Assembly (NCBI RefSeq): GCF_000744825.1 | Contig: NZ_JQMR01000001.1 | Coordinates: 124,001-188,000 of the forward strand | Direction: 5' to 3' | Length of the DNA stretch: 64,000 nucleotides | Origin: Carnobacterium mobile DSM 4848 | Lineage (GTDB): Bacteria > Bacillota > Bacilli > Lactobacillales > Carnobacteriaceae | Shown: positions 1 to 64,000 of the stretch, piece after piece | Position numbering within the stretch: position 1 is the stretch's first letter | How the letters are laid out: each line of letters starts with the position of its first letter | Program-made: the position numbers and the translations under genes | Notes under the pieces: model-generated | Seen by the model: the letters and a program-made list of their open reading frames with translations, nothing else | Databases searched by the model: none | What the model was told of the DNA's origin: nothing

Positions 1-721
1 GTACTTTATTTATAATGTATTGGTCAAAGCTCTAGGAGAAATTCCTGAAACGTTTACGTATGATTACCGTGATAAAGACAATGCGTTCCATCGGATTGCT
101 GATATCACACCGCAAGAATTTTTCAAAAAATATGTTGGTTGGGACTTGACGAACTTGGTCAGCTTATTGAACGCTCCCACGGCTGACAAACCATATGGCA
201 GAGCTTACACCGTTAAATATCTGGGAACGGTAAAAGAAGCTCAACCGATCCGTTACATTAACGCACCCATCGAAGTTTTAAAAGAAGCTGCTATAACTTC
301 CATTAAAGCGGGCGAACCGGTTTGGTTTGGTTGCGATGTCGGTCAAATGTCGATCAGAGACGGCGGCATTATGGACGAAAAGAGTTACCAATATGATTTG
401 ACGTTAGGGGAAGGTTTGAATTTAACAAAAGCTCAACGGTTAGATTATGGCGACAGTTTATTGACACATGCGATGGTCTTTGTCGGAGTCAACTTAGATG
501 ATGAAGGCAAACCGTTAACTTGGAAAGTCGAAAACAGCTGGGGCGATAAAGCCGGTAAAAAAGGTATTTATTCAATGAGCGACAAATGGTTTGATGAATA
601 CAACTACCAAATAGCGGTTGACCGAAAATATATTCCTGAAAAATGGTTAAAAGCATTAGATGAACCTGTGATTGAGCTTGAGCCTTGGGATCCTATGGGC
701 GCCTTGGCAATGGTTAAATAA
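1..721 (+). CDS. pepC: Aminopeptidase C (PepC, bleomycin hydrolase family), 3' part
   Basis: This is the C-terminal part of a cytosolic cysteine aminopeptidase (peptidase family C1B) that trims peptides during amino acid nutrition. The frame is open from base 2, so the gene enters the window from the left and lacks its catalytic Cys domain here. The visible part carries the catalytic His in the motif THAMVFVGV (residues around 150 of the visible stretch) and the catalytic Asn in VENSWGDKAGKKG, both family hallmarks. The protein ends with the usual short tail DPMGALAMVK; in this family the C-terminal tail reaches into the active site and makes the enzyme an aminopeptidase. A hairpin terminator follows about 30 bases later, so the gene ends its own transcript. 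The annotation is secure apart from the missing 5' end. Confidence 0.95.
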   Translation, partial: YFIYNVLVKALGEIPETFTYDYRDKDNAFHRIADITPQEFFKKYVGWDLTNLVSLLNAPTADKPYGRAYTVKYLGTVKEAQPIRYINAPIEVLKEAAITSIKAGEPVWFGCDVGQMSIRDGGIMDEKSYQYDLTLGEGLNLTKAQRLDYGDSLLTHAMVFVGVNLDDEGKPLTWKVENSWGDKAGKKGIYSMSDKWFDEYNYQIAVDRKYIPEKWLKALDEPVIELEPWDPMGALAMVK

Positions 722-750
722 ACGGTTGATTTGATAAGATAATGAAGAAG

Positions 751-780
751 GAGTGTGATTTTATATCATACTCTTTTTTT
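751..780 (+). terminator. Rho-independent terminator of pepC
   Basis: A 9-bp stem (GAGTGTGAT pairing with ATCATACTC, one G-U pair) with a 5-base loop is followed by a run of seven T. Confidence 0.85.
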
Positions 781-909
781 GTGGGAAAGGGGCGATAAAC
801 CGCTATTTTCTCGAAAAGAAAGTTTCTCTAAAGACGAACGAACGAATTGTAAATATGTTAATTATTCGTTTTATTGTTGTAAATTTATTGTAAAAGCGGT
901 AACTGAGTA

Positions 910-938
910 TTGATAAATTGAAAAATAACCGATATACT
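910..938 (+). promoter_or_regulatory. Sigma-A promoter of phnD
   Basis: TTGATA at 910-915 and TATACT at 933-938 are separated by 17 bases. The start codon of phnD lies about 70 bases downstream. The leader between them has complementary AAGAGC and GCTCTT segments that could form a hairpin before the ribosome binding site. Confidence 0.7.
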
Positions 939-1010
939 AATAAAGGACTTAAGAGCGGCTTACTGCTTTTGAGTTACATATCAGCTCTTTTAGGGAGGAA
1001 AATCAGTAAA

Positions 1011-1949
1011 ATGAAGAACATGAAAAAGATGGTTTTATTTGGTTTAAGTTTAGCCTTGACTGCGACTTTAGCGGCTTGTGGCGGAGGATCGGACAGCGGT
1101 GATGGTACGCAAACGGACGAAGGATATGTGCCAAAAACATTAAAAGTTCAATTTGTTCCTTCTCAGGCAGCAGAAACACTTGAAGCCAAAGCAAAACCGT
1201 TAGAAGATTTACTAGAAGCTGAATTGGATATTCCAGTTGAAGTAAGTGTTTCTACTGATTACAATACTATTATTGAAGCAATGTCTTCAGAACAAATCGA
1301 TATTGGATTCTTACCTCCAAATGCTTATGTATTAGCTCACGAACAAAGTGACGCAAAAGTATTGTTGCAAGCTCAACGTTATGGCGTTGAACAACCTGGC
1401 GGAAAACCAACAGACTCATTGGTTGATTCGTATAAATCAATGATCGTCGTTAAAACCGGCAGCGACATTAAAACACTAGAAGACTTAAAAGGCAAAACGA
1501 TTGCTACTCAAGATGTTACTTCTTCAGCAGGGTATGTATGGCCGGCTGCTGAAATGAAAAAAGCAGGTGTCGATATTGAAAATAGTGACATCACAACTGT
1601 ACAAGTAAAAGGACATGACCAAGCGATCCTTTCCGTTTTAAATGGCGATGTAGATGCAGCGTTCGTTTTTGAAGATGCTCGTAACAATGTAGTAAAAGAT
1701 GTTCCAGATATTTTTGAAAAAGTTGAACCAATGTACATTACTGAACCTATTCCAAATGACACAATTACTGCTCGTGCTGATATGAGTGAAGAATGGAATA
1801 AAAAAATCCAAGACGCTTTTATTGCAATTGGAAAATCAGAAAAAGGCAAACAAATCATTTCTGACGTCTATTCTCACGAAGGCTATGTCGTATCCGATGA
1901 CAAAAACTTTGATATCGTAAGAGAATATGCTGAAGAAGTTGGACAATAA
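1011..1949 (+). CDS. phnD: Phosphonate/phosphite-type ABC transporter substrate-binding lipoprotein PhnD
   Basis: This is the extracellular, membrane-anchored substrate receptor of an ABC importer of the PhnD family, which binds phosphonates, phosphite or small phosphate esters. The protein begins with a lipoprotein signal: Lys-rich start, hydrophobic core, then lipobox LAAC with the acylated Cys at residue 23 and a Gly/Ser/Asp-rich linker. The mature part shows the family pattern, including DIGFLPPNAYVLA and KTIATQDVTSSAGYVWPAAE. I chose ATG 1011 because AGGGAGGA precedes it by about 11 bases and the signal peptide begins there; an upstream TTG at 918 in the same frame would put the signal peptide 31 residues inside. 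It has its own promoter and a strong terminator, and is separated from phnC by a repeat array. The real ligand cannot be read from sequence. Confidence 0.9.
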   Translation: MKNMKKMVLFGLSLALTATLAACGGGSDSGDGTQTDEGYVPKTLKVQFVPSQAAETLEAKAKPLEDLLEAELDIPVEVSVSTDYNTIIEAMSSEQIDIGFLPPNAYVLAHEQSDAKVLLQAQRYGVEQPGGKPTDSLVDSYKSMIVVKTGSDIKTLEDLKGKTIATQDVTSSAGYVWPAAEMKKAGVDIENSDITTVQVKGHDQAILSVLNGDVDAAFVFEDARNNVVKDVPDIFEKVEPMYITEPIPNDTITARADMSEEWNKKIQDAFIAIGKSEKGKQIISDVYSHEGYVVSDDKNFDIVREYAEEVGQ

Positions 1950-2008
1950 GAGAGAATAAAAAATATTGTTTCACTATGAGAAGTTCTCTGCCTTTAGTAA
2001 ATGGATTG

Positions 2009-2049
2009 AAAAAGGTTATCTTTGGTTGAATCCAAAGATAACCTTTTTT
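2009..2049 (+). terminator. Terminator between phnD and the repeat array
   Basis: A nearly perfect stem of about 16 bp (AAAAGGTTATCTTTGG and its complement) with a 6-base loop runs into a T tract at 2043-2049. It separates the phnD transcript from phnC, as is common after highly expressed binding proteins. Confidence 0.9.
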
Positions 2050-2111
2050 GTCATATAGGGTTTGCAAATATGAGAACGGCCATAGAAAAGAGATAATGAA
2101 AGATGGAACGT

Positions 2112-2527
2112 TTCTACCAGACAAAAGCAGCAGGAAAATAGTCAGAAGTGTCAGCTAGAGGAGTTCTATCAGACAAAAGCAGCAGGAAAATAGGTGGAAG
2201 TGTCAGCTAGAGGAGTTCTATCAGACAAAAGCAGCAGGAAAATAGGTGGAAGTGTCAGCTAGAGGGGTTCTACCAGACAAAAGCAGCAGGAAAATAGTCA
2301 GAAGTGTCAGCTAGAGGAGTTCTATCAGACAAAAGCAGCAGGAAAATAGGTGGAAGTGTCAGCTAGAGGAGTTCTATCAGACAAAAGCAGCAGGAAAATA
2401 GGTGGAAGTGTCAGCTAGAGGGGTTCTACCAGACAAAAGCAGCTAGAAAATAGGTGGAAGTGTCAGCTAGAGGGGTTCTACCAGACAAAAGCAGCTGGAA
2501 AATAGGTAGAAGTGTCAGCTAGAGCCC
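2112..2527. repeat. Eight tandem 52-bp palindromic repeats between phnD and phnC
   Basis: Eight units, each exactly 52 bp, start at 2112, 2164, 2216, 2268, 2320, 2372, 2424 and 2476. Units 1-3 and units 4-6 are identical to each other base for base, so a 156-bp block was duplicated; units 7 and 8 differ at a few positions (CAGC-AGG becomes CAGC-TAG or CAGC-TGG). Each unit starts TCTA-nnn-GACA and ends TGTC-nnn-TAGA, so neighbouring units can pair across their boundary as a hairpin with a 5-base loop. No unit codes for protein in a consistent frame. There are no unique spacers, so this is not a CRISPR array. Function is unknown; tandem protein sites or RNA hairpins are both possible. Confidence 0.95.
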
Positions 2528-2644
2528 ATCTATCGTACAATTTACACAAAAAAATAGATTCAATTGGTAAGTAAGTTGTTCTTTTTACATCAATTGTTTG
2601 TTTTTAGCAAAACTTAATAATTCTAGTAAAAAAAGGTCAAATAC

Positions 2645-2674
2645 TTTACACTGTAATGAGGCAAAATGTATGAA
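2645..2674 (+). promoter_or_regulatory. Possible promoter of phnC-phnE-phnE2
   Basis: TTTACA at 2645-2650 and TATGAA at 2669-2674 are 18 bases apart, about 30 bases before the phnC start. It is the best match in the gap after the repeat array, but weak. Confidence 0.4.
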
Positions 2675-2703
2675 TTAAATTTAAAAATTGGAGGAGAAGA
2701 AAA

Positions 2704-3507
2704 ATGACACCCATTGTCGATAAAAATGCATCGATTATTTCTTTTCAGAATGTAAGTAAAGTATACCCAAATGGGGTTCAAGGATTAAAAGACTTAAATA
2801 TTGACATCAAGCAGGGGGAATTTGTCATTGTCGTTGGTTTATCCGGTGCGGGTAAGAGTACCATGTTACGAGCTATTAACCGACTACATGAGATTACATC
2901 TGGTGATATTCAAATTGATGGAAAATCGATTACTCAGGCAAAGGGTAAAGAATTGCGTTTGATTCGCCGTGATATCGGAATGATTTTCCAAAGTTTCAAC
3001 TTAGTGAAGCGCTCGACCGTTTTACGAAATGTCTTATCAGGCCGTGTTGCTTATCATTCTACTTTCAAAACAATGTTGGGCATGTTTCCAAAAGAAGACA
3101 AACAACTTGCTTATGAAGCTTTGCAACGGGTCAATTTGGCAGAAAAAGTTTATACGCGTGCGGATGAATTATCCGGAGGACAACAACAACGGGTTTCCAT
3201 TGCACGAGCATTAAGCCAAGAACCGAAAATTATCTTAGCCGACGAGCCGGTTGCTTCTTTAGACCCGGTGACAACGGAAAAAGTAATGGATGATTTATTG
3301 CGGATCAACCAAGAACTAGGAATAACGATTGTAGTGAATTTACATTCTGTTGAGTTGGCGCGCCAATACGGTACACGAATTATTGGGTTACGGGACGGAG
3401 AAGTTGTTTTTGATGGACCAGTAGCAAAAGCCACTGATGAAACATTGCGCGGTATTTATGGAGAAAAAATCCTAGAAGAACCTAAACCCGAGGAGGTTAC
3501 TGCATGA
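2704..3507 (+). CDS. phnC: Phosphonate-type ABC transporter ATP-binding protein PhnC
   Basis: This cytosolic ATPase drives the PhnDCE importer. Walker A is GLSGAGKS at residues 45-52, the ABC signature is LSGGQQQR near residue 156, and Walker B is [13 protein letters not shown] near 175-187, followed by the switch His in [10 protein letters not shown]. Length (267 residues) is normal for PhnC. The start ATG follows TTGGAGGAGAAG with good spacing. The last codons overlap phnE by four bases (ATGA), which indicates translational coupling. The gene is separated from its binding protein phnD by a terminator and a repeat array, so the two halves of the importer may be transcribed at different levels. 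Confidence 0.93.
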
Positions 3508-4292
3508 ACACCCATTCTTCAGACCTACCCAAAGGCAAAAGCAAAGTAAAATCACTTCTTTGGGCGATTCTATTTGTTCTTATTTTTCTTTATAGTGCCA
3601 ATCTTTCTGAAGTAAAGATGGGGCGTTTATTTGCCAATATGGGCCAAATGACAGTTATTTTAAAGCAAATGGCGTTACCAGATTGGAGTTACATAAGTAT
3701 TGTCATTCAACCTTTGCTGGAAACAATCCAAATGGCTATTATCGGAACAACCTTTGGAGCCTTGGTCGCTTTGCCGTTTTCCTTGTTAGCTGCGCGTAAT
3801 ATTGTTAAAAATCCAATAGTGAATAGCGTCTTACGCTTTATTTTAAATATTGTCCGGACTGTTCCGGATCTAATGTTGGCTGCTGTATTTGTGGCCATCG
3901 TAGGAATTGGACCAGTTGCCGGTGTCATTACCTTATCCGTCTTTTCTTTCGGAATGATTTCAAAATTATTTTATGAAGCGATTGAAACGATTGACGAAGG
4001 ACCGGTTGAAGCATTGACAGCTTCTGGTGCAAATAAAATGCAAATTATTCGTTACGCTATTTTCCCGCAAGTCAGTAGTCACTTTTTCAGTTATTTCTTG
4101 TATTGTTTTGAAATCAATGTCCGTGCTTCCACTGTTTTAGGTTATATTGGAGCTGGAGGAATCGGTATTTATTTACAACGATCATTGAGCCAATTCAGAT
4201 ACGACAGAACAGCTGTCATTGTGATCGTGATTTTTTTGGTGGTATTGGTCATTGATGCCATCAGTAACAAACTAAGGGAGAGATTACTATAA
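3504..4292 (+). CDS. phnE: Phosphonate-type ABC transporter permease PhnE (first copy)
   Basis: This is an integral membrane subunit of the phosphonate importer, 262 residues with about six hydrophobic segments. The cytoplasmic coupling loop that contacts the ATPase is visible as [22 protein letters not shown] near residues 168-190, and the family motif [14 protein letters not shown] lies near 210-223. It starts inside the phnC stop (ATGA overlap) and its stop TAA shares one base with the ATG of the next permease, so all three genes are one translationally coupled unit. Two different permeases suggest a heterodimeric channel, as in other phnCDE1E2 systems. Confidence 0.9.
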
Positions 4293-5080
4293 TGCTACCG
4301 ACTCAACCAAAGAAAAATAGGTATAAAACGATTCTGATCGTGGTTATTCTTGCAGCTATTTATATCTGGGCATTTGCAGGAATACCATTCAGCGGTGTTA
4401 AAGATACTGCAGGCAGCGTATCAAAAGCCATCTTTAGCGGTTTGATTCATCCCGACTGGGGCTACGTGTACACAGGTGATGGTGAAGATTTAATCAGTTT
4501 ATTGATTGAAACCATTGCGATTGCTTTTCTAGGAACTTTTATTTCAGCCATTTTAAGTTTGCCTTTTGCATTTTGGGCAGCGCGCAATAAGAAGAGTAAA
4601 CGTTTTGTTTCAACGACTGGCAAATTTGTCTTAACCGCTATTCGGACATTTCCCGAAATTGTTTTGGCAATCATGTTTATCAAAACAGTTGGTCCCGGTT
4701 CTTTTGCAGGGGTATTGGCGGTTAGTATTCACTCAATCGGTATGCTGGCTAAATTGTACAGCGAAGCGATTGAGAATATGGATCAAGGGCCTTCTGAATC
4801 GATCATTAGTGCTGGTGGAAATAAAACCAATGTCTTATTTTTTGCTACTTTGCCGCAACTGGTTCCTGAATTTATTTCCTATACGCTTTATCGGTTTGAA
4901 TTGGCTGTCCGTTCAGCCTCTATCTTAGGGATTGTAGGAGCCGGCGGGATCGGTACTCCGATGATCTTTGCCATCGATGCACGTTCATGGGACCGTGTTG
5001 GAATTATTCTGATTGGAATCATCGTGATGGTTACGTTGATCGATTTCCTTTCTGGAACATTAAGAAAAAAACTAGTTTAA
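4292..5080 (+). CDS. phnE: Phosphonate-type ABC transporter permease PhnE (second copy)
   Basis: This second permease is also 262 residues and is clearly homologous to the first one. It has about six membrane segments, a coupling loop (ESIISAGGNKTNVLFFATLPQLVP trimmed to its core GGNKTNVLFFATLPQL) and the motif SILGIVGAGGIGTPM. It starts on the last base of the upstream stop codon (TAATG) and has no separate ribosome binding site, so it depends on coupling. No clear terminator follows; the next 200 bases hold an intergenic repeat, and the phosphoesterase gene beyond may be read through from this operon. Confidence 0.9.
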   Translation: MLPTQPKKNRYKTILIVVILAAIYIWAFAGIPFSGVKDTAGSVSKAIFSGLIHPDWGYVYTGDGEDLISLLIETIAIAFLGTFISAILSLPFAFWAARNKKSKRFVSTTGKFVLTAIRTFPEIVLAIMFIKTVGPGSFAGVLAVSIHSIGMLAKLYSEAIENMDQGPSESIISAGGNKTNVLFFATLPQLVPEFISYTLYRFELAVRSASILGIVGAGGIGTPMIFAIDARSWDRVGIILIGIIVMVTLIDFLSGTLRKKLV

Positions 5081-5110
5081 TTAGGAAAAGCAGTATAAGC
5101 CGTTTTGGTT

Positions 5111-5210
5111 AGATAGGAAAATAGCAAGTACAGCTCCGAATGAGCATACTGCGCAATGGGTTGGACTTGTCTATTTCTCGAGAGCCAGGCTTGAACTGCT
5201 AGACATCTAC
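5111..5210 (+). repeat. Intergenic repeat element, copy 1
   Basis: About 95 bp here match, in opposite orientation, the stretch at 27970-28070. The best conserved core is GAATGAGCATACTGCGCA followed by A/G and TGGG. Further matched blocks are AAAATAG, AGTAC, CGAGAG and GGCTTGAAC-GCTAGACAT. Both copies lie between genes and neither is coding. Confidence 0.75.
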
Positions 5211-5290
5211 AATAAGGCTAAATAAGAAGTGCATTTTCTTGTTTGGCTTTTTTTACATTAAAAATGAATTTGTGAAAGGGATGGACAAAA

Positions 5291-6856
5291 ATGAAACTAA
5301 CGATTTTAGCGACAAGTGATATGCACGGCTATATTAAGCCAAGTAACTTTGGAGCGAAAGACCAAGATATGCCTTTTGGCTCAGCAAAAGCTGCGACCAT
5401 TATTAAAGAAAAAAAAGCAGCAGCAGATGGACCAGTATTAACTATTGAAAATGGCGACTTTATTCAAGGATCGCCGTTAAGTTACTATATTGCCAGACGC
5501 AGAAAAACAAATAACCCTGCTGAATTAATAAACGTACTAAATTTGATCGATTATGATGCGGGAGTATTAGGAAACCATGAATTTAACTATGGGAAAGATT
5601 ACTTGCAACAAGCCATCTCTGCCACTAATCATCCTATCTTGGCAGCCAATATCGTGAATGAAGAAGGCAAGCCGGCTTTTGGCAAAGCGTACGAAATTTT
5701 TGAAAAAGATGGAATTAAAATCGCTGTTTTAGGATTGACGACTCAATACATTCCGAACTGGGAGCACCCAAACCATATTCAAGGGTTGACGTTTAAGAGT
5801 ATTGTCGATACAGCCAAAGAGTATGTGCCAAAGTTAAGAGAGTTGGCAGACGTAGTGGTGGTCAGTTACCATGGCGGATTCGAAAAAGAACTGACGACCG
5901 GGGAACCAACCGAAGCTTTAACTGGTGAAAATGAAGGCTACCAATTAGCAACACAAGTGGCAGGTATCGATGCATTGATCACAGGACACCAACACCGCGT
6001 GATCGCTACTACACTAAACGGCATTCCGGTTATTCAACCAGGCTATCGCGGAGAATACGTCGGTGAAATCACATTAAACCTTGAACAGAATGCTCAAGGA
6101 AAATATGAAGTAACGGCTAATGAAGCACAATTGGTGGAAACAGGTAAGGCTGTCCCGGATGCAAACGTATTGGCTTCTTTAACAGAATTGTCTGAAGAAG
6201 TTGAGGAGTGGTTGGATCAGCCATTGGGCAAAGTTGAAGGCGATATGACGATTCAAGATGCAAATCAAGCTCGTTTGAAGGAGCATCCTTATGTGGAATT
6301 TATTCAAAAAGTACAAATGACAGCAACCGGAACGGATATTTCTGGAACAGCTTTATTTAACAATGAAGGAAAAGGATTCGGCTCCATTATTACCATGCGT
6401 GATGTAGTGACCAATTATATTTACCCGAATACGCTAGCTGTTCTTCGCATTTCAGGCGAAGACCTAAAAGCAGCTTTAGAACAATCGGCTGCCTTTTTCC
6501 AAGCAGAAGCAGATGGCACGATTGGAATCAATCCGCAGTTTGTTGAGCCTAAACCGCAATACTACAACTATGATATGTATGAAGGCATTGAGTATACGAT
6601 CAACGTGAAACAGCCGATTGGAAAGCGAATCACAACGTTGCTGTATAAAGGAGAACCTGTTCATGCAGCTGACTGGTTTGAAGTAACAGCGAATCAATAT
6701 CGAGCTGTTGGCGGTGGAAACTATGCCATGTATACAGCTGATAAAATCATTCGCGAAGTACAAAAAGACATGACAGAACTGATAGCAGATTATTTGGCTG
6801 AGCATCCGATTATCAAAGCTGAAACAAATGATAATTTTAAAGTGATAGCTGAGTAA
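5291..6856 (+). CDS. Metallophosphoesterase/5'-nucleotidase family protein (cytosolic)
   Basis: The protein (521 residues) combines an N-terminal calcineurin-like metallophosphoesterase domain with a C-terminal 5'-nucleotidase domain, the layout of UshA/YfkN-type nucleotidases and 2',3'-cyclic nucleotide phosphodiesterases. Metal-binding motifs are visible: SDMHG at 9-13, NGDF near 53-56, LGNHEFNYG at 93-101, SYHGG near 192-196 and GHQHR near 232-236. There is no signal peptide, cell wall anchor or membrane segment, unlike most secreted family members, so it should work in the cytosol. Its place after the phn importer suggests it hydrolyses an imported phosphate ester. The C-terminal substrate-binding motif GGGNYAMY near residues 478-485 fits nucleotide or sugar-phosphate binding. 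Start follows GAAAGGGAT. Confidence 0.88.
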   Translation: MKLTILATSDMHGYIKPSNFGAKDQDMPFGSAKAATIIKEKKAAADGPVLTIENGDFIQGSPLSYYIARRRKTNNPAELINVLNLIDYDAGVLGNHEFNYGKDYLQQAISATNHPILAANIVNEEGKPAFGKAYEIFEKDGIKIAVLGLTTQYIPNWEHPNHIQGLTFKSIVDTAKEYVPKLRELADVVVVSYHGGFEKELTTGEPTEALTGENEGYQLATQVAGIDALITGHQHRVIATTLNGIPVIQPGYRGEYVGEITLNLEQNAQGKYEVTANEAQLVETGKAVPDANVLASLTELSEEVEEWLDQPLGKVEGDMTIQDANQARLKEHPYVEFIQKVQMTATGTDISGTALFNNEGKGFGSIITMRDVVTNYIYPNTLAVLRISGEDLKAALEQSAAFFQAEADGTIGINPQFVEPKPQYYNYDMYEGIEYTINVKQPIGKRITTLLYKGEPVHAADWFEVTANQYRAVGGGNYAMYTADKIIREVQKDMTELIADYLAEHPIIKAETNDNFKVIAE

Positions 6857-6864
6857 AAGAGACA

Positions 6865-6917
6865 CAAAAAACGATAAGAAACGCTAAGGATCATAACTTA
6901 GCTTCTTATCGTTTTTT
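6865..6917. terminator. Bidirectional terminator between convergent genes
   Basis: A long stem (AAAAAACGATAAGAA plus GCTAAG with their complements, a small bulge between them) ends in a T run on one strand and starts with an A run that serves the other. It ends both the phosphoesterase gene and the converging ABC permease gene. Confidence 0.85.
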
Positions 6918-6947
6918 ATATAGAAAAAATTCTAGGATTATATTGTA

Positions 6948-8600
6948 TTACGCTTGATTGAATGGCCTTTTTTTATGTGCTTTAAATAAATAGTAAAACG
7001 CTATGACAGCTAAGATGAGTGTCATCAACCAGCTGCCAATGGGGTTAAAAGAGGAGACCCAAAAGTTGATTAATCCGAACAAACCAGCTGTAATAAATAA
7101 AAGGATGATCATCACAAAATCATTCGTGCTGTCTGCAGCAGTGAACTTTTGTGAAAAAAGAAAAGTAGTCATTGTTGTATTCAGGTATCCAAAAAAAACG
7201 ATCGTCGTGGCTAAGAAGCCGTTGAGGATCACAGAAAGGTCATCCCAGCCGAACAAGAATAATAATAAACTTCCTAGTACTACATAGAAAGGTACCAGCA
7301 GTCTCATCCAGACGGATTTTCCAGCAGCTCTTATGAAGAGACCGTCATTGCTGCGCGGACTCATTTGAAAAATCCAAGCTCCTTTATAAGAAGATGAATA
7401 CTTCAATGAACCGGCTAATTGCGGAACCATGAATAGTGTGATGTAAACAGAATAAGGAAAACTGTTGCTTCGAATATCATTAAGCGTCATGCCGTCACTG
7501 AAGCTGTTAAAAACAAAAATCAACGGAAGGATAAAAGAAATAGCTAATGACGGATAAATTCTGGTTTTGAATTCGCGTTCGTTTTGAATGATTTTCCATG
7601 TAAATTGATAATAAGGCCGTTCTGCCTGATTGAGACAAAGAACATTCTTTGTTCGATTCATCCAACGGTTGTGCTCTTCAATGGATTCATTTTGATCCGT
7701 CAACTTTTGAATGTTTTGTTCCAATTGAGAGCTGTTCTTTTTGTAATAGAAAAAGAACAGAATTGTTACGACCACAAACAGTAAAGTATACAAGACATAA
7801 TATCTATTCGCACCTTCTTGAAGCAAACCAAGCGGAGCGGCGAACCACAATGGAAATAATGGAATATGCCAGATTTTTGGTTGATATATAATGGAGACAT
7901 CAAAGATATCAAATAGCCGTCCAACTAATTGATAGCCTAAAACAGTAAAGATAGATAAGCCGATTTGACTGTAAGCGATGATGTTTCTTAATTTTTCCCC
8001 ATTGAACCGTTTCAGAATAGCGGCGTAGATGACTAAGGTAAACAACAACGTCCAAAAACTGAAAATAACAGTCAACAAGGTGACAAGCAAACCAGCAATC
8101 AGGCCATGAACAAAGTAAGTGGCGAGCGTCACTGGACCGCCTAACGCTAAAGTCAAAGAGAACAGGTAAACAAAAACATGGGTAGCTTTAGCTGCGCTGA
8201 GTGTTTGTCCTGTCACCGGCTTTGTACCAATTAAAATTTGATCTTTCGTATCAAGCAAAATAGAAGAAAAACTGGCAATCATCGTAGATAGCAACATAAT
8301 AAACAAGTAACTAAAAAAGAAGGTATACTGTACAATCAAACTGTCGCCGAAAAATAAAATAGCAATCATAAATATACTGATAATAAAATATAAGATCAAA
8401 GAAGAAAAGAAAGAATTTTTCTCTGTTGTATCTTTTTTACTTTGCATGATGGGATTAGGTTCACGTCCATCCATCATGATTTTGGTTTTCACAATTAACC
8501 GCAATTGATCATAATCTACTCCATTTTTTTCATAAAGAGAAGAAAAGAGATCCAATGCTTTTAAATAGATCGGCTCTTTTAAAGGAAGCGGCTTAAGCAT
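6948..8600 (-). CDS. ABC transporter permease, YthQ-like
   Basis: This 550-residue protein is a multi-spanning membrane protein with roughly twelve hydrophobic segments. It resembles the B. subtilis YthQ family of ABC-2-type permeases: a cytoplasmic N-terminal part of about 70 residues with VKTKIMMDGREPNPIMQ, then alternating membrane segments, and a central charged cytoplasmic loop with LNQAERPYYQFTWKII. It is encoded directly after the ATPase gene with an 8-base overlap, so the two form a transporter. The substrate is unknown; related pairs are thought to be exporters. No second terminator is needed because it converges on the shared hairpin at 6865-6917. Confidence 0.75.
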   Translation of the reverse strand: MLKPLPLKEPIYLKALDLFSSLYEKNGVDYDQLRLIVKTKIMMDGREPNPIMQSKKDTTEKNSFFSSLILYFIISIFMIAILFFGDSLIVQYTFFFSYLFIMLLSTMIASFSSILLDTKDQILIGTKPVTGQTLSAAKATHVFVYLFSLTLALGGPVTLATYFVHGLIAGLLVTLLTVIFSFWTLLFTLVIYAAILKRFNGEKLRNIIAYSQIGLSIFTVLGYQLVGRLFDIFDVSIIYQPKIWHIPLFPLWFAAPLGLLQEGANRYYVLYTLLFVVVTILFFFYYKKNSSQLEQNIQKLTDQNESIEEHNRWMNRTKNVLCLNQAERPYYQFTWKIIQNEREFKTRIYPSLAISFILPLIFVFNSFSDGMTLNDIRSNSFPYSVYITLFMVPQLAGSLKYSSSYKGAWIFQMSPRSNDGLFIRAAGKSVWMRLLVPFYVVLGSLLLFLFGWDDLSVILNGFLATTIVFFGYLNTTMTTFLFSQKFTAADSTNDFVMIILLFITAGLFGLINFWVSSFNPIGSWLMTLILAVIAFYYLFKAHKKRPFNQA

Positions 8601-9378
8601 CGGGATCTTCTCCCTTCATGGCATGCACAAAGTCTTGAGCGAGTTGCTGTTGTTCATCAAATCCGGTCAGCTCGTTAAATAAGTCTTCTAAAGTTCCTTC
8701 TGCTTCATGTTGAATCTCATTAAAAGGACCGTCTGCAACGATTTGTCCGTTGTTAAGAATTAAAATACGATCACTAAGTTTTTCAACTGTATCCATAATA
8801 TGTGATGAGTAAAAGATCGTTTTTCCTTCCATTTTTAATTGAGTTAATATCTCTTTGATAACGAGTACGCTATTGGCATCTAGTCCGTTCAGCGGTTCAT
8901 CCCAAAAAAGAATATCAGGATTATGTAATAAACTGGAGATGATCAATACTTTTTGGCGCATCCCTTTGGAAAAAGATGAAAGTCTGGTCCGAAAAGCTGA
9001 TTCAATCTTCATGGCAGTCATCATGGCGAAACTTCTTTGCTGAATATGGGATTCGCTTAACCCATATAGTTGACCAACAAATAAAAAGTATTCTTCCGCT
9101 GTCAGCGTCTCATACAAATCAGCATTTTCCGGTACATATCCAATTCGATTTTTATAAGCTGTCTCATTTTTAATTAATGGACTTCCAAAAATCGTAATTT
9201 CTCCGGCGTCAGGTTTCAGTAAACCTAAAATCATCTTGACTGTAGTACTTTTTCCGGCACCATTTGTACCGATATACCCTATGATTTCACCAGGATAAAC
9301 GGCAAAATCAACACCTCTTAACACTTCATTTGAACCAAACGATTTCTTGAGATTTTTAATTTCTAAAATTGGTAACAT
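8593..9378 (-). CDS. ABC transporter ATP-binding protein, YthP-like
   Basis: This is a cytosolic ABC ATPase of the ABC-2 export type. Walker A is GTNGAGKST near residue 38, signature SFSKGMRQK near 138-146, and Walker B LFWDEPLNGLDAN near 158-170. Two ATG codons are adjacent at 9381 and 9378; the Shine-Dalgarno AAGGAG is only 4 bases from the first but 7 from the second, so I placed the start at 9378 (MLPILEIKNL). The stop overlaps the permease start by 8 bases, giving a coupled two-gene operon on the minus strand. Confidence 0.85.
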   Translation of the reverse strand: MLPILEIKNLKKSFGSNEVLRGVDFAVYPGEIIGYIGTNGAGKSTTVKMILGLLKPDAGEITIFGSPLIKNETAYKNRIGYVPENADLYETLTAEEYFLFVGQLYGLSESHIQQRSFAMMTAMKIESAFRTRLSSFSKGMRQKVLIISSLLHNPDILFWDEPLNGLDANSVLVIKEILTQLKMEGKTIFYSSHIMDTVEKLSDRILILNNGQIVADGPFNEIQHEAEGTLEDLFNELTGFDEQQQLAQDFVHAMKGEDPDA

Positions 9379-9381
9379 CAT

Positions 9382-10192
9382 TGGTCTCCTTTTCTTTTTA
9401 AGTTGCTTTTTTCAGCTTCGAAACAGTTGGTCCTACTTTTCTTATTTCATCAATTGCTCGCTTGATTTTCCTTAAGTTTGGTTCTGTCGGTATATTTTGA
9501 ACACATAAAAATAAAGTGTTTCAACCAATACAAGTTTTCTTTGTTCATATTTTTCCAAGATATCACGCATAAATAATCCCTCCACGTATGTAGTAAATAA
9601 CAAAGTAAACAGCCCAAAGAATAGAACAGTGTCCTTAAGAGGATGAGGTGAATTATTTTTTTGAGATGGATCAAAAGTTATTCTGTTGGTTTTATGTATG
9701 TTTTTCTTAGAAAAGAAACGACTTTTGTAATACAATTAGCCAGCTTTGAATAAAAAAAGCCGCCTGAATTTCATGCTATATTGAAGTGACCACACTCTCA
9801 ATAAATAAGGACGAATTCACGTGATTCAACGTAACCATACCATAAATTTAGATAAAGAAAAATACTTTTCCTACTCGTGATACTGGCAAATCGCCTGAGT
9901 AAAAAAGCACGATTTTCCAGCTGACAAGTTGCAGATATTTCAAGCTGTGCACCGCAAACCGATTCTAACTAAAGCAAATACGAAACGTTTATTCAACTAA
10001 AGCATCAAAAGCAGAAAGGATCATAAAAAGTGCGATCCGTTAAAATACATTTATTTTCTCCATTATGCGGGGATATCAATCTTTTTGATAACTTCTCCAT
10101 TCTAGGTAACATTTGTTGCTGTTTTTAGGAATGATTATCAGGTAAACTGGAGATAACAACTAAAATGATAAGAACAGTTAGGAAGGGATACC
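9382..10192. other. Gene-free stretch, possibly degenerate coding DNA
   Basis: About 800 bases lie between the YthP-like gene and the response regulator. I find no gene with a start, ribosome binding site and coding character. A minus-strand open frame at 9472-9735 (87 codons, TTG start, one hydrophobic segment) has no ribosome binding site. On the plus strand a frame from about 9821 keeps protein-like sequence (VKKHDFPADKLQIFQAVH) but is broken by three stops within 60 codons. The best reading is decayed coding DNA of unknown origin. Confidence 0.35.
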
Positions 10193-10882
10193 ATGTTTAA
10201 AATCATGATTGTTGAGGATGACTTGACGATTGCTCATGTATTGCGCGAAGAACTAGAGCGTTGGCAATATGAAGCAGTAGTGGTGACTAATTTTAATACG
10301 ATTATTGAAGAATTTACGGCTGCAGCACCTCAGCTGGTATTGATGGATATTCGGCTGCCTTATTTCAACGGGTATTATTGGTGTCAGGAGATCCGCAAGT
10401 TTTCTCAAGTTCCGATTATTTTCATTTCTTCACGGAACGAGAACATGGATATTGTAATGGCCATCCAAATGGGAGCAGACGACTTTATCAGCAAGCCGTT
10501 TGATTTGACGGTCGCTGTTGCAAAAGTACAAGCGCTTTTGCGAAGGACGTATGATTTCAATGAAGCAGAAAATTTTTTAACGTACCATCAAGTGATTTTA
10601 AAATTAGGCGAATCGAAGCTCCAATACCAAGAACAAGAAATAGAGCTGACACGAAATGAATTAAAGATCATGGAACTGTTATTTTTAAGCAAAGGCGACT
10701 TCGTATCAAGAGAAGACATCATGGTTAAATTATGGGAAGATGAGTCTTTTATCGATGATAATACGTTAGCTGTCAATATCACTCGTTTACGTAAAAAGCT
10801 CACCGCTATCGGGTTAAAAGAGTTTATTTTAACGAAAAAAGGGTGGGGCTATGGATTGAGTAAAGGAGACGATTCTCATTAA
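10193..10882 (+). CDS. Response regulator, OmpR family, BceR-like
   Basis: This 229-residue regulator has an N-terminal receiver domain with acidic pair EDD at 8-10, phospho-acceptor Asp52 in LVLMDIRLP and conserved Lys in SKPFD near residue 101. It is followed by a C-terminal winged-helix DNA-binding domain (ELTRNELKIMELLFLSKGDFVSRE and the ending TKKGWGYGL). The gene order regulator, kinase, ABC ATPase, FtsX-type permease is that of BceRS-BceAB modules, which sense and resist cell-wall antibiotics such as bacitracin and lantibiotics. The start follows AGGAAGGG. A matching BceR-type operator lies upstream of the transporter genes. Confidence 0.88.
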   Translation: MFKIMIVEDDLTIAHVLREELERWQYEAVVVTNFNTIIEEFTAAAPQLVLMDIRLPYFNGYYWCQEIRKFSQVPIIFISSRNENMDIVMAIQMGADDFISKPFDLTVAVAKVQALLRRTYDFNEAENFLTYHQVILKLGESKLQYQEQEIELTRNELKIMELLFLSKGDFVSREDIMVKLWEDESFIDDNTLAVNITRLRKKLTAIGLKEFILTKKGWGYGLSKGDDSH

Positions 10883-11894
10883 ATCACTAAATAAACACCT
10901 CCTCGTTTCTTTTTTTAAAGCTATGCGGCCTCAATTTTTCTTGTATATCGGCATGCTCTTGTTTTTTAGTGCCGTTTATTTATTAGGTAAACTGCCATTA
11001 GATTTGTTATTTTATACGATTGAACTGACGGCGTTTTTATTTTTTCTTTATTTGTTGGCGCAATTTTATCGCTATGCTAAAAGATACGACATGCTGCAAG
11101 ATATCCAGCAAGACAATGTAGAACTGGAAAATTACTTGCCTAAGAGTGTAGATCCGGCAGATGAATGGTATCATGAAAAAATCCTTGCTTTAGTCAGTCA
11201 GTTGCGTGAAAAGGAACAGCACTTCGGTGAAAAAAATAGCGAACAACTGGAATATTTCACTCTTTGGCTGCATCAAATCAAAACACCGATTGCTGCTATC
11301 AGCTTATTGATGCAAAGCCAGCCCAAACAACCACTGACCAAGCAAGTGAATCAGGAGTTGCTGCGTCTGGAAGATTACACTCATATGGCTTTGAACTATT
11401 TAAAAATTGAAGAAAGCGGTACGGATCTCGATTTCGCTGAAATCGAACTCGATGGTGTTATTAAGAAAATCATCAAGAAATATTCGATTCTCTTTATATA
11501 TAACCATATTTCATTAGAGTATGAAGAAATTCAAGAGTCGATTTTGACCGATGGCAAATGGCTTCAAATCTTGTTGGAACAAATTTTGTCCAATAGCCTG
11601 AAATATACGGTCGGTGGGACAATCAAGATTTATATGGATCCTGAGAGATCAGAAACATTAGTGATTGAAGACAACGGCATGGGCATCCGAGCTGAAGACT
11701 TGCCAAGGATTTTTGAAAAAGGTTATTCCGGATTAAACGGTCGGCTTCATGAAAAATCAACTGGACTGGGTCTTTTCTTGAGTCAAAAAATCGTTAATCG
11801 ATTGGGTCATCAGCTGACGATCGAATCTGTGCTGGGGGAAGGGACAAAAGTGTTTATCCATTTAGCCCGAAAAGAATTAGAGCTATTTGATTGA
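10878..11894 (+). CDS. Intramembrane-sensing histidine kinase, BceS-like
   Basis: Two closely spaced membrane segments near the N-terminus with almost no extracellular loop mark the intramembrane-sensing class, which detects the antibiotic through its ABC partner. The phosphorylated His lies in LWLHQIKTPIAA (residue 132 with the start used here), then come the N box LEQILSNSLKYT, the G1 box DNGMGI and the G2 box GLGLFL. The first ordinary start is ATG 10923, but it has no ribosome binding site and would cut the usual N-terminus. The reading frame continues upstream (IKSLNKHLLVSFFKAM) to an ATT at 10878, nine bases after AAAGGAG and overlapping the regulator stop as ATTAA. I therefore place the start at this ATT, as inference; 10923 is the fallback. 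Confidence 0.8.
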   Translation: MKSLNKHLLVSFFKAMRPQFFLYIGMLLFFSAVYLLGKLPLDLLFYTIELTAFLFFLYLLAQFYRYAKRYDMLQDIQQDNVELENYLPKSVDPADEWYHEKILALVSQLREKEQHFGEKNSEQLEYFTLWLHQIKTPIAAISLLMQSQPKQPLTKQVNQELLRLEDYTHMALNYLKIEESGTDLDFAEIELDGVIKKIIKKYSILFIYNHISLEYEEIQESILTDGKWLQILLEQILSNSLKYTVGGTIKIYMDPERSETLVIEDNGMGIRAEDLPRIFEKGYSGLNGRLHEKSTGLGLFLSQKIVNRLGHQLTIESVLGEGTKVFIHLARKELELFD

Positions 11895-11904
11895 AAACAA
11901 GCAG

Positions 11905-11922
11905 CCTTACAAAACTGTAAGG
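11905..11922 (+). promoter_or_regulatory. BceR-type operator upstream of the bceAB-like genes
   Basis: The palindrome CCTTACA-AAAC-TGTAAGG contains TTACA, four bases, TGTAA, which fits the published BceR-type consensus TNACA-N4-TGTAA. A further half-site TGTAAG lies at 11937-11942, two helical turns downstream. The same hairpin with its T-rich flank could also weakly terminate transcription from the kinase gene; both roles may apply. Confidence 0.65.
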
Positions 11923-12008
11923 TTGTTTTTCTGTTTTGTAAGAATAGGTAAATGCAATGAAACATTATTTATCATAAGATGTAAGAGAAGAAAAGGAGGA
12001 GGTAGCAT

Positions 12009-12779
12009 ATGCCTTTATTAGAAGTTAAAAATGTAAAAAAAGTTTATACCGCTCGTTTTTCGAGTCAACAAACAGAAGCACTGACAAATGTAAACTTTTC
12101 AGTTGAAAATGGCGAGTTTGTTTCCATTATGGGAGAATCTGGGTCGGGTAAAACAACCTTACTGAATATCTTGTCAACATTGGACAGTGCCAGCAGCGGA
12201 GAAGTATATTTAGACGGTAAACCTTTATCTAAAATCAAAGACCGCGAAATCTCTGCTTTTCGTCGGAACACACTGGGTTTTGTTTTTCAAGATTTTAATC
12301 TATTGGATAACTTTACCATTCGCGACAACATTTTATTGCCATTAGTTTTATCCAATACACCGGTCGCTGAAATGGAAAGCCGGATTCAACCGATTGTTAA
12401 AAACTTAGGCATAGAAGCTTATTTGGACAATTATCCCTATGAAGTCTCTGGCGGGCAAAAACAACGGGTGGCTGTTTCTAGAGCTTTGATCACCAACCCT
12501 AAAATCATTTTGGCAGATGAGCCGACTGGAGCACTGGATTCACGAGCTTCACAAAATTTGTTAGAAACATTTGAACGGATCAACGAATCAGGACAAACGA
12601 TCATGATGGTCACGCATAGTGCGCGGGCAGCCAGCTACTCGAACCGAGTCTTGTTTATCCGAGACGGAGCTGTTTACCATGAAATTTATCGTGGCGATCA
12701 AACAGCAGAAGAATTTATGGATCAAATCGCTCAATCTATGAGAGTGTTATCTAGCCGAGGTGAGCAGTATGAACACTAA
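12009..12779 (+). CDS. ABC transporter ATP-binding protein, BceA-like
   Basis: This 256-residue ATPase belongs to the LolD/MacB-type subfamily that pairs with FtsX-like permeases. Walker A GESGSGKTT lies near 38-46, the signature VSGGQKQR near 146-153, and Walker [14 protein letters not shown] near 165-177. The start ATG follows AAGGAGGAGG closely. The gene follows a BceR-type operator and overlaps the permease by 11 bases. With that permease it should form the sensor-transporter that frees cell-wall precursor targets from peptide antibiotics and signals to the kinase. Confidence 0.9.
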   Translation: MPLLEVKNVKKVYTARFSSQQTEALTNVNFSVENGEFVSIMGESGSGKTTLLNILSTLDSASSGEVYLDGKPLSKIKDREISAFRRNTLGFVFQDFNLLDNFTIRDNILLPLVLSNTPVAEMESRIQPIVKNLGIEAYLDNYPYEVSGGQKQRVAVSRALITNPKIILADEPTGALDSRASQNLLETFERINESGQTIMMVTHSARAASYSNRVLFIRDGAVYHEIYRGDQTAEEFMDQIAQSMRVLSSRGEQYEH

Positions 12780-14769
12780 ATTTTTCGCCAAATTAGCCGT
12801 GCGGAATATTCGTTCTAACAAGCAAACGTATTTACCTTATGTGCTTTCTTCTATTATGACAGTGGCCATGTTCTTTTTGATGGTCTCGTTATTGACCAAT
12901 GAGTTTGTTCAAGGACGTTCAAGTACATTACCTATGTTATTTGGTTTTGGAGCCGTTGTGGTCGGAATCTTTTCATTTATCTTTATTCTGTATACCAACA
13001 GTTTTTTGATCAAACGCCGAAAAAAAGAAATTGGGCTTTACGGTATATTAGGCTTAGGAAAAAAACACGTGGCGAAAGTATTGTTATTGGAAATGGTGTT
13101 GACGAGTTTCTTTAGTATTGTGGCTGGCTTAATCACTGGACAAGTATTCGGGAAATTATTTTTCATGTCTTTGAATTACCTACTCAATTTGCCAGAACCA
13201 ATGAAGTATACGGCTTCCGTAGACAAAGCTTTGCTGACGGTTGCTTTATTTGCTGGGATTTTCTTGGTCGGTCTGCTTTACAATATCAGCCAAGTCACTT
13301 TTTCTAATCCAATCAAATTATTGAAAGGTCGTAAAGAAGGGGAGAAAGAGCCAAAAGGATCGATTATCTTGTTTCTTCTTTCCGTCGGTTTGCTTGCAGG
13401 CGGCTATTGGATTTCCTTAACGATTGAAAATCCGCTTGATGCGCTGCAATATTTCTTTATCGCAGTTTTATTAGTCATTGTCGGTACCTATTTGTTCTTT
13501 ATTTCTGGCTCTATTTTTATTCTTAAGGCTTTAAAGAAAAATAAGAACTTGTATTACCGTCCCGGTCCATTTATTTCCATATCTGGAATGCTGTACCGCA
13601 TGAAACAAAACGCCGTCGGATTAGCCAATATTTGTATTCTGGCTACCATGGTCATTGTGGCTTTGTCGACAACCGTTGCGATGTTTGTCGGTACAGAAGA
13701 GACCTTGGATAACCGTTTCCCATTTGAGAACGCGGTAACGATCTATGGCGGAGAACAAGAAGAATCGGCAGGAAATAGTCAGCTGCCTGAGATGGAACAA
13801 ATCAAAACAACTATTGATGAGCAGACTGCAGCAGCTGATTTAAAAATTGATCAGCTGGAAAGCTACAGATACCAAACGCTTCTTGGAATGCTTGAAAAGA
13901 ATAAATTTGTGATACCAGAGAGTACCTCACTCACTGACTTTACTTCAATAGTATCTGTCATTATCCTTCCATTGGAAGATTACAATCAATGGACGGATGA
14001 AACGATTGAATTAGGAGAGAATGAAGCGTTGTATTATCATTCAAAAGATACTTTGAAAGGACAAACACTTTCGTTAGGGGAACAAACGTATCAGCTGCAG
14101 AAAATGGCAGTTGTTCCAGGAGATATCGAAAGTCAAGGTGAGTTGTTAGAAATTTTGGTGCTGGTCTTGCCAAATATTTCAGAAATTGAAACGGTGACTC
14201 AAGATTATATGCAGCAAAACCCAGATACTTTTATAGGGGGTCTTTCTGGAACAATCAATTGGAACACGACAGGCAGTCCAGCAGAGAAAGCGGCATATGC
14301 TGCTGATTTAAAAGCAGTATTTAACGACACACCTTCAATGAGTTATGAATCCAAAGAAATGAATCGGGATGAATGGTATGGTATGAACGGCGGGTTCCTA
14401 TTCCTAGGTGTCTTCTTAGGTCTGTTGTTTACCATTGGGACTGTTTTGATCACGTACTTCAAACAGGTTTCCGAAGGGTATGACGACCGTGAAAAATTTC
14501 AAATCATGCAAAAAGTCGGATTGGATAAGAAGATGATCAAAGATTCTACTCGTTTGCAAATTGTTTGGATGTTTTTCTTGCCAATCATTATTGCGGTTAT
14601 CCATATCGCTTTTGCTTACCCAATCATTCAAAAAATGCTGGTCATCTTTGGAATCACCAACCAAAAATTATTGGTTTTATCGATTCTTGGTGTTATCGTA
14701 GCATTTAGTCTAATTTATTGGTTGATTTACCGCATCACTTCAAGAATTTACTATAATATAGTTAAATAA
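12769..14769 (+). CDS. FtsX-type ABC permease, BceB-like
   Basis: The protein of 667 residues has about ten membrane segments and a large extracellular domain of roughly 200 residues between the eighth-or-so segment and the C-terminal cluster (from about residue 320 to 540), the layout of BceB-type permeases. The N-terminus NTKFFAKLAVRNIRSNKQTY and the loop KRRKKEIGLYGILGLGKKHV are typical of the family. I chose ATG 12769 because GAGGTGAG lies just upstream; a GTG at 12760 in frame lies within that site. The extracellular domain decides which antibiotic is sensed, and cannot be matched to a known drug from sequence alone. A terminator follows about 50 bases later. Confidence 0.88.
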   Translation: MNTKFFAKLAVRNIRSNKQTYLPYVLSSIMTVAMFFLMVSLLTNEFVQGRSSTLPMLFGFGAVVVGIFSFIFILYTNSFLIKRRKKEIGLYGILGLGKKHVAKVLLLEMVLTSFFSIVAGLITGQVFGKLFFMSLNYLLNLPEPMKYTASVDKALLTVALFAGIFLVGLLYNISQVTFSNPIKLLKGRKEGEKEPKGSIILFLLSVGLLAGGYWISLTIENPLDALQYFFIAVLLVIVGTYLFFISGSIFILKALKKNKNLYYRPGPFISISGMLYRMKQNAVGLANICILATMVIVALSTTVAMFVGTEETLDNRFPFENAVTIYGGEQEESAGNSQLPEMEQIKTTIDEQTAAADLKIDQLESYRYQTLLGMLEKNKFVIPESTSLTDFTSIVSVIILPLEDYNQWTDETIELGENEALYYHSKDTLKGQTLSLGEQTYQLQKMAVVPGDIESQGELLEILVLVLPNISEIETVTQDYMQQNPDTFIGGLSGTINWNTTGSPAEKAAYAADLKAVFNDTPSMSYESKEMNRDEWYGMNGGFLFLGVFLGLLFTIGTVLITYFKQVSEGYDDREKFQIMQKVGLDKKMIKDSTRLQIVWMFFLPIIIAVIHIAFAYPIIQKMLVIFGITNQKLLVLSILGVIVAFSLIYWLIYRITSRIYYNIVK

Positions 14770-14818
14770 AAAACTAACTACTGACTAAATAGTAGTCGTA
14801 ATTAACATAACACGTCTT

Positions 14819-14865
14819 AAAACTTCGTAGATTGAATTTTCGAATTCGACTTACGGAGTTTTTTT
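14819..14865 (+). terminator. Terminator of the bce-like operon
   Basis: A long imperfect stem (AAAACTTCGTA with TTACGGAGTTTT, inner pairs GAAT/ATTC) ends in TTTTTTT. A second smaller palindrome (ACTACT/AGTAGT) precedes it. Confidence 0.75.
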
Positions 14866-15023
14866 GGCTCCATACCTAAGACAGGGTGCATATTTTTTGT
14901 TTATTTTATAATTATTGTTATAGAGGAATATTAATGAAACTATCAAGCTGTTAAAATCATTTTAAGTTTCTAAGTGTTTTGATGTAAACTAGAGGTAGCC
15001 ATAATGGAGGTGGGAAGACAGAT

Positions 15024-16799
15024 ATGTTGAATTTATTTATTCTAATGATCGAGCGAGTCGGCTTAATCATTATCGTGGCCTATATGCTAATGAATATTCA
15101 ATACTTTAAAAATATGTTAACGGAACGGAAACAATTAGCGACAAAACTTCAATTGATTGTTGTATTTAGTATCTTTGCTACGATCTCTAATTTTACCGGA
15201 GTTGAGATCGGCCGTGACCAAATTATATCAGATCAACTATTTACTACTTTAGCTGCTAATTCTTCACTAGCCAATACACGTGTGTTGACTATCGGTGTTT
15301 CAGGATTGATCGGTGGTCCCGCTGTTGGTGTGAGTGTCGGGATTATTTCTGGAATCGTTCGCTATTTTCAAGGCGGAGAAGCGGCTTTTATTTACGTGAT
15401 TTCTTCTATCTTAATCGGATTGTTTACCGGGATTTATGGAGGGAGGACAATGAAAAAGAACAGTTACCCGACTGTTTCTGAAGGCATGCTTATTGGTGCG
15501 TTGGCTGAAGGAATCCAAATGGTATGTATCTTGATTTTTAGCGGAGATCTTCAAGAATCGATCAAATTGGTCAGTTTTATTTCATTGCCGATGATTTTGA
15601 TAAATAGTCTAGGAACAGCAATTTTCTTATCGATTATTATTGCAACTTTGCGTCAGGAAGAACAAACCAAAGCAGTGCAAACTCATGATGTTTTGCATCT
15701 GGCCAACGAAACACTGCCTTACTTTCGGGCAGGGATGAACGAACAATCGTGTACAGAAGCAGCTAAGATCATTAAGCGATTCATTAAAGTCTCCGCCGTC
15801 AGCATCACCGATCAAGAAAGAATTTTAGCTCATGTTGGTGCAGCCAGCGATCATCATATTCCTTCTAATGGAATTTTGACGAGTTTATCAAAAGAAGTAT
15901 TGCAAAGCGGGAAAATTAAAGAAGCTCATTCACATGAGGAAATCGGCTGCCATCATGCCGGTTGTCCGCTAGAAGCAGCAATCGTGATTCCCTTGAAATC
16001 GAAAGGTACGACAGTTGGAATCTTGAAAATGTATTTTACAGATGCGACAAAATTGACTTTTGTCGAACGCCAATTAGCGGAAGGCTTGGGCAACATTTTT
16101 TCCAGTCAAATCGAATTAGGTGAAATGGAGTTGCAAGGAAAACTATTACAAGATGCTGAAATCAAATCGCTGCAAGCTCAAGTGAATCCGCATTTCTTTT
16201 TTAATGCCATCAATACGATTTCTGCTTTGATTCGAGTTGATAGTGAAAAATCTCGCAGTCTGTTGATTCAATTAAGTCACTTTTTCCGTTCTAATTTGCA
16301 GGGAGCGAGGACCAATTTGATTCCGTTGTCAAAAGAACTAGAACAAGTAGAAGCCTATTTGTCTTTAGAACAAGCTCGTTTTCCAGACCGCTATCAGGTC
16401 AACATAGAAGTAGCAGAAGGACTTTCAGAAGTTTTAGTGCCGCCTTTTTTGGTGCAAATTTTAGTGGAAAATGCCTTTAAACATGCTTTTGGAAGCCGTA
16501 AAATGGGCAACCAAATTTGGGTTGAGGTTACTAAGCAGGAAGAAGGAGTGCGAGTCAGCGTAAAAGATAATGGACTGGGAATAGAAACGGAACGCTTGAT
16601 CAAGTTAGGCAAAGAAGCTGTTTTATCTGAAAAAGGCACAGGGTCAGCGCTTGAAAATTTAAACAAGCGGCTAATCAGTTTATTCGGAGAAAATGGGAAG
16701 TTGCATTTTGAAACATCTGCTCAAGGAACCGCAGTTTTATGTACTGTTCCATACCGGGAAAAGGAGGAAGGAAAAGCACATGCATACATTGATCGTTGA
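15024..16799 (+). CDS. lytS: Sensor histidine kinase LytS family
   Basis: This 591-residue membrane kinase has the N-terminal LytS-type multi-spanning region (about six segments within residues 1-200, with VEIGRDQ and GLIGGPAVGVSVGIISGI), a GAF-like domain around 215-365, and a C-terminal kinase of the His_kinase/HATPase type. The phospho-acceptor His390 lies in LQAQVNPHFFFNAIN, with the ATP-binding N box VENAFKHAFG and G box DNGLGI. Relatives sense extracellular pyruvate or membrane potential and control holin-like or pyruvate transport genes. The start follows GGAGGTGGGA. The stop overlaps the regulator gene by 20 bases. No lrgAB/pftAB-like genes are next to it here, so its target is elsewhere. 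Confidence 0.88.
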   Translation: MLNLFILMIERVGLIIIVAYMLMNIQYFKNMLTERKQLATKLQLIVVFSIFATISNFTGVEIGRDQIISDQLFTTLAANSSLANTRVLTIGVSGLIGGPAVGVSVGIISGIVRYFQGGEAAFIYVISSILIGLFTGIYGGRTMKKNSYPTVSEGMLIGALAEGIQMVCILIFSGDLQESIKLVSFISLPMILINSLGTAIFLSIIIATLRQEEQTKAVQTHDVLHLANETLPYFRAGMNEQSCTEAAKIIKRFIKVSAVSITDQERILAHVGAASDHHIPSNGILTSLSKEVLQSGKIKEAHSHEEIGCHHAGCPLEAAIVIPLKSKGTTVGILKMYFTDATKLTFVERQLAEGLGNIFSSQIELGEMELQGKLLQDAEIKSLQAQVNPHFFFNAINTISALIRVDSEKSRSLLIQLSHFFRSNLQGARTNLIPLSKELEQVEAYLSLEQARFPDRYQVNIEVAEGLSEVLVPPFLVQILVENAFKHAFGSRKMGNQIWVEVTKQEEGVRVSVKDNGLGIETERLIKLGKEAVLSEKGTGSALENLNKRLISLFGENGKLHFETSAQGTAVLCTVPYREKEEGKAHAYIDR

Positions 16800-17505
16800 T
16801 GATGAGCCTTTAGCTCGAAATGAACTGGCTTATTTATTAGAACAATGCGAAGAAATAACTTCAGTGAGGGAAGCAGACTCGATTGAAGAAGCATTGGAAC
16901 AAATGCTGCAAAAATCGGTAGATTTGATTTTTCTTGATATTCATTTAACTAATGAAAGCGGCCTAACATTAGCTGATAAACTCAATCATTTAAAAAATCC
17001 ACCGCTGATCATTTTTGCCACTGCTTACGATGACTACGCAGTCAAAGCATTTGAATTAAATGCGAAAGATTATGTCTTAAAACCTTTTGAACAAAAGCGT
17101 ATTCAGCAGGCCGTTACGAAAGCCTACAAAATGCATCAAAAAGAGAACCAACTGCTCCATGAATTTCCGCAAGAGCCGTTAAATGCTATCCCCGTTCAGT
17201 TAGAGGATCGGATTTTTTTAGTAAAGACTGAAGAGATCATAGCAGTAGGAGTCGAAAACGGTGAGACAACGATTTATACTAAAAAACGCGAATACCCGAT
17301 CAATGAACCATTGAGTGCGATTGAGAAAAAAATCAGTTTTCCTACTTTTTTACGAGTGCACCGTTCTTATTTGATCAACATAAATGCGATTGAGGAGATC
17401 CAGCCTTGGTTTAACCACACCTATCAAGTCACATTGAACAATCAGTTGAAGATTCCTGTTAGCCGTTCTTATATGAAAGAATTTAAAGAACAAGTGGGAT
17501 TGTAA
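16780..17505 (+). CDS. lytR: Response regulator LytT/LytR (LytTR DNA-binding domain)
   Basis: The 241-residue regulator has a receiver domain with acidic residues VDDEP at 6-10 and phospho-acceptor Asp53 in IFLDIHL, the conserved Lys in VLKPFEQKR, and a C-terminal LytTR domain with FLRVHRSYLINI and the end NQLKIPVSRSYMKEFK. The start ATG lies within the end of lytS and follows AAGGAGGAAG, so the pair is one operon. A frame extension upstream to 16693 exists but lies wholly within lytS and lacks a ribosome binding site. Downstream are about 500 bases without a gene. Confidence 0.9.
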   Translation: MHTLIVDDEPLARNELAYLLEQCEEITSVREADSIEEALEQMLQKSVDLIFLDIHLTNESGLTLADKLNHLKNPPLIIFATAYDDYAVKAFELNAKDYVLKPFEQKRIQQAVTKAYKMHQKENQLLHEFPQEPLNAIPVQLEDRIFLVKTEEIIAVGVENGETTIYTKKREYPINEPLSAIEKKISFPTFLRVHRSYLININAIEEIQPWFNHTYQVTLNNQLKIPVSRSYMKEFKEQVGL

Positions 17506-17706
17506 GAAGCACAAGGATTGAGTTTCGAAAAAAATAAATTAAAAGAGAAGCAGTTGAGTAGGATGAAATTCATTTGTGCTGCATTAAAACAGCTCAATCA
17601 TTTTTTTATAAATAAATTGGTCCAATTTTCTTTAACCGTTCCGATTAGACCTTTTCGGTGGATACCGAAAAACACATTATTTTAAAAGATCTCTCAATAA
17701 TTGGTT

Positions 17707-17857
17707 TATCGTGACTTAAAGATAAAGAATTCCAATCGTTAGGGCACGCAAAAAGGGTTATCGTGACTTAAAGGCAAGTATTTCTAATCGTTAGGTCACG
17801 CAAAGACATTTATCGTGACTTAAAACCGCTACTGTATCTTTATTAAGGCACGCAACA
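17707..17857. repeat. Three tandem 52-bp palindromic repeats (second family)
   Basis: Three units share CGTGACTTAA at 17710, 17762 and 17814 (spacing exactly 52) and a matching right arm TTAGGGCACG, TTAGGTCACG or TTAAGGCACG at 17739, 17791 and 17843. Each unit can fold as a hairpin with arms CGTGAC/GTCACG and A-T pairs inside. The interior between the arms varies. The sequence differs from the array at 2112-2527, but period and palindromic design are the same. It sits in the 500-base gap between lytR and the HAD gene, which otherwise shows only A/T-rich DNA. Confidence 0.9.
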
Positions 17858-18021
17858 AGTTTGAGTTGATCAATTCTAATTTAATTTAAGGACAAAGAGC
17901 AGTTGAACCCATCTAAGTTTTTTTATCAATGATTAAAGAAGGGAATTTTGCTCTCTTTTAATTTAGTATTTGTATGGTACATTAAGTAGTGACTAGAATG
18001 AAATTAAAGGGGAAGATAAGA

Positions 18022-18846
18022 ATGATTAAATTGATTGCGATTGATATGGATGGAACATTGTTAAATGAATCTCATCTTATAACTGAAAAAGTGAAAACGG
18101 CTTTACAAGAAGCGATTGAAGCTGGTATAAAAATTGTTTTATGTACTGGAAGACCGTTGAAAGCTATCTATCCTTACCTAGAAGAATTGGAATTGTCTCA
18201 AGAAGAAGATTATGTTATTTCATTAAATGGAACGCTGGTTCAAAAAACCAACACTCAAGAAATTGTCTATAGCCATACTTTATCTCATGAAGATGTAGCA
18301 AATTTAGAAGGATTAAGACGAAAGGATTTGGAAATAAGTTTTTCATACTTCAACGAGAAAGATTACTACTATACAGGAAAGCAAACTGAAATTTTACAAT
18401 ATGATGCAGATTTATTAGGAATGGAATTGAATTACTTGCCGGCAAAAGACATTCCAGATGACATGACGATTTATAAAGCAGTGTTTGTAGCAGATTCAGA
18501 AGTTTTAGATGAATTTGTTCCACAAGTTACTGAATTTATTTATCAGGACTATTATCCAATCAGAAGTTTGTCGTATGTATTTGAAGTATTGCCTAAACAA
18601 GCCAATAAAGGAGCTGCGTTGCTTGGCTTAGCTAAAAAACTCGGCTTTGCAAAAGAAGAGATCATGGCAATTGGTGATGGTGCCAACGATATCGATATGA
18701 TTGAAGCAGCCGGTGAAAGTGTCGCAATGGGGAATGCGACTGAAGAAATTAAAAAAGCTGCCAAATATGAGACCAAAACAAATGAAGAAGATGGAGTAGC
18801 ACACGCTATTTACCGGTGGGCTCTTGGTTCTGATACAAAAGAGTAA
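18022..18846 (+). CDS. HAD-superfamily Cof-type sugar-phosphate phosphatase
   Basis: This 274-residue cytosolic protein has the HAD motifs in order: DMDGTLLN at residues 8-15 (nucleophile Asp8, acid Asp10), the motif II Thr in LCTGRP near 44-49, the conserved Lys of motif III in NKGAALLGL, and motif IV GDGANDIDMIEAAG near 217-230. The Cof-type cap domain between motifs II and III marks the YidA/Cof group, which dephosphorylates sugar phosphates and other small metabolites with low specificity. I chose ATG 18022 because AAAGGGGAAG precedes it; an in-frame ATG at 17989 lacks such a site. It appears to be a single-gene unit. Confidence 0.88.
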   Translation: MIKLIAIDMDGTLLNESHLITEKVKTALQEAIEAGIKIVLCTGRPLKAIYPYLEELELSQEEDYVISLNGTLVQKTNTQEIVYSHTLSHEDVANLEGLRRKDLEISFSYFNEKDYYYTGKQTEILQYDADLLGMELNYLPAKDIPDDMTIYKAVFVADSEVLDEFVPQVTEFIYQDYYPIRSLSYVFEVLPKQANKGAALLGLAKKLGFAKEEIMAIGDGANDIDMIEAAGESVAMGNATEEIKKAAKYETKTNEEDGVAHAIYRWALGSDTKE

Positions 18847-18933
18847 ACAATTAGTGTGATTCATTCCAAAATATATTCTTTGCTTAAAAAGTCTAAAAAC
18901 TAAAACAGAAAGAAGGAAGTTGAACCAGCAAAA

Positions 18934-20052
18934 ATGAAGAAACTAGATTATTATATTATCGTTCCGTACATTACCCTGTTGTTTTTAGGTGTATTAATGG
19001 TTTACAGTTCCAGTAGTTTTGTCGCACTGACCAATACACAAAATAGCGCTACTTATTTTAGAAACCAGTTGATTTATATAACAATGGGGTTAGCAGGATT
19101 ACTCTTTTTTTATTTTTTAAAAACATGGCTGTTAAAAAATAAAAAAATTTTAGCTTATGCTTTAGGCGTGATGTTTTTTTTACTAGTTGTTGTGCTGTTT
19201 GCTAAAAAAGTCAATGGTGCTAGTCGTTGGATTTCATTAGGTGTTTTTAACATCCAGCCGGTAGAAGTGACGAAATTTATTTTATTATGGTATACAGCCT
19301 ATATTCTCTCCAGAAAACAATATGCGATTGAGAAAAACTGGACTCAAGCCGTGTGGCCGCCTTTTGCAGTCTTATTTTTAGTTGCTGTACTGGTTTTACT
19401 GCAGCCAGATGCAGGCAGTTTGGTTATCATTGGAGTGGTTATGACGATCCAAGTTTTTTCAAGTGGTATGCCGTTTAGAGTAGGCTTCGCTAGTACCGCA
19501 GCTTTCTCGGGGCTCTTAGGAATATACATCAGGGCGATTTACTTGTTTAGAGACAAGATGCCGGGCATATCAGAGTATCGGTTAGAACGATTCGAAGCTT
19601 TTTGGTCGCCATTCACTTTAGCTGAAGGAGCAGGGATGCAGCTAGTCAACTCTTATTATGCGTTAAGCAGAGGGGGCGTTTTAGGTGTTGGTTTAGGCCG
19701 AAGTGTACAAAAAACCGGTTATTTGCCTGAACCGCATACAGACTTTATCCTAGCCATTATTGGTGAGGAACTGGGATTGGCTGGTGTCTTTTTCCTATTA
19801 AGTTTATTATTTTTTTTAATTATCCGTATTTTATACGTCGGCATCAAAAGCAAAGACACCTTTAGTTCATTGATCTGTATCGGTGTTGGGACGTTGCTGC
19901 TGATTCAAAGTGTCATCAATATTGGCGGTGTAGTAGGCTGGTTGCCGATTAGCGGAGTAACCTTACCTTTTATCAGTTACGGCGGTTCAAGTATGATTGT
20001 TTTATCTTGTTGTATTGGATTAGTTTTAAATGTTCAAAAAAACAGCCGATAA
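18934..20052 (+). CDS. ftsW: FtsW/RodA/SpoVE-family peptidoglycan glycosyltransferase, probably FtsW
   Basis: This 372-residue integral membrane protein has about ten hydrophobic segments and is a SEDS-family enzyme that polymerises lipid II. Family markers are GVLMVYSSSS near the start, ASRWISLGVFNIQPVEVTKF, QPDAGSLVII, the long extracellular loop with RLERFEAFWSPF, and the C-terminal end GVTLPFISYGGSS. The loop features and length fit FtsW (division) better than RodA, but the two are close and no division gene lies beside it, so the choice is moderate. A possible ribosome binding site AAGGAAG lies somewhat far upstream (about 14 bases). A strong terminator follows. Confidence 0.82.
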   Translation: MKKLDYYIIVPYITLLFLGVLMVYSSSSFVALTNTQNSATYFRNQLIYITMGLAGLLFFYFLKTWLLKNKKILAYALGVMFFLLVVVLFAKKVNGASRWISLGVFNIQPVEVTKFILLWYTAYILSRKQYAIEKNWTQAVWPPFAVLFLVAVLVLLQPDAGSLVIIGVVMTIQVFSSGMPFRVGFASTAAFSGLLGIYIRAIYLFRDKMPGISEYRLERFEAFWSPFTLAEGAGMQLVNSYYALSRGGVLGVGLGRSVQKTGYLPEPHTDFILAIIGEELGLAGVFFLLSLLFFLIIRILYVGIKSKDTFSSLICIGVGTLLLIQSVINIGGVVGWLPISGVTLPFISYGGSSMIVLSCCIGLVLNVQKNSR

Positions 20053-20104
20053 AGATACCGGTTGTGTCCTACAGGATTATGATGTTGAAAAATAACAGAG
20101 AAGT

Positions 20105-20141
20105 AAAGCAGCCTGCTGATAGAAAAGCAGGCTGCTTTATT
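20105..20141 (+). terminator. Terminator of ftsW
   Basis: A perfect 13-bp stem (AAAGCAGCCTGCT and its complement) with an 8-base loop ends in TTTATTATTG. Confidence 0.85.
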
Positions 20142-20152
20142 ATTGTGTTGGG

Positions 20153-20262
20153 TTAATAAGTTTTTTCTACAGTGAATGACTAGCAGACAAAAGAAGTAGA
20201 AAACAAATAAGAAGTATTAGGTAGAAGGGGGCTATCAAACAAAAGAATAGGAAAATCACGAA
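20153..20262. repeat. Degenerate copies of the 52-bp repeat
   Basis: The segments AGACAAAAGAAGTAGAAAA at 20185 and AAACAAAAGAATAGGAAAA at 20237 match the AGACAAAAGCAGCAGGAAAA core of the 2112-2527 array. They are spaced exactly 52 bp apart, with TAGAAGGGGGCTATCA between them matching the array junction. Just left of them, TAAGTTTTTTCTACAGTG and ACTAGC match the edge of the intergenic repeat near 27958-27990. Confidence 0.65.
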
Positions 20263-20387
20263 AAAGATTTTCTTAAAGGCATAAAGAACATTTCTGATTA
20301 AAAAAATACCATATAAAACTATTCACAAGAATGAAAAAATGAAATTAATAAAAAAATATATCAGGATAAATCTTATTAAATAGCGTT

Positions 20388-20401
20388 TTTAATCGTTTTC
20401 A
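20388..20401 (+). promoter_or_regulatory. Possible catabolite-responsive element (cre)
   Basis: TTTAATCGTTTTCA matches the CcpA site pattern TGNNANCGNTNNCA at all but one position and lies about 35 bases before the -35 box of the next promoter. Confidence 0.4.
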
Positions 20402-20436
20402 TAAAATATTCAATGTAAAAAGTTAGAAAATTGTGC

Positions 20437-20465
20437 TTGACTTTTAATTGAAAATCATAGATACT
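20437..20465 (+). promoter_or_regulatory. Sigma-A promoter of the PTS IIC-like/ldhD operon
   Basis: TTGACT at 20437-20442 and GATACT at 20460-20465 are 17 bases apart. A leader of about 160 bases follows before the first gene. Confidence 0.7.
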
Positions 20466-20486
20466 ATAGATGTAATGGTGAATAAC

Positions 20487-20609
20487 TTCACAAAACAAAA
20501 AAGATTAAGAAAGGAGCCGTTCACTAATTAAAAGTTAACAATTGTTTAATTGTTAATCTAGCTCAATGCTATTATTATCATGCATTATATTTTTATCTCA
20601 TTTTGTGAA
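20487..20609 (+). promoter_or_regulatory. Structured 5' leader of the PTS IIC-like gene
   Basis: TTCACAAAA at 20487-20495 can pair with TTTTGTGAA at 20601-20609, which ends about 10 bases before the ribosome binding site. Inside this arch a second hairpin forms from GTTAACAATT and AATTGTTAA at about 20536-20558. No known riboswitch class is recognised; pairing so near the ribosome binding site suggests control of translation, as inference. Confidence 0.4.
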
Positions 20610-20632
20610 ATATATATCAAGGAGGAAACATC

Positions 20633-21694
20633 ATGTCAGAAAAAGAAACGAAATTAACAGGTAAAGTATTTTTAAATCGGGTTTTAGCAGGGACCGCAAC
20701 CGGGATTGTGGTTGGGTTGATTCCGAATGCTATTTTAGGAGAATTATTTAAATATTTAGGCACAAAAATGGACATCTTTATTTCCTTATTGCAAGTCGTT
20801 CAAGGGTTTCAGTATTCCGTTCCCATTATTGTAGGTGTGCTGATCGCTATGCAATTCAAGTTAAATCCAATGCAAACGATCATTGTCGGAGCTGCAGCAT
20901 TTGTTGGATCAGGAGCATACGTGATCACTGACGGAGCTTTCATGCTGGTCGGTATCGGTGACTTGATCAATACTATGATCACAGCATCCATTGCGGTTCT
21001 GCTAGTTATGGCACTTGGAAACAAACTTGGTTCGATGACCATTTTGCTGCTACCAATCATTGCAGGCGCCGGTGCGGGTGCAGTTGGTTCGTTCACACTC
21101 CCTTATGTGAAATTAATCACTTCTAGTATTGGAACATTGATCAACAGCTTTACTGAATTACAACCTGTCTTAATGAGTGTTTTGATTGCTGTTTCATTCT
21201 CTATTCTTATTATCTCTCCAATCTCAACTGTGGCAATTGCTACTGCAATCGGTTTGTCAGGACTGGCTTCGGGAGCAGCAAACATTGGGATTTGTGCAGC
21301 AGCTGCAAGCTTGGTTATCGGATCAATGAAAGTGAACAGTATCGGAGTAACTTCTTCAGTTGGTCTAGGAGCAATGAAAATGATGATGCCCAACTTGATC
21401 AAATATCCAGTTATCGGTATCCCGCTTGCAGTCAATGCAGCAATCAGCGGAATTTTTGCAGCACTGTTTAATATTCAAGGCACACCTTTTTCAGCAGGAT
21501 TTGGCTTCTCAGGATTGGTCGGACCCATCAATGCAATGAAGTTTATGGAAGGTAACGCTGTTGGTAATATGGGAATTGCTCTATTAGCCTTCTTTATTAT
21601 TCCATTTGTTGGTGCTTTTGTAGTAGACTTTGTATGTACGAAATTGATTAAATTATATGAAAACGAAGCGTTCAAATTTGTTGCAGCTAAATAA
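20633..21694 (+). CDS. PTS EIIC-like membrane protein (PTS_EIIC_2/PfoR-type family)
   Basis: This 353-residue protein has about nine or ten membrane segments and resembles the PTS_EIIC_2 family, annotated as PTS sugar transporter subunit IIC and including clostridial PfoR. Features are NRVLAGTATGIVVGLIPNAILGEL at the start (core GTATGIVVGLIPNAILGEL) and Gly/Ala-rich segments such as AGAGAGAVGSFTLPYVKL and GLASGAANIGICAAAASLVIG. No EIIA, EIIB or HPr partner is encoded nearby, so ordinary phosphotransfer is doubtful. It is followed after 38 bases by D-lactate dehydrogenase in the same direction, so a link with lactate or 2-hydroxy acid metabolism is a fair inference. Start follows AAGGAGGAAAC. 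Confidence 0.8.
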   Translation: MSEKETKLTGKVFLNRVLAGTATGIVVGLIPNAILGELFKYLGTKMDIFISLLQVVQGFQYSVPIIVGVLIAMQFKLNPMQTIIVGAAAFVGSGAYVITDGAFMLVGIGDLINTMITASIAVLLVMALGNKLGSMTILLLPIIAGAGAGAVGSFTLPYVKLITSSIGTLINSFTELQPVLMSVLIAVSFSILIISPISTVAIATAIGLSGLASGAANIGICAAAASLVIGSMKVNSIGVTSSVGLGAMKMMMPNLIKYPVIGIPLAVNAAISGIFAALFNIQGTPFSAGFGFSGLVGPINAMKFMEGNAVGNMGIALLAFFIIPFVGAFVVDFVCTKLIKLYENEAFKFVAAK

Positions 21695-21732
21695 AAAAAT
21701 AATCAGTAGATAAAATTTAGGAGGAATTATAA

Positions 21733-22725
21733 ATGAACTTAATTATGTTTGGAACTCGTGAAGATGAAAAAGACGCAGCAATGGTCTGGAGCAAAAAATC
21801 TGGTGTGAATGTTGAAACCACAACTGATATTTTAACAATGGATACACTGGAAAAAGTACGAGGCAATGACGGCGTTTTGATCCAACAAACAGGAAAATTA
21901 GATGAAGAATTGTATCCTGCTTTAGCTGAGATGGGTATCAAACAATTGGCTACTCGTTCTGCCGGTTACGATATGTTTGATTTAAAAGCAGCACAAGAAA
22001 ATGGATTGACGATTACAAATGTTCCAGCCTATTCACCTAATGCTATTGCCGAATTTGCAGTAACAGCTTCATTAAATATGATTCGCCATCTAGATTTGAT
22101 TAAAAAAAATGTAGAAAACCACAACTTCAGCTGGAATAAAGCCATTTTAAGCAGAGAAGTTCGGTCAATGAAAATCGGGATCGTTGGAACTGGCCGGATT
22201 GGACGTATTACCGGTGAATTATTTGCCGGATTCGGTGCAGAAATTATAGGATTTGATTTGTATCAAAATGATGAAGCACGTAAATTTTTAACCTATAAAG
22301 ATACGCTTGAAGAGTTAGTACAAGAAGCCGATTTGATTTCTATCCATATGCCGGCAACAGAAGACAACTACCATTTATTCAATAAAGAATTGTTTGCACA
22401 AATGAAAGACGGCGCTTATTTGATCAATACAGCAAGAGGAACGATCGTGGATACAGAAGATTTACTTGAAGCTTTGGAAAACGGAAAATTAGCTGGAGCA
22501 GTTTTAGATACTTATGAATACGAGCATCCATTTGTTAACAAAGACTTAAAAGGTGCTGAAATCGATGATGACATTTTCAATGCATTGATGGCCAGAGATG
22601 ATATTTTCTATACTCCGCATATTGCATTCTATACAGAAACGGCTGTTGAGAATTTAGTAGAAGGTTCATTAAATGCAACGTATGATATCGTGACAACAGG
22701 AAAAAGTGATTTCCAAGTACAGTAA
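21733..22725 (+). CDS. ldhD: D-lactate dehydrogenase
   Basis: This 330-residue cytosolic enzyme reduces pyruvate to D-lactate with NADH and belongs to the D-2-hydroxyacid dehydrogenase family. The nucleotide-binding motif GIVGTGRIGR lies near residues 149-158. Catalytic Arg235 is in NTARGTIVD and catalytic His296 in YTPHIAFYTETA, with the acid Glu between them near 264. N-terminal RSAGYDMFD and VPAYSPNAIAEFAV fit D-LDH rather than VanH or glyoxylate reductase. The gene follows the PTS IIC-like gene with AGGAGGAATT before its ATG, and ends at a strong terminator, so the two genes form an operon. Confidence 0.92.
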   Translation: MNLIMFGTREDEKDAAMVWSKKSGVNVETTTDILTMDTLEKVRGNDGVLIQQTGKLDEELYPALAEMGIKQLATRSAGYDMFDLKAAQENGLTITNVPAYSPNAIAEFAVTASLNMIRHLDLIKKNVENHNFSWNKAILSREVRSMKIGIVGTGRIGRITGELFAGFGAEIIGFDLYQNDEARKFLTYKDTLEELVQEADLISIHMPATEDNYHLFNKELFAQMKDGAYLINTARGTIVDTEDLLEALENGKLAGAVLDTYEYEHPFVNKDLKGAEIDDDIFNALMARDDIFYTPHIAFYTETAVENLVEGSLNATYDIVTTGKSDFQVQ

Positions 22726-22759
22726 ACACAAAATTTTTTAAAACTGTTATTCTAAAAAA

Positions 22760-22806
22760 TGAGCAAATAGCCTTCTTATTAGTCAGGTTATTTGCTCAAT
22801 TTTTTT
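22760..22806 (+). terminator. Terminator of ldhD
   Basis: TGAGCAAATA at 22760-22769 pairs with TATTTGCTCA at 22789-22798; a T-rich run follows. Confidence 0.85.
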
Positions 22807-22840
22807 GCTTAATAATAGTTATTAATTTTTAAAAATAAGC

Positions 22841-22870
22841 TTGGAAAAACGATACCAAATAAGGTATGAT
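22841..22870 (+). promoter_or_regulatory. Promoter of the macAB-like efflux operon
   Basis: TTGGAA at 22841-22846 and TATGAT at 22865-22870 are 18 bases apart. The operon start codon lies about 170 bases downstream; nothing else is recognised in that leader. Confidence 0.6.
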
Positions 22871-23037
22871 GCAATCAGGAGATTTTGCAAAACGTTTGTT
22901 TTTTGTGAAGGATTTATGTGTGAGTAAAGTAAAGAAACGATTTGTAAAAAAGATAAAAATATAGAGAAAGGCCCTCTAAAAATAAAACTGAAAGCAACTA
23001 AGCAAGTATAAAAATAAAACAAGCAAGGAGTAGACAA

Positions 23038-24177
23038 ATGAAAAAGAAACTATGGATTGGTTTGGGTGTTTTATTAGTAGTAGTCATTGGCGGAGTCGCT
23101 GCCAAGTCGTTATTTTTTTCAAATGAAGAAGTGACAGAGGAAGCAGCAGATCCTTATGGAATCGACTATTTTGTTGTACCGGGAATGGATCAAGTCTTTG
23201 TTAATGGAACGGTGAAACCGGAGCAATCACAGGAATTTCGTAAAGAAGAATCTCTTGGTACGATGGGAGACTTGCAAGTCGAGAATGGTGAAACCGTTGA
23301 GAAAGGAACCCTTTTATATACTTATGAAAATACAGAAGTTTCCGCTCAGCTGAATGATTTTAAAAATCAAGCAGCCAGAATGGAGACACAGCGCTCGAAT
23401 GCCGTTTATAAACGTGACTTAGCCATTCAAAATTGGCAGAAACTGCCAGAAGAAGAACGTACTCAAACATTGGAAGAATTAAAAATAGATATGAGTACAG
23501 CTGATTTGGATGCAGAAGTCACGGAATTATATAATAATATTGAGTCGCTAAAAGAACAGCGCTTCAAGGATATCGTTGCGCCATTTAGCGGAAAAGTATA
23601 CATACCGGAAGTTAAAGATGCGGAATCGCCTATTTTAAAATTAATCTCAGATAGTTTTTATGTAGCAGGAACCGTTAATGAAAAAGATGTCGGGAAATTA
23701 GCAGCCAAGCAAACGGCAGATATCAAAGTCATTTCCAATAACCATACCGTGACGGGTAAAGTTAATTTTATTGATTTGAATCCAGCAGAAGCTGGAGATG
23801 GTATGGAAAACTATGGCGGTCAAGAATCAATGATGTCAAGCTATCCAGTAAAACTGTCATTGGATACATTAGAAGGCATTCGAAACGGCTACCACGTTCA
23901 AGCAATCATAAACATTGGTGAAGCGACTGTTAATATTCCAACGATAGCGATTCATCAAGAAGACGACCAATCATATGTTTTGGTCAATGATTTTGGAACA
24001 GTGGTTAGACGTGTGATTCAATTAGGGGAAGAAGAAGGCGAAAATACAGTTGTTACAAGTGGTTTGGAAGCTGAAGACCAAATCATTGTTTCGTCTCAAG
24101 TTGAAATTGAAGAAGGTCAATTGTTATCTGAATCGCTGGAACAAGAAGCGATGGATTCAATCACTATAGAAGAGTAG
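23038..24177 (+). CDS. Efflux membrane fusion protein (MacA/YknX-like)
   Basis: This 379-residue protein is anchored by one N-terminal membrane segment (residues 5-25) and projects outside the membrane as an RND/HlyD-type adaptor. The split lipoyl-like domain shows as LQVENGETVEKGTLLYTYEN (core NGETVEKGTLLYTYEN) and IVAPFSGKVYIPEV, with a short coiled coil of about 70 residues between them (MSTADLDAEVTELYNNIESL). A beta-barrel region and C-terminal domain follow. It is the first gene of a three-gene set with an ATPase and an FtsX-type permease, as in B. subtilis yknXYZ, which protects against a killing peptide. Start follows AAGGAG. Confidence 0.85.
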   Translation: MKKKLWIGLGVLLVVVIGGVAAKSLFFSNEEVTEEAADPYGIDYFVVPGMDQVFVNGTVKPEQSQEFRKEESLGTMGDLQVENGETVEKGTLLYTYENTEVSAQLNDFKNQAARMETQRSNAVYKRDLAIQNWQKLPEEERTQTLEELKIDMSTADLDAEVTELYNNIESLKEQRFKDIVAPFSGKVYIPEVKDAESPILKLISDSFYVAGTVNEKDVGKLAAKQTADIKVISNNHTVTGKVNFIDLNPAEAGDGMENYGGQESMMSSYPVKLSLDTLEGIRNGYHVQAIINIGEATVNIPTIAIHQEDDQSYVLVNDFGTVVRRVIQLGEEEGENTVVTSGLEAEDQIIVSSQVEIEEGQLLSESLEQEAMDSITIEE

Positions 24178-24187
24178 GGGTGAAAAA

Positions 24188-24895
24188 ATGAAATCAGCAC
24201 AAGCACCTCAACCCTTGATTGTTTTAAAGGAAATCAATAAGTCCTTTAAACAAGGAAAACAAGAATCACATATCCTAAAAGGCTTGGATTTGACAATTAA
24301 TGAAGGCGATTTTGTCATGATCATGGGGAAATCCGGCAGCGGAAAAACAACATTGATGAATATCATTGGTTTCTTAGATCGAATCAGTACGGGAACTTAT
24401 TTATTCCGAGGAGAAGATGTCTCGTTATTGAACGAAAACCAAAAATCAGAGTACCGCAATGCATTTTTTGGCTTTGTTTTCCAGCAATTCTTTTTGATCG
24501 ATTCCTTAAATGTGCAACAAAATGTTGAATTGCCGATGGTATATAAAGGGATGAACAATTCAAAAGAAAAAAAAGAAAAAGCCCAACATTTTCTGGATCT
24601 AGTCGGGATTGGAGACAAACTGAAAATGAAAACCTCTGAACTGTCAGGTGGTCAACAACAGCGTGTCGCGATTGCACGTGCATTGATCAATGATCCGCTA
24701 TTGATTATGGCTGATGAACCAACGGGTGCGTTGGATAGTGAAACCGGGAAAACCATTATGGAAACATTGAAAAAATTGAATCAAGAAGGCAAAACCATTG
24801 TGATGGTCACTCATGATGAAGATATGACCGCTTATGCTACACGTGTTATTCGAATGAAAGATGGAGCTTTTGAAGAAGAGGTGACAACAGTATGA
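24188..24895 (+). CDS. ABC transporter ATP-binding protein (MacB/YknY-like)
   Basis: This 235-residue ATPase has Walker [10 protein letters not shown] near 48-56, signature LSGGQQQR near 152-159 and Walker [15 protein letters not shown] near 171-184, the pattern of the LolD/MacB subfamily. It starts 10 bases after the adaptor gene and overlaps the permease start by ATGA, so the three genes are translationally linked. It should power a mechanotransmission-type exporter for a peptide or lipid-like compound. The substrate is unknown. Confidence 0.9.
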
Positions 24896-26127
24896 TCCGC
24901 AATATTTTGATTAGTACATTTTTGAGTTTGAAAGCTCATAAGTTCCGTGTCTTTTTAACGATGTTGGGCATTATTATTGGGATAGCTTCAGTGGTAACCA
25001 TTGCTGCTTTAGGCGAAGGAATCCGACAACAAACAGTAGAGTTAGCCGATTCCACTAATGCGAATGTCATCCAAATCAATTACACCATGCCGATGACAGA
25101 CGAAACAGCTATTTATGAAGATTCAAGTTTTGTATTTTCACGAGTCGATATGAAGCGAATTCAAAAAATAGCAGGAGTCGCTTCTGTTTTACCTGATTAT
25201 GGAGAAGGATTGGGAATGGGCGGTAGCACAGAAGAAATGATCAGTGCAGAATTTGAATATTTTGGGCAGCAATCTTCTCTTCAGTTGACGCCTTACAGCC
25301 AAGACCAAACGCTTTTATACGGACGCAATGTTACAACGGCAGACGCTAATCAGAACGTCATTGTTTTATCGCATGAGGTCTTTGACTATGGCATGATGAT
25401 AGACGATCCGGAAGAGATGATTGGTCAAGCTATTTCAATTAACGGCTATATGTACCAAGTGATTGGGATCAAACAACCGTATGATTATGAGAGCATTTCA
25501 TTAGGCGGCGATGATTATATGACAGCGATGACTTCCGATGTACCAAGAGCCTCTTATAATGAGCTGACCAAATTCAAACCGATTAATGCATTAAAAATTA
25601 AAATGGAGACTACGGCTGATCGGTACGCTGTTACTGAAGCAGTCATTCAATCATTAACTGAAAGTTATCCTGATGAAGAAGGGATTTTTGAAGAAGACCG
25701 TTCAAATGAAGAAATGCAGCAAGAGATGGAAAGTTACATGTCTGGAATTGTGAGCTTTTTAATGGCTATCACGGCTATTTCTCTGCTAGTTGGCGGGATC
25801 GGTGTGATGAACATCATGTATGTATCCGTTACTGAACGTAAGAGAGAAATCGGGATCCGACGTGCAATTGGAGCTAAGCCGCGGAATATTCTGTTCCAAT
25901 TTATTCTAGAAGCAGCTTTTATTACGTTTATTGGGGGGATATTAGGATTGGTATCGGGTTATGGAATTGCTGTGTTGATCGGTAATTTTATGGAACTGAA
26001 ACCTGTTTTGACGATGCAGACGATTTTGTTATCTACTTCTGTTTCTGTTTTGACTGGATTGTTTTTCGGCATTATGCCGGCTATCAATGCAGCTAAAATG
26101 GACCCCATCAAAGCCATTTATCGATAA
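24892..26127 (+). CDS. ABC transporter permease (MacB/YknZ-like, FtsX fold)
   Basis: The protein of 411 residues has the MacB layout: an N-terminal membrane segment (FLTMLGIIIGIASVVTIAAL), a large extracellular domain of about 220 residues, then three C-terminal membrane segments. The cytoplasmic motif VTERKREIGIRRAIGAKPRNI between segments (core ERKREIGIRRAIGAKP) contacts the ATPase and is highly conserved. It completes the tripartite exporter with the two preceding genes. An imperfect hairpin lies about 60 bases beyond the stop. Confidence 0.88.
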   Translation: MIRNILISTFLSLKAHKFRVFLTMLGIIIGIASVVTIAALGEGIRQQTVELADSTNANVIQINYTMPMTDETAIYEDSSFVFSRVDMKRIQKIAGVASVLPDYGEGLGMGGSTEEMISAEFEYFGQQSSLQLTPYSQDQTLLYGRNVTTADANQNVIVLSHEVFDYGMMIDDPEEMIGQAISINGYMYQVIGIKQPYDYESISLGGDDYMTAMTSDVPRASYNELTKFKPINALKIKMETTADRYAVTEAVIQSLTESYPDEEGIFEEDRSNEEMQQEMESYMSGIVSFLMAITAISLLVGGIGVMNIMYVSVTERKREIGIRRAIGAKPRNILFQFILEAAFITFIGGILGLVSGYGIAVLIGNFMELKPVLTMQTILLSTSVSVLTGLFFGIMPAINAAKMDPIKAIYR

Positions 26128-26185
26128 AATAAGAATGGCAAGACTCTTGCTGCAGGCAGACAGAACCGTAAAACAAATACAACAA

Positions 26186-26231
26186 AGAGAATCAAGCAAA
26201 ACGGCTAATGACTGTTTTTGTTTGGTTCTCT
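26186..26231. terminator. Terminator-like hairpin after the macB-like gene
   Basis: AGAGAATCAAGCAAAA pairs imperfectly with TTTTTGTTTGGTTCTCT around a loop of about 13 bases. On the plus strand no clean T run follows. On the minus strand the hairpin is followed by a T-rich tail (TTTGTTGTATTTG), so it may equally end a minus-strand RNA from the element at 26279-26486. Confidence 0.5.
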
Positions 26232-26278
26232 CATTTTAATCGGTTCTTTATCGAATTGTGTTGGTCATGCTTAATAAT

Positions 26279-26486
26279 GAAATTTCCTCCGGAATTTACG
26301 CGTCTGCTTGCAAGAGCCATGGGAACGACTGGAGCCTTACATGTCTCCAGCCTTTCAAGCCTTGCCATGGCTGTTGCTGCTTCAGCAGTTTTACAGACAT
26401 GATACACTTGGGCGCATGCCCACAGTGCTTCGTTTTTAAGAATCCTTTACATGGCTGCAAGGAGCCGCTATTCCTCCGAAAATTTC
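26279..26486 (-). ncRNA. Candidate structured non-coding RNA, unassigned
   Basis: A 208-base block with more G and C than its surroundings folds into nested helices. P1 joins its two ends (GAAATTT with AAATTTC, a 3x3 internal loop, then GGAAT with ATTCC). P2 at 26306-26321 with 26450-26465 pairs GCCATG, TGCA and GCT with small bulges. Inside are three hairpins: CTGGAG/CTCCAG at 26329-26350, TGCTG/CAGCA at 26375-26387, and CACT-GGGC/GCCC-AGTG at 26405-26427. A pair in P1 works as G-U only on the minus strand. A minus-strand promoter-like TTGTCT-16-TATTAT lies at 26554-26527, and a hairpin with T-rich tail at 26186-26231, so I favour minus. It is not recognisable to me as tmRNA, 6S, RNase P or SRP RNA. 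A mobile-element remnant is the main alternative. Confidence 0.5.
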
Positions 26487-26629
26487 AAGTTGTGGAATAG
26501 ACTCATTCTTCTTACCAACACTAAAAATAATAGAACCTTTTAATCGCAAGACAAATCGTTTTCCAATAGTGAGTTCTGTAAGGTAAACTGAAGCTATATG
26601 TAACTATAAGAGGATGAGGAGGAAATGAC

Positions 26630-27892
26630 ATGCTGACAGGATTAGAGAAACATGTACTGCCATTTTTTTTGAAAGTTGGAGAAAACAAAATTTTAGTAGC
26701 TATTCGGAACGGTTTAACATTGACGATTCCTTTTACGATCGTGGGCAGTTTTTTTCTGATTATCGGCAACTTGCCGATCAAAGCTTGGACAGATTTTATT
26801 GCTCCGATTGCCGGAAAATTAAATGCTCCAGTTGCCATTACATTTGGCTTGTTGGGATTGATTTCTGCTATTGGAATTGGCTATAATATGGCGCTGGAAT
26901 TCGGTGTTGATCCGATATCGAATACGATCATTACCACTATTGCTTTTTTACTGGCGACGCTGACCGATGACTTTGCGATCAATACAGCATTACTCGATGC
27001 TACAGGAATGTTTACAGCCATTATAGTCGCTATTTTTACCACATTTATTTATAGGTTCTTTACAGTTAAAAACATCACGATTAAAATGCCGTCAGGAGTT
27101 CCGCCGTCTGTTGCCCGTTCTTTTGCTAGTCTGCTGCCGGCAGGGGCAGTGATCGTATTTGTCTGGATTTTTCACGTTTTATTAGGAATTCATTTAAACG
27201 AAATTCTGCAGTTGGTATTTCAACCGCTCGTCTTTGGTTTAAGTACGTTGCCAGGCTTGATGGTCTATACTTTACTAGCCTGTTTTTTATGGAGTTGCGG
27301 TATCCATGGACCAAATGTTTTAGCGGGTATTGCTACACCGATTTTTTTAAGTTATTTAGCTGCAAATACAGCTGCCTTTCAAAATGGCCAGCCCATTCCC
27401 TATGAAGTAGCGGATGGTTTTTGGATATTGTTTATGAGTATTGGCGGATCTGGCGGCACAATGGGTTTAGTGCTGGCTATGTTGCGTTCAAAAAGTAAAA
27501 TGTACAAATCGCTTGGAAAAATGTCTTTTCCCTCAGCCATTTTTTGCATCAATGAACCGGTTATTTTTGGTTTTCCCATTGTAATGAATCCGATTATGAT
27601 GATCCCTTTTATTGCTACTCCTATGATTTTAGGAGCTAGTAGTTACCTATTAATGAAAGCCGGTATCATTGGAAAAATTGTTTTTCTTGTTCCATGGACG
27701 ATTCCGCCTGTTATCGGGCCTTACTTAGCGACGAATGGCAATATACCCGCTGCTATTTGGTCTGTTTTCACGATTCTTATTTCTTATCTGATTTATCTGC
27801 CGTTTTTCAAAATAGTTGAAAAAAGACAATTGCTGATCGAAGCAAGAGAAAATGACAAACAAGCTGATACGGCTTTGTATACAGAATCTTAA
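26630..27892 (+). CDS. celB: PTS cellobiose/lichenan-type EIIC (CelB-like)
   Basis: This 420-residue membrane permease of the Lac/Cel PTS family has about ten membrane segments and typical stretches VGENKILVAIRNGLTLTIPF at the start, WSCGIHGPNVLAGI near residue 223 and FCINEPVIFGFPIVMNP near 306-322, which contains the substrate-binding Glu-Pro loop. It should import a beta-glucoside or related disaccharide as its phosphate. EIIA and EIIB partners are not encoded nearby, so it would need them from elsewhere. The start ATG follows GATGAGGAGG. A weak promoter TTCCAA-17-TAAACT may lie just upstream. No clear terminator follows; a repeat element occupies the next gap. Confidence 0.88.
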   Translation: MLTGLEKHVLPFFLKVGENKILVAIRNGLTLTIPFTIVGSFFLIIGNLPIKAWTDFIAPIAGKLNAPVAITFGLLGLISAIGIGYNMALEFGVDPISNTIITTIAFLLATLTDDFAINTALLDATGMFTAIIVAIFTTFIYRFFTVKNITIKMPSGVPPSVARSFASLLPAGAVIVFVWIFHVLLGIHLNEILQLVFQPLVFGLSTLPGLMVYTLLACFLWSCGIHGPNVLAGIATPIFLSYLAANTAAFQNGQPIPYEVADGFWILFMSIGGSGGTMGLVLAMLRSKSKMYKSLGKMSFPSAIFCINEPVIFGFPIVMNPIMMIPFIATPMILGASSYLLMKAGIIGKIVFLVPWTIPPVIGPYLATNGNIPAAIWSVFTILISYLIYLPFFKIVEKRQLLIEARENDKQADTALYTES

Positions 27893-27969
27893 AAAGCACA
27901 CAAGCCAGTCTGAAACATAAAAGAGCAGGTGGTTATTTAATTGAGTAGGGTATTATAAGTTTTTCTGCA

Positions 27970-28070
27970 TTCAATGTCTAGCGTTCAAGCCCTGACCTCT
28001 CGTAAAAAAGATGACTACTTCCCACTGCGCAGTATGCTCATTCAGGGTCGTACTCCCTATTTTTACAGAG
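27970..28070 (-). repeat. Intergenic repeat element, copy 2
   Basis: The reverse complement of this stretch aligns over about 95 bp to 5111-5210, sharing GAATGAGCATACTGCGCA, AAAATAG, AGTAC, CGAGAG and GGCTTGAAC-GCTAGACAT with small indels. Its left edge (TAAGTTTTTCTGCAT to GTCTAGC) also matches the sequence just before the degenerate 52-bp repeats near 20158-20184. It fills the gap between celB and the LacI gene. Confidence 0.75.
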
Positions 28071-28123
28071 GTCAAGGCGGGCTTGTTCGCTTTTCTTGTT
28101 TGTTTTAATCAACATATTTTTTT

Positions 28124-28161
28124 GAAAGAGATTGTATTTAGCAGAAAGAGATTGTAGTATA
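28124..28161 (+). promoter_or_regulatory. Promoter with direct repeat upstream of the LacI-type gene
   Basis: TTGTAT at 28132-28137 and TAGTAT at 28155-28160 are 17 bases apart. The 13-base sequence GAAAGAGATTGTA occurs twice, at 28124 and 28144, exactly 20 bases apart, overlapping both promoter boxes, so a regulator could bind two sites on one face of the helix. Confidence 0.5.
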
Positions 28162-28194
28162 GAGAAAAGATGCAAAAAGAAAAGAGGTGGAAAA

Positions 28195-29169
28195 ATGTCA
28201 ACGCCAACAATGAAAGATGTTGCTGCTTTAGCAAAAGTTGGAGTGGGAACAGTTTCAAGAGTTGTTAATAATAAAGGTGCTGTGAAAGAAAGCACACGAA
28301 GAAAAGTAGAAAATGCGATTAAAGAATTAAATTACCAGCCAAATGAATATGCACGCGGCTTAAAAACGAATCAGACCAATACAGTTGCTTTAATTTTACC
28401 TACTATTTGGCATCCGTTTTTTTCTGAATTTGCTTATTATGTAGAAGCAGAATTGGAAAATCGGGGTTATAAGTTGTTGCTTTGTAATTCAGAAGATAAT
28501 TATGAAAAAGAATTAGAATATATCCAAATGGTGCAGCAAAATAAAGTGGATGGCATTATTGGAATAACATATAGTGATCTAGACAAATATGTTTCAGCTA
28601 ATCTTCCGTTTGTTAGCATTGATCGCCATTTTACAGAGGATGTCGTTTACGTAACAGCTGATAACGAAGCAGCAGGACGTCTTGCTGTAGAAAATTTAAT
28701 TGAAAAAGGCTGTACTACGCTTGCTTATATAGGTGGTTTTTCTAAAATACCGAATGAAACTCGAAACAGACAGAAATATTTTTCAAAAGAAGCGGATAAA
28801 CGCAACGTTAAGAATTACAGTTTAGAAATGCCAGAACCCGTTCATGCATTAAAAAAAGAAGTGATGGCTTTTATTAGAGAACACCCAGCAATTGATGGCA
28901 TTTTTACGATTAACGATTTTATGGCTTTAGATGTCATTGACATTTTAGCTGAAATGGGAAAAAAAGTTCCAGAAGATATTCAAGTTATTGGATGTGATGG
29001 CATAAAATTAGGAATGCATCGGCCTTTAATCGTTTCTACTATTCAACAACCAGTTGAAGAAATGGCTATCTGTTCCGTACAATCTTTAATGAAGATTATT
29101 AAGCAAGAACCGGTTGAATCACGTATTGTTTTACCAGTAAAATACATTGATGGAAAAACTACAAAATAA
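28195..29169 (+). CDS. LacI-family transcriptional regulator of the sucrose/fructan locus
   Basis: The 324-residue repressor has an N-terminal LacI helix-turn-helix (TMKDVAALAKVGVGTVSRVV, then the hinge helix with NEYARGLK) and a periplasmic-binding-protein-like effector domain (residues about 60-324). It is encoded directly upstream of an ABC importer and GH32 hydrolase. The order regulator, two permeases, binding protein, GH32 is that of the pneumococcal sucrose locus susR-susT1-susT2-susX-susH. Operators in the following gap have the symmetric core GAAACGTTTC typical of LacI-family repressors. I chose ATG 28195 because AGAGGTGG precedes it; an in-frame upstream start at 28132 lies within the promoter. 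Confidence 0.9.
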   Translation: MSTPTMKDVAALAKVGVGTVSRVVNNKGAVKESTRRKVENAIKELNYQPNEYARGLKTNQTNTVALILPTIWHPFFSEFAYYVEAELENRGYKLLLCNSEDNYEKELEYIQMVQQNKVDGIIGITYSDLDKYVSANLPFVSIDRHFTEDVVYVTADNEAAGRLAVENLIEKGCTTLAYIGGFSKIPNETRNRQKYFSKEADKRNVKNYSLEMPEPVHALKKEVMAFIREHPAIDGIFTINDFMALDVIDILAEMGKKVPEDIQVIGCDGIKLGMHRPLIVSTIQQPVEEMAICSVQSLMKIIKQEPVESRIVLPVKYIDGKTTK

Positions 29170-29172
29170 TTA

Positions 29173-29201
29173 TTGACAGAAAACGCTTACTGTGTTAATT
29201 T
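29173..29201 (+). promoter_or_regulatory. Promoter of the sugar ABC/GH32 operon with internal cre-like site
   Basis: TTGACA at 29173-29178 and TAATTT at 29196-29201 are 17 bases apart. The spacer holds GAAAACGCTTAC, which fits the core of a CcpA site, so catabolite repression by blocking the promoter is likely. Confidence 0.65.
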
Positions 29202-29243
29202 TAAATCAATAAAAGTTTAGAAAAACTATTTTTTTAAAAAGGA

Positions 29244-29259
29244 TTGGAAACGTTTCAAA
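29244..29259 (+). promoter_or_regulatory. LacI/CcpA-type operator 1
   Basis: TTGGAAACGTTTCAAA is a palindrome with the central CG typical of LacI-family operators; it also fits the cre pattern. Confidence 0.75.
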
Positions 29260-29297
29260 AAATAAATGCAGTTTCTGCTTTTATTTTTTACTACCTA

Positions 29298-29313
29298 TTT
29301 GAAACGTTTCCAA
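29298..29313 (+). promoter_or_regulatory. LacI/CcpA-type operator 2
   Basis: TTTGAAACGTTTCCAA is the reverse complement of operator 1 apart from one edge base. Centre-to-centre distance to operator 1 is 54 bases. Confidence 0.75.
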
Positions 29314-29330
29314 TTATTAATAAAAGATTT

Positions 29331-29346
29331 TTGGAAACGTTTCTAA
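29331..29346 (+). promoter_or_regulatory. LacI/CcpA-type operator 3
   Basis: TTGGAAACGTTTCTAA lies 33 bases after operator 2 and ends about 20 bases before the first start codon of the operon, so it is within the transcript. Confidence 0.7.
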
Positions 29347-29367
29347 AATAAATAAGGAGGGGTTTAC

Positions 29368-30321
29368 TTGGAGGAAACAATTGCAAAAACGGCTGCAATA
29401 AAAATAGAAAGGAAAAAGAAGAAAAGCAAATGGAGTTATATCAAAAAGAATAAGAGTTTATACATCTTATTGATTCCAGGATTAGTTTTGACATTGGTAT
29501 TTAAGTATTTTCCGATGTATGGGACATTATTAGCCTTTAAAGATTACAATCCAATGAAGGGAATTATGGGCAGTGCTTGGGTAGGAATGAGCCACTTTGA
29601 AAGTTTTATCCATTCGCCAAATTTTAGTGTTTTATTGTGGAATACAGTAAAGCTAAGTGCATATGGATTAATATTAGGATTTTTACCGCCTATTATCTTA
29701 GCTTTAGCTTTAAACCAATTAATGAATAAGAAAATGAAGAAAAGAATCCAATTGATTTTATACGCACCAAATTTTATTTCTGGTGTAGTGATTGTTGGGA
29801 TGATCTTTATTTTTCTATCTGCCAGCGGACCAATTAACCAAATTATCGGTAGTTTAACTGGTAAGAGCTTCATGTTTATGAGCAATCCAGATTACTTCAG
29901 AAGCATTTATATTCTTTCTGGAATTTGGCAAGGGATGGGATGGTCATCCATTTTATATACAGCTACTTTAGCTAATGTAAGTCCAGATTTAATTGATGCA
30001 GCTACTATTGATGGAGCGAATATTTTCCAAAAAATTAAGAATATTGATTTGCCGGCTTTGAAACCTGTTATGGTAATCACTTTTATTCTAGCAGCTGGAA
30101 ATATTATGAACGTGGGTTACGAAAAAGCGTTTTTAATGCAGACCTCAATGAATTTGCCGGCTTCAGAAATTATTTCTACTTATGTCTATAAAGTCGGGCT
30201 GCAATCAGGTGATTATGCCTATTCTACAGCAGTAGGGCTCTTTAACTCAGTGATCAATATTATTTTACTTTTTGCAGTAAACAATATCGTTAAACACATT
30301 AACGATGGGAATGGTTTATAG
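29368..30321 (+). CDS. Sugar ABC transporter permease, LplB-like (SusT1-like)
   Basis: This 317-residue membrane protein belongs to the CUT1/LplB branch of carbohydrate permeases with six membrane segments. The coupling motif EAA-like loop is seen as DLIDAATIDGANIFQKIKNIDLPAL (core IDAATIDGANIFQKIKNI) near residues 210-235. A Lys-rich cytoplasmic N-terminus precedes the first segment (YILLIPGLVLTLVFKYFPMY). The start is TTG at 29368, six bases after AAGGAGGGG; no ATG or GTG fits better. It is the first gene of the importer operon and is likely to carry sucrose or fructo-oligosaccharides, judged from the GH32 gene. The ATPase is not encoded here and is probably a shared MsmK-type protein. Confidence 0.87.
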   Translation: MEETIAKTAAIKIERKKKKSKWSYIKKNKSLYILLIPGLVLTLVFKYFPMYGTLLAFKDYNPMKGIMGSAWVGMSHFESFIHSPNFSVLLWNTVKLSAYGLILGFLPPIILALALNQLMNKKMKKRIQLILYAPNFISGVVIVGMIFIFLSASGPINQIIGSLTGKSFMFMSNPDYFRSIYILSGIWQGMGWSSILYTATLANVSPDLIDAATIDGANIFQKIKNIDLPALKPVMVITFILAAGNIMNVGYEKAFLMQTSMNLPASEIISTYVYKVGLQSGDYAYSTAVGLFNSVINIILLFAVNNIVKHINDGNGL

Positions 30322-30333
30322 GAGGTAAACGAA

Positions 30334-31215
30334 ATGATGAATTTTACTAGTTTTGACAAAAGAATGTTAGTCATTAACCGAATAATCATCGCCTTTCTGG
30401 TGTTGATTACTGTAGTTCCTTTAGGATATGTTTTGATCGCTTCTTTTATGGATCCCGCTGTATTGCTGGCAAAAGGAATTAGTTTTAATCCAAAAGATTG
30501 GACATTGACAGGTTATCAAAAAGTATTTCAAGATGATTCCATTATTCGAGGTTTTATCAATTCTTTATTTTATTCATTTGCATTCAGTGTAATTACTGTT
30601 TTTATTACCATGATTACTGCCTACCCCTTAGCAAAAAAAGATTTAGTTGGGAAAGGGCCTATTATGACATTTTTCTTAGTCACAATGTTTTTTGGCGGAG
30701 GGTTAGTTCCTACGTATTTGCTGATCAAAAATTTAAATATGTTAAATACGGTTTGGGCCATTATCATACCGGGTGCAGTAAATGTCTGGAATATTATTCT
30801 CGCTCGAACCTATTATCAGGGATTACCGGATGAATTAACTGAAGCAGCCATTATCGATGGAGCTAATGATATTCAAATACTATTTAAAATTATGATGCCA
30901 TTAGCGAAGCCCATTATGTTTGTACTGTTTCTATATGCTTTTGTAGGGCAGTGGAATTCTTACTTTGAAGCTATGATTTATATTAAAGACCCTAAATTAG
31001 AACCACTCCAACTCGCTTTGCGTAAGATATTGATTCAAAATCAACCTTCGCAAGATATGGTGGGTTCACAAACAGAAATGGCTGAATTGAAACGAATCGC
31101 AGAGTTGATCAAATATGCCACTATTGTGATTTCTAGTCTCCCGTTGTTAGTGATGTATCCATTCTTCCAAAAATATTTTGATAAAGGAATCTTAGTGGGT
31201 TCAGTGAAAGGATAA
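30334..31215 (+). CDS. Sugar ABC transporter permease, LplC/YtcP-like (SusT2-like)
   Basis: The second permease of the importer has 293 residues and six membrane segments. Typical parts are VPLGYVLIASFMDPAVLLAKG after the first segment (core LIASFMDPAVLLAKG), FFGGGLVPTYLLIKNLNML, the coupling loop ELTEAAIIDGANDIQILFKI, and the end PFFQKYFDKGILVGSVKG, which is a hallmark of LplC-type permeases. It starts 12 bases after the first permease with AGGAGGTAAACG upstream. Confidence 0.88.
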   Translation: MMNFTSFDKRMLVINRIIIAFLVLITVVPLGYVLIASFMDPAVLLAKGISFNPKDWTLTGYQKVFQDDSIIRGFINSLFYSFAFSVITVFITMITAYPLAKKDLVGKGPIMTFFLVTMFFGGGLVPTYLLIKNLNMLNTVWAIIIPGAVNVWNIILARTYYQGLPDELTEAAIIDGANDIQILFKIMMPLAKPIMFVLFLYAFVGQWNSYFEAMIYIKDPKLEPLQLALRKILIQNQPSQDMVGSQTEMAELKRIAELIKYATIVISSLPLLVMYPFFQKYFDKGILVGSVKG

Positions 31216-31243
31216 AAAAATAAAGAGTAGGAGAGAAAACAAA

Positions 31244-32863
31244 ATGACAATAAGAAAAATGATAGGGACTATTTTAATTTCTAGTACGGCTTTATTAACT
31301 TTAACAGCTTGTGGAAACGGCAGCGGAAAAGCGGCAACAAAAGATTTAGGATTAGAAAATATTGAGTTTCCTTTGAAAGAGGAAGCAAGCTTAAAATTCA
31401 TGACACAAAGTTCGCCAATTTCGCCCCAAGATCCAAATGAAAAGCTGATTTTCAAACGACTGGAAAAAGATACAGGTGTGCATATTGACTGGACGAATTA
31501 CCAAGCAGATTTTGGAGAAAAACGCAATTTAGATATTTCAAGTGGAGATTTACCAGATGCTATTTTTAATGCTGCAGCTGGAGATTACGATTTATTAAGT
31601 TGGGCAAAAAATGACATTATTGTTCCTGTAGATGAACTGGTTGATCAATATATGCCAAACTTAAAAAAAATCTATGAAGAGCATCCTGAATACAAAGAGT
31701 TGTCTACCGCTCCTGATGGGAAAATGTATTCTTTTCCTTGGATTGAAGAATTAGGTGCAGGGAAAGAATCGATTCATACGGTGAGCGATATGGCGTGGAT
31801 CAACGTGGAGTGGTTAGATAATTTAGATTTAGAAATGCCGGAAACAACAAATGAATTAATGGAAGTGTTGGAAGCTTTCAAAACACAAGATCCTAATGGG
31901 AACGGAAAAGATGATGAAATTCCGCTTTCTTTTATTAATGGAGCAGGAAATGAAGATATGAAACTGTTGTTTGGAGCTTTTGGTATCGGTGATAATGATG
32001 ATCGTTTAGTTGTTGACAATGATGGGAAGCTAGATTTTACTGCCGATAATCCAGAGTACAAAGAAGCTGTAACATACTTTAACGAAATGCAAACGAAGGG
32101 ATTAATTGATAAAGAAGCTTTTGAACAAGACTGGAATACATTCTTGGCTAAAGGAAAAGACGAACGCTATGGCGTGTATTTTTCTTGGGATAAAGGCAAC
32201 ATCACTGGCATGAATGATAAATACGATGTTTTACCTGTTTTAGCTGGACCAACAGGCGAAAAACATGTTGCCAGAACAAATGGTATGGGCTTTAGCCGGG
32301 ATCGGTTTGTTATTACTAGTGCTAATGAGAACTTAGAATTAACAGCTAAATGGGTCGATAAAATGTATGAACCGCTTCAATCTGTCCAAAACAACTGGGG
32401 AACGTATGGAGATGAAGAGCAGCAAAATATTTTTGAATTTGATAAAGAAAACAAAATGTTAAAACATTTGCCATTAGAGGGAACCGCTCCTGGCGAACTG
32501 CGTCAAAAAACTGAAGCTGCAGGTCCGTTAGCTGTTTTAGATGAATACTACGGCACTGTAACCACAATGCCGGAAGATGCTAAATGGCGTTTAGATTTAA
32601 TGAAAGAAACTTATTTACCGTATGTTAACAATGACAATATCTTCCCGCGTGTTTTCTTATCACAAGAAGATACTGACCGAATCAGTAAAATTGATGCCGA
32701 TATGCAAGATTACATTTACCGCAAACGGGCAGAATGGATTACGAACGGTAAAATAGATGACGATTGGGATGACTATTTAGCGGAATTAGAACGTATGGGC
32801 TTAACGGAATGGTTAGACATTAAACAAAAAGGATATGACGAGTTTACTAAAAAACAATCATAA
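31244..32863 (+). CDS. Sugar-binding lipoprotein, LplA-like (SusX-like)
   Basis: This 539-residue extracellular receptor of the importer has a lipoprotein signal (ALLTLTACGNGSG, acylated Cys at residue 23) and the LplA/family-1 binding fold. Seen features include FMTQSSPISPQDPNEKLIFK near the start and an EF-like acidic loop DPNGNGKDDEIP near residues 215-226, a common calcium site in these large binding proteins. It follows the permeases with GTAGGAGAG before its ATG. Substrate is inferred from the adjoining GH32 enzyme: sucrose, kestose or short fructans. Confidence 0.88.
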   Translation: MTIRKMIGTILISSTALLTLTACGNGSGKAATKDLGLENIEFPLKEEASLKFMTQSSPISPQDPNEKLIFKRLEKDTGVHIDWTNYQADFGEKRNLDISSGDLPDAIFNAAAGDYDLLSWAKNDIIVPVDELVDQYMPNLKKIYEEHPEYKELSTAPDGKMYSFPWIEELGAGKESIHTVSDMAWINVEWLDNLDLEMPETTNELMEVLEAFKTQDPNGNGKDDEIPLSFINGAGNEDMKLLFGAFGIGDNDDRLVVDNDGKLDFTADNPEYKEAVTYFNEMQTKGLIDKEAFEQDWNTFLAKGKDERYGVYFSWDKGNITGMNDKYDVLPVLAGPTGEKHVARTNGMGFSRDRFVITSANENLELTAKWVDKMYEPLQSVQNNWGTYGDEEQQNIFEFDKENKMLKHLPLEGTAPGELRQKTEAAGPLAVLDEYYGTVTTMPEDAKWRLDLMKETYLPYVNNDNIFPRVFLSQEDTDRISKIDADMQDYIYRKRAEWITNGKIDDDWDDYLAELERMGLTEWLDIKQKGYDEFTKKQS

Positions 32864-32889
32864 TATGGATGAATAAGGAGATTTACTCA

Positions 32890-34389
32890 ATGAAAACTGC
32901 CAATTACACTTTAGAAAATGCAAATGAATTTATAAGACAAAAAGAAAAAGATGTTATCACGACATATAGTCCTGGTTATCATTTAACAGCGCCTGTAGGC
33001 TGGATCAATGATCCAAATGGATTTGTTTATTATGAAGGAGAATACCACTTATTTTATCAATATTATCCTTATAAAACCGTTTGGGGACCTATGCACTGGG
33101 GACATGCGAAGAGTAAAGATTTGGTTACATGGGAAAATCTGCCAGTAGCATTGTCGCCAGACCAGTACTATGATGAAGGTGGATGTTTTTCGGGGAGTGC
33201 TATCGAAAAAGACGGCAAATTATATTTGATGTACACTGGACACTTGCCACAATCAGACGAAGAACAATCTCGTCAAATTCAATGTATGGCTGTTTCAGAA
33301 GATGGTATCCATTTTGAAAAAATCAATCAAAATCCTGTATTGGATGAAAAGGATTTGCCGGATAACGCGCGTGTTCAAGATTTTAGAGATCCAAAAGTTT
33401 TTGAACGCAATGGCGTTTACTATAGTATCATCGCTTCGCAAACGAAAGAACTCACTGGACAAATTTTATTGTATCAGTCAACAGATTTAATTGAGTGGGA
33501 ATTTAAATCTATTTTACTAGAAGGTACAAAAGATCAAGGTATTATGTGGGAATGTCCTGATCTATTTGAATTAGATGGAAAAGATGTATTGATCACTTCG
33601 CCGATTCAAATTCCTAAATCAGGCAATGAATTTCACAACGTTAGTTCATGTGTTGCATTTATTGGTAAAGTTGATTGGGAAAAAGGAACATTTGAAGTTG
33701 AATCTATGGAAGAAATCGATCATGGACTGGATTTTTATGCTCCACAAACAACTATAGATGAACAAGGAAGACGAGTTATGGTAGCTTGGATGCAAATGTG
33801 GGGACGAAATATGCCAACACATACTGAAAACCATGGCTGGGTTGGAGCGATGACTTTGCCGCGCGAATTACGCATTAAAGATGGCAAATTGATCCAGCTG
33901 CCTATTTCTGAGATCGCTAATTATTATCAGAAGAGTGCTGAAATCAAAGAAGTTGTCTTAGTAGATGAAACAAAAGAATTTGAAGGAGTGGCAGGTAAAG
34001 TTGGTGTACTTGAACTAATTGTGGACCTTAAAGAAGCCACTCGTTTTAGAATCGAATTGCGTGCAAGTGCAACAGAACGGACCTTGCTAACTTATCACAC
34101 AGAAACGAATGAACTGGAATTCGATCGTTTCCAAAGTGGCATTCCTATTTCCGGTGAAGAAGCGGAACCTTTAAACAAACGGAAAGTTTTGTGTTCATTA
34201 GATGAAGGCAAATTAAAATTGAAGATCCTTTTAGATAACAGTTCTATTGAAACCTTTGTCAATGACGGAAAAGAAACAATCACATCAACCATTTACCCAT
34301 TATCGGATGAATCTGAAAAAATTTATCTGGAAGCAACAGGAAAAGTCAGAATTGATTCTTTAGACATGTATGATATTGATATGCTTTAG
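32890..34389 (+). CDS. GH32 beta-fructofuranosidase / sucrose hydrolase (cytosolic)
   Basis: This 499-residue glycoside hydrolase has all three GH32 catalytic motifs: the nucleophile Asp in GWINDPNGFVYY near residues 33-45, the transition-state stabiliser in FRDPKVF near 162-168, and the acid/base Glu in WECPDLF near 218-224. A C-terminal beta-sandwich domain follows (ending with LKILLDNSSIETFVNDGKET). There is no signal peptide, so it acts inside the cell on sugar imported by the ABC system, which is unphosphorylated; that argues for sucrose or fructo-oligosaccharide rather than sucrose 6-phosphate. I chose ATG 32890 since AAGGAG lies nine bases before it; the in-frame ATG at 32869 would put that site inside the gene. 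Confidence 0.92.
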   Translation: MKTANYTLENANEFIRQKEKDVITTYSPGYHLTAPVGWINDPNGFVYYEGEYHLFYQYYPYKTVWGPMHWGHAKSKDLVTWENLPVALSPDQYYDEGGCFSGSAIEKDGKLYLMYTGHLPQSDEEQSRQIQCMAVSEDGIHFEKINQNPVLDEKDLPDNARVQDFRDPKVFERNGVYYSIIASQTKELTGQILLYQSTDLIEWEFKSILLEGTKDQGIMWECPDLFELDGKDVLITSPIQIPKSGNEFHNVSSCVAFIGKVDWEKGTFEVESMEEIDHGLDFYAPQTTIDEQGRRVMVAWMQMWGRNMPTHTENHGWVGAMTLPRELRIKDGKLIQLPISEIANYYQKSAEIKEVVLVDETKEFEGVAGKVGVLELIVDLKEATRFRIELRASATERTLLTYHTETNELEFDRFQSGIPISGEEAEPLNKRKVLCSLDEGKLKLKILLDNSSIETFVNDGKETITSTIYPLSDESEKIYLEATGKVRIDSLDMYDIDML

Positions 34390-34460
34390 AGAAGTAGAGC
34401 AAGCAAGAAGTAATAGGATTTTATCAACATAAGTGAGACTGATAAATCAATGGCTAATGG

Positions 34461-34515
34461 AAATAGAAACAAATAAGAGACGCAACTCGTCGATTATTTG
34501 TTTCTATTTTTTATG
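34461..34515 (+). terminator. Terminator of the GH32 operon
   Basis: AAATAGAAACAAATAA pairs perfectly over 16 bp with TTATTTGTTTCTATTT around an 18-base loop; a T-rich run follows. The rest of the gap to 34839 has a TATAAT at 34742 without a clear -35 box and nothing else I recognise. Confidence 0.85.
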
Positions 34516-34839
34516 TTTTATGGAAGGATGAAATGTGAAAAAGAGATTACTTCAGTTTATTAACAATTTATTAAACAGGAGAGTATTACCGAAATAAAAG
34601 TAATCAGAATTGAGACTATTCTTCAATTAATAAGTAAAGAGTATATTTTTTAACCTTCTACACTAATGTGAAAACGATGGCAACAGAATGTTGTTTTTGA
34701 AAGAAAGAAACAGTCTTAATGTAAACTTAGGGTTTCTTTAGTATAATTAGAAATACAATATAATTACTTTCAATTGAAGCTTTTTCGAGCATTCAGTCAT
34801 TTTGATTCTATAAGAAGAGAAAGAAAGAAGGTGTAGAAA

Positions 34840-36669
34840 TTGAAAAAACAGCAAACGGTAACGAACATACCTTATGTCAAGGGCCTTGACGGTATTCGTT
34901 TTCTTGGCATCATCGGGGTTATCATCTATCATTTAGCTCCACAATTGATGCCGGGCGGTTATTTAGGTGTAAATTTGTTTTTTGTATTATCGGGTTATTT
35001 AATCACAGATAAATTAATACGCGAAATAAAACAAACAGGGCAGCTACATATAAGAGCATTTTATCGAAAACGAATGAAGCGTTTATTGCCTTCGACGTTA
35101 TTTATGCTGGTGTTGGTGTTGGCTTGGATTACATGGTTTAATCGGGAATTATTGGTCAATTTAAAAGGAACCGTCGTCAGTGCCCTTTTGTTTGTTAACA
35201 ATTGGTGGCAAATTATCCAAGGCGATTCTTATTTTGATCGGTTTACAACGCCGTCTCCTTTTGTCCATTTATGGTCACTAGCAGTGGAGATGCAATTCTA
35301 TATCCTGATTGTTTTAGTAATTTGGGGTTTATTTACCTTTCTATCTACTCAACGGGCCCGTTTAATAGCAATCGGTATCTTGACACTTTTATCTGCTGGG
35401 TTAATGGCCTGGTTGTATCAGCCGGGAGTTGATCCAAGCCGTGTTTATTATGGAACGGATACCCGATTGTTCTCATTATGGGTAGGAACCGGATTTGCGG
35501 CAGCCTTTCCGTTAGCGACTTTACAAACAAAGCAAATGCCTCAAAAATTACGGCAATGGCAGGAAATGATAGGACTAGCGGTACTATTTTTGATAGGGGT
35601 CATGATGAAATATGTGACTGATCAAAGTCCGTTTAATTATTATGGCGGGATGCTGTTGTTTAGTTTATTAGCGGGTGTATTGATTATTATCGTTGCTCAG
35701 CCAACGGTTAAATTATCCTTTCTTTTTCGTTTTAAGCCAGTTACATGGCTGGGTAAGCGCAGTTTTGTTTTGTACTTGTGGCATTATCCGCTCAATGTTT
35801 TAATCCAACAACAATCAAATGGGCAACCAGCTTCTGCTGCACGACAACTGTTTTTAGTGTTGGTTCTTACGCTTGGTTTAGCTGAAGTAACGTATCGGTT
35901 TATTGAAATGCGCAATTGGCAAGGATTGTTCCAAAAGGGAGTAAAATGGGCGCAGCAATTATGGAAAAGTCCACGTAAAGCTCATTTAAAAGAAAAAGGA
36001 TTATTAGCAGTCAGTATGTTAGTTGTTTTATCAGCTTTGACTGGTTTTGCAATTTCACCTACTGATCCTGATCATGCTTCGCAACAAGTCAAAAAAGTGA
36101 TTGAAAAGAATGAACAGTTGCTGCAAGAAACACAACTAACTGGTATCCAAGCGGAAGCTCTAGCAAACGGCGTTTTTAACACAGAAGAGTTGAGTGAATT
36201 AGCCAATAAAAAAGTTACTTTTATTGGAGACTCCGTTTTGTTGAGTGCTTCAGAAGAGTTGGTACAATTTTTCCCAGCAGCAACGATTGACGGAAAAGTA
36301 GGGCGCCAATTGTATCAAACAGTTCCAGTTGTCCAACAATTAAAAAAAGACCGGAAATTGAATAAAACGGTAGTGATCGAGTTAGGTTCTAATGGGGACT
36401 TTACGAAAAACCAACTGGATGATTTAGTAGGGGCTATTGGAAAAGATAAAGAAGTGTATTTTCTGACAACCCATGTTCCGCGTCATTGGCGTGAGAGTGT
36501 CAATCAAAAGTTGGTCTCCTTAACGAAGAACGAAAAGCACATTCACTTAATTGATTGGAGCAACACGAGTACAAATCATGCTGACTGGTTTTATGAAGAT
36601 GCAGTTCACCCAAATAAAACCGGCGCAGAACAGTACGCGGTCTTGATAGCTAAAAGCTTATTAAATTAA
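34840..36669 (+). CDS. oatA: Peptidoglycan O-acetyltransferase, OatA-like
   Basis: This 609-residue protein joins an N-terminal acyltransferase-3 membrane domain (about eleven segments, residues 1-400) to an extracellular SGNH hydrolase-like domain. In the first part the conserved His is in IIYHLAPQLMPGGYLGV and Arg in FYRKRMKRLLPS. In the second, the catalytic Ser is in FIGDSVLLSASEEL near residue 462 and the Asp-His pair in DAVHPNKTG near 587-595. This design is that of OatA, which O-acetylates muramic acid and gives lysozyme resistance. The start is TTG at 34840 after AAGAAGGTG. It is a single-gene unit with a terminator. Confidence 0.88.
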   Translation: MKKQQTVTNIPYVKGLDGIRFLGIIGVIIYHLAPQLMPGGYLGVNLFFVLSGYLITDKLIREIKQTGQLHIRAFYRKRMKRLLPSTLFMLVLVLAWITWFNRELLVNLKGTVVSALLFVNNWWQIIQGDSYFDRFTTPSPFVHLWSLAVEMQFYILIVLVIWGLFTFLSTQRARLIAIGILTLLSAGLMAWLYQPGVDPSRVYYGTDTRLFSLWVGTGFAAAFPLATLQTKQMPQKLRQWQEMIGLAVLFLIGVMMKYVTDQSPFNYYGGMLLFSLLAGVLIIIVAQPTVKLSFLFRFKPVTWLGKRSFVLYLWHYPLNVLIQQQSNGQPASAARQLFLVLVLTLGLAEVTYRFIEMRNWQGLFQKGVKWAQQLWKSPRKAHLKEKGLLAVSMLVVLSALTGFAISPTDPDHASQQVKKVIEKNEQLLQETQLTGIQAEALANGVFNTEELSELANKKVTFIGDSVLLSASEELVQFFPAATIDGKVGRQLYQTVPVVQQLKKDRKLNKTVVIELGSNGDFTKNQLDDLVGAIGKDKEVYFLTTHVPRHWRESVNQKLVSLTKNEKHIHLIDWSNTSTNHADWFYEDAVHPNKTGAEQYAVLIAKSLLN

Positions 36670-36670
36670 G

Positions 36671-36710
36671 AAAGTTCAGCCTCTTCCATAAAAAGAGACT
36701 GAACTTTTTT
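36671..36710 (+). terminator. Terminator of oatA
   Basis: AAAGTTCAG-CTCTT pairs with AAGAG-CTGAACTTT, followed by TTTTTT. Confidence 0.85.
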
Positions 36711-36819
36711 GCTATAAAATTTGCGTTAAAACAAATGAACTCTCATTTTTTTTTAATACAAGGGCCTAAAGAAGGATATATATATAAAATAAATTATTTA
36801 TAAAAATTGTATAAAATAA

Positions 36820-36866
36820 GTGAATATACAGTATAATCACTCATTTTATTAGGGATATACTGTATA
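36820..36866 (+). promoter_or_regulatory. Paired palindromic operators upstream of arcA
   Basis: A 21-bp near-perfect palindrome at 36820-36840 runs from GTGA to TCAC around TATACAGTATA; only three positions break the symmetry. A second palindrome core TATACTGTATA, its exact complement, lies at 36856-36866. Centres are 31 bases apart, three helical turns. A TATAAT at 36832-36837 overlaps the first site, so a bound protein could block or shift transcription. The regulator may be ArcR or an ArgR-type protein; the spacing fits neither consensus exactly. Confidence 0.55.
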
Positions 36867-36896
36867 GAGAATATATATGAAAAAGGGGTCAAATAA

Positions 36897-36912
36897 TGTG
36901 ATGAAATCGACA
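36897..36912 (+). promoter_or_regulatory. Possible Crp/Fnr-type (ArcR) site
   Basis: TGTGATGAAATCGACA resembles the Crp/Fnr-family pattern TGTGA-N6-TCACA with two mismatches in the right half. An ArcR of this family is encoded at the end of the cluster. Confidence 0.4.
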
Positions 36913-36946
36913 TTTTGTTTGCGGCATACTATTTTTCTTTTCCGAG

Positions 36947-36960
36947 TGTTAGCGTTATCA
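36947..36960 (+). promoter_or_regulatory. Catabolite-responsive element upstream of arcA
   Basis: TGTTAGCGTTATCA fits the CcpA pattern TGNNANCGNTNNCA at every fixed position, about 35 bases before the start codon. Arginine deiminase operons of many lactic acid bacteria are under catabolite repression. Confidence 0.65.
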
Positions 36961-36994
36961 TAATGGTGTAAATAAATTAGAGGAGGAAATACTA

Positions 36995-38329
36995 GTGGAT
37001 AAACCGATTCATGTCATGTCAGAGATTGGAAAATTAAAGACGGTTCTATTGAAGAGACCCGGTAAAGAGGTGGAGAATCTAACTCCTGAAATTATGGAAC
37101 GTTTATTATTTGATGATATACCGCACTTGCCTGTTATTCAAAAAGAGCATGATGCTTTTGCTAAAGTGCTGGAAGATAATGGCGTTGAAGTTTTGTATCT
37201 TGAAAAACTATCGGCTGAAGCAATTGATGCCGGCAATGTCAAAGAATCATTCCTTGAAAAAATAATGAGCGAGTCAAATATTCAATCACCGAGCGTATAC
37301 GAAGGATTAAAACACTATTTATTGAAGATGGATACACAAGAAATGGTCAATACGATTATGGCCGGTGTCCGTAAAAAAGACGTTGAAACTGCATCACAAC
37401 ATTTAAGTGATGTATCAGATGATGGTGGAGACCCAGCACAATCAAGAACAGAATCGCCGGATTCTTACTTTACAGAAGATAAAACGCAACACTTGGGAGA
37501 AGTTTCAAACGATGAAGATTACCCATTTTACATGGACCCTATGCCAAACTTGTACTTCACAAGAGACCCAGCTGCTTCATTAGGCAATGGTTTGACGATT
37601 AATCGTATGTTGTTTGAAGCTCGTCAACGTGAATCTTTATTTATGGAAACAATTATCAACTATCACCCTCGCTTTGCGGGCAAAGACGTAGAAATTTGGC
37701 GCAATCGCGACCATACTTCAAATATTGAAGGCGGAGACGAACTCGTATTGAATGATAAAGTTTTAGCTATTGGGATTTCGCAACGAACTTCGGCACAAGC
37801 CATCGAAGAATTGGCCATTGAATTGTTTAATCGCGGTGCAACGTTTGAAAAAGTCTTAGCCATTAAGATACCGAATGTAAGAGCGATGATGCACTTAGAT
37901 ACCGTCTTTACTATGGTAGATTATAATAAATTTACTATCCATCCTGGAATCCAACGATTGGGAGGGTCAATAGACACCTACATGCTTGAAAAGAGCGATG
38001 AACCTGGAAAAGTGAAAATTACGCATAAAACAAACTTGCAAGAAGTATTGAAAGAAGCTTTGGAAGTAGACGAACTGACTTTAATTCCTTGTGGAGGTGG
38101 AGATGCCATTGCAGCACCGCGCGAGCAATGGAATGATGGTTCAAATACGTTAGCAATCGCACCTGGAGTAGTTGTCACTTATGACCGGAATTACGTTTCA
38201 AATGCATTGCTGCGTGAGCAAGGGATCAAAGTGATTGAAATAGAATCAAGTGAATTGTCTCGCGGACGTGGGGGCCCTCGCTGCATGAGTATGCCGCTTA
38301 TCCGGGAAGATTTACCTAAACAAAATTAA
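36995..38329 (+). CDS. arcA: Arginine deiminase, with an internal duplication
   Basis: This enzyme hydrolyses arginine to citrulline and ammonia, the first step of the arginine deiminase pathway. Active-site motifs are present: [13 protein letters not shown] near 187-199, NIEGGDELV near residues 248-256, [11 protein letters not shown] near 292-302, and the catalytic Cys in [14 protein letters not shown] near the C-terminus. At 444 residues it is about 30 longer than usual. The excess is at residues 133-163, where QHLSDVSDD...DSYFTED precedes and resembles [10 protein letters not shown]...NLYFTRD at 165-191; this looks like an old tandem duplication of the substrate-loop region, with the first copy decayed. 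The start is GTG after GAGGAGG. It opens the arcABDC-R cluster. Confidence 0.93.
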
Positions 38330-38374
38330 AAAGCAACATTCGAATCAAAATAATCTTATTGGAGGAAATCAACT

Positions 38375-39391
38375 ATGATCACATCGAAGTTTCAAGGGCG
38401 CAGCTTATTAGCTGAAAAAGATTTTACTAAAGAAGAATTAATGTATTTGATCGACTTTTCTGAACATTTGAAAGATTTAAAGAAACGTGGTATTCCACAT
38501 CGGTATTTAGAAGGAAAAAACATTGCTTTGCTGTTTGAAAAATCTTCTACACGGACTCGTTCAGCATTTACCGTTGCTTCTATCGACTTAGGTGCACATC
38601 CAGAATACCTTGGAAAAGACGATATTCAATTAGGTAAAAAAGAATCGGTTGAAGATACTGCACGTGTTTTAGGCAGTATGTTCGATGGGATTGAATTCCG
38701 AGGATTTAAACAATCCAACGTTGAGAAATTAGCTGAGTTTTCTGGTGTACCTGTTTGGAACGGCTTAACAGACGAATGGCATCCAACACAAATGATTGCT
38801 GACTTCTTAACGATTAAAGAAAACTTTGGACATGTTGAAGGAGTAACATTAGCTTATGCAGGCGATGGACGCAATAATATGGCGAACAGCTTGCTCGTAA
38901 CTGGAGCTATCTTAGGCGCAAATATTCGTATCGTATCTCCTAAAGCTCTATTCCCAGATCAAGAGATCATTGACATGGCACAGGAATTTGCAGAAAAATC
39001 AGGCAGCAAACTAATGATCACAGACGATGTTCAAGAAGGCGTGAAAGATGCTGATGTGCTGTATACAGACGTGTGGGTGTCAATGGGTGAAGAAGATAAG
39101 TTCGAAGAACGTGTCAACTTGCTGAAACCTTACCAAATCAATATGGATATGATCAAAGCAACTGGAAAAGAAGATGTCATCCTATTGCATTGCCTTCCTG
39201 CTTTCCATGATACGAATACAGAATATGGCGAGATGGTCAAAGAAAGATTCGGTATCAGCGAAATGGAAGTAACCGATGAGGTTTTCCGCAGCTCACATGC
39301 GCGTCAATTCGATCAAGCAGAAAATAGAATGCATTCCATTAAAGCCATTATGGCTGCTACGATGGGTAATTTGTTTATTCCCAAAGTCTGA
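38375..39391 (+). CDS. arcB: Ornithine carbamoyltransferase, catabolic
   Basis: The 338-residue enzyme splits citrulline with phosphate into ornithine and carbamoyl phosphate. The carbamoyl phosphate site SSTRTRSAF lies near residues 55-63, with HPTQ in [11 protein letters not shown] near 135-145, the ornithine loop VSMGEED near 232-238, and HCLPAFHD near 271-278. Its position after arcA and the normal length identify it as catabolic. Start follows TTGGAGG. A terminator-like hairpin stands between it and arcD, so the later genes may be expressed less. Confidence 0.95.
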
Positions 39392-39417
39392 GCTTTAACA
39401 CCATAAGTTAGGGATAT

Positions 39418-39460
39418 CAGAGCATGAGGAAAAGTAAAGTCCTTATGCTCTGTCTTTATT
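39418..39460 (+). terminator. Internal attenuating hairpin between arcB and arcD
   Basis: CAGAGCAT-AGGA pairs with CCTTATGCTCTG around a 10-base loop, followed by TCTTTATTTT. It would partly reduce read-through to arcD and arcC. Confidence 0.65.
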
Positions 39461-39496
39461 TTAAAAAATAAAGCATGCAGGAATGAGGAAAAGAAA

Positions 39497-40924
39497 ATGG
39501 AAGAAAAGAAACTTGGATTGATTCCGTTAATGAGCTTGGTTGTCGGTTCTATTATCGGAGGCGGAATATTTAACCTGATGTCAGATATGGCACTGACGGC
39601 TTCTCCCGGACCTGTTATCATCGGATGGCTGATCACAGGAATAGGAATGGGATTATTGGCATTTAGTTTTCAAAACCTATCTGCTAAACGACCAGATTTA
39701 GAAGCAGGTATTTATAGTTATGCACGAGCTGGGTTCGGCGATTATATGGGGTTCAACTCTGCTTGGGGTTATTGGTTATCAGCATTTTTAGGAAACGTTG
39801 CTTATGGAACATTGATGTTCAGTTCAATCGGCTATTTTTTCCCTTTATTCAGCAACGGACAAAATTTGGCTTCTGTTATTGGAGCTTCTATCATGTTGTG
39901 GCTGGTCCATGCGTTGATTTTAAAAGGGGTACAAACGGCTTCGTTCATTAATACAATCGTTACATTTGCTAAATTGATTCCCTTAGCTATTTTTCTAGTT
40001 ACCATGTTTATCGCTTTTAAACTTGATATTTTTACTGCTAATTTTTGGGGTACACAAAGCGGCGGATTTAGTTTTAGTGAAGTGATGAGCCAAGTTAAAG
40101 GGACTATGTTGGTGACAGTCTGGGTATTCATCGGTATTGAAGGTGCGGTCGTATTCTCAGGACGTGCTGCAAAAAAATCTGACGTTGGAAAAGCAACTAT
40201 TTTAGGGTTGATCACCGTTATTAGTATTTATTTATTAACAACGATTTTATCAATGGGTGTCATGTCCCGGCCTGAATTGGCTGATTTGAATCAACCTGCA
40301 ATGGCTTCACTGCTTGAAAGTGTAGTCGGACACTGGGGTGCTATTTTGATCAATATCGGAGTCATCATTTCCGTAGCAGGAGCTTGGTTGGCTTGGACGA
40401 TGCTGACCGCTGAATTGCCTTACCAGGCAGCACGAGAAGGTTCGTTTCCTAAATTCTTTACTAAGAAAAACAAAAACGACGCACCAGTCAATTCACTTAT
40501 CTTTACCAATGTGATTGTTCAGTTGTTTTTATTCACCTTTTTAATTAGTGAACGAGCTTATAACTTTGCTTTTTCTCTTGCATCTTCTGCAATACTGATT
40601 CCTTACGCTTTTACAGCATTTTATCAGTTGAAACTATCGCTTCAGGAAAGTAAAACGACGCCAAACCGCACTCGAAATGTCATGATTGGCATTTTTGGAA
40701 GTATTTTTTCTTTATGGCTGATTTATGCAGGCGGAATCGATTACCTATTGATTACGATGCTGCTTTATGCACCAGGAATTTTAATTTTTGCATGGGCACA
40801 AAAAGAAAATGGTCGAAAAGTATTTACAAGAAACGAAATGATTGCTGCGATAGTCATTGTTGTTTTATTTATTATCGCTTTGCTTCAAATAGTTAATGGA
40901 ACAATTGATATTGGAAATATGTAA
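39497..40924 (+). CDS. arcD: Arginine/ornithine antiporter
   Basis: This 475-residue membrane protein has about twelve to thirteen segments and belongs to the APC superfamily's arginine/ornithine exchangers. Typical motifs are [16 protein letters not shown] near the start, which holds the substrate-backbone-binding Gly-rich loop of the first helix, [33 protein letters not shown] near residue 210 and the [16 protein letters not shown] stretch. It brings in arginine in exchange for ornithine made by ArcA and ArcB, without energy cost. The start follows GAATGAGGAAAAG. Confidence 0.93.
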
Positions 40925-40940
40925 AAGACAGGATGGGATA

Positions 40941-41885
40941 ATGATGACAAAACGAAAAATCGTAATAGCTTTAGGCGGTAATGCTATTTTATCAGATAAT
41001 GCAAGTGCAGCAGCCCAACAAGAAGCATTGGCTAATACGGCTGAATATTTGGTCAAGTTCGTTGAAAATGGCGACGATCTTATCATCTCACACGGCAACG
41101 GACCGCAAGTTGGAAACTTGTTGCTGCAGCAAGCTGCTGCAAACAGCGAAAAGAACCCTGCTATGCCTTTAGACTCATGTGTGGCCATGACACAAGGAAG
41201 TATTGGATATTGGATGCAAAATGCGCTTGGAAATGCCTTGGAAAAAAGAAATTTAACAAAATCTGTTGTTTCCATCGTGACACAAGTAGTGGTAGACGAA
41301 GCAGATCAAGCATTTAAAAACCCGACTAAACCAGTAGGACCGTTTTTGACCGAAGAAGAAGCAAAAAAAGAAATGACGGAGACCGGAGCCGAGTTTAAAG
41401 AAGATGCCGGCAGAGGATGGCGTAAAGTCGTTGCATCTCCTAAACCGGTCAGTATCAAAGAATACGAAGTAGTGAACCAATTAGTTGAAAACGGCGTGAT
41501 CACTATTTCTGTCGGTGGAGGCGGGATTCCCGTTGTAGAAAAAGATGGGGAATTGACAGGAGTTGAAGCAGTAATAGACAAAGACTTTGCTTCTCAAAAA
41601 TTAGCTGAATTAGTAAAAGCAGACTTGCTGATCGTGCTGACTGGTGTCGACAATGTGTTTGTGAATTACAATCAGCCTAATCAAAAGAAATTGGAACAAG
41701 TAACGACAGCGGAAATGAAACAATACATTGAAGAAAATCAATTTGCTCCAGGAAGCATGCTGCCGAAGGTAGAAGCTGCGATTGCATTTGTTGAAAATCA
41801 TCCTGCAGGAAAAGCTATGATTACGTCATTGGAAAATATTGAACAAGTGTTAACAGGAAAAGGCGGCACAGTCATCACAAAATAG
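40941..41885 (+). CDS. arcC: Carbamate kinase
   Basis: The 314-residue enzyme makes ATP from carbamoyl phosphate and ADP, the energy-yielding last step of the pathway. Family motifs are [11 protein letters not shown] near residues 6-16, [14 protein letters not shown] near 49-62, [19 protein letters not shown] near 190-199 and the nucleotide-binding [11 protein letters not shown]. Two adjacent ATG codons (40941 and 40944) follow AGGATGG; either could serve. It follows arcD by 16 bases and ends at a strong terminator before arcR. Confidence 0.94.
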
Positions 41886-41960
41886 ACTAACTTTTGAACC
41901 GAAAATAAGATTGTATGGAAAGTAAATAAGACTAAACATTAAAAATAAAAAATTCTTTAG

Positions 41961-42003
41961 ATGGACAAGTTGAAAGGTATTAGCAATCAACTTGTCCATT
42001 TTT
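41961..42003 (+). terminator. Terminator of arcABDC
   Basis: ATGGACAAGTTGA pairs perfectly over 13 bp with TCAACTTGTCCAT around a 13-base loop, ending in TTTTT. Confidence 0.9.
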
Positions 42004-42215
42004 GTGTTAAAATTTAAAACGTAAATAGTTGAAGAATACTAACACGAATTTGTCTATTCAAGGAAAGAAAAACAAGAAAAAAAGAGATGAGAACAAGTAA
42101 ACATACAGCGTTTATGATATACTAAAAGGGATAAATGAGAACCTCTTTTTTGTCTTCTAAAGCTAAGAGATTCCATTCTAATTCGTTTAGTTCATTACGA
42201 CGAGGAGAGAATCAA

Positions 42216-42920
42216 ATGCCCATAAAACAAATGAAATCCAATCAGCTATATGAGTTACGTTACAAACCGGTTTTTGCGAATTTTACAGAATCGGAGTTTA
42301 ATGTGCTTAAAAAGCATCTGTATGTTAGGAGTTATAAAAAAGGACAAGTTTTATTTGATGAAGGCGACAAGCGTGAAAAGGTTTTTTATTTAATGAACGG
42401 GCTTGTACGGTTTGAACGGTATGATGAAAGTGCTACATTTTTATATATTGATTACACCAAGCCAGATAGGCTGTTTCCTTATGGCGGAATGTTTTCCGAT
42501 GAAGCGTATCATTTTTCAGCTTATGCAGCTACCGATATCGAATTGTATTATTTGCCGACAAATGTTTTTGAACAGCAAGCTGCTTATAACCCTACTCAGC
42601 TGCTTTACTTATATAAGAGAATATCGGCTATTTTAAATCAACAAGAAAAACGCATTCAATATTTAGCTATCTCCAGTGCTACCAGCCGCATTGTCAAGGC
42701 GTTGACTTACTTGATGGAAGATTTGGGCATCGATTGTCCACCGAAAAAAATCGAAGTTCCTTACCCGATCACGATCAACGAAATAGCTGAAATTAGCGGA
42801 TGCTCGAGAGAAACAGTAGGAAACGTAGTAAAGCAGCTGAAAGAAACAAACAAATTAGAGTACGAACATAAACAATTTACATTTAAAGACGTTTCTTATT
42901 TTCGTATGTATGCAGAATAG
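42216..42920 (+). CDS. arcR: Crp/Fnr-family regulator of the arginine deiminase pathway
   Basis: This 234-residue activator has an N-terminal cyclic-nucleotide-binding-like domain (residues about 15-130, with GQVLFDEGDKREKVFYLMNG) and a C-terminal winged helix with the recognition part INEIAEISGCSRETVGNVVKQL (core ISGCSRETVGNVVKQL). It lacks the Cys cluster of Fnr oxygen sensors. Its place right after arcC identifies it as ArcR, which in enterococci and staphylococci activates arc genes without oxygen. It has its own transcript, as the arc operon is terminated before it. I chose ATG 42216 after GAGGAGAG; an in-frame ATG at 42135 lacks a good site. Confidence 0.88.
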   Translation: MPIKQMKSNQLYELRYKPVFANFTESEFNVLKKHLYVRSYKKGQVLFDEGDKREKVFYLMNGLVRFERYDESATFLYIDYTKPDRLFPYGGMFSDEAYHFSAYAATDIELYYLPTNVFEQQAAYNPTQLLYLYKRISAILNQQEKRIQYLAISSATSRIVKALTYLMEDLGIDCPPKKIEVPYPITINEIAEISGCSRETVGNVVKQLKETNKLEYEHKQFTFKDVSYFRMYAE

Positions 42921-42928
42921 GATAGTCG

Positions 42929-42994
42929 AAAAAAAGAACTTTAGTTAGACAACTATGTGTATTAATACACAAGATGCCTCTAAAGTTCTTTTTT
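42929..42994. terminator. Bidirectional terminator between arcR and the PucR-type gene
   Basis: A 15-bp perfect stem (AAAAAAGAACTTTAG and its complement) with a loop of about 35 bases that itself holds GTGTATTAATACAC, a smaller palindrome. A and T runs on the two sides let it stop transcripts in both directions. Confidence 0.85.
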
Positions 42995-43000
42995 GCTGCT

Positions 43001-44068
43001 TTATTGCTGCAACATCTTCAGTAAACGCAAGCCGATATTGATTTGGAGCAGTTCTTCTGCATTGTGGAAGTCGATCGAAATGGATTGTTTTATTTTGTCC
43101 ATTCGATATCGGACTGTTTTAGGATGCACAAAAAGAGCATCTGCTGTTGCTTTATAGTTTTGGTTTGCATCTAAAAATATTTTTAACGTTTCAATTAAAT
43201 CAGGATGGTTTCGATTTAAATCAAGTAAAGAGCTGGGAATGTACTTTTCAAAATGAGTTAAATTGTTTGATTCTGCAAATAATTGGTAAATTCCAATATC
43301 GCGGTAACTGTAAATAGTATTTGCTTCGTCAAATAAAGCGGTTATTTTTTGAGTATCTTGTGCTTGTTTATAGAGACTTGACAGTTGAAAAATTTCGCCT
43401 GCATAACTGGAATTAACTGTCATTTTTAAAGCTTTCATCTGGAGTTTATTCTTACTGGTTTGAATAGTTTTAGTTATTTTTTCTTTAAGCACTTGTTCAG
43501 TGTCTGATTGAGTATCTGCAATAAAGTCGATTTTATTTTGACGAATCAGGTAAATGCGCTGCGGCCAGTGTTTTTTTATCTCTTCTGTGAAAATCAGAGC
43601 AAAATGATGCTCTTTTTTTTGAGAAAGCTCTTGATGGTCTGCATTTGACGAAGAATTAGAAAAATGACAGATAAAGACTCGGTAATTAGGATTGTTCTTT
43701 AGTTTTAAGTAAGTCGTTTTTTCGATTAGTTCTTCTTTATTTTCCATACGATCATTTAATAACTCAGAAATAATACTATTTTTGTAATTTAAGTTATTTT
43801 GAGTGACAGCGTGCTTTTTTAATAGTTCCATTTGTAAAAAACTGACAGTATTTTCGATAGCCATGAAATCTTCATTGGGAATAGAAAAATCAATTTCATG
43901 AATGACCAATTCAAAAGAATTAAATTCTAAATTGGGAATATTTACTACTAACTGGTTATAGTTTTGGGCTTCTTGAAACGATTGATAAGTAACATTACGA
44001 CGAATGTAACCGTAATTCATATATTTCTTTTTATTTAAAGCTGCTGTTTTTAACGCAGGTTCAATCAT
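43001..44068 (-). CDS. PucR/CdaR-family regulator, probably truncated at the N-terminus
   Basis: The C-terminal PucR-type helix-turn-helix is clear: LKIFLDANQNYKATADALFV with HPKTVRYRMDKI at residues about 285-325 of 355. Before it is a GGDEF-like middle domain. Full-length relatives are about 500 residues or more with an N-terminal PucR sensor domain, or carry another sensor there. Here the protein begins at ATG 44068, inside what looks like the end of such a domain, and no ribosome binding site precedes it. The neighbouring fragment at 44080-44247 starts at the same junction in the opposite direction. I infer a deletion that removed both 5' ends, so the gene may be a pseudogene. Confidence 0.65.
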   Translation of the reverse strand: MIEPALKTAALNKKKYMNYGYIRRNVTYQSFQEAQNYNQLVVNIPNLEFNSFELVIHEIDFSIPNEDFMAIENTVSFLQMELLKKHAVTQNNLNYKNSIISELLNDRMENKEELIEKTTYLKLKNNPNYRVFICHFSNSSSNADHQELSQKKEHHFALIFTEEIKKHWPQRIYLIRQNKIDFIADTQSDTEQVLKEKITKTIQTSKNKLQMKALKMTVNSSYAGEIFQLSSLYKQAQDTQKITALFDEANTIYSYRDIGIYQLFAESNNLTHFEKYIPSSLLDLNRNHPDLIETLKIFLDANQNYKATADALFVHPKTVRYRMDKIKQSISIDFHNAEELLQINIGLRLLKMLQQ

Positions 44069-44079
44069 AAAGCGTATCT

Positions 44080-44247
44080 GTGCTTATCCAACAGAAAATG
44101 GAACACATGCTTTTATTTGGGCATACTTCAGGCACAGATACCTTGTTCGGCATGTTGATAGGAATATATGCAATGATCAATTCAGAAAAAGCGGAAGGTG
44201 AAAAGATGTCATTATTTAGACATAATTTGGAAACTGAAGACGAATGA
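44080..44247 (+). pseudogene. C-terminal gene fragment, possibly DUF2877 (AllH-like)
   Basis: This reading frame is open from 44071 to the TGA at 44245 and reads as protein, with MEHMLLFGHTSGTDTLFGML then IGIYAMINSEKAEGEKMSLF. It has no ribosome binding site or good start. The motif GHTSGTDTLFGMLIGI recalls the C-terminal part of DUF2877/AllH proteins, from memory only. Those are encoded with FdrA-like proteins, carbamate kinase and PucR-type regulators in purine or allantoin breakdown. The neighbouring PucR-type gene supports this reading. Confidence 0.45.
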
Positions 44248-44369
44248 GAAAAACAAGATAAAAGCATAGAGATAATAAGGTTTTTAAGCATAATAAAAAG
44301 AATGGGATTTGTTTTCAGCTTAGAAGCAGTGAAGAAAGTTTAATGCTAGCTAATCGCTCGATAATCACC

Positions 44370-44398
44370 TTGACAATAAAAAAGGTATCCCTTATTCT
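44370..44398 (+). promoter_or_regulatory. Strong promoter of the small unknown gene
   Basis: TTGACA at 44370-44375 and TATTCT at 44393-44398 are 17 bases apart, about 50 bases before the start codon at 44450. Confidence 0.75.
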
Positions 44399-44449
44399 AT
44401 GGTAGCAAAGCTTAGAGCTTATAGTTTCCTACGTGAGGAGTATTTTGAA

Positions 44450-44713
44450 ATGAACCAAGGCGATATTGAAGATTTATCGATTGAAGAAAGAAAAAAATTG
44501 CAAGAATGTTCTGATTTGATATTTGTAGAAACGGTAATAGACGGCTTTTATGAAATCAAAGTTAAATCACCGACTGAGATGTTTCCGACAGATGTTTTTT
44601 ATACAAAAGAAGCTATTGGAGAATTTTTGATGTCTAAGTTCAAACTGCATATTTTGATTGAATCCAATAATGGAAAATTTATTTATCAACCAAATCGAAT
44701 GGGCAAAGAATAA
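44450..44713 (+). CDS. Small acidic protein of unknown function
   Basis: This 87-residue protein (MNQGDIEDLSIEERKKLQEC at the start) is not recognised. It is acidic in its first half, has no signal peptide or membrane segment, and has a single Cys. The start ATG 44450 lies nine bases after AGGAG, and a consensus promoter lies just upstream, so it is probably a real, expressed single gene. An extension to 44399 in the same frame would start at the promoter's transcription start and is unlikely. The gene ends at a strong terminator. Confidence 0.7.
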   Translation: MNQGDIEDLSIEERKKLQECSDLIFVETVIDGFYEIKVKSPTEMFPTDVFYTKEAIGEFLMSKFKLHILIESNNGKFIYQPNRMGKE

Positions 44714-44723
44714 ATGAAACTAA

Positions 44724-44763
44724 AAAAAGGGTCCGCCAGCTTTATCAGCTGACGGGCCCTTTA
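44724..44763. terminator. Terminator between convergent genes
   Basis: AAAGGG-CCG-CAGCT pairs with AGCTG-CGG-CCCTTT around a 5-base loop. A run on the left and T run on the right let it serve both the small gene and the converging exporter gene. Confidence 0.85.
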
Positions 44764-44798
44764 GACCGTTTTGATTGTTTATTGAATGAAATAGGCGC

Positions 44799-45836
44799 TT
44801 AAAAAAACCAAGCGATCAAGACGACAGCGATAATGACTTGGAAGAGTCCAATCAACAAACCATAAAGCATTGTTTTAGGTCCTTCTTTAACAATATCTGA
44901 AAACTTCACACGCAAGCCGATTGCGGCTAAAGCAGCAATTTCAAACTGGCTGCTGATGGTTTCTGCGCTATGAAGGATTTGAGAAGGCAAGTCTGTTAAA
45001 CTTCTAAGAACAAATAATAGGAAGAAACCGATGATAAACCAAGGAATGCCAATGGATGCAGTTTTCTTTTTTTTCGTGCCGGCTTCTTCAACGTCAGATT
45101 TTGAAAGCAGCGGCTCTGTTTCTTTCAAATTTAACTTGCCATACAGCAATGCTACACCTACGATCAGCAGAACTCTCATTAATTTAAAGACAATCGCTAA
45201 GTTCGTTACATCTCCGCCGACTATTTTAGCGGAAGCAATCACTTGACCGATCGATTGGACAGTTCCGCCGATCAAAGCAGAAGTTTGCACTGTTTCGTTC
45301 TGATAAAGAAAAGAAGAAAGCAGCGGCAATAAAATCATTAAAATCGTTCCGATAACGTTGACAACAGTTATGGACATCCCTTTGTCTTTTTCATCGGCTT
45401 TGATGATTGGCGAAACGGTTCCGATTGCCGAGGATCCGCAAACTGCATTTCCAGCTCCCATCAATAAGGAGAACTTTTTATTGAACTTCATCAATCTGCC
45501 AAGTTGATAAGCAATGAATAGGGTCAATCCCATTTGTACAATAACAAAAGCAAAGCCGCTGAAGCCTACTTTTTTAAGCACTTGAAAATCTAGGATCAAG
45601 CCATTTAAAACAATGGATAATTCTAATAATGTTTTTTCTGAAAATTTGGTTCCGGTATTTAGGACTGGTTTATTCAAAATGGTGTTTCCAAGCAAAATAC
45701 CGATAAAAATAGCTAATAAGGCTGATCCTATGGTGGGTATAAAGGTTGCTAAATATTGACTGACAATCGAAATAATCACACTGATCAATAGACCAGGCAG
45801 AATAGCTTCGGTCGTTTTTTTAAAGTTAGTAAGCAT
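44799..45836 (-). CDS. YeiH-family putative sulfate exporter (UPF0324)
   Basis: This 345-residue membrane protein has about ten segments and matches the YeiH/UPF0324 family: PTIGSALLAIFIGILLGN near residue 35, the conserved GAGNAVCGSSAIGTVSPIIK near 126-145, and NVIGTILMILLPLL. The family is predicted to export sulfate or sulfonate-type anions; firm biochemistry is sparse. It is divergent from a LysR regulator with 116 bases between them, the same pairing as yeiH/yeiE in enterobacteria, so the regulator probably controls it. The start follows GGAGAG on the minus strand. Confidence 0.87.
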   Translation of the reverse strand: MLTNFKKTTEAILPGLLISVIISIVSQYLATFIPTIGSALLAIFIGILLGNTILNKPVLNTGTKFSEKTLLELSIVLNGLILDFQVLKKVGFSGFAFVIVQMGLTLFIAYQLGRLMKFNKKFSLLMGAGNAVCGSSAIGTVSPIIKADEKDKGMSITVVNVIGTILMILLPLLSSFLYQNETVQTSALIGGTVQSIGQVIASAKIVGGDVTNLAIVFKLMRVLLIVGVALLYGKLNLKETEPLLSKSDVEEAGTKKKKTASIGIPWFIIGFFLLFVLRSLTDLPSQILHSAETISSQFEIAALAAIGLRVKFSDIVKEGPKTMLYGLLIGLFQVIIAVVLIAWFF

Positions 45837-45952
45837 GCGTTCTCTCCTTTTTGTTAATTCTTTTATAGGTATAGTTTACGCTAAATATTGCATAAAAGAA
45901 AATAATGATTTATTATTTTTATATAAGCTCTTCTTATAAAAGGAGGAAGACC

Positions 45953-46843
45953 ATGCTTGATTATCGATATCAAACGTTTCTTATACTTGCCGAAGAAATG
46001 AATTACACTTTAACGGCAAAACGCTTGCACATTACTCAGCCAGCAGTTACGCAACACATTCAATATTTGCAGAATGAATTAAACGTTGAATTGGTTCATT
46101 ATGAAAACCGTCAATTAACCATTACAGAAAAAGGGATGCAACTGCAAAAAGATCTGTTGCTACTGCAAAAAGAAATCTTTCAGATTCAGCAAAAGCTTGT
46201 TCCAAAAACGGATACTGTTTCGTTCACATTCGGGGCAACATTAACGATCGGAGAATACATCATGCCGCAATTGATCGAAGACTATATGAATGTGTATCCT
46301 TCTCATGATTTGTCGATGTTAGTAGATAACACGGAATCGTTGATCGACCAATTAGAACATGGACGGATTGATTTTGCATTTGTTGAAGGAGAATTCAATC
46401 AGCATTTTTTTGGGTTTCAGAAGCTTTCTGACCAGCCTTTTATAGCGGTTTGTTCGAAAAACAGTCCTTTATGGAAGAAAGAACAGGGAATCAATGAGTT
46501 GTTTTCATATCCATTGTTGATAAGGGAACCCGGTTCAGGCTCTCGTTTGATTTTAGAAACAGCTTTAAAGAACAAAGGGATCCACCTAGACAGCTTTGTA
46601 AAACGCATGATGATTGGGAGCATCAGTACAATTAAAACATTAGTAGAAAAAGATATCGGAATTACTTTTTTATACCGCAGCGCTGTTGAAACAGAACTTG
46701 AAGCAGGCAGTTTAAAAGAGATCAAACTAAACGATTTTGCTATTCAACACCCATTTCATTTGATTTATTTAAAAGAAGCTAATTTAAAAGGAACAGAAAT
46801 AGCTAAAAACTTTAAACAATTGATCGATCTAAAAAATGAATAG
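45953..46843 (+). CDS. LysR-family regulator (CysL/YeiE-like)
   Basis: This 296-residue regulator has an N-terminal winged HTH (YQTFLILAEEMNYTLTAKRL then HITQPAVTQHI) and a C-terminal LysR substrate-binding domain with FGATLTIGEYIMPQL near residue 85. These features fit the CysL/YeiE group, which responds to sulfur metabolites. It is divergent from the YeiH-family exporter. The gap holds ATAAGCTCTTCTTAT, a T-N11-A-type palindrome just before its ribosome binding site, which is a candidate operator. I chose ATG 45953 after AGGAGGA; an upstream in-frame ATG at 45905 overlaps the operator. Confidence 0.88.
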   Translation: MLDYRYQTFLILAEEMNYTLTAKRLHITQPAVTQHIQYLQNELNVELVHYENRQLTITEKGMQLQKDLLLLQKEIFQIQQKLVPKTDTVSFTFGATLTIGEYIMPQLIEDYMNVYPSHDLSMLVDNTESLIDQLEHGRIDFAFVEGEFNQHFFGFQKLSDQPFIAVCSKNSPLWKKEQGINELFSYPLLIREPGSGSRLILETALKNKGIHLDSFVKRMMIGSISTIKTLVEKDIGITFLYRSAVETELEAGSLKEIKLNDFAIQHPFHLIYLKEANLKGTEIAKNFKQLIDLKNE

Positions 46844-46853
46844 CTTTACTTGT

Positions 46854-46906
46854 TCACTCAAGCTGTTAGCTGCTGTCTTAGCAACTAACAGCTTGAGTGA
46901 GCTTTT
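46854..46906 (+). terminator. Terminator of the LysR-type gene
   Basis: TCACTCAAGCTGTTAG pairs perfectly over 16 bp with CTAACAGCTTGAGTGA around a 15-base loop, then GCTTTTC. Confidence 0.85.
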
Positions 46907-47001
46907 CTGATGCTTGGAAATATAAAAGCTGTAATTTGTTGATTTAAAGCTATACTTTGTTCCTTTTTTTGCTGGCTTAAGACGATTAAACTAGAATTGT
47001 T

Positions 47002-47015
47002 TGGAAGCGATTCCT
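47002..47015 (+). promoter_or_regulatory. Possible cre upstream of lacZ
   Basis: TGGAAGCGATTCCT fits the CcpA pattern at all but the last position. The remaining 170 bases to lacZ are A/T-rich without a clear promoter. Confidence 0.4.
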
Positions 47016-47186
47016 TTAACCGGTAAAATAAAAAGGTCCGCTTTTGTAGAAAAAAGGATAAGAGCAAGTACCGGCATATGTATATATTCAATCATTTTTA
47101 TTTGAGAATTTAAGTAAAATAAATAAAGGACGAAAGAAACAGCTGATACAAAAAGTTTCTTTTTCTTTTTAAAGGAGAGTATTTAA

Positions 47187-50282
<3,096 letters not shown>

Positions 50283-50519
50283 GTAGTTCAGATAGAGAAA
50301 AAAAATTAATGAGCCGTAAAAAGTGGTATACTTCATTTTTTGCGGTTTATCTATAGAATAAAGACCATAAAAGGAACAAAAAGGGCTGGGAACAGTTGAT
50401 AAGAATGATTTTCTATAATTTGTGTAGGTTATCCTATATTTTATTCCTTTCATCACTTGGTATAGTCAATTAAAATAAGAGTATAAAGAAAGGCATTAGT
50501 TTTGAAAGGAGCACACTGA

Positions 50520-51464
50520 ATGAAAAAGAAAAAAAAGGGGTTTTTGTATCATTTAAATAGAAATAAAGCGATGTTGTTTATGGCACTGCCCGGAACGATT
50601 TGGTTGATTTTCTTTTTCTACATTCCTGTAGCAGGAAACGTAGTCGCTTTTAAAGACTTCAGATTTATTGAAGACGGCGGATTTTGGGGAAGTATCAGTC
50701 AAAGCAAATGGGTAGGATTTGATAATTTTAAATTTTTATTTTCTTCTTCAAATGCCTACATCATTACCAGAAATACGATCTTATACAACGTGACATTCAT
50801 CATAGCAGGGTTACTCTTGGCAGTCAGTATTGCCGTTATCGTCAGTCAATTGCGTTCTAAAAAGATGATCAAAATTTACCAAACATCTATGTTGCTTCCG
50901 TACTTCCTTTCATGGGTTATTATAAGTTACTTTGTATACGCTTTCCTAAGCCCGGATAAAGGATTAGCCAATTCGATCATTGCAAGTCAAGGAGGCACAC
51001 CGATCAGCTGGTATTCTGACCCAACGTATTGGCCGTATATTTTAGTGTTCTTGGGTATTTGGAAAGGCGTCGGATACAGCAGTGTGATTTACTTTGCAGC
51101 TATCATGGGAATCGAACCGGCTTATTATGAAGCAGCTGAGATCGACGGTGCTAGCAAATGGCAGCAGATCAAACATGTTACTTTGCCTCACTTAGTTCCT
51201 TTGGTCACTATTTTAACCATTATGAGTGTCGGCGGTATTTTTAAAGCAGACTTTGGTTTGTTTTATCAAATTCCTCGGAATGCAGGTGCGCTTTATAACG
51301 TTACTTCTGTCTTGGATACTTATATCTATAATGGTTTAGCATCAAGCGGAGACATTGGGATGACCACAGCAGCCGGATTGTATCAATCTGTTGTAGGGTT
51401 TGTTTTAGTTATGATCACCAATTTGATCGTACGCCGTTTTGATGAAGAATCAGCATTATTCTAG
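50520..51464 (+). CDS. Glycan ABC transporter permease, LplB-like
   Basis: The first permease of a second CUT1-type importer has 314 residues and six membrane segments. Markers are FMALPGTIWLIFFFYIPVAG near the start (core LIFFFYIPVAG), VVAFKDFRF, and the coupling loop YYEAAEIDGASKWQQIKHVT near 202-221. The ATG follows GAAAGGAGC. It opens an operon with a second permease, a binding lipoprotein and GH92 alpha-mannosidase. This order resembles the pneumococcal N-glycan importer NgtP1-NgtP2-NgtS, so mannose-containing glycans are the likely cargo. As in the sugar operon at 29-34 kb, no ATPase is encoded nearby. Confidence 0.87.
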   Translation: MKKKKKGFLYHLNRNKAMLFMALPGTIWLIFFFYIPVAGNVVAFKDFRFIEDGGFWGSISQSKWVGFDNFKFLFSSSNAYIITRNTILYNVTFIIAGLLLAVSIAVIVSQLRSKKMIKIYQTSMLLPYFLSWVIISYFVYAFLSPDKGLANSIIASQGGTPISWYSDPTYWPYILVFLGIWKGVGYSSVIYFAAIMGIEPAYYEAAEIDGASKWQQIKHVTLPHLVPLVTILTIMSVGGIFKADFGLFYQIPRNAGALYNVTSVLDTYIYNGLASSGDIGMTTAAGLYQSVVGFVLVMITNLIVRRFDEESALF

Positions 51465-51479
51465 CGAGGAGGAACATAC

Positions 51480-52448
51480 ATGCAAGCTGAAGACACGTAT
51501 ATTAAAGAACAAGAACAAAGCAAAGACACAGAAAAGAAAAAGAAAAAACACATTAATTCTGTTAACTACAAAGGATTTGGAAAGAAAACGAATATCTTTT
51601 TTAACATCTTGATTGGAATATTTGCTTTTTCCTGTGTGTTTCCTTTTATCTTCATTGTGATTCTATCATTTAGTGATGAGACCGCAATGGTTGTTAATGG
51701 GTATCAATTGATTCCTGAAACATGGAGTTTTGACGGATACCGCTACTTAGCTCAGATGGGCGATCAAATTCTTCAAGCTCTTTTCGTTACCGTTTTTGTT
51801 ACCGTTGTCGGCACACTGATCAATACGACATTAACTTCTTCATATGCTTACGCTATTTCACGTAAAGATTTTAAATTCCGTAAATTCTTTACCATGTTTG
51901 CGCTAGTAACCATGTTGTTTAGTGCAGGACTAGTACCAGGTTATATCGTGATGACGAGTTTATTAGGATTGAAAGATACGATTTGGGCATTGATTTTGCC
52001 AATGGCAATGAGTCCTTTCAACATCATAGTGATGCGTACTTTCTTTATTCGTTCGGTCCCGCCTGCGATTATTGAGTCTGCTCGAATTGATGGAGCAGGA
52101 GAACTAAGAACATTTTGGAAAATTGTTTTGCCGCTAGCCGTGCCGGGAATTGCAACAATCAGTTTATTTGCAGCTATCGGTTTTTGGAATGACTGGTTCA
52201 ACGCATTGCTGTATATTCAAAGCGATAATTTGATGCCGCTGCAATATGTATTGATGCAGATTCAAAGCAATATCGAATTTATGATTGAAAATGCTGGTAT
52301 GAGTTCCATGATCGGAACTGCTGGTATCCCGAAAGAAGCCACAAGAATGGCAATGGTTGTTATTTCTACACTTCCAATCGCATTAAGCTACCCATTCTTC
52401 CAAAAATACTTTATCAGCGGATTGACTATCGGCGGAGTGAAAGAATAG
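51480..52448 (+). CDS. Glycan ABC transporter permease, LplC/YtcP-like
   Basis: This second permease has 322 residues with a charged Lys/Glu-rich cytoplasmic N-terminus of about 35 residues, then six membrane segments. Typical are LVTMLFSAGLVPGYIVMTSL, the coupling loop AIIESARIDGAGELRTFWKI near 195-214 and the end SYPFFQKYFISGLTIGGVKE. It starts 15 bases after the first permease with GCGAGGAGG upstream. The extra charged N-terminal stretch is longer than in the homologous permease at 30334. Confidence 0.88.
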   Translation: MQAEDTYIKEQEQSKDTEKKKKKHINSVNYKGFGKKTNIFFNILIGIFAFSCVFPFIFIVILSFSDETAMVVNGYQLIPETWSFDGYRYLAQMGDQILQALFVTVFVTVVGTLINTTLTSSYAYAISRKDFKFRKFFTMFALVTMLFSAGLVPGYIVMTSLLGLKDTIWALILPMAMSPFNIIVMRTFFIRSVPPAIIESARIDGAGELRTFWKIVLPLAVPGIATISLFAAIGFWNDWFNALLYIQSDNLMPLQYVLMQIQSNIEFMIENAGMSSMIGTAGIPKEATRMAMVVISTLPIALSYPFFQKYFISGLTIGGVKE

Positions 52449-52537
52449 CCGTTTAAGAGTATGTGGTTATGATTGATTTGCAGATTTGTATCTAAAGGGT
52501 TTGAGTTTTATAAAAAAATAGTAATGGAGGATATACA

Positions 52538-54028
52538 ATGAAGATCAATTTTAAGAAGACATTGGTTAGAGGAGCTGTTGCTCTTTTATGCGGAGCAGCT
52601 CTAGTCGGGTGTGGTAAATTAGCATCTGGCGATAGCAAGGAAAGCGAAAGCAAAAACACCGGCGGAGACAAAGACACTGTTTTGATGTACCAAGTCGGAG
52701 TAGCACCAGAAAATCTTGACGAATTAATGGAAATTGCCAACAAACGAATTGAAGATGAAATCGGCGTCCGCTTGAAGATCCAATACATCGGTTGGGGTGA
52801 CTATGAGAAGAAAATGAGTGTCATTACTTCTTCTGGAGAAAATTACGATATCGCTTTTGCCAGTGATTACTTAAACAATGCTCAAAAAGGGGCGTATGCC
52901 GATTTAACAGAATTATCTAAAGAATTTGCACCTGAAACAATGGAACAATTAGATGAAGCATACATCAAAGGAAATACAATTGATGGAAAACTTTATGCTA
53001 TACCCGTAAATGCAAACGTTTATGCACAACAAATGTTTACGTTTAACCCAACGTTCTTAGATAAATACGATATGGATATTTCTAAAGTCAGCAAATTAAC
53101 AGATTTAGAGCCTTTCTTGCAAACAATTAAAGACAATGAACCTGGTGTTGTACCTTTAACTGCAGGTTCAGGCTGGAGAATCGAAAAAGACATCGATTTC
53201 TTGATCGGCAACAATGTGCCGCTTGGTATCGATTTAAATGGAGACCTTACAAAATTGATCAATCCATATGAAGAAGGCGACGGCTTATTGCCGCAACTGG
53301 ATACTATGCACGATTACTACAAAAAAGGCTTTGTCCCTGCTGATGCAGCTACTAGCCAAACAGCTTACAACACAGATGAAGATACTTGGTTCGTAAGAGC
53401 TGAAACACAAGGACCTTACGATTACGGCGATTACTTGCTGCAACGTATTACTGGAAAAGATATTCAATCAAAACCTTTTACTAAACCAGCAAAAACAGTA
53501 GCACAAGCACGGATGGCAAATTTTGTTATCTCAAACAACTCTAAGAAAAAAGAAGAATCCATGAAAGTCTTGAACTTGCTGAACACAGATCCAGAATTGT
53601 TAAATGGTTTGGTTTATGGTGTTGAAGGCAGAAACTGGGAAAAAACCGATGAAGAAGGACGTGTACGCTTATTGGAAGGGTACCAAGATCCTAAGAGCGG
53701 CTACATGTCAGCATGGAACTTAGCGAATAACGCGATTCTTTACATTGATGAAGCTGTAACAGACGAACAAATCGAATACAAAGAAAAATCTATTAAAGAA
53801 GCAGAAGAATCTCCATTACTAGGATTCAACTTTGTAACGGACAAAGTTAAAACAGAAATCACCAACGTAAATAATGTAGCAGCTCAATACACTGCTGGGT
53901 TGCAAACAGGCAGTGTTGATCCTAAGAAAGTTGTACCTGAGTACCTAGAAAAATTAAAAGAAGCTGGATTGGATAAAATCCAAGAAGAAGCACAAAAACA
54001 ATTTGACGAATTCAATGCAAATAAATAA
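52538..54028 (+). CDS. Glycan-binding lipoprotein of the ABC importer
   Basis: This 496-residue extracellular receptor has a lipoprotein signal with lipobox LVGC (Cys near residue 26) followed by a Ser/Lys/Glu-rich linker. The mature part has the family-1 solute-binding fold (VLMYQVGVAPENLDELMEI and DIAFASDYLNNAQKGAYADL). It has a companion C-terminal DUF3502-like region common in LplA/NgtS-type receptors (from about residue 350). Its gene is followed by a strong terminator, which usually leaves the receptor in excess over the downstream enzyme. Mannose-rich glycans are the inferred ligand. Confidence 0.87.
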   Translation: MKINFKKTLVRGAVALLCGAALVGCGKLASGDSKESESKNTGGDKDTVLMYQVGVAPENLDELMEIANKRIEDEIGVRLKIQYIGWGDYEKKMSVITSSGENYDIAFASDYLNNAQKGAYADLTELSKEFAPETMEQLDEAYIKGNTIDGKLYAIPVNANVYAQQMFTFNPTFLDKYDMDISKVSKLTDLEPFLQTIKDNEPGVVPLTAGSGWRIEKDIDFLIGNNVPLGIDLNGDLTKLINPYEEGDGLLPQLDTMHDYYKKGFVPADAATSQTAYNTDEDTWFVRAETQGPYDYGDYLLQRITGKDIQSKPFTKPAKTVAQARMANFVISNNSKKKEESMKVLNLLNTDPELLNGLVYGVEGRNWEKTDEEGRVRLLEGYQDPKSGYMSAWNLANNAILYIDEAVTDEQIEYKEKSIKEAEESPLLGFNFVTDKVKTEITNVNNVAAQYTAGLQTGSVDPKKVVPEYLEKLKEAGLDKIQEEAQKQFDEFNANK

Positions 54029-54050
54029 TCGATTTAAAGATACCTTTATT

Positions 54051-54085
54051 AAAAAGAACGCCTGCTTCTTAGGCGTTCTTTTTCT
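54051..54085 (+). terminator. Internal terminator after the binding protein gene
   Basis: AAAAAGAACGCCT pairs perfectly over 13 bp with AGGCGTTCTTTTT. It partly separates the importer genes from the GH92 gene. Confidence 0.85.
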
Positions 54086-54137
54086 TTAAACACTCAAGAC
54101 CTAAGCGTTGGTAATAAGTTGAAAAGGGGAAAACAAC

Positions 54138-56306
54138 ATGTTAGAAGTGATCGATACAAGACAAGGTACAAACAATGATCGTAATTTTTCGAATGGCAAT
54201 ACATTGCCTTATACAGGAGTTCCTTTTGGAATGAATCATTATGCTGTGCAAACAGCAAATGAAGACAGCTGGTTTTTTAATCCTTACCATCGCGTGTTTC
54301 AAGGGATTCGCTTATCTCATCAGCCTAGTCCATGGATGGGGGATTTTTGTCCGATAGTGATCACACCGATTGCAGGAAACGACTGTTCAAATGATATTCT
54401 TTCTTATCAAAGTTCTTATCGGCCCGAAGAATCGGTATTTAGCCCGCATTATTTGAAAGTTAAACAATTGCGATACAATATTATTACAGAGCTGACTCCT
54501 AGTGAACGCGGTTGTCGCATAAAGGTTACATACCGGTCTGAAAAACAAGCAGGAATCGTTTTTCATGTGCCCGGGGAAAATAGCTGGCTAAGAGTGGAAC
54601 CGACAACCAGTACAGTCAGCGGATTTGTTAATTATGCTGCCGGCAGCCATGACCCTGAATTTGGAATGTATTTTACGATTCATTTTGATCAGGTTGTTGA
54701 CGCTGAAGTCAGCGGTCTTTTTGAAACAGAAGAAGGCAAGCAATTGATAGTATATTTTGAAGGAGCTGCTCATCAGACGGTCCAAGCGAGCTTAGCAACT
54801 TCTTTTATCAGCCAAGAACAAGCACAGTTAAATCATAACCGAGAGATAGCGGATTCGTTTGAAGCACAAAAGTTAGCTGCTGAAAAAATGTGGAATAAGT
54901 ATTTAGGAAAAATCACGGTTTCGCATAAAAATCAAGAATACGTCAAAACGTTTTATACTTGTCTCTATCGGATGTTTTTATTTCCGCAAAAATTTTATGA
55001 ATTAAATGAAGCAGAGTTGCCGATCCATTATGATACGACAGCAAAAGCAGTAAAGCCGGGTTACTTATATACCAATAATGGGTTTTGGGACACATACAAA
55101 ACCGTTTATCCTTTATATTCAATCATTGCACCTGGTGAATATCAAGAGATTTTAGCCGGTATCTTAACATCTTATAACGAAAGTGGCTTTTTGCCCAAGT
55201 GGCTTTCTCCTGATGAACGCGGAATGATGCCCGGTACATTGGTGGACGCCGTGATTGCAGATGCTGCAGTGAAAGGGCTGTTGTCTAAAGCAGAAATAGC
55301 TGAGTTTCTGGAAGCCATGGTAAAAACGGCAACAGTTACAAGCGGAAACTCAGTATACGGCCGGCTTGGAATTGTAGAATATGATCAATTGGGCTATGTT
55401 TCGACACTTGTACCCGAGAGTGTAAATCAAACATTGGATTATGCTTACAGTGACTTTTGTATCAGTCAAACTGCTGCTCTGCTGGAAAACCAACAGGAAA
55501 CAGCAGAACAATTCAAACGGTCTTCTTTAAACTATCGAAACTTATTTGACTCAGAAACTGGTTTTATGCGCGGGAAAGATTCAAAAGGAATTTTCAGAGC
55601 TGACTTTTCTGCAGAACGTTGGGGATTTGACTATACAGAAGGAAGCGCTTGGCAAAATAGCTTCGGTGTTTATCATAACTTCCAAGACTTGATCGACAGT
55701 TACGAAAGCGAAACAGCTTTTTTAAACCGGCTGACAGAATTGTGCAACACTTCTCCTTCATTTGAGGTCGGCAGTTATGGATTTGAAATTCATGAAATGA
55801 GCGAAGTCGCCGCAATCGATTACGGACAATTAGCCCTTTCTAATCAGCCCAGCTTTCACATTCCTTACTTGTTTAACTATGTCGGGAAACCAGCATCTGC
55901 TCAGGTCGTCGTCAAACAATTGATGACCCGGTTGTTCAACAGCGGTTTTGAAGGGTTTCCCGGAGATGAAGACAACGGCAGCATGTCTGGCTGGTTCGTC
56001 TTTAGTTCCATGGGCTTTTATCCCGTAACTCCCGGAAGCGGAGAATATGTTTTAGGGATCCCGCTTTTTGATGAAGTGAGCATTCAGCTGTCAAACGGGA
56101 AGATGTGGGAAATCGAAACATTGAATAATACACCACAAGCTAACTTTGTTACTAAAGTTGAAAAAAACCAGCAAGACTATAAAAAATTGTTTTTGACTCA
56201 TGATGATCTCGTTAAAGGCGGAGAGTTTACAGTCCACTTAGGAGTAGCTCCTGTATATCGAGACTATTTAAAAGCAGAACGCCCTTTTTCATTAAAAAAC
56301 CAATGA
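54138..56306 (+). CDS. GH92 exo-alpha-mannosidase (cytosolic)
   Basis: This 722-residue enzyme is a calcium-dependent alpha-mannosidase of family GH92, which removes terminal alpha-mannose (alpha-1,2 in the pneumococcal relative) from high-mannose N-glycans. Family signatures are SNGNTLPYTGVPFGMNHY near residues 18-35, GFWDTYKTVYPLY near 315-327, and the catalytic GDEDNGSMSGWFVFSSMGFY near 609-628 with the acid Glu611. There is no signal peptide, so it works inside the cell on imported glycan. It follows the importer genes, with GAAAAGGGGAAAAC before its ATG. An imperfect hairpin at about 56350-56396 may end the transcript. Confidence 0.93.
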   Translation: MLEVIDTRQGTNNDRNFSNGNTLPYTGVPFGMNHYAVQTANEDSWFFNPYHRVFQGIRLSHQPSPWMGDFCPIVITPIAGNDCSNDILSYQSSYRPEESVFSPHYLKVKQLRYNIITELTPSERGCRIKVTYRSEKQAGIVFHVPGENSWLRVEPTTSTVSGFVNYAAGSHDPEFGMYFTIHFDQVVDAEVSGLFETEEGKQLIVYFEGAAHQTVQASLATSFISQEQAQLNHNREIADSFEAQKLAAEKMWNKYLGKITVSHKNQEYVKTFYTCLYRMFLFPQKFYELNEAELPIHYDTTAKAVKPGYLYTNNGFWDTYKTVYPLYSIIAPGEYQEILAGILTSYNESGFLPKWLSPDERGMMPGTLVDAVIADAAVKGLLSKAEIAEFLEAMVKTATVTSGNSVYGRLGIVEYDQLGYVSTLVPESVNQTLDYAYSDFCISQTAALLENQQETAEQFKRSSLNYRNLFDSETGFMRGKDSKGIFRADFSAERWGFDYTEGSAWQNSFGVYHNFQDLIDSYESETAFLNRLTELCNTSPSFEVGSYGFEIHEMSEVAAIDYGQLALSNQPSFHIPYLFNYVGKPASAQVVVKQLMTRLFNSGFEGFPGDEDNGSMSGWFVFSSMGFYPVTPGSGEYVLGIPLFDEVSIQLSNGKMWEIETLNNTPQANFVTKVEKNQQDYKKLFLTHDDLVKGGEFTVHLGVAPVYRDYLKAERPFSLKNQ

Positions 56307-56470
56307 GCAAGGATGTCAAACGATTGTGGACTCATGTACACTGTTAGTTAGTGAGATAAGAAAAGAAGTGGAGACAGTTGTCCCGCTCCTTTTCTATTTG
56401 CTTTAAGTAGTGTAAGATAAAAGCAATTATTGTTAACAGAGCACGAGAGAAAGATTTGGAGGAATGAAGT

Positions 56471-57070
56471 GTGTTTTCAAAAGGAATTGAAACAATATTT
56501 AATAAAATATATTATTTGATAAAACTAAGTTTGTATTTTTGGGGGCTGAGTTTTATGGGATTATTAGTTCTAGGTGTCACTCCAGCTATGATGGCGATTA
56601 TGGAAGCACATACTGAAGCAAATTGGGATTTTGGACAAATCAAATGGAAAACTACATTTGCTCATTTTAAACAGCATGTTAAACAAGGAAACCAATTATT
56701 TTTACTTTATGCCGCATTTTTTTTGATCATCGGCTACAATTTGTTTATTGCCCTTCAGACTAAAGGATTGATTTTTTTAATGCTTGATTTTCTCCTTATT
56801 TTCATCTTGTTTATCTTGGTGTTGTCTTTTATGATCAACTTGGCTGTTTTGACTTCTTTTGAAATCACATTAGTCAATTCACTAAAACTATCTATGATAC
56901 AGTTTTTTACCAATACAAAAGAATGCTTTATGCTGGTGTTCGGTTTAGTGATCACTAGTTTAGTTACTTATAAGTTTCCCGGGTTGATATTATTTGTTTC
57001 AACTGGACTGTTGGCTGTTGTTATCAGTACGAGCACGAAAAGGATGTTTGAGAGTATTTTAATGGATTGA
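56471..57070 (+). CDS. DUF624 (YesL-like) membrane protein
   Basis: This 199-residue protein has about five membrane segments and matches the DUF624 family in its first third (YLIKLSLYFWGLSFMGLLVL then GVTPAMMAIMEAH). In B. subtilis the relative YesL is encoded with the two-component system YesMN and a glycan importer, and the same arrangement is seen here. Its function is unknown. The start is GTG at 56471 after TTGGAGG, and the kinase gene follows by 35 bases, so it opens the regulatory operon. Confidence 0.82.
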   Translation: MFSKGIETIFNKIYYLIKLSLYFWGLSFMGLLVLGVTPAMMAIMEAHTEANWDFGQIKWKTTFAHFKQHVKQGNQLFLLYAAFFLIIGYNLFIALQTKGLIFLMLDFLLIFILFILVLSFMINLAVLTSFEITLVNSLKLSMIQFFTNTKECFMLVFGLVITSLVTYKFPGLILFVSTGLLAVVISTSTKRMFESILMD

Positions 57071-57105
57071 ACGAAAAAAGGTCTTAGTTAAGGAGCAGCA
57101 GCAAA

Positions 57106-58800
57106 ATGAAACAAAAAGTGAAAAGCAATCAAATCTATTCGTTACTAAAAACGTATTCGATTATTTTGATTCTGTTTTTGACCGTTTTCAGTGTAGCAGT
57201 TGGACGATTGCTTTATGAAAACAACAAAAAATTAGCTTTGCAAAGTATTCAAAGTGCATCGGGTCGATTTGAGTTTTTAATCAATAAAGACCAAGAAAAG
57301 GTTGAAGAAGTGGCTGTCAGTTTAACTTCAACACCAGAAAAAATTGACAATATTTACCAATATTTTGAATTGTCTTATGCGGATTACTTATCGGAAGTGC
57401 TGGATACCAATTACCACACAGACAATTATTATTATTTGCCCAAAGTGATTGAGAGTCTCTACTACAATGATAGCTCGCTTTTAGCAACTAGTATTAATTT
57501 AACCAATTATCCAGAAATCTATTATTCGAAGACAGGTAGTTTAATGGGCGAAAAAGTGAAACAGCTGCCTTTGACAGAAGCTATCCGTTTTTCTGCTATT
57601 TTGATGAACCGCAACACCTTGCAGCCGATAGGTTCTTTGCATATGGATTTTGAAAAAGAAACGTTTGATCAAATTTTGACAAATCAAAATACCAATTATA
57701 CGATTCAAACGTTTGTTTTTTCAAATACGAACCAGCTAACTTATCAAGGCAGTAATCATCAAAGTCATTCCGATATTGCAAATAAGCTAGTGGATCAAAT
57801 GGCTGTTCATTCAAAAATCAATTTAACAGAGTTGAAAAAAGACTATTATGTCACTGAATCGCTGACTAAAAGCGACCATCAAATTTATACATTGATTCCG
57901 CGTAGTGAAATCAATGTAAGTACATTGAAAAATACATTTAGCCTCTTTTTGTTCAGCTTACTGATCGACAGCATTTTATTGCTGATTCTTTTTCATTTAT
58001 TCAAGAAGTATGTGGTTCAAGTAGAAGATATTCTAATATCGATCGATCAAGTTGCAGCAGGAGACAGCGAAAACCGAATCAACACACAAGACAAAAAAGC
58101 TGAAACCAAGCAAATAGCTGAAGGTATCAATGACATGCTCGACAGCCTGCAAACGTATATCAAAGATATTTATGAATTAGAAATCAAACAAAAGGATGCC
58201 GATATGCGTGCTTTACAATCTCAAATCAACCCTCACTTTTTATACAATACATTAGAATATATCCGAATGAGTGCAATCAGTGAAGGAGCTGAAGAGTTGG
58301 CAGACGTGGTATTTCATTTTGCAACTTTGTTGAGAAACAACATTTCTCATGAAAAAATAGTGACTGTAGAAAATGAATTGAAGTTCTGTGAAAAATATAT
58401 TTACCTTTATCAGATGAGGTACCCTGACCAAGTGGCTTATTTGTTTAAAGTCTGCGAAGATGCTAAAGAAGTTATGATACCTAAGTTTGCTATTCAGCCG
58501 TTGATAGAAAATTATTTTGCGCATGGAATCGATTTCATGAAAATAGAAAACGCGATTAGTGTCAAAGCTTACTGTGAAGAAGGCAAAACCAAAATATTCA
58601 TTGTGGATAATGGAAAAGGGATTCCAAAAGAACAAATGGAACAATTGAATCGCTCTTTTAAAGACACCGATTTATTTAAACCTGGTTCAGTAGGAATCAT
58701 GAATGTCTATACCAGAATGAAACTATACTTTGGAGAACAGTTTGAAATGGAGATAAAAGAAACTGTTGGCGGAGGAACAACCATTGTAATGGTATTCTGA
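57106..58800 (+). CDS. Sensor histidine kinase, YesM-like
   Basis: This 564-residue kinase has a first membrane segment at about 18-38, an extracellular sensing domain of about 230 residues, a second segment near 285-305 (FLFSLLIDSILLLILFHLF), a HAMP linker, and a kinase core. The phospho-acceptor His lies in LQSQINPHFLYNTLEYI near residue 373; ATP-binding boxes are PLIENYFAHGID and VDNGKGIP. These kinases sense carbohydrates outside the cell together with importers. The start follows AAGGAGCAGCAG. It forms one operon with the DUF624 gene and the response regulator. Confidence 0.9.
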   Translation: MKQKVKSNQIYSLLKTYSIILILFLTVFSVAVGRLLYENNKKLALQSIQSASGRFEFLINKDQEKVEEVAVSLTSTPEKIDNIYQYFELSYADYLSEVLDTNYHTDNYYYLPKVIESLYYNDSSLLATSINLTNYPEIYYSKTGSLMGEKVKQLPLTEAIRFSAILMNRNTLQPIGSLHMDFEKETFDQILTNQNTNYTIQTFVFSNTNQLTYQGSNHQSHSDIANKLVDQMAVHSKINLTELKKDYYVTESLTKSDHQIYTLIPRSEINVSTLKNTFSLFLFSLLIDSILLLILFHLFKKYVVQVEDILISIDQVAAGDSENRINTQDKKAETKQIAEGINDMLDSLQTYIKDIYELEIKQKDADMRALQSQINPHFLYNTLEYIRMSAISEGAEELADVVFHFATLLRNNISHEKIVTVENELKFCEKYIYLYQMRYPDQVAYLFKVCEDAKEVMIPKFAIQPLIENYFAHGIDFMKIENAISVKAYCEEGKTKIFIVDNGKGIPKEQMEQLNRSFKDTDLFKPGSVGIMNVYTRMKLYFGEQFEMEIKETVGGGTTIVMVF

Positions 58801-58827
58801 TGAACGATTAAAAAAGGATGAGTTAGT

Positions 58828-60300
58828 ATGTATAAAGTATTATTGGTAGACGATGAATATATGATTTTAGCTGGACTGCAAAAATTGATTGACTGGAAAA
58901 GCTTAGGTATGGAGATAGTTGGAACAGCTAGAAACGGAAAAAAAGCGCTCGATTTTATCGCAGAACATCCTGTCGATATCATTTTAACCGATGTCACAAT
59001 GCCTGTTTTATCAGGAATCGATTTTATTCGAGAAGCGCAAAAGATAGCAGAACCTTTTAAGTTTATTATTCTTTCAGGATACCAAGAATTCGAATATGTC
59101 AAAAGCGGGATGCATCTAGGAGCCTCTAATTACCTACTGAAGCCGATCGATAAAGAAGAACTGTATCATTCACTTGAGAACATACTAAAAGAATTTGAAC
59201 AAGCCAAGTTATATAACCAAGCAGACCAAGTGATCTTTGAAGGATTGCTTGGTCGGTGGATACGGAATGAATTGCAGGAAGACCAACTTGGACGACTACT
59301 CGAAAACCCATCGTTCAATATTTCTGAAAACTCAGGATTTACCGTAGTTCTTGTTCGAAACAAACAATTAAAAGATTGGGAGATTTCATTTAAGGAGGCT
59401 TGTCGTTCATTGAATCAGCCTTTGTTTCTATCGTTAAATGAAAAAGAAAAAGTGATTATTTTGACAGAAACAGAAAATGACAAGATAGAACTGCGATTGA
59501 ATCAATTAAATGAAGCAATGGGAAACAACTGTTTATTTTACGTTGGTTCACAAGTAAAAAATGCCAAAAAAATCTATACAAGTTACAAAACAGCACTAAA
59601 AGCAAAAACACATGCTGATTTTTATGGGCAGCCCTTTACTTTTAACACGTATAAAGAAAATGAAATTACTGATTTAACTTTATCTGGGTTGATAACAGAT
59701 TTAAATGAAGGAATTTTTTCTAAGAATATTGAACGGATCTCAAAAGAGATTTCATTATTCATTAGTCAATTAAAAGAGAATCAGCTGTTAGAGGCTGAAA
59801 ATGTTAAACGATTGATGTATTTAGTTATCGTTAATGTTTACTTACAGTTTGATGCAATCGAAAGTGAAAAATTTTTAAATAAAACCAAAGCACTCTTTGA
59901 CTCAGAAACATTTGAAGAACTAGCCGCAGTAATGGAAACCGATCTGCTGCCTTTGGATGAATTGAAAAAACAGCTGCTGTACAGCGATTTGACTAAACAA
60001 ACAATCGAATTAGTACAGACAAAGTATATGGAAGACTTAAACTTGAAAAGCATTGCTTTGATTCTTCATGTTAATGTGATGTATTTAGGGCAGGTTTTTA
60101 AAAAAGAAACTGGTAAAAGCTTTTCCAAATATTTAAACCATTATCGAATAAATTTGGCAAAAGAACTGTTGCTGCGCTCAAAAGAGCCGGTCAATGACAT
60201 AGCCAGCCGAATCGGTTACCAAAACCAAGGCTATTTTTATAAAAACTTTAAAAAACTGGTAGGCCAATCTCCTCGAGAGTTCCGCGAACAAATACGATAA
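58828..60300 (+). CDS. AraC-type response regulator, YesN-like
   Basis: This 490-residue regulator has a receiver domain (acidic pair VDDEY at 6-10, phospho-acceptor Asp in IILTDVTMPVLSG near residue 55, Lys in LLKPIDKEE near 105), a middle region of about 250 residues that looks like the YesN linker, and a C-terminal AraC pair of helix-turn-helix motifs (DLNLKSIALILHVNVMYLGQ and VNDIASRIGYQNQGYFYKNF). It is the cytosolic partner of the kinase before it, and by position is expected to activate the glycan importer and mannosidase genes. The gene ends at a shared hairpin terminator. Confidence 0.9.
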   Translation: MYKVLLVDDEYMILAGLQKLIDWKSLGMEIVGTARNGKKALDFIAEHPVDIILTDVTMPVLSGIDFIREAQKIAEPFKFIILSGYQEFEYVKSGMHLGASNYLLKPIDKEELYHSLENILKEFEQAKLYNQADQVIFEGLLGRWIRNELQEDQLGRLLENPSFNISENSGFTVVLVRNKQLKDWEISFKEACRSLNQPLFLSLNEKEKVIILTETENDKIELRLNQLNEAMGNNCLFYVGSQVKNAKKIYTSYKTALKAKTHADFYGQPFTFNTYKENEITDLTLSGLITDLNEGIFSKNIERISKEISLFISQLKENQLLEAENVKRLMYLVIVNVYLQFDAIESEKFLNKTKALFDSETFEELAAVMETDLLPLDELKKQLLYSDLTKQTIELVQTKYMEDLNLKSIALILHVNVMYLGQVFKKETGKSFSKYLNHYRINLAKELLLRSKEPVNDIASRIGYQNQGYFYKNFKKLVGQSPREFREQIR

Positions 60301-60307
60301 AATCATG

Positions 60308-60345
60308 AAAAAAAGAGCTGACGTCAATTGTCAGCTCCTTTTTTA
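60308..60345. terminator. Shared terminator overlapping the end of the GntR-type gene
   Basis: GAGCTGAC pairs with GTCAGCTC around a 7-base loop with A and T runs on the two sides. The stop codon and last codons of the minus-strand GntR-type gene form part of the hairpin, so the same sequence ends both convergent genes. Confidence 0.85.
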
Positions 60346-61433
60346 TGTTCTATAAATTGGACAGAATTTCGAATTTTTAATTCGATTGGAATTTCGATGG
60401 AAACGATTGACTCATTTTTAACAGGGTCAGTGATCAAAGCTAACATTTTTTCAGCTGCAGCATAACCGATTTGGTAAAAGTTTTGTTTGACAGTAGTCAA
60501 TTTAGGAGTAATCATATGAGCCAGAGAAAGATCATCAAATCCGATAAAAGACATGTCTCTCGGGATATCCCAGCTCATCTCAGCCGCAGTAGATATCAAT
60601 TCCAAAGCTAAAATGTCATGTTCGACTATTATACAAGTGCAGCCTTGTTTTTTTGTCTGTTCAAGAAAAGATTGGAGCAGATGATTTTGATCCATGTTAC
60701 TAGGATAATCACTTTGTTGAAGATGTAAAGCCGGCTGAATCTGATGTTCATGAAGAGCCTTTAAGTAACCTAGATAACGGTTTTTGACCGCTGAGTTTTC
60801 AAGATAAGAAGCCAATGAAAAGAATAAAATGTTCTTGTGTCCTTGCTTGATTGCATGCAGAGTTGCTTCATAACCACCTTGGAAATTAGCTGAAGAGACA
60901 ACCGGGATCGGCAGATCAATCAGTTCTTTATCCAATAAAACAATAGGGAAATCATCAAGAACCAAATTGAATACGAGATCGATCAAGCTGGCAGGGAAGC
61001 ATGGATAAAGAATCACTCCATCACTTGTTTCTTTAGATAAGGATTGGATCAATTGGCGCTGCTTGTCAGGGTCGTCTTGGGTAGAATGAATAACAAGTTG
61101 AAAAGGTGTTGGTTTTAAATAGTCGGAAATGCCTTGTACATATTGTTCCAATCCAGCGTTTTTAAAAAAAGGCAGCAGCAGAGATATAGTATAAGGTCGC
61201 TGCCTGGGCAAGTCTTTAAAAATCACAAAACTGCCTTTTCCTGGAAATCGTCTGATGTAGCCGTCTTCAGCTAAGTCATTTAAAGCACGTTTGCTGGTGA
61301 TCCGACTGACTTTAAATTGATCAGCGAGCTTTTTTTCTGAGGGCAATTGGTTATTGTAAGGTAAAGTTCCGGTTAAGATTTGTTTTTTTAATGAGTTGTA
61401 AATCAGTTTGTAAAGCGGTTCAGTTTTAGCCAC
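60324..61433 (-). CDS. GntR-type HTH with LacI-type effector domain (AraR-like repressor)
   Basis: The 369-residue regulator has an N-terminal GntR winged helix (residues 8-70, with LPSEKKLADQFKVSRITSKR and DGYIRRFPGKGSFV) joined to a LacI-type periplasmic-binding domain, the design of AraR-type sugar repressors. It is divergent from the GH125 gene, with palindromes in the 180-base gap between them, so it should repress GH125, GH1 and perhaps itself until a sugar binds. Mannose or a mannobiose is a likely effector by context only. The start follows AGGAGGTTC on the minus strand. Confidence 0.87.
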   Translation of the reverse strand: MAKTEPLYKLIYNSLKKQILTGTLPYNNQLPSEKKLADQFKVSRITSKRALNDLAEDGYIRRFPGKGSFVIFKDLPRQRPYTISLLLPFFKNAGLEQYVQGISDYLKPTPFQLVIHSTQDDPDKQRQLIQSLSKETSDGVILYPCFPASLIDLVFNLVLDDFPIVLLDKELIDLPIPVVSSANFQGGYEATLHAIKQGHKNILFFSLASYLENSAVKNRYLGYLKALHEHQIQPALHLQQSDYPSNMDQNHLLQSFLEQTKKQGCTCIIVEHDILALELISTAAEMSWDIPRDMSFIGFDDLSLAHMITPKLTTVKQNFYQIGYAAAEKMLALITDPVKNESIVSIEIPIELKIRNSVQFIEHKKGADN

Positions 61434-61449
61434 AGCTAGAACCTCCTAT

Positions 61450-61478
61450 TGGTATAGAATAATATCAAGGATATACCA
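61450..61478. promoter_or_regulatory. Candidate operator of the GntR-type repressor
   Basis: TGGTATA at 61450-61456 and TATACCA at 61472-61478 form perfect 7-bp arms. A related GGTAT-TTT-ATACT lies near 61561-61573 on the GH125 side. Confidence 0.5.
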
Positions 61479-61519
61479 TTTATACTGGAAAAGACAACAA
61501 ATTTTAGATGTTTCTATAT

Positions 61520-61543
61520 AAAATAGAGAAAAACCTCTATTTT
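61520..61543. promoter_or_regulatory. Perfect inverted repeat before the GH125 gene
   Basis: AAAATAGAG and CTCTATTTT are perfect 9-bp arms with a 6-base spacer, in the middle of the divergent promoter region. It could be an operator or a hairpin that ends transcripts from the left. Confidence 0.5.
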
Positions 61544-61616
61544 GTAGTTATTAAAATAAAGGTATTTTATACTAGGTTTATCAAAAGATACAACGCCAAG
61601 AAATGGGGAGAAGATA

Positions 61617-62903
61617 ATGGTTTATCAAGAAATACCGGCATCAATAGAGAAATTAATGAATGAGGTTACTGAAAAAGCGACAGAAAACCCAAGGTGGGCA
61701 GAGAATTTTAATGCTTCATTCTCTAATACCTTATTGACAACCGTTAAAAAACAAGCGGATGGAACAACCTTTTTACTAACAGGCGATATACCAGCAATGT
61801 GGTTAAGAGATTCAACTGCTCAAGTTCGTCCTTATTTATTGGTAGCAAAAGAAGATTCAGGTATTTCTGATATGATCGCAGGTGTCGTGGAAAGACAATT
61901 GCAATACGTTAACTTGGATCCTTATGCAAACGCTTTTAACGAAGAAGCTAATAATGCTGGTCACCAAGTTGACCACACTGAAATGAATCCGTGGATCTGG
62001 GAACGCAAATACGAAATCGATTCGCTGTGTTACCCGATTCAATTAAGCTACTTGCTGTACAAAGAAACTGGTCGAACGGATCAATTTAACGAAACATTTA
62101 AAGAAGCAGTAAAGAAAATCTTAGCTCTTTGGAAAGTTGAACAAAATCATGAAAACTCTCCATATAATTTTGAACGCGATACTTGGAGAGAAGAAGATAC
62201 GTTAGTAAACGACGGCAAAGGTTCGCCGATCGGAGTAACAGGAATGACCTGGTCAGGTTTCAGACCGAGTGATGACCGCTGCATTTACAATTATTTAGTT
62301 CCTTCTAATATGTTTGCTGTTGTTGTGCTGGATTATTTAAAAGAAGTGTATATGGAAATCCTGAAAGATTCAGCTATTGTGGACGAAATCACTGCATTGC
62401 GTGAAGAGATCCAATCCGGTATTGAAAAATTTGCTAAAGTAAAAAATGCAGCAGGGGAAACCGTTTATGCATATGAAGTCGATGGATTAGGCAATTACTC
62501 AATCATGGATGATTCGAATGTTCCTAGTTTGTTGGCGGCTCCTTATTTAGGCTATTGTGCCGAAGATGATGAAGTCTATTTAGCAACACGCAAAACAATC
62601 TTAAGCAAAGAAAACCCTTATTTTTATGAAGGAGACTGTGCTAAAGGAATCGGAAGTTCGCACACACCTGAAAATTACGTTTGGCCAATTGCTCTAGCAA
62701 TGGAAGGGTTAACCACTTCTGATAAAAATGAAAAGAAACGCATCTTAGATTTATTAGTTGAGAATGATGCAGGTACTAAATTAATGCATGAAGGTTTTGA
62801 TGTCAACAATCCAAACAATTATACAAGAGAATGGTTTTCTTGGGCAAACATGATGTTTTGTGAGCTCTTGTTAGACTATTATGGTCTACGAATTAAAAAG
62901 TAA
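61617..62903 (+). CDS. GH125 exo-alpha-1,6-mannosidase (cytosolic)
   Basis: This 428-residue enzyme matches family GH125, metal-independent exo-alpha-1,6-mannosidases that act on the alpha-1,6 branch of N-glycan cores. Signatures are FLLTGDIPAMWLRDSTAQVR near residues 52-71, HTEMNPWIWERKYEIDSLCY near 121-140 and GMTWSGFRPSDDRCIYNY near 217-234, which holds catalytic Asp residues. There is no signal peptide. Together with GH92, also cytosolic, it can strip alpha-mannose from imported glycans. In Streptococcus pneumoniae the two families are encoded side by side. Start follows GGGGAGAAG. The GH1 gene follows by 17 bases. Confidence 0.92.
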   Translation: MVYQEIPASIEKLMNEVTEKATENPRWAENFNASFSNTLLTTVKKQADGTTFLLTGDIPAMWLRDSTAQVRPYLLVAKEDSGISDMIAGVVERQLQYVNLDPYANAFNEEANNAGHQVDHTEMNPWIWERKYEIDSLCYPIQLSYLLYKETGRTDQFNETFKEAVKKILALWKVEQNHENSPYNFERDTWREEDTLVNDGKGSPIGVTGMTWSGFRPSDDRCIYNYLVPSNMFAVVVLDYLKEVYMEILKDSAIVDEITALREEIQSGIEKFAKVKNAAGETVYAYEVDGLGNYSIMDDSNVPSLLAAPYLGYCAEDDEVYLATRKTILSKENPYFYEGDCAKGIGSSHTPENYVWPIALAMEGLTTSDKNEKKRILDLLVENDAGTKLMHEGFDVNNPNNYTREWFSWANMMFCELLLDYYGLRIKK

Positions 62904-62920
62904 GAAGGGTGGAAAATAAC

Positions 62921-64000
62921 TTGAAAACATTTCCTGATGGTTTTTTATGGGGAGCTGCAGCCTCAGCACCACAAACGGAAGGTTCCGCTTTGGTAGATGG
63001 AAAATCTTTGACAACATGGGACAAGTGGTTTGAAATGAATCCAGAAAAATTCGATAAACAGGTGGGCCCAAAAGATACATCAAATGTCTACCGGCAATAC
63101 GCAGAAGATGTCCAATTGATGGAAGACATGAAATTGAACTCTTACCGTACTTCGATCTCTTGGGCACGGTTGCTGCCAGATGGAAAAACACTCAATCAAA
63201 AAGCGGTTGATTTTTACCGTAATTACTTCCTTAGCATGATTGAAAAAAATGTAGAACCGATTATCAATTTGTTCCATTTTGATATGCCATGGTGGCTGAT
63301 GGAAAAAGGCGGTTGGGAAACTCGGGAGTCAGTAGAAGCTTTTGGTTATTATGCTAAAGTTGCTTTTGAACAATTTGGCGACCTGGTCCATCGCTGGACG
63401 ACGTTTAATGAACCGATTGTGCATGTCGAGTGCGGCTATTTATTTGAATTCCATTATCCAGCTGTTGTGGATTTTAAGCGTGCAGTCCAAGTAGGATACC
63501 ATACGCTAATGGCACACGTTGAAGCTGTTAAACAATTTCGTAAAGGTCAACATACTGGGGAAATTGGAATTATTTTGAATTTGACACCTGTCTACGGAAA
63601 AAGCGATGCACCTGAAGACCTTAAAGCGAAAGAAGCAGCTGATGCGTTAAATGTGAAGAGCTTTTTAGATCCAGTCGTTTTAGGGCATTTCCCTGCTGAA
63701 TTGATTCAGTTAGTAAAAGAAAATGACTTGCTGCCAGCTAGCGAAGCCGGCGATAAAGAAAGAATCGCTCGTGCAACAGTTGATTTTTTAGGTGTCAATT
63801 ATTATCAGCCTAAACGCGTACAAGCAGTCAGTCACCCTACTGTTCCTGCAAAAATGCCAAATGATTTATATGGAGAGTATGACTGGCCAGAGAAAAAAAT
63901 CAATCCTTATCGTGGATGGGAGATTTATCCAGAAGCTCTTTACGATATTGCGATGCGGTTAAAAAATGAATATGGAAATATTCCTTGGTATGTCTCTGAA
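62921..64000 (+). CDS. GH1 family glycosidase, cut by the window end
   Basis: This open frame of 360 codons runs off the window. The N-terminus FPDGFLWGAAASAPQTEGS is the GH1 signature, the acid/base Glu164 lies in TTFNEP, and the last visible residue, Glu360 in WYVSE, is at the place of the catalytic nucleophile. The family covers beta-glucosidases, 6-phospho-beta-glycosidases and beta-mannosidases; the rest of the active site is not visible, so the substrate is open. The start is TTG at 62921 after AAGGGTGGA, 17 bases after GH125, so both are in one operon. A beta-mannosidase or similar role on the glycan core is an inference from context. Confidence 0.9.
   Translation, partial: MKTFPDGFLWGAAASAPQTEGSALVDGKSLTTWDKWFEMNPEKFDKQVGPKDTSNVYRQYAEDVQLMEDMKLNSYRTSISWARLLPDGKTLNQKAVDFYRNYFLSMIEKNVEPIINLFHFDMPWWLMEKGGWETRESVEAFGYYAKVAFEQFGDLVHRWTTFNEPIVHVECGYLFEFHYPAVVDFKRAVQVGYHTLMAHVEAVKQFRKGQHTGEIGIILNLTPVYGKSDAPEDLKAKEAADALNVKSFLDPVVLGHFPAELIQLVKENDLLPASEAGDKERIARATVDFLGVNYYQPKRVQAVSHPTVPAKMPNDLYGEYDWPEKKINPYRGWEIYPEALYDIAMRLKNEYGNIPWYVSE

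What the first reader, a model, noticed from the sequence alone, without database searches (positions are those of the whole stretch)
26186..26554. A 208-bp nested-hairpin element, candidate undescribed structured RNA
Seen: 26279-26486 is enclosed by a terminal helix and a second nested helix, with three internal hairpins, in a G+C-richer block inside A/T-rich DNA. Open frames over it have no ribosome binding sites. The minus strand is favoured: one terminal pair is G-U only there, a promoter-like TTGTCT-16-TATTAT lies upstream at 26554-26527, and a hairpin with T-rich tail lies downstream at 26186-26231. I recognise no known RNA class. A transposable-element end is the alternative.
Basis: partly seen in the sequence, partly recalled or inferred. 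Interest (0 to 1): 0.72.

Follow-up and report, generated by a model that had tools for sequence, protein, structure and literature searches.

The report
ISL3-type MITE carrying a widespread hairpin
The folded stretch is a small non-coding "hitch-hiking" transposon, one of about 40 in this genome, and its centre is a separate 70-letter double-hairpin motif that turns up across related bacteria, often exactly at the ends of tRNA genes, and matches nothing in the RNA-family database searched.

Summary
The fold is real, but the element is larger than reported. Window 26242-26537 is a complete 296-bp MITE. It has 24-bp terminal inverted repeats (GGTTCTTTATC...GTGTTGGT / GGTTCTATTATTTTTAGTGTTGGT) and a perfect 8-bp target duplication, TTTTAATC. 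About 40 copies lie in the genome, and their ends match ISL3-family insertion sequences in the same genome at up to 21/24 bases. Copies sit next to intrinsic terminators far more often than chance (15/31 vs about 3%). Its '-35' box lies in flanking DNA and is not shared by other copies.

The core fold is conserved across genera with many compensatory changes, but strand-neutral counts favour neither strand. The surprise is the centre (26362-26431). This 70-nt two-hairpin 'X' module is carried by at least four different repeat families in this genome. A covariance model finds it in 58 of 395 genomes of the order, some of them only as weak hits. In tRNA arrays it abuts tRNA 3' ends in one fixed orientation; in rRNA operons it lies just before 5S rRNA. 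It matches nothing in Rfam.

Verdict: a new ISL3 MITE family with a mosaic core. It contains an uncatalogued conserved hairpin motif whose function is unproven.

The parts
26242..26537 (.). Complete MITE copy (296 bp), element + orientation as in the window
   Evidence: Whole-genome search: about 40 dispersed copies starting and ending at these bases
26242..26265 (+). Left terminal inverted repeat GGTTCTTTATCGAATTGTGTTGGT
   Evidence: Repeated at the ends of copies; 18/24 to IS A right end and 19/24 to the C. jeotgali IS
26514..26537 (-). Right terminal inverted repeat GGTTCTATTATTTTTAGTGTTGGT (contains the TATTAT read as a -10 box)
   Evidence: 21/24 identical to the left end of the full ISL3 element in the same genome, L048
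26234..26241 (.). Target-site duplication, left copy TTTTAATC
   Evidence: Identical to 26538-26545; exact duplications in 17 of 28 copies vs mean 0.64 with flanks shuffled
26538..26545 (.). Target-site duplication, right copy TTTTAATC
26279..26486 (.). Structured core (terminal helix, nested helix, internal hairpins)
   Evidence: conserved across four genera with covariation
26329..26350 (.). Internal hairpin CTGGAG...CTCCAG; changes in step on both sides among copies (CTGGAG/CTCCAG, TTTGAG/CTCAAA, CTGAAG/CTTCAG)
   Evidence: helix 7
26362..26431 (-). X module: two hairpins joined by GTA, GAAGCACTGTGGGC..GCCCAAGTGTATCATGTCTGT..ACAGCCATGGCAA; exchanged for a different hairpin (Y) in the 252-bp subtype
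   Evidence: Models R1/R2; 85-95 bits here
26186..26241 (+). Intrinsic terminator (hairpin 26186-26231 plus T-rich tail) of the upstream ABC-transporter permease gene 24892-26127; not part of the element, but its T-tail is the insertion site
   Evidence: Inverted repeat I5 (-21.2 kcal/mol, 10 nt from the element); similar terminator in the congener without the element

Best explanation
[quoted passage not shown] Shown: defined ends, 24-bp inverted ends, 8-bp target duplications, high copy number, match of its ends to resident ISL3 elements, insertion next to intrinsic terminators, and a syntenic site without the element in a congener. Inferred: an ISL3 transposase made elsewhere in the cell cuts and pastes it by its ends, and in this case it landed in the T-tail of the terminator of the upstream ABC-transporter gene. 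The core is built of exchangeable hairpin modules. The central 70-nt X module (26362-26431) was captured from, or shared with, an older two-hairpin motif that is widespread in Lactobacillales. That motif also lives outside MITEs, abutting tRNA 3' ends and preceding 5S rRNA. The most likely role of X in those operons is as a processing or spacing hairpin in the transcript (inferred, weakly supported by a G-U bias of 23:9 towards the transcribed strand). In the MITE the core is most likely cargo, and this copy is probably not a dedicated RNA gene.
For: Copies and ends. Target duplications 17/28 exact vs 0.64 expected (maximum 4 in 1000 shuffles). ISL3 transposases and TIR match; in several related genomes the MITE ends match that genome's own ISL3 element (e.g. 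G013 22/24, C. jeotgali 22/24). The same core lies between a second pair of ISL3 ends (B type, 23/24 to IS B) with exact 8-bp duplications in three copies. Terminator adjacency 15/31 vs 3%. Site without the element. Conserved fold: alifold z -7.7 to -10, 14 of 44 pairs with double compensatory changes, 0/500 shuffles reach the covariation score. X as an independent module; in alignment A5 all 23 pairs have compensatory changes.
Against: No transposition was observed. The window copy's own left end is only 18-19/24 to any IS end found. Some genomes with many copies (G012, G015, G016) have no detectable ISL3 transposase, so those copies may be fossils or the driver may be missing. The core is not derived from the IS interior, so this is not a simple deletion derivative. 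The origin and direction of X capture are not resolved.
Confidence: 0.92

Rival explanations
1. A free-standing structured RNA gene on the minus strand with its own promoter and terminator.
For: Significant fold, covariation, and a conserved TATTAT/TATAAT-like hexamer at the right end in this and related genomes.
Against: The -35 box and the terminator lie outside the unit and are not shared by other copies. Strand-neutral pairs show no G-U bias. Copies sit beyond terminators, mostly in convergent or same-direction spacers. The TATAAT-like hexamer is also in the ISL3 ends themselves.
Confidence: 0.06
2. The core acts as a regulatory RNA or DNA structure for neighbouring genes (extra terminator, RNase III site or mRNA stabiliser), as proposed for other folded bacterial repeats.
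For: Very stable fold on both strands and placement next to terminators. X modules sit inside tRNA and rRNA operons, which are certainly transcribed.
Against: In this window an intrinsic terminator lies between the upstream gene and the element. Orientation relative to neighbours is mixed (13 vs 8 in same-direction spacers).
Confidence: 0.2
3. Palindromes in the family are kept matched by template switching during replication (quasipalindrome correction) rather than by selection, so the covariation carries no functional meaning.
For: Two copies in different genomes (L042, L100) carry the same imperfect hairpin converted into a near-perfect palindrome. No strand preference in the MITE core.
Against: Conserved mismatches and the 1x2 internal loop persist in X across families, which correction would erase. 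tRNA-linked X copies show G-U on the transcribed strand 23 vs 9.
Confidence: 0.3

Closest known systems
ISL3-family MITEs / non-autonomous ISL3 derivatives
   Same: GG(T/C)TCT-type ends of about 24 bp, 8-bp target duplications, no transposase gene, co-resident ISL3 elements with matching ends
   Different: The interior is not a deletion product of the IS. The same core is shared by MITEs with two different ISL3 end types. Insertion next to intrinsic terminators is strongly enriched.
Streptococcus pneumoniae BOX / RUP / SPRITE repeats (review PMC10969869)
   Same: Modular, folded, intergenic repeats of a lactic-acid-bacterium relative, with exchangeable internal parts
   Different: Sequence relationship was not tested here. 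These copies have ISL3 ends and a separate X module that also abuts tRNA genes.
REP / BIME mosaics with RAYT transposases (PMC2817692)
   Same: Short palindromic modules recurring in several mosaic arrangements and orientations
   Different: No Y1 transposase in the own genome and no X near Y1 transposase genes elsewhere.
MITEs of Coxiella burnetii (QMITE, PMC5896051, cited in PMC10969869)
   Same: Intergenic MITEs whose predicted transcripts fold strongly; small RNAs proposed to derive from one of them
   Different: Different host group and sequence; no transcript evidence here.

Membership tests
ISL3-type MITE | Terminal inverted repeats matching an ISL3-family element | tested here: met
   Right end 21/24 to the resident IS A (22/24 to a C. 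jeotgali IS), left end 18-19/24; B-type copies 23/24 to IS B; IS A and IS B encode PF01610 transposases
ISL3-type MITE | 8-bp target-site duplication | tested here: met
   Exact in this copy and in 17 of 28 intact copies
ISL3-type MITE | Small, multi-copy, no transposase gene | tested here: met
   250-316 bp, about 40 copies, longest ORF 80 aa here
ISL3-type MITE | Interior derived from the parent IS by internal deletion | tested here: not met
   No similarity to the resident ISL3 elements beyond the ends. Not required by the usual MITE definition, so the filing stands.
ISL3-type MITE | Mobilised in trans by an ISL3 transposase | not testable with these tools
   Needs a transposition assay
REP/BIME (RAYT-associated) | Associated Y1 (RAYT) transposase flanked by the repeats | tested here: not met
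   PF01797 absent from the own genome; no X match at 24 PF01797 loci of other genomes
Known Rfam structured RNA | Score above a family's gathering threshold | tested here: not met
   No match in the window or at X in other loci
Structured non-coding RNA gene | Conserved fold with compensatory changes | tested here: met
   template switching is not excluded as a cause
Structured non-coding RNA gene | Own promoter and terminator conserved with the unit | tested here: not met
   Both lie in non-repeated flank
Structured non-coding RNA gene | A transcript of defined strand and ends | not testable with these tools
   No RNA data
S. pneumoniae BOX element | boxA-boxB-boxC sequence modules | not tested
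   No BOX sequences were compared

The most novel reading that the evidence does not exclude
The X module is an undescribed class of two-hairpin element, about 70 nt long, of Lactobacillales and possibly other Bacilli. It spreads on its own to the exact ends of tRNA and other stable-RNA or ribosomal genes, works there as an RNA-processing or spacing element, and has repeatedly been captured by unrelated mobile repeats, including this MITE.
Probability: 0.35. Interest if true: 0.8.

Novelty: new variant of a known kind. Interest (0 to 1): 0.58.

Why it matters
MITEs are usually seen as junk deletion products of one insertion sequence. Here the same structured, covarying core rides between the ends of two different ISL3 elements, and its central motif exists independently at tRNA 3' ends and before 5S rRNA across several families of one order. 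That gives a concrete, searchable case (models R1/R2 and their alignments) for asking whether mobile repeats spread RNA-processing signals. It also suggests that ISL3 elements and their MITEs favour the tails of intrinsic terminators, which would explain how dozens of copies are tolerated.

Tried and rejected
Rfam with default and permissive thresholds: nothing on the core or on X. Plasmids, phages and viral contigs: no match for the MITE or for X, so no sign of carriage by those. A hybrid promoter at the right end: -35 boxes are not enriched in flanks. Strand assignment by G-U pairs: even on strand-neutral pairs. RAYT/REP mechanism: no Y1 transposase in the own genome and no X beside Y1 genes elsewhere. 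Deletion derivative of the resident IS: no interior similarity. One RNAalifold run over X- and Y-type cores mixed together gave poor consensus folds, so the two subtypes were analysed apart. Literature searches for Carnobacterium MITEs or repeats, ISL3 MITEs and terminator-targeting insertion sequences, and tRNA-linked repeats found no description of this family; the library holds open-licence papers only, so this is weak evidence of novelty.

Full report
1. What was checked. The fold at 26279-26486 exists as described and is more stable than any of 200 dinucleotide shuffles on either strand (minus -77.6 kcal/mol, z -4.2; plus -71, z -4.4). No Rfam family matches the window, and a permissive search of 26180-26560 gives only two sub-threshold hits to plant and plastid families over the flanking hairpin.

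2. The unit is a repeat. A search of the own genome with 26180-26560 gives 44 matches at about 40 places. Aligning these fixes the ends at 26242 and 26537. Copies begin GGTTCTTTATC..GTGTTGGT and end with the complement of GGTTCTATTATTTTTAGTGTTGGT, and this copy is flanked by TTTTAATC on both sides. Among 28 copies with both ends, 17 have an exact 8-bp duplication and 21 have at least 7 of 8. Pairing left and right flanks at random gives a mean of 0.64 exact (maximum 4 in 1000 trials). A congener (G002) has the neighbouring genes and a similar terminator without the element; that spacer also differs by a small open frame, so homology there is approximate.

3. The likely driver. The genome has three ISL3 (PF01610) transposase genes in two kinds of full element: IS A (L048, 1523 bp) and IS B (L049 and L050, 1524 bp), each with 8-bp duplications. 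The MITE right end is 21/24 identical to the IS A left end; its left end is 18/24 to the IS A right end. Mobilisation in trans is an inference from this.

4. Same core, other ends. Three copies (L038, L039, L041) carry the same core between B-type ends (GGTTGTACAAC..GACGTTGGT, 23/24 to IS B), each with an exact 8-bp duplication (AGTAAAAT, AAATGAAA, TTTTTATA). The core has no similarity to the interior of either IS. The 252-bp subtype has a different central hairpin (Y) in place of the 296-bp subtype's centre, with the outer helices kept. So the element is modular.

5. Where copies insert. 15 of 31 own copies have a strong hairpin ending within 16 nt of one edge, against 2.4% of random intergenic positions of the window and 3.2% of A+T-rich ones (distances). 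In this window that hairpin is the upstream gene's terminator, whose T-tail is the duplicated target. With crude ORF calls, 17 copies lie between convergent genes, 21 between genes in one direction and 2 between divergent genes. The '-35' box is also outside the unit, and such boxes are not enriched beside other copies.

6. Conservation of the fold. In the bacterial family, 11 of 18 genomes (4 of 6 genera) have matches to the core. For the Y-type core (23 sequences) RNAalifold finds 44 pairs, 14 with changes on both sides, a covariation score that none of 500 shuffles reaches, and a collapse when partners are slid. For the X-type core (17 sequences) the covariation score again exceeds all shuffles, though the number of pairs with a double change does not. 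Column-shuffled alignments give z of -10.2 and -8.4 (Y; minus, plus) and -7.7 and -9.1 (X). Pairs predicted from both strands show G-U on minus vs plus of 10:8 and 8:7, so no strand is favoured. Two copies show an imperfect hairpin turned into a near-perfect palindrome (L042, L100), so template switching works in this family and some covariation may not reflect selection.

7. The X module. The central 70 nt (26362-26431) of X-type copies from several genera were aligned and made into a covariance model. In 395 genomes of the order it matches 58 (16 of 80 genera) at E at most 0.001 per genome; several of these are single weak hits. Genomes of three taxonomic families examined in full have 4 to 26 copies each. 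Most hits outside the own family lack ISL3 ends. In tRNA arrays, 23 of 46 inspected sites start within 2 nt of the 3' end of a tRNA (Met or fMet, Ser, Glu), all in the same orientation. In two rRNA-operon loci X lies 2-4 nt before 5S rRNA in the opposite orientation. The inspected sites were best-scoring, partly orthologous loci, so the proportion is not a rate. In the own genome X also sits in two further repeat families: GTCTAGC..GGACAAGCC (L349, L350, L352-L354) and GACCCGACGTCCACT (L348, L351, L355). Across 76 aligned copies all 23 predicted pairs have compensatory changes. tRNA-linked copies show G-U on the transcribed strand 23 times vs 9 on the other, without correction for relatedness. 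In a class-wide search multi-copy hits were confined to two genomes of the own family, plus weak single hits next to the ribosomal protein S9 gene in two other families.

8. Reading. The element is a new ISL3-type MITE family with a mosaic folded core. For this copy a role as cargo is most likely, and a dedicated RNA gene is unlikely. What deserves follow-up is X, a conserved two-hairpin motif absent from Rfam that is both part of several mobile repeats and fixed at the ends of tRNA genes. Its function, its mode of spread and the direction of capture are open.

9. Limits.

Noticed in passing
window 27976-28105: A second intergenic repeat with inverted ends (GTCTAGCGTTCAAGCCC...GGCGGGCTTG) between the PTS gene and the LacI-type regulator gene; 23 matches in the own genome. 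Several relatives of it carry the X module, this copy does not.
   Followed up: partly
L280, L281, L288, L289, L342, L345, L346 (other families): X-like two-hairpin matches lie at the 3' side of the ribosomal protein S9 gene (rpsI). In L342, L344 and L347 the match starts right after the stop codon. Several of these loci hold only a short duplicated rpsI tail, which suggests integrative elements inserted at rpsI.
   Followed up: partly
own genome and L049/L050: Full-length IS B copies also have terminator-like hairpins at their edges, so a preference for terminator tails may belong to ISL3 transposition itself.
   Followed up: partly
L178 (Atopococcus tabaci), 1529-1720: A single Y-type core in a different genus (BLAST E 2e-15) without recognisable ISL3 ends.
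   Followed up: no
L277, L283, L287, L294 (other genera): Hairpins with the same upper stem and 1x2 internal loop as X occur in tandem arrays.
   Followed up: no
G012, G015, G016: Genomes with many MITE copies but no detectable PF01610 transposase: possibly fossil families whose driver was lost.
   Followed up: no
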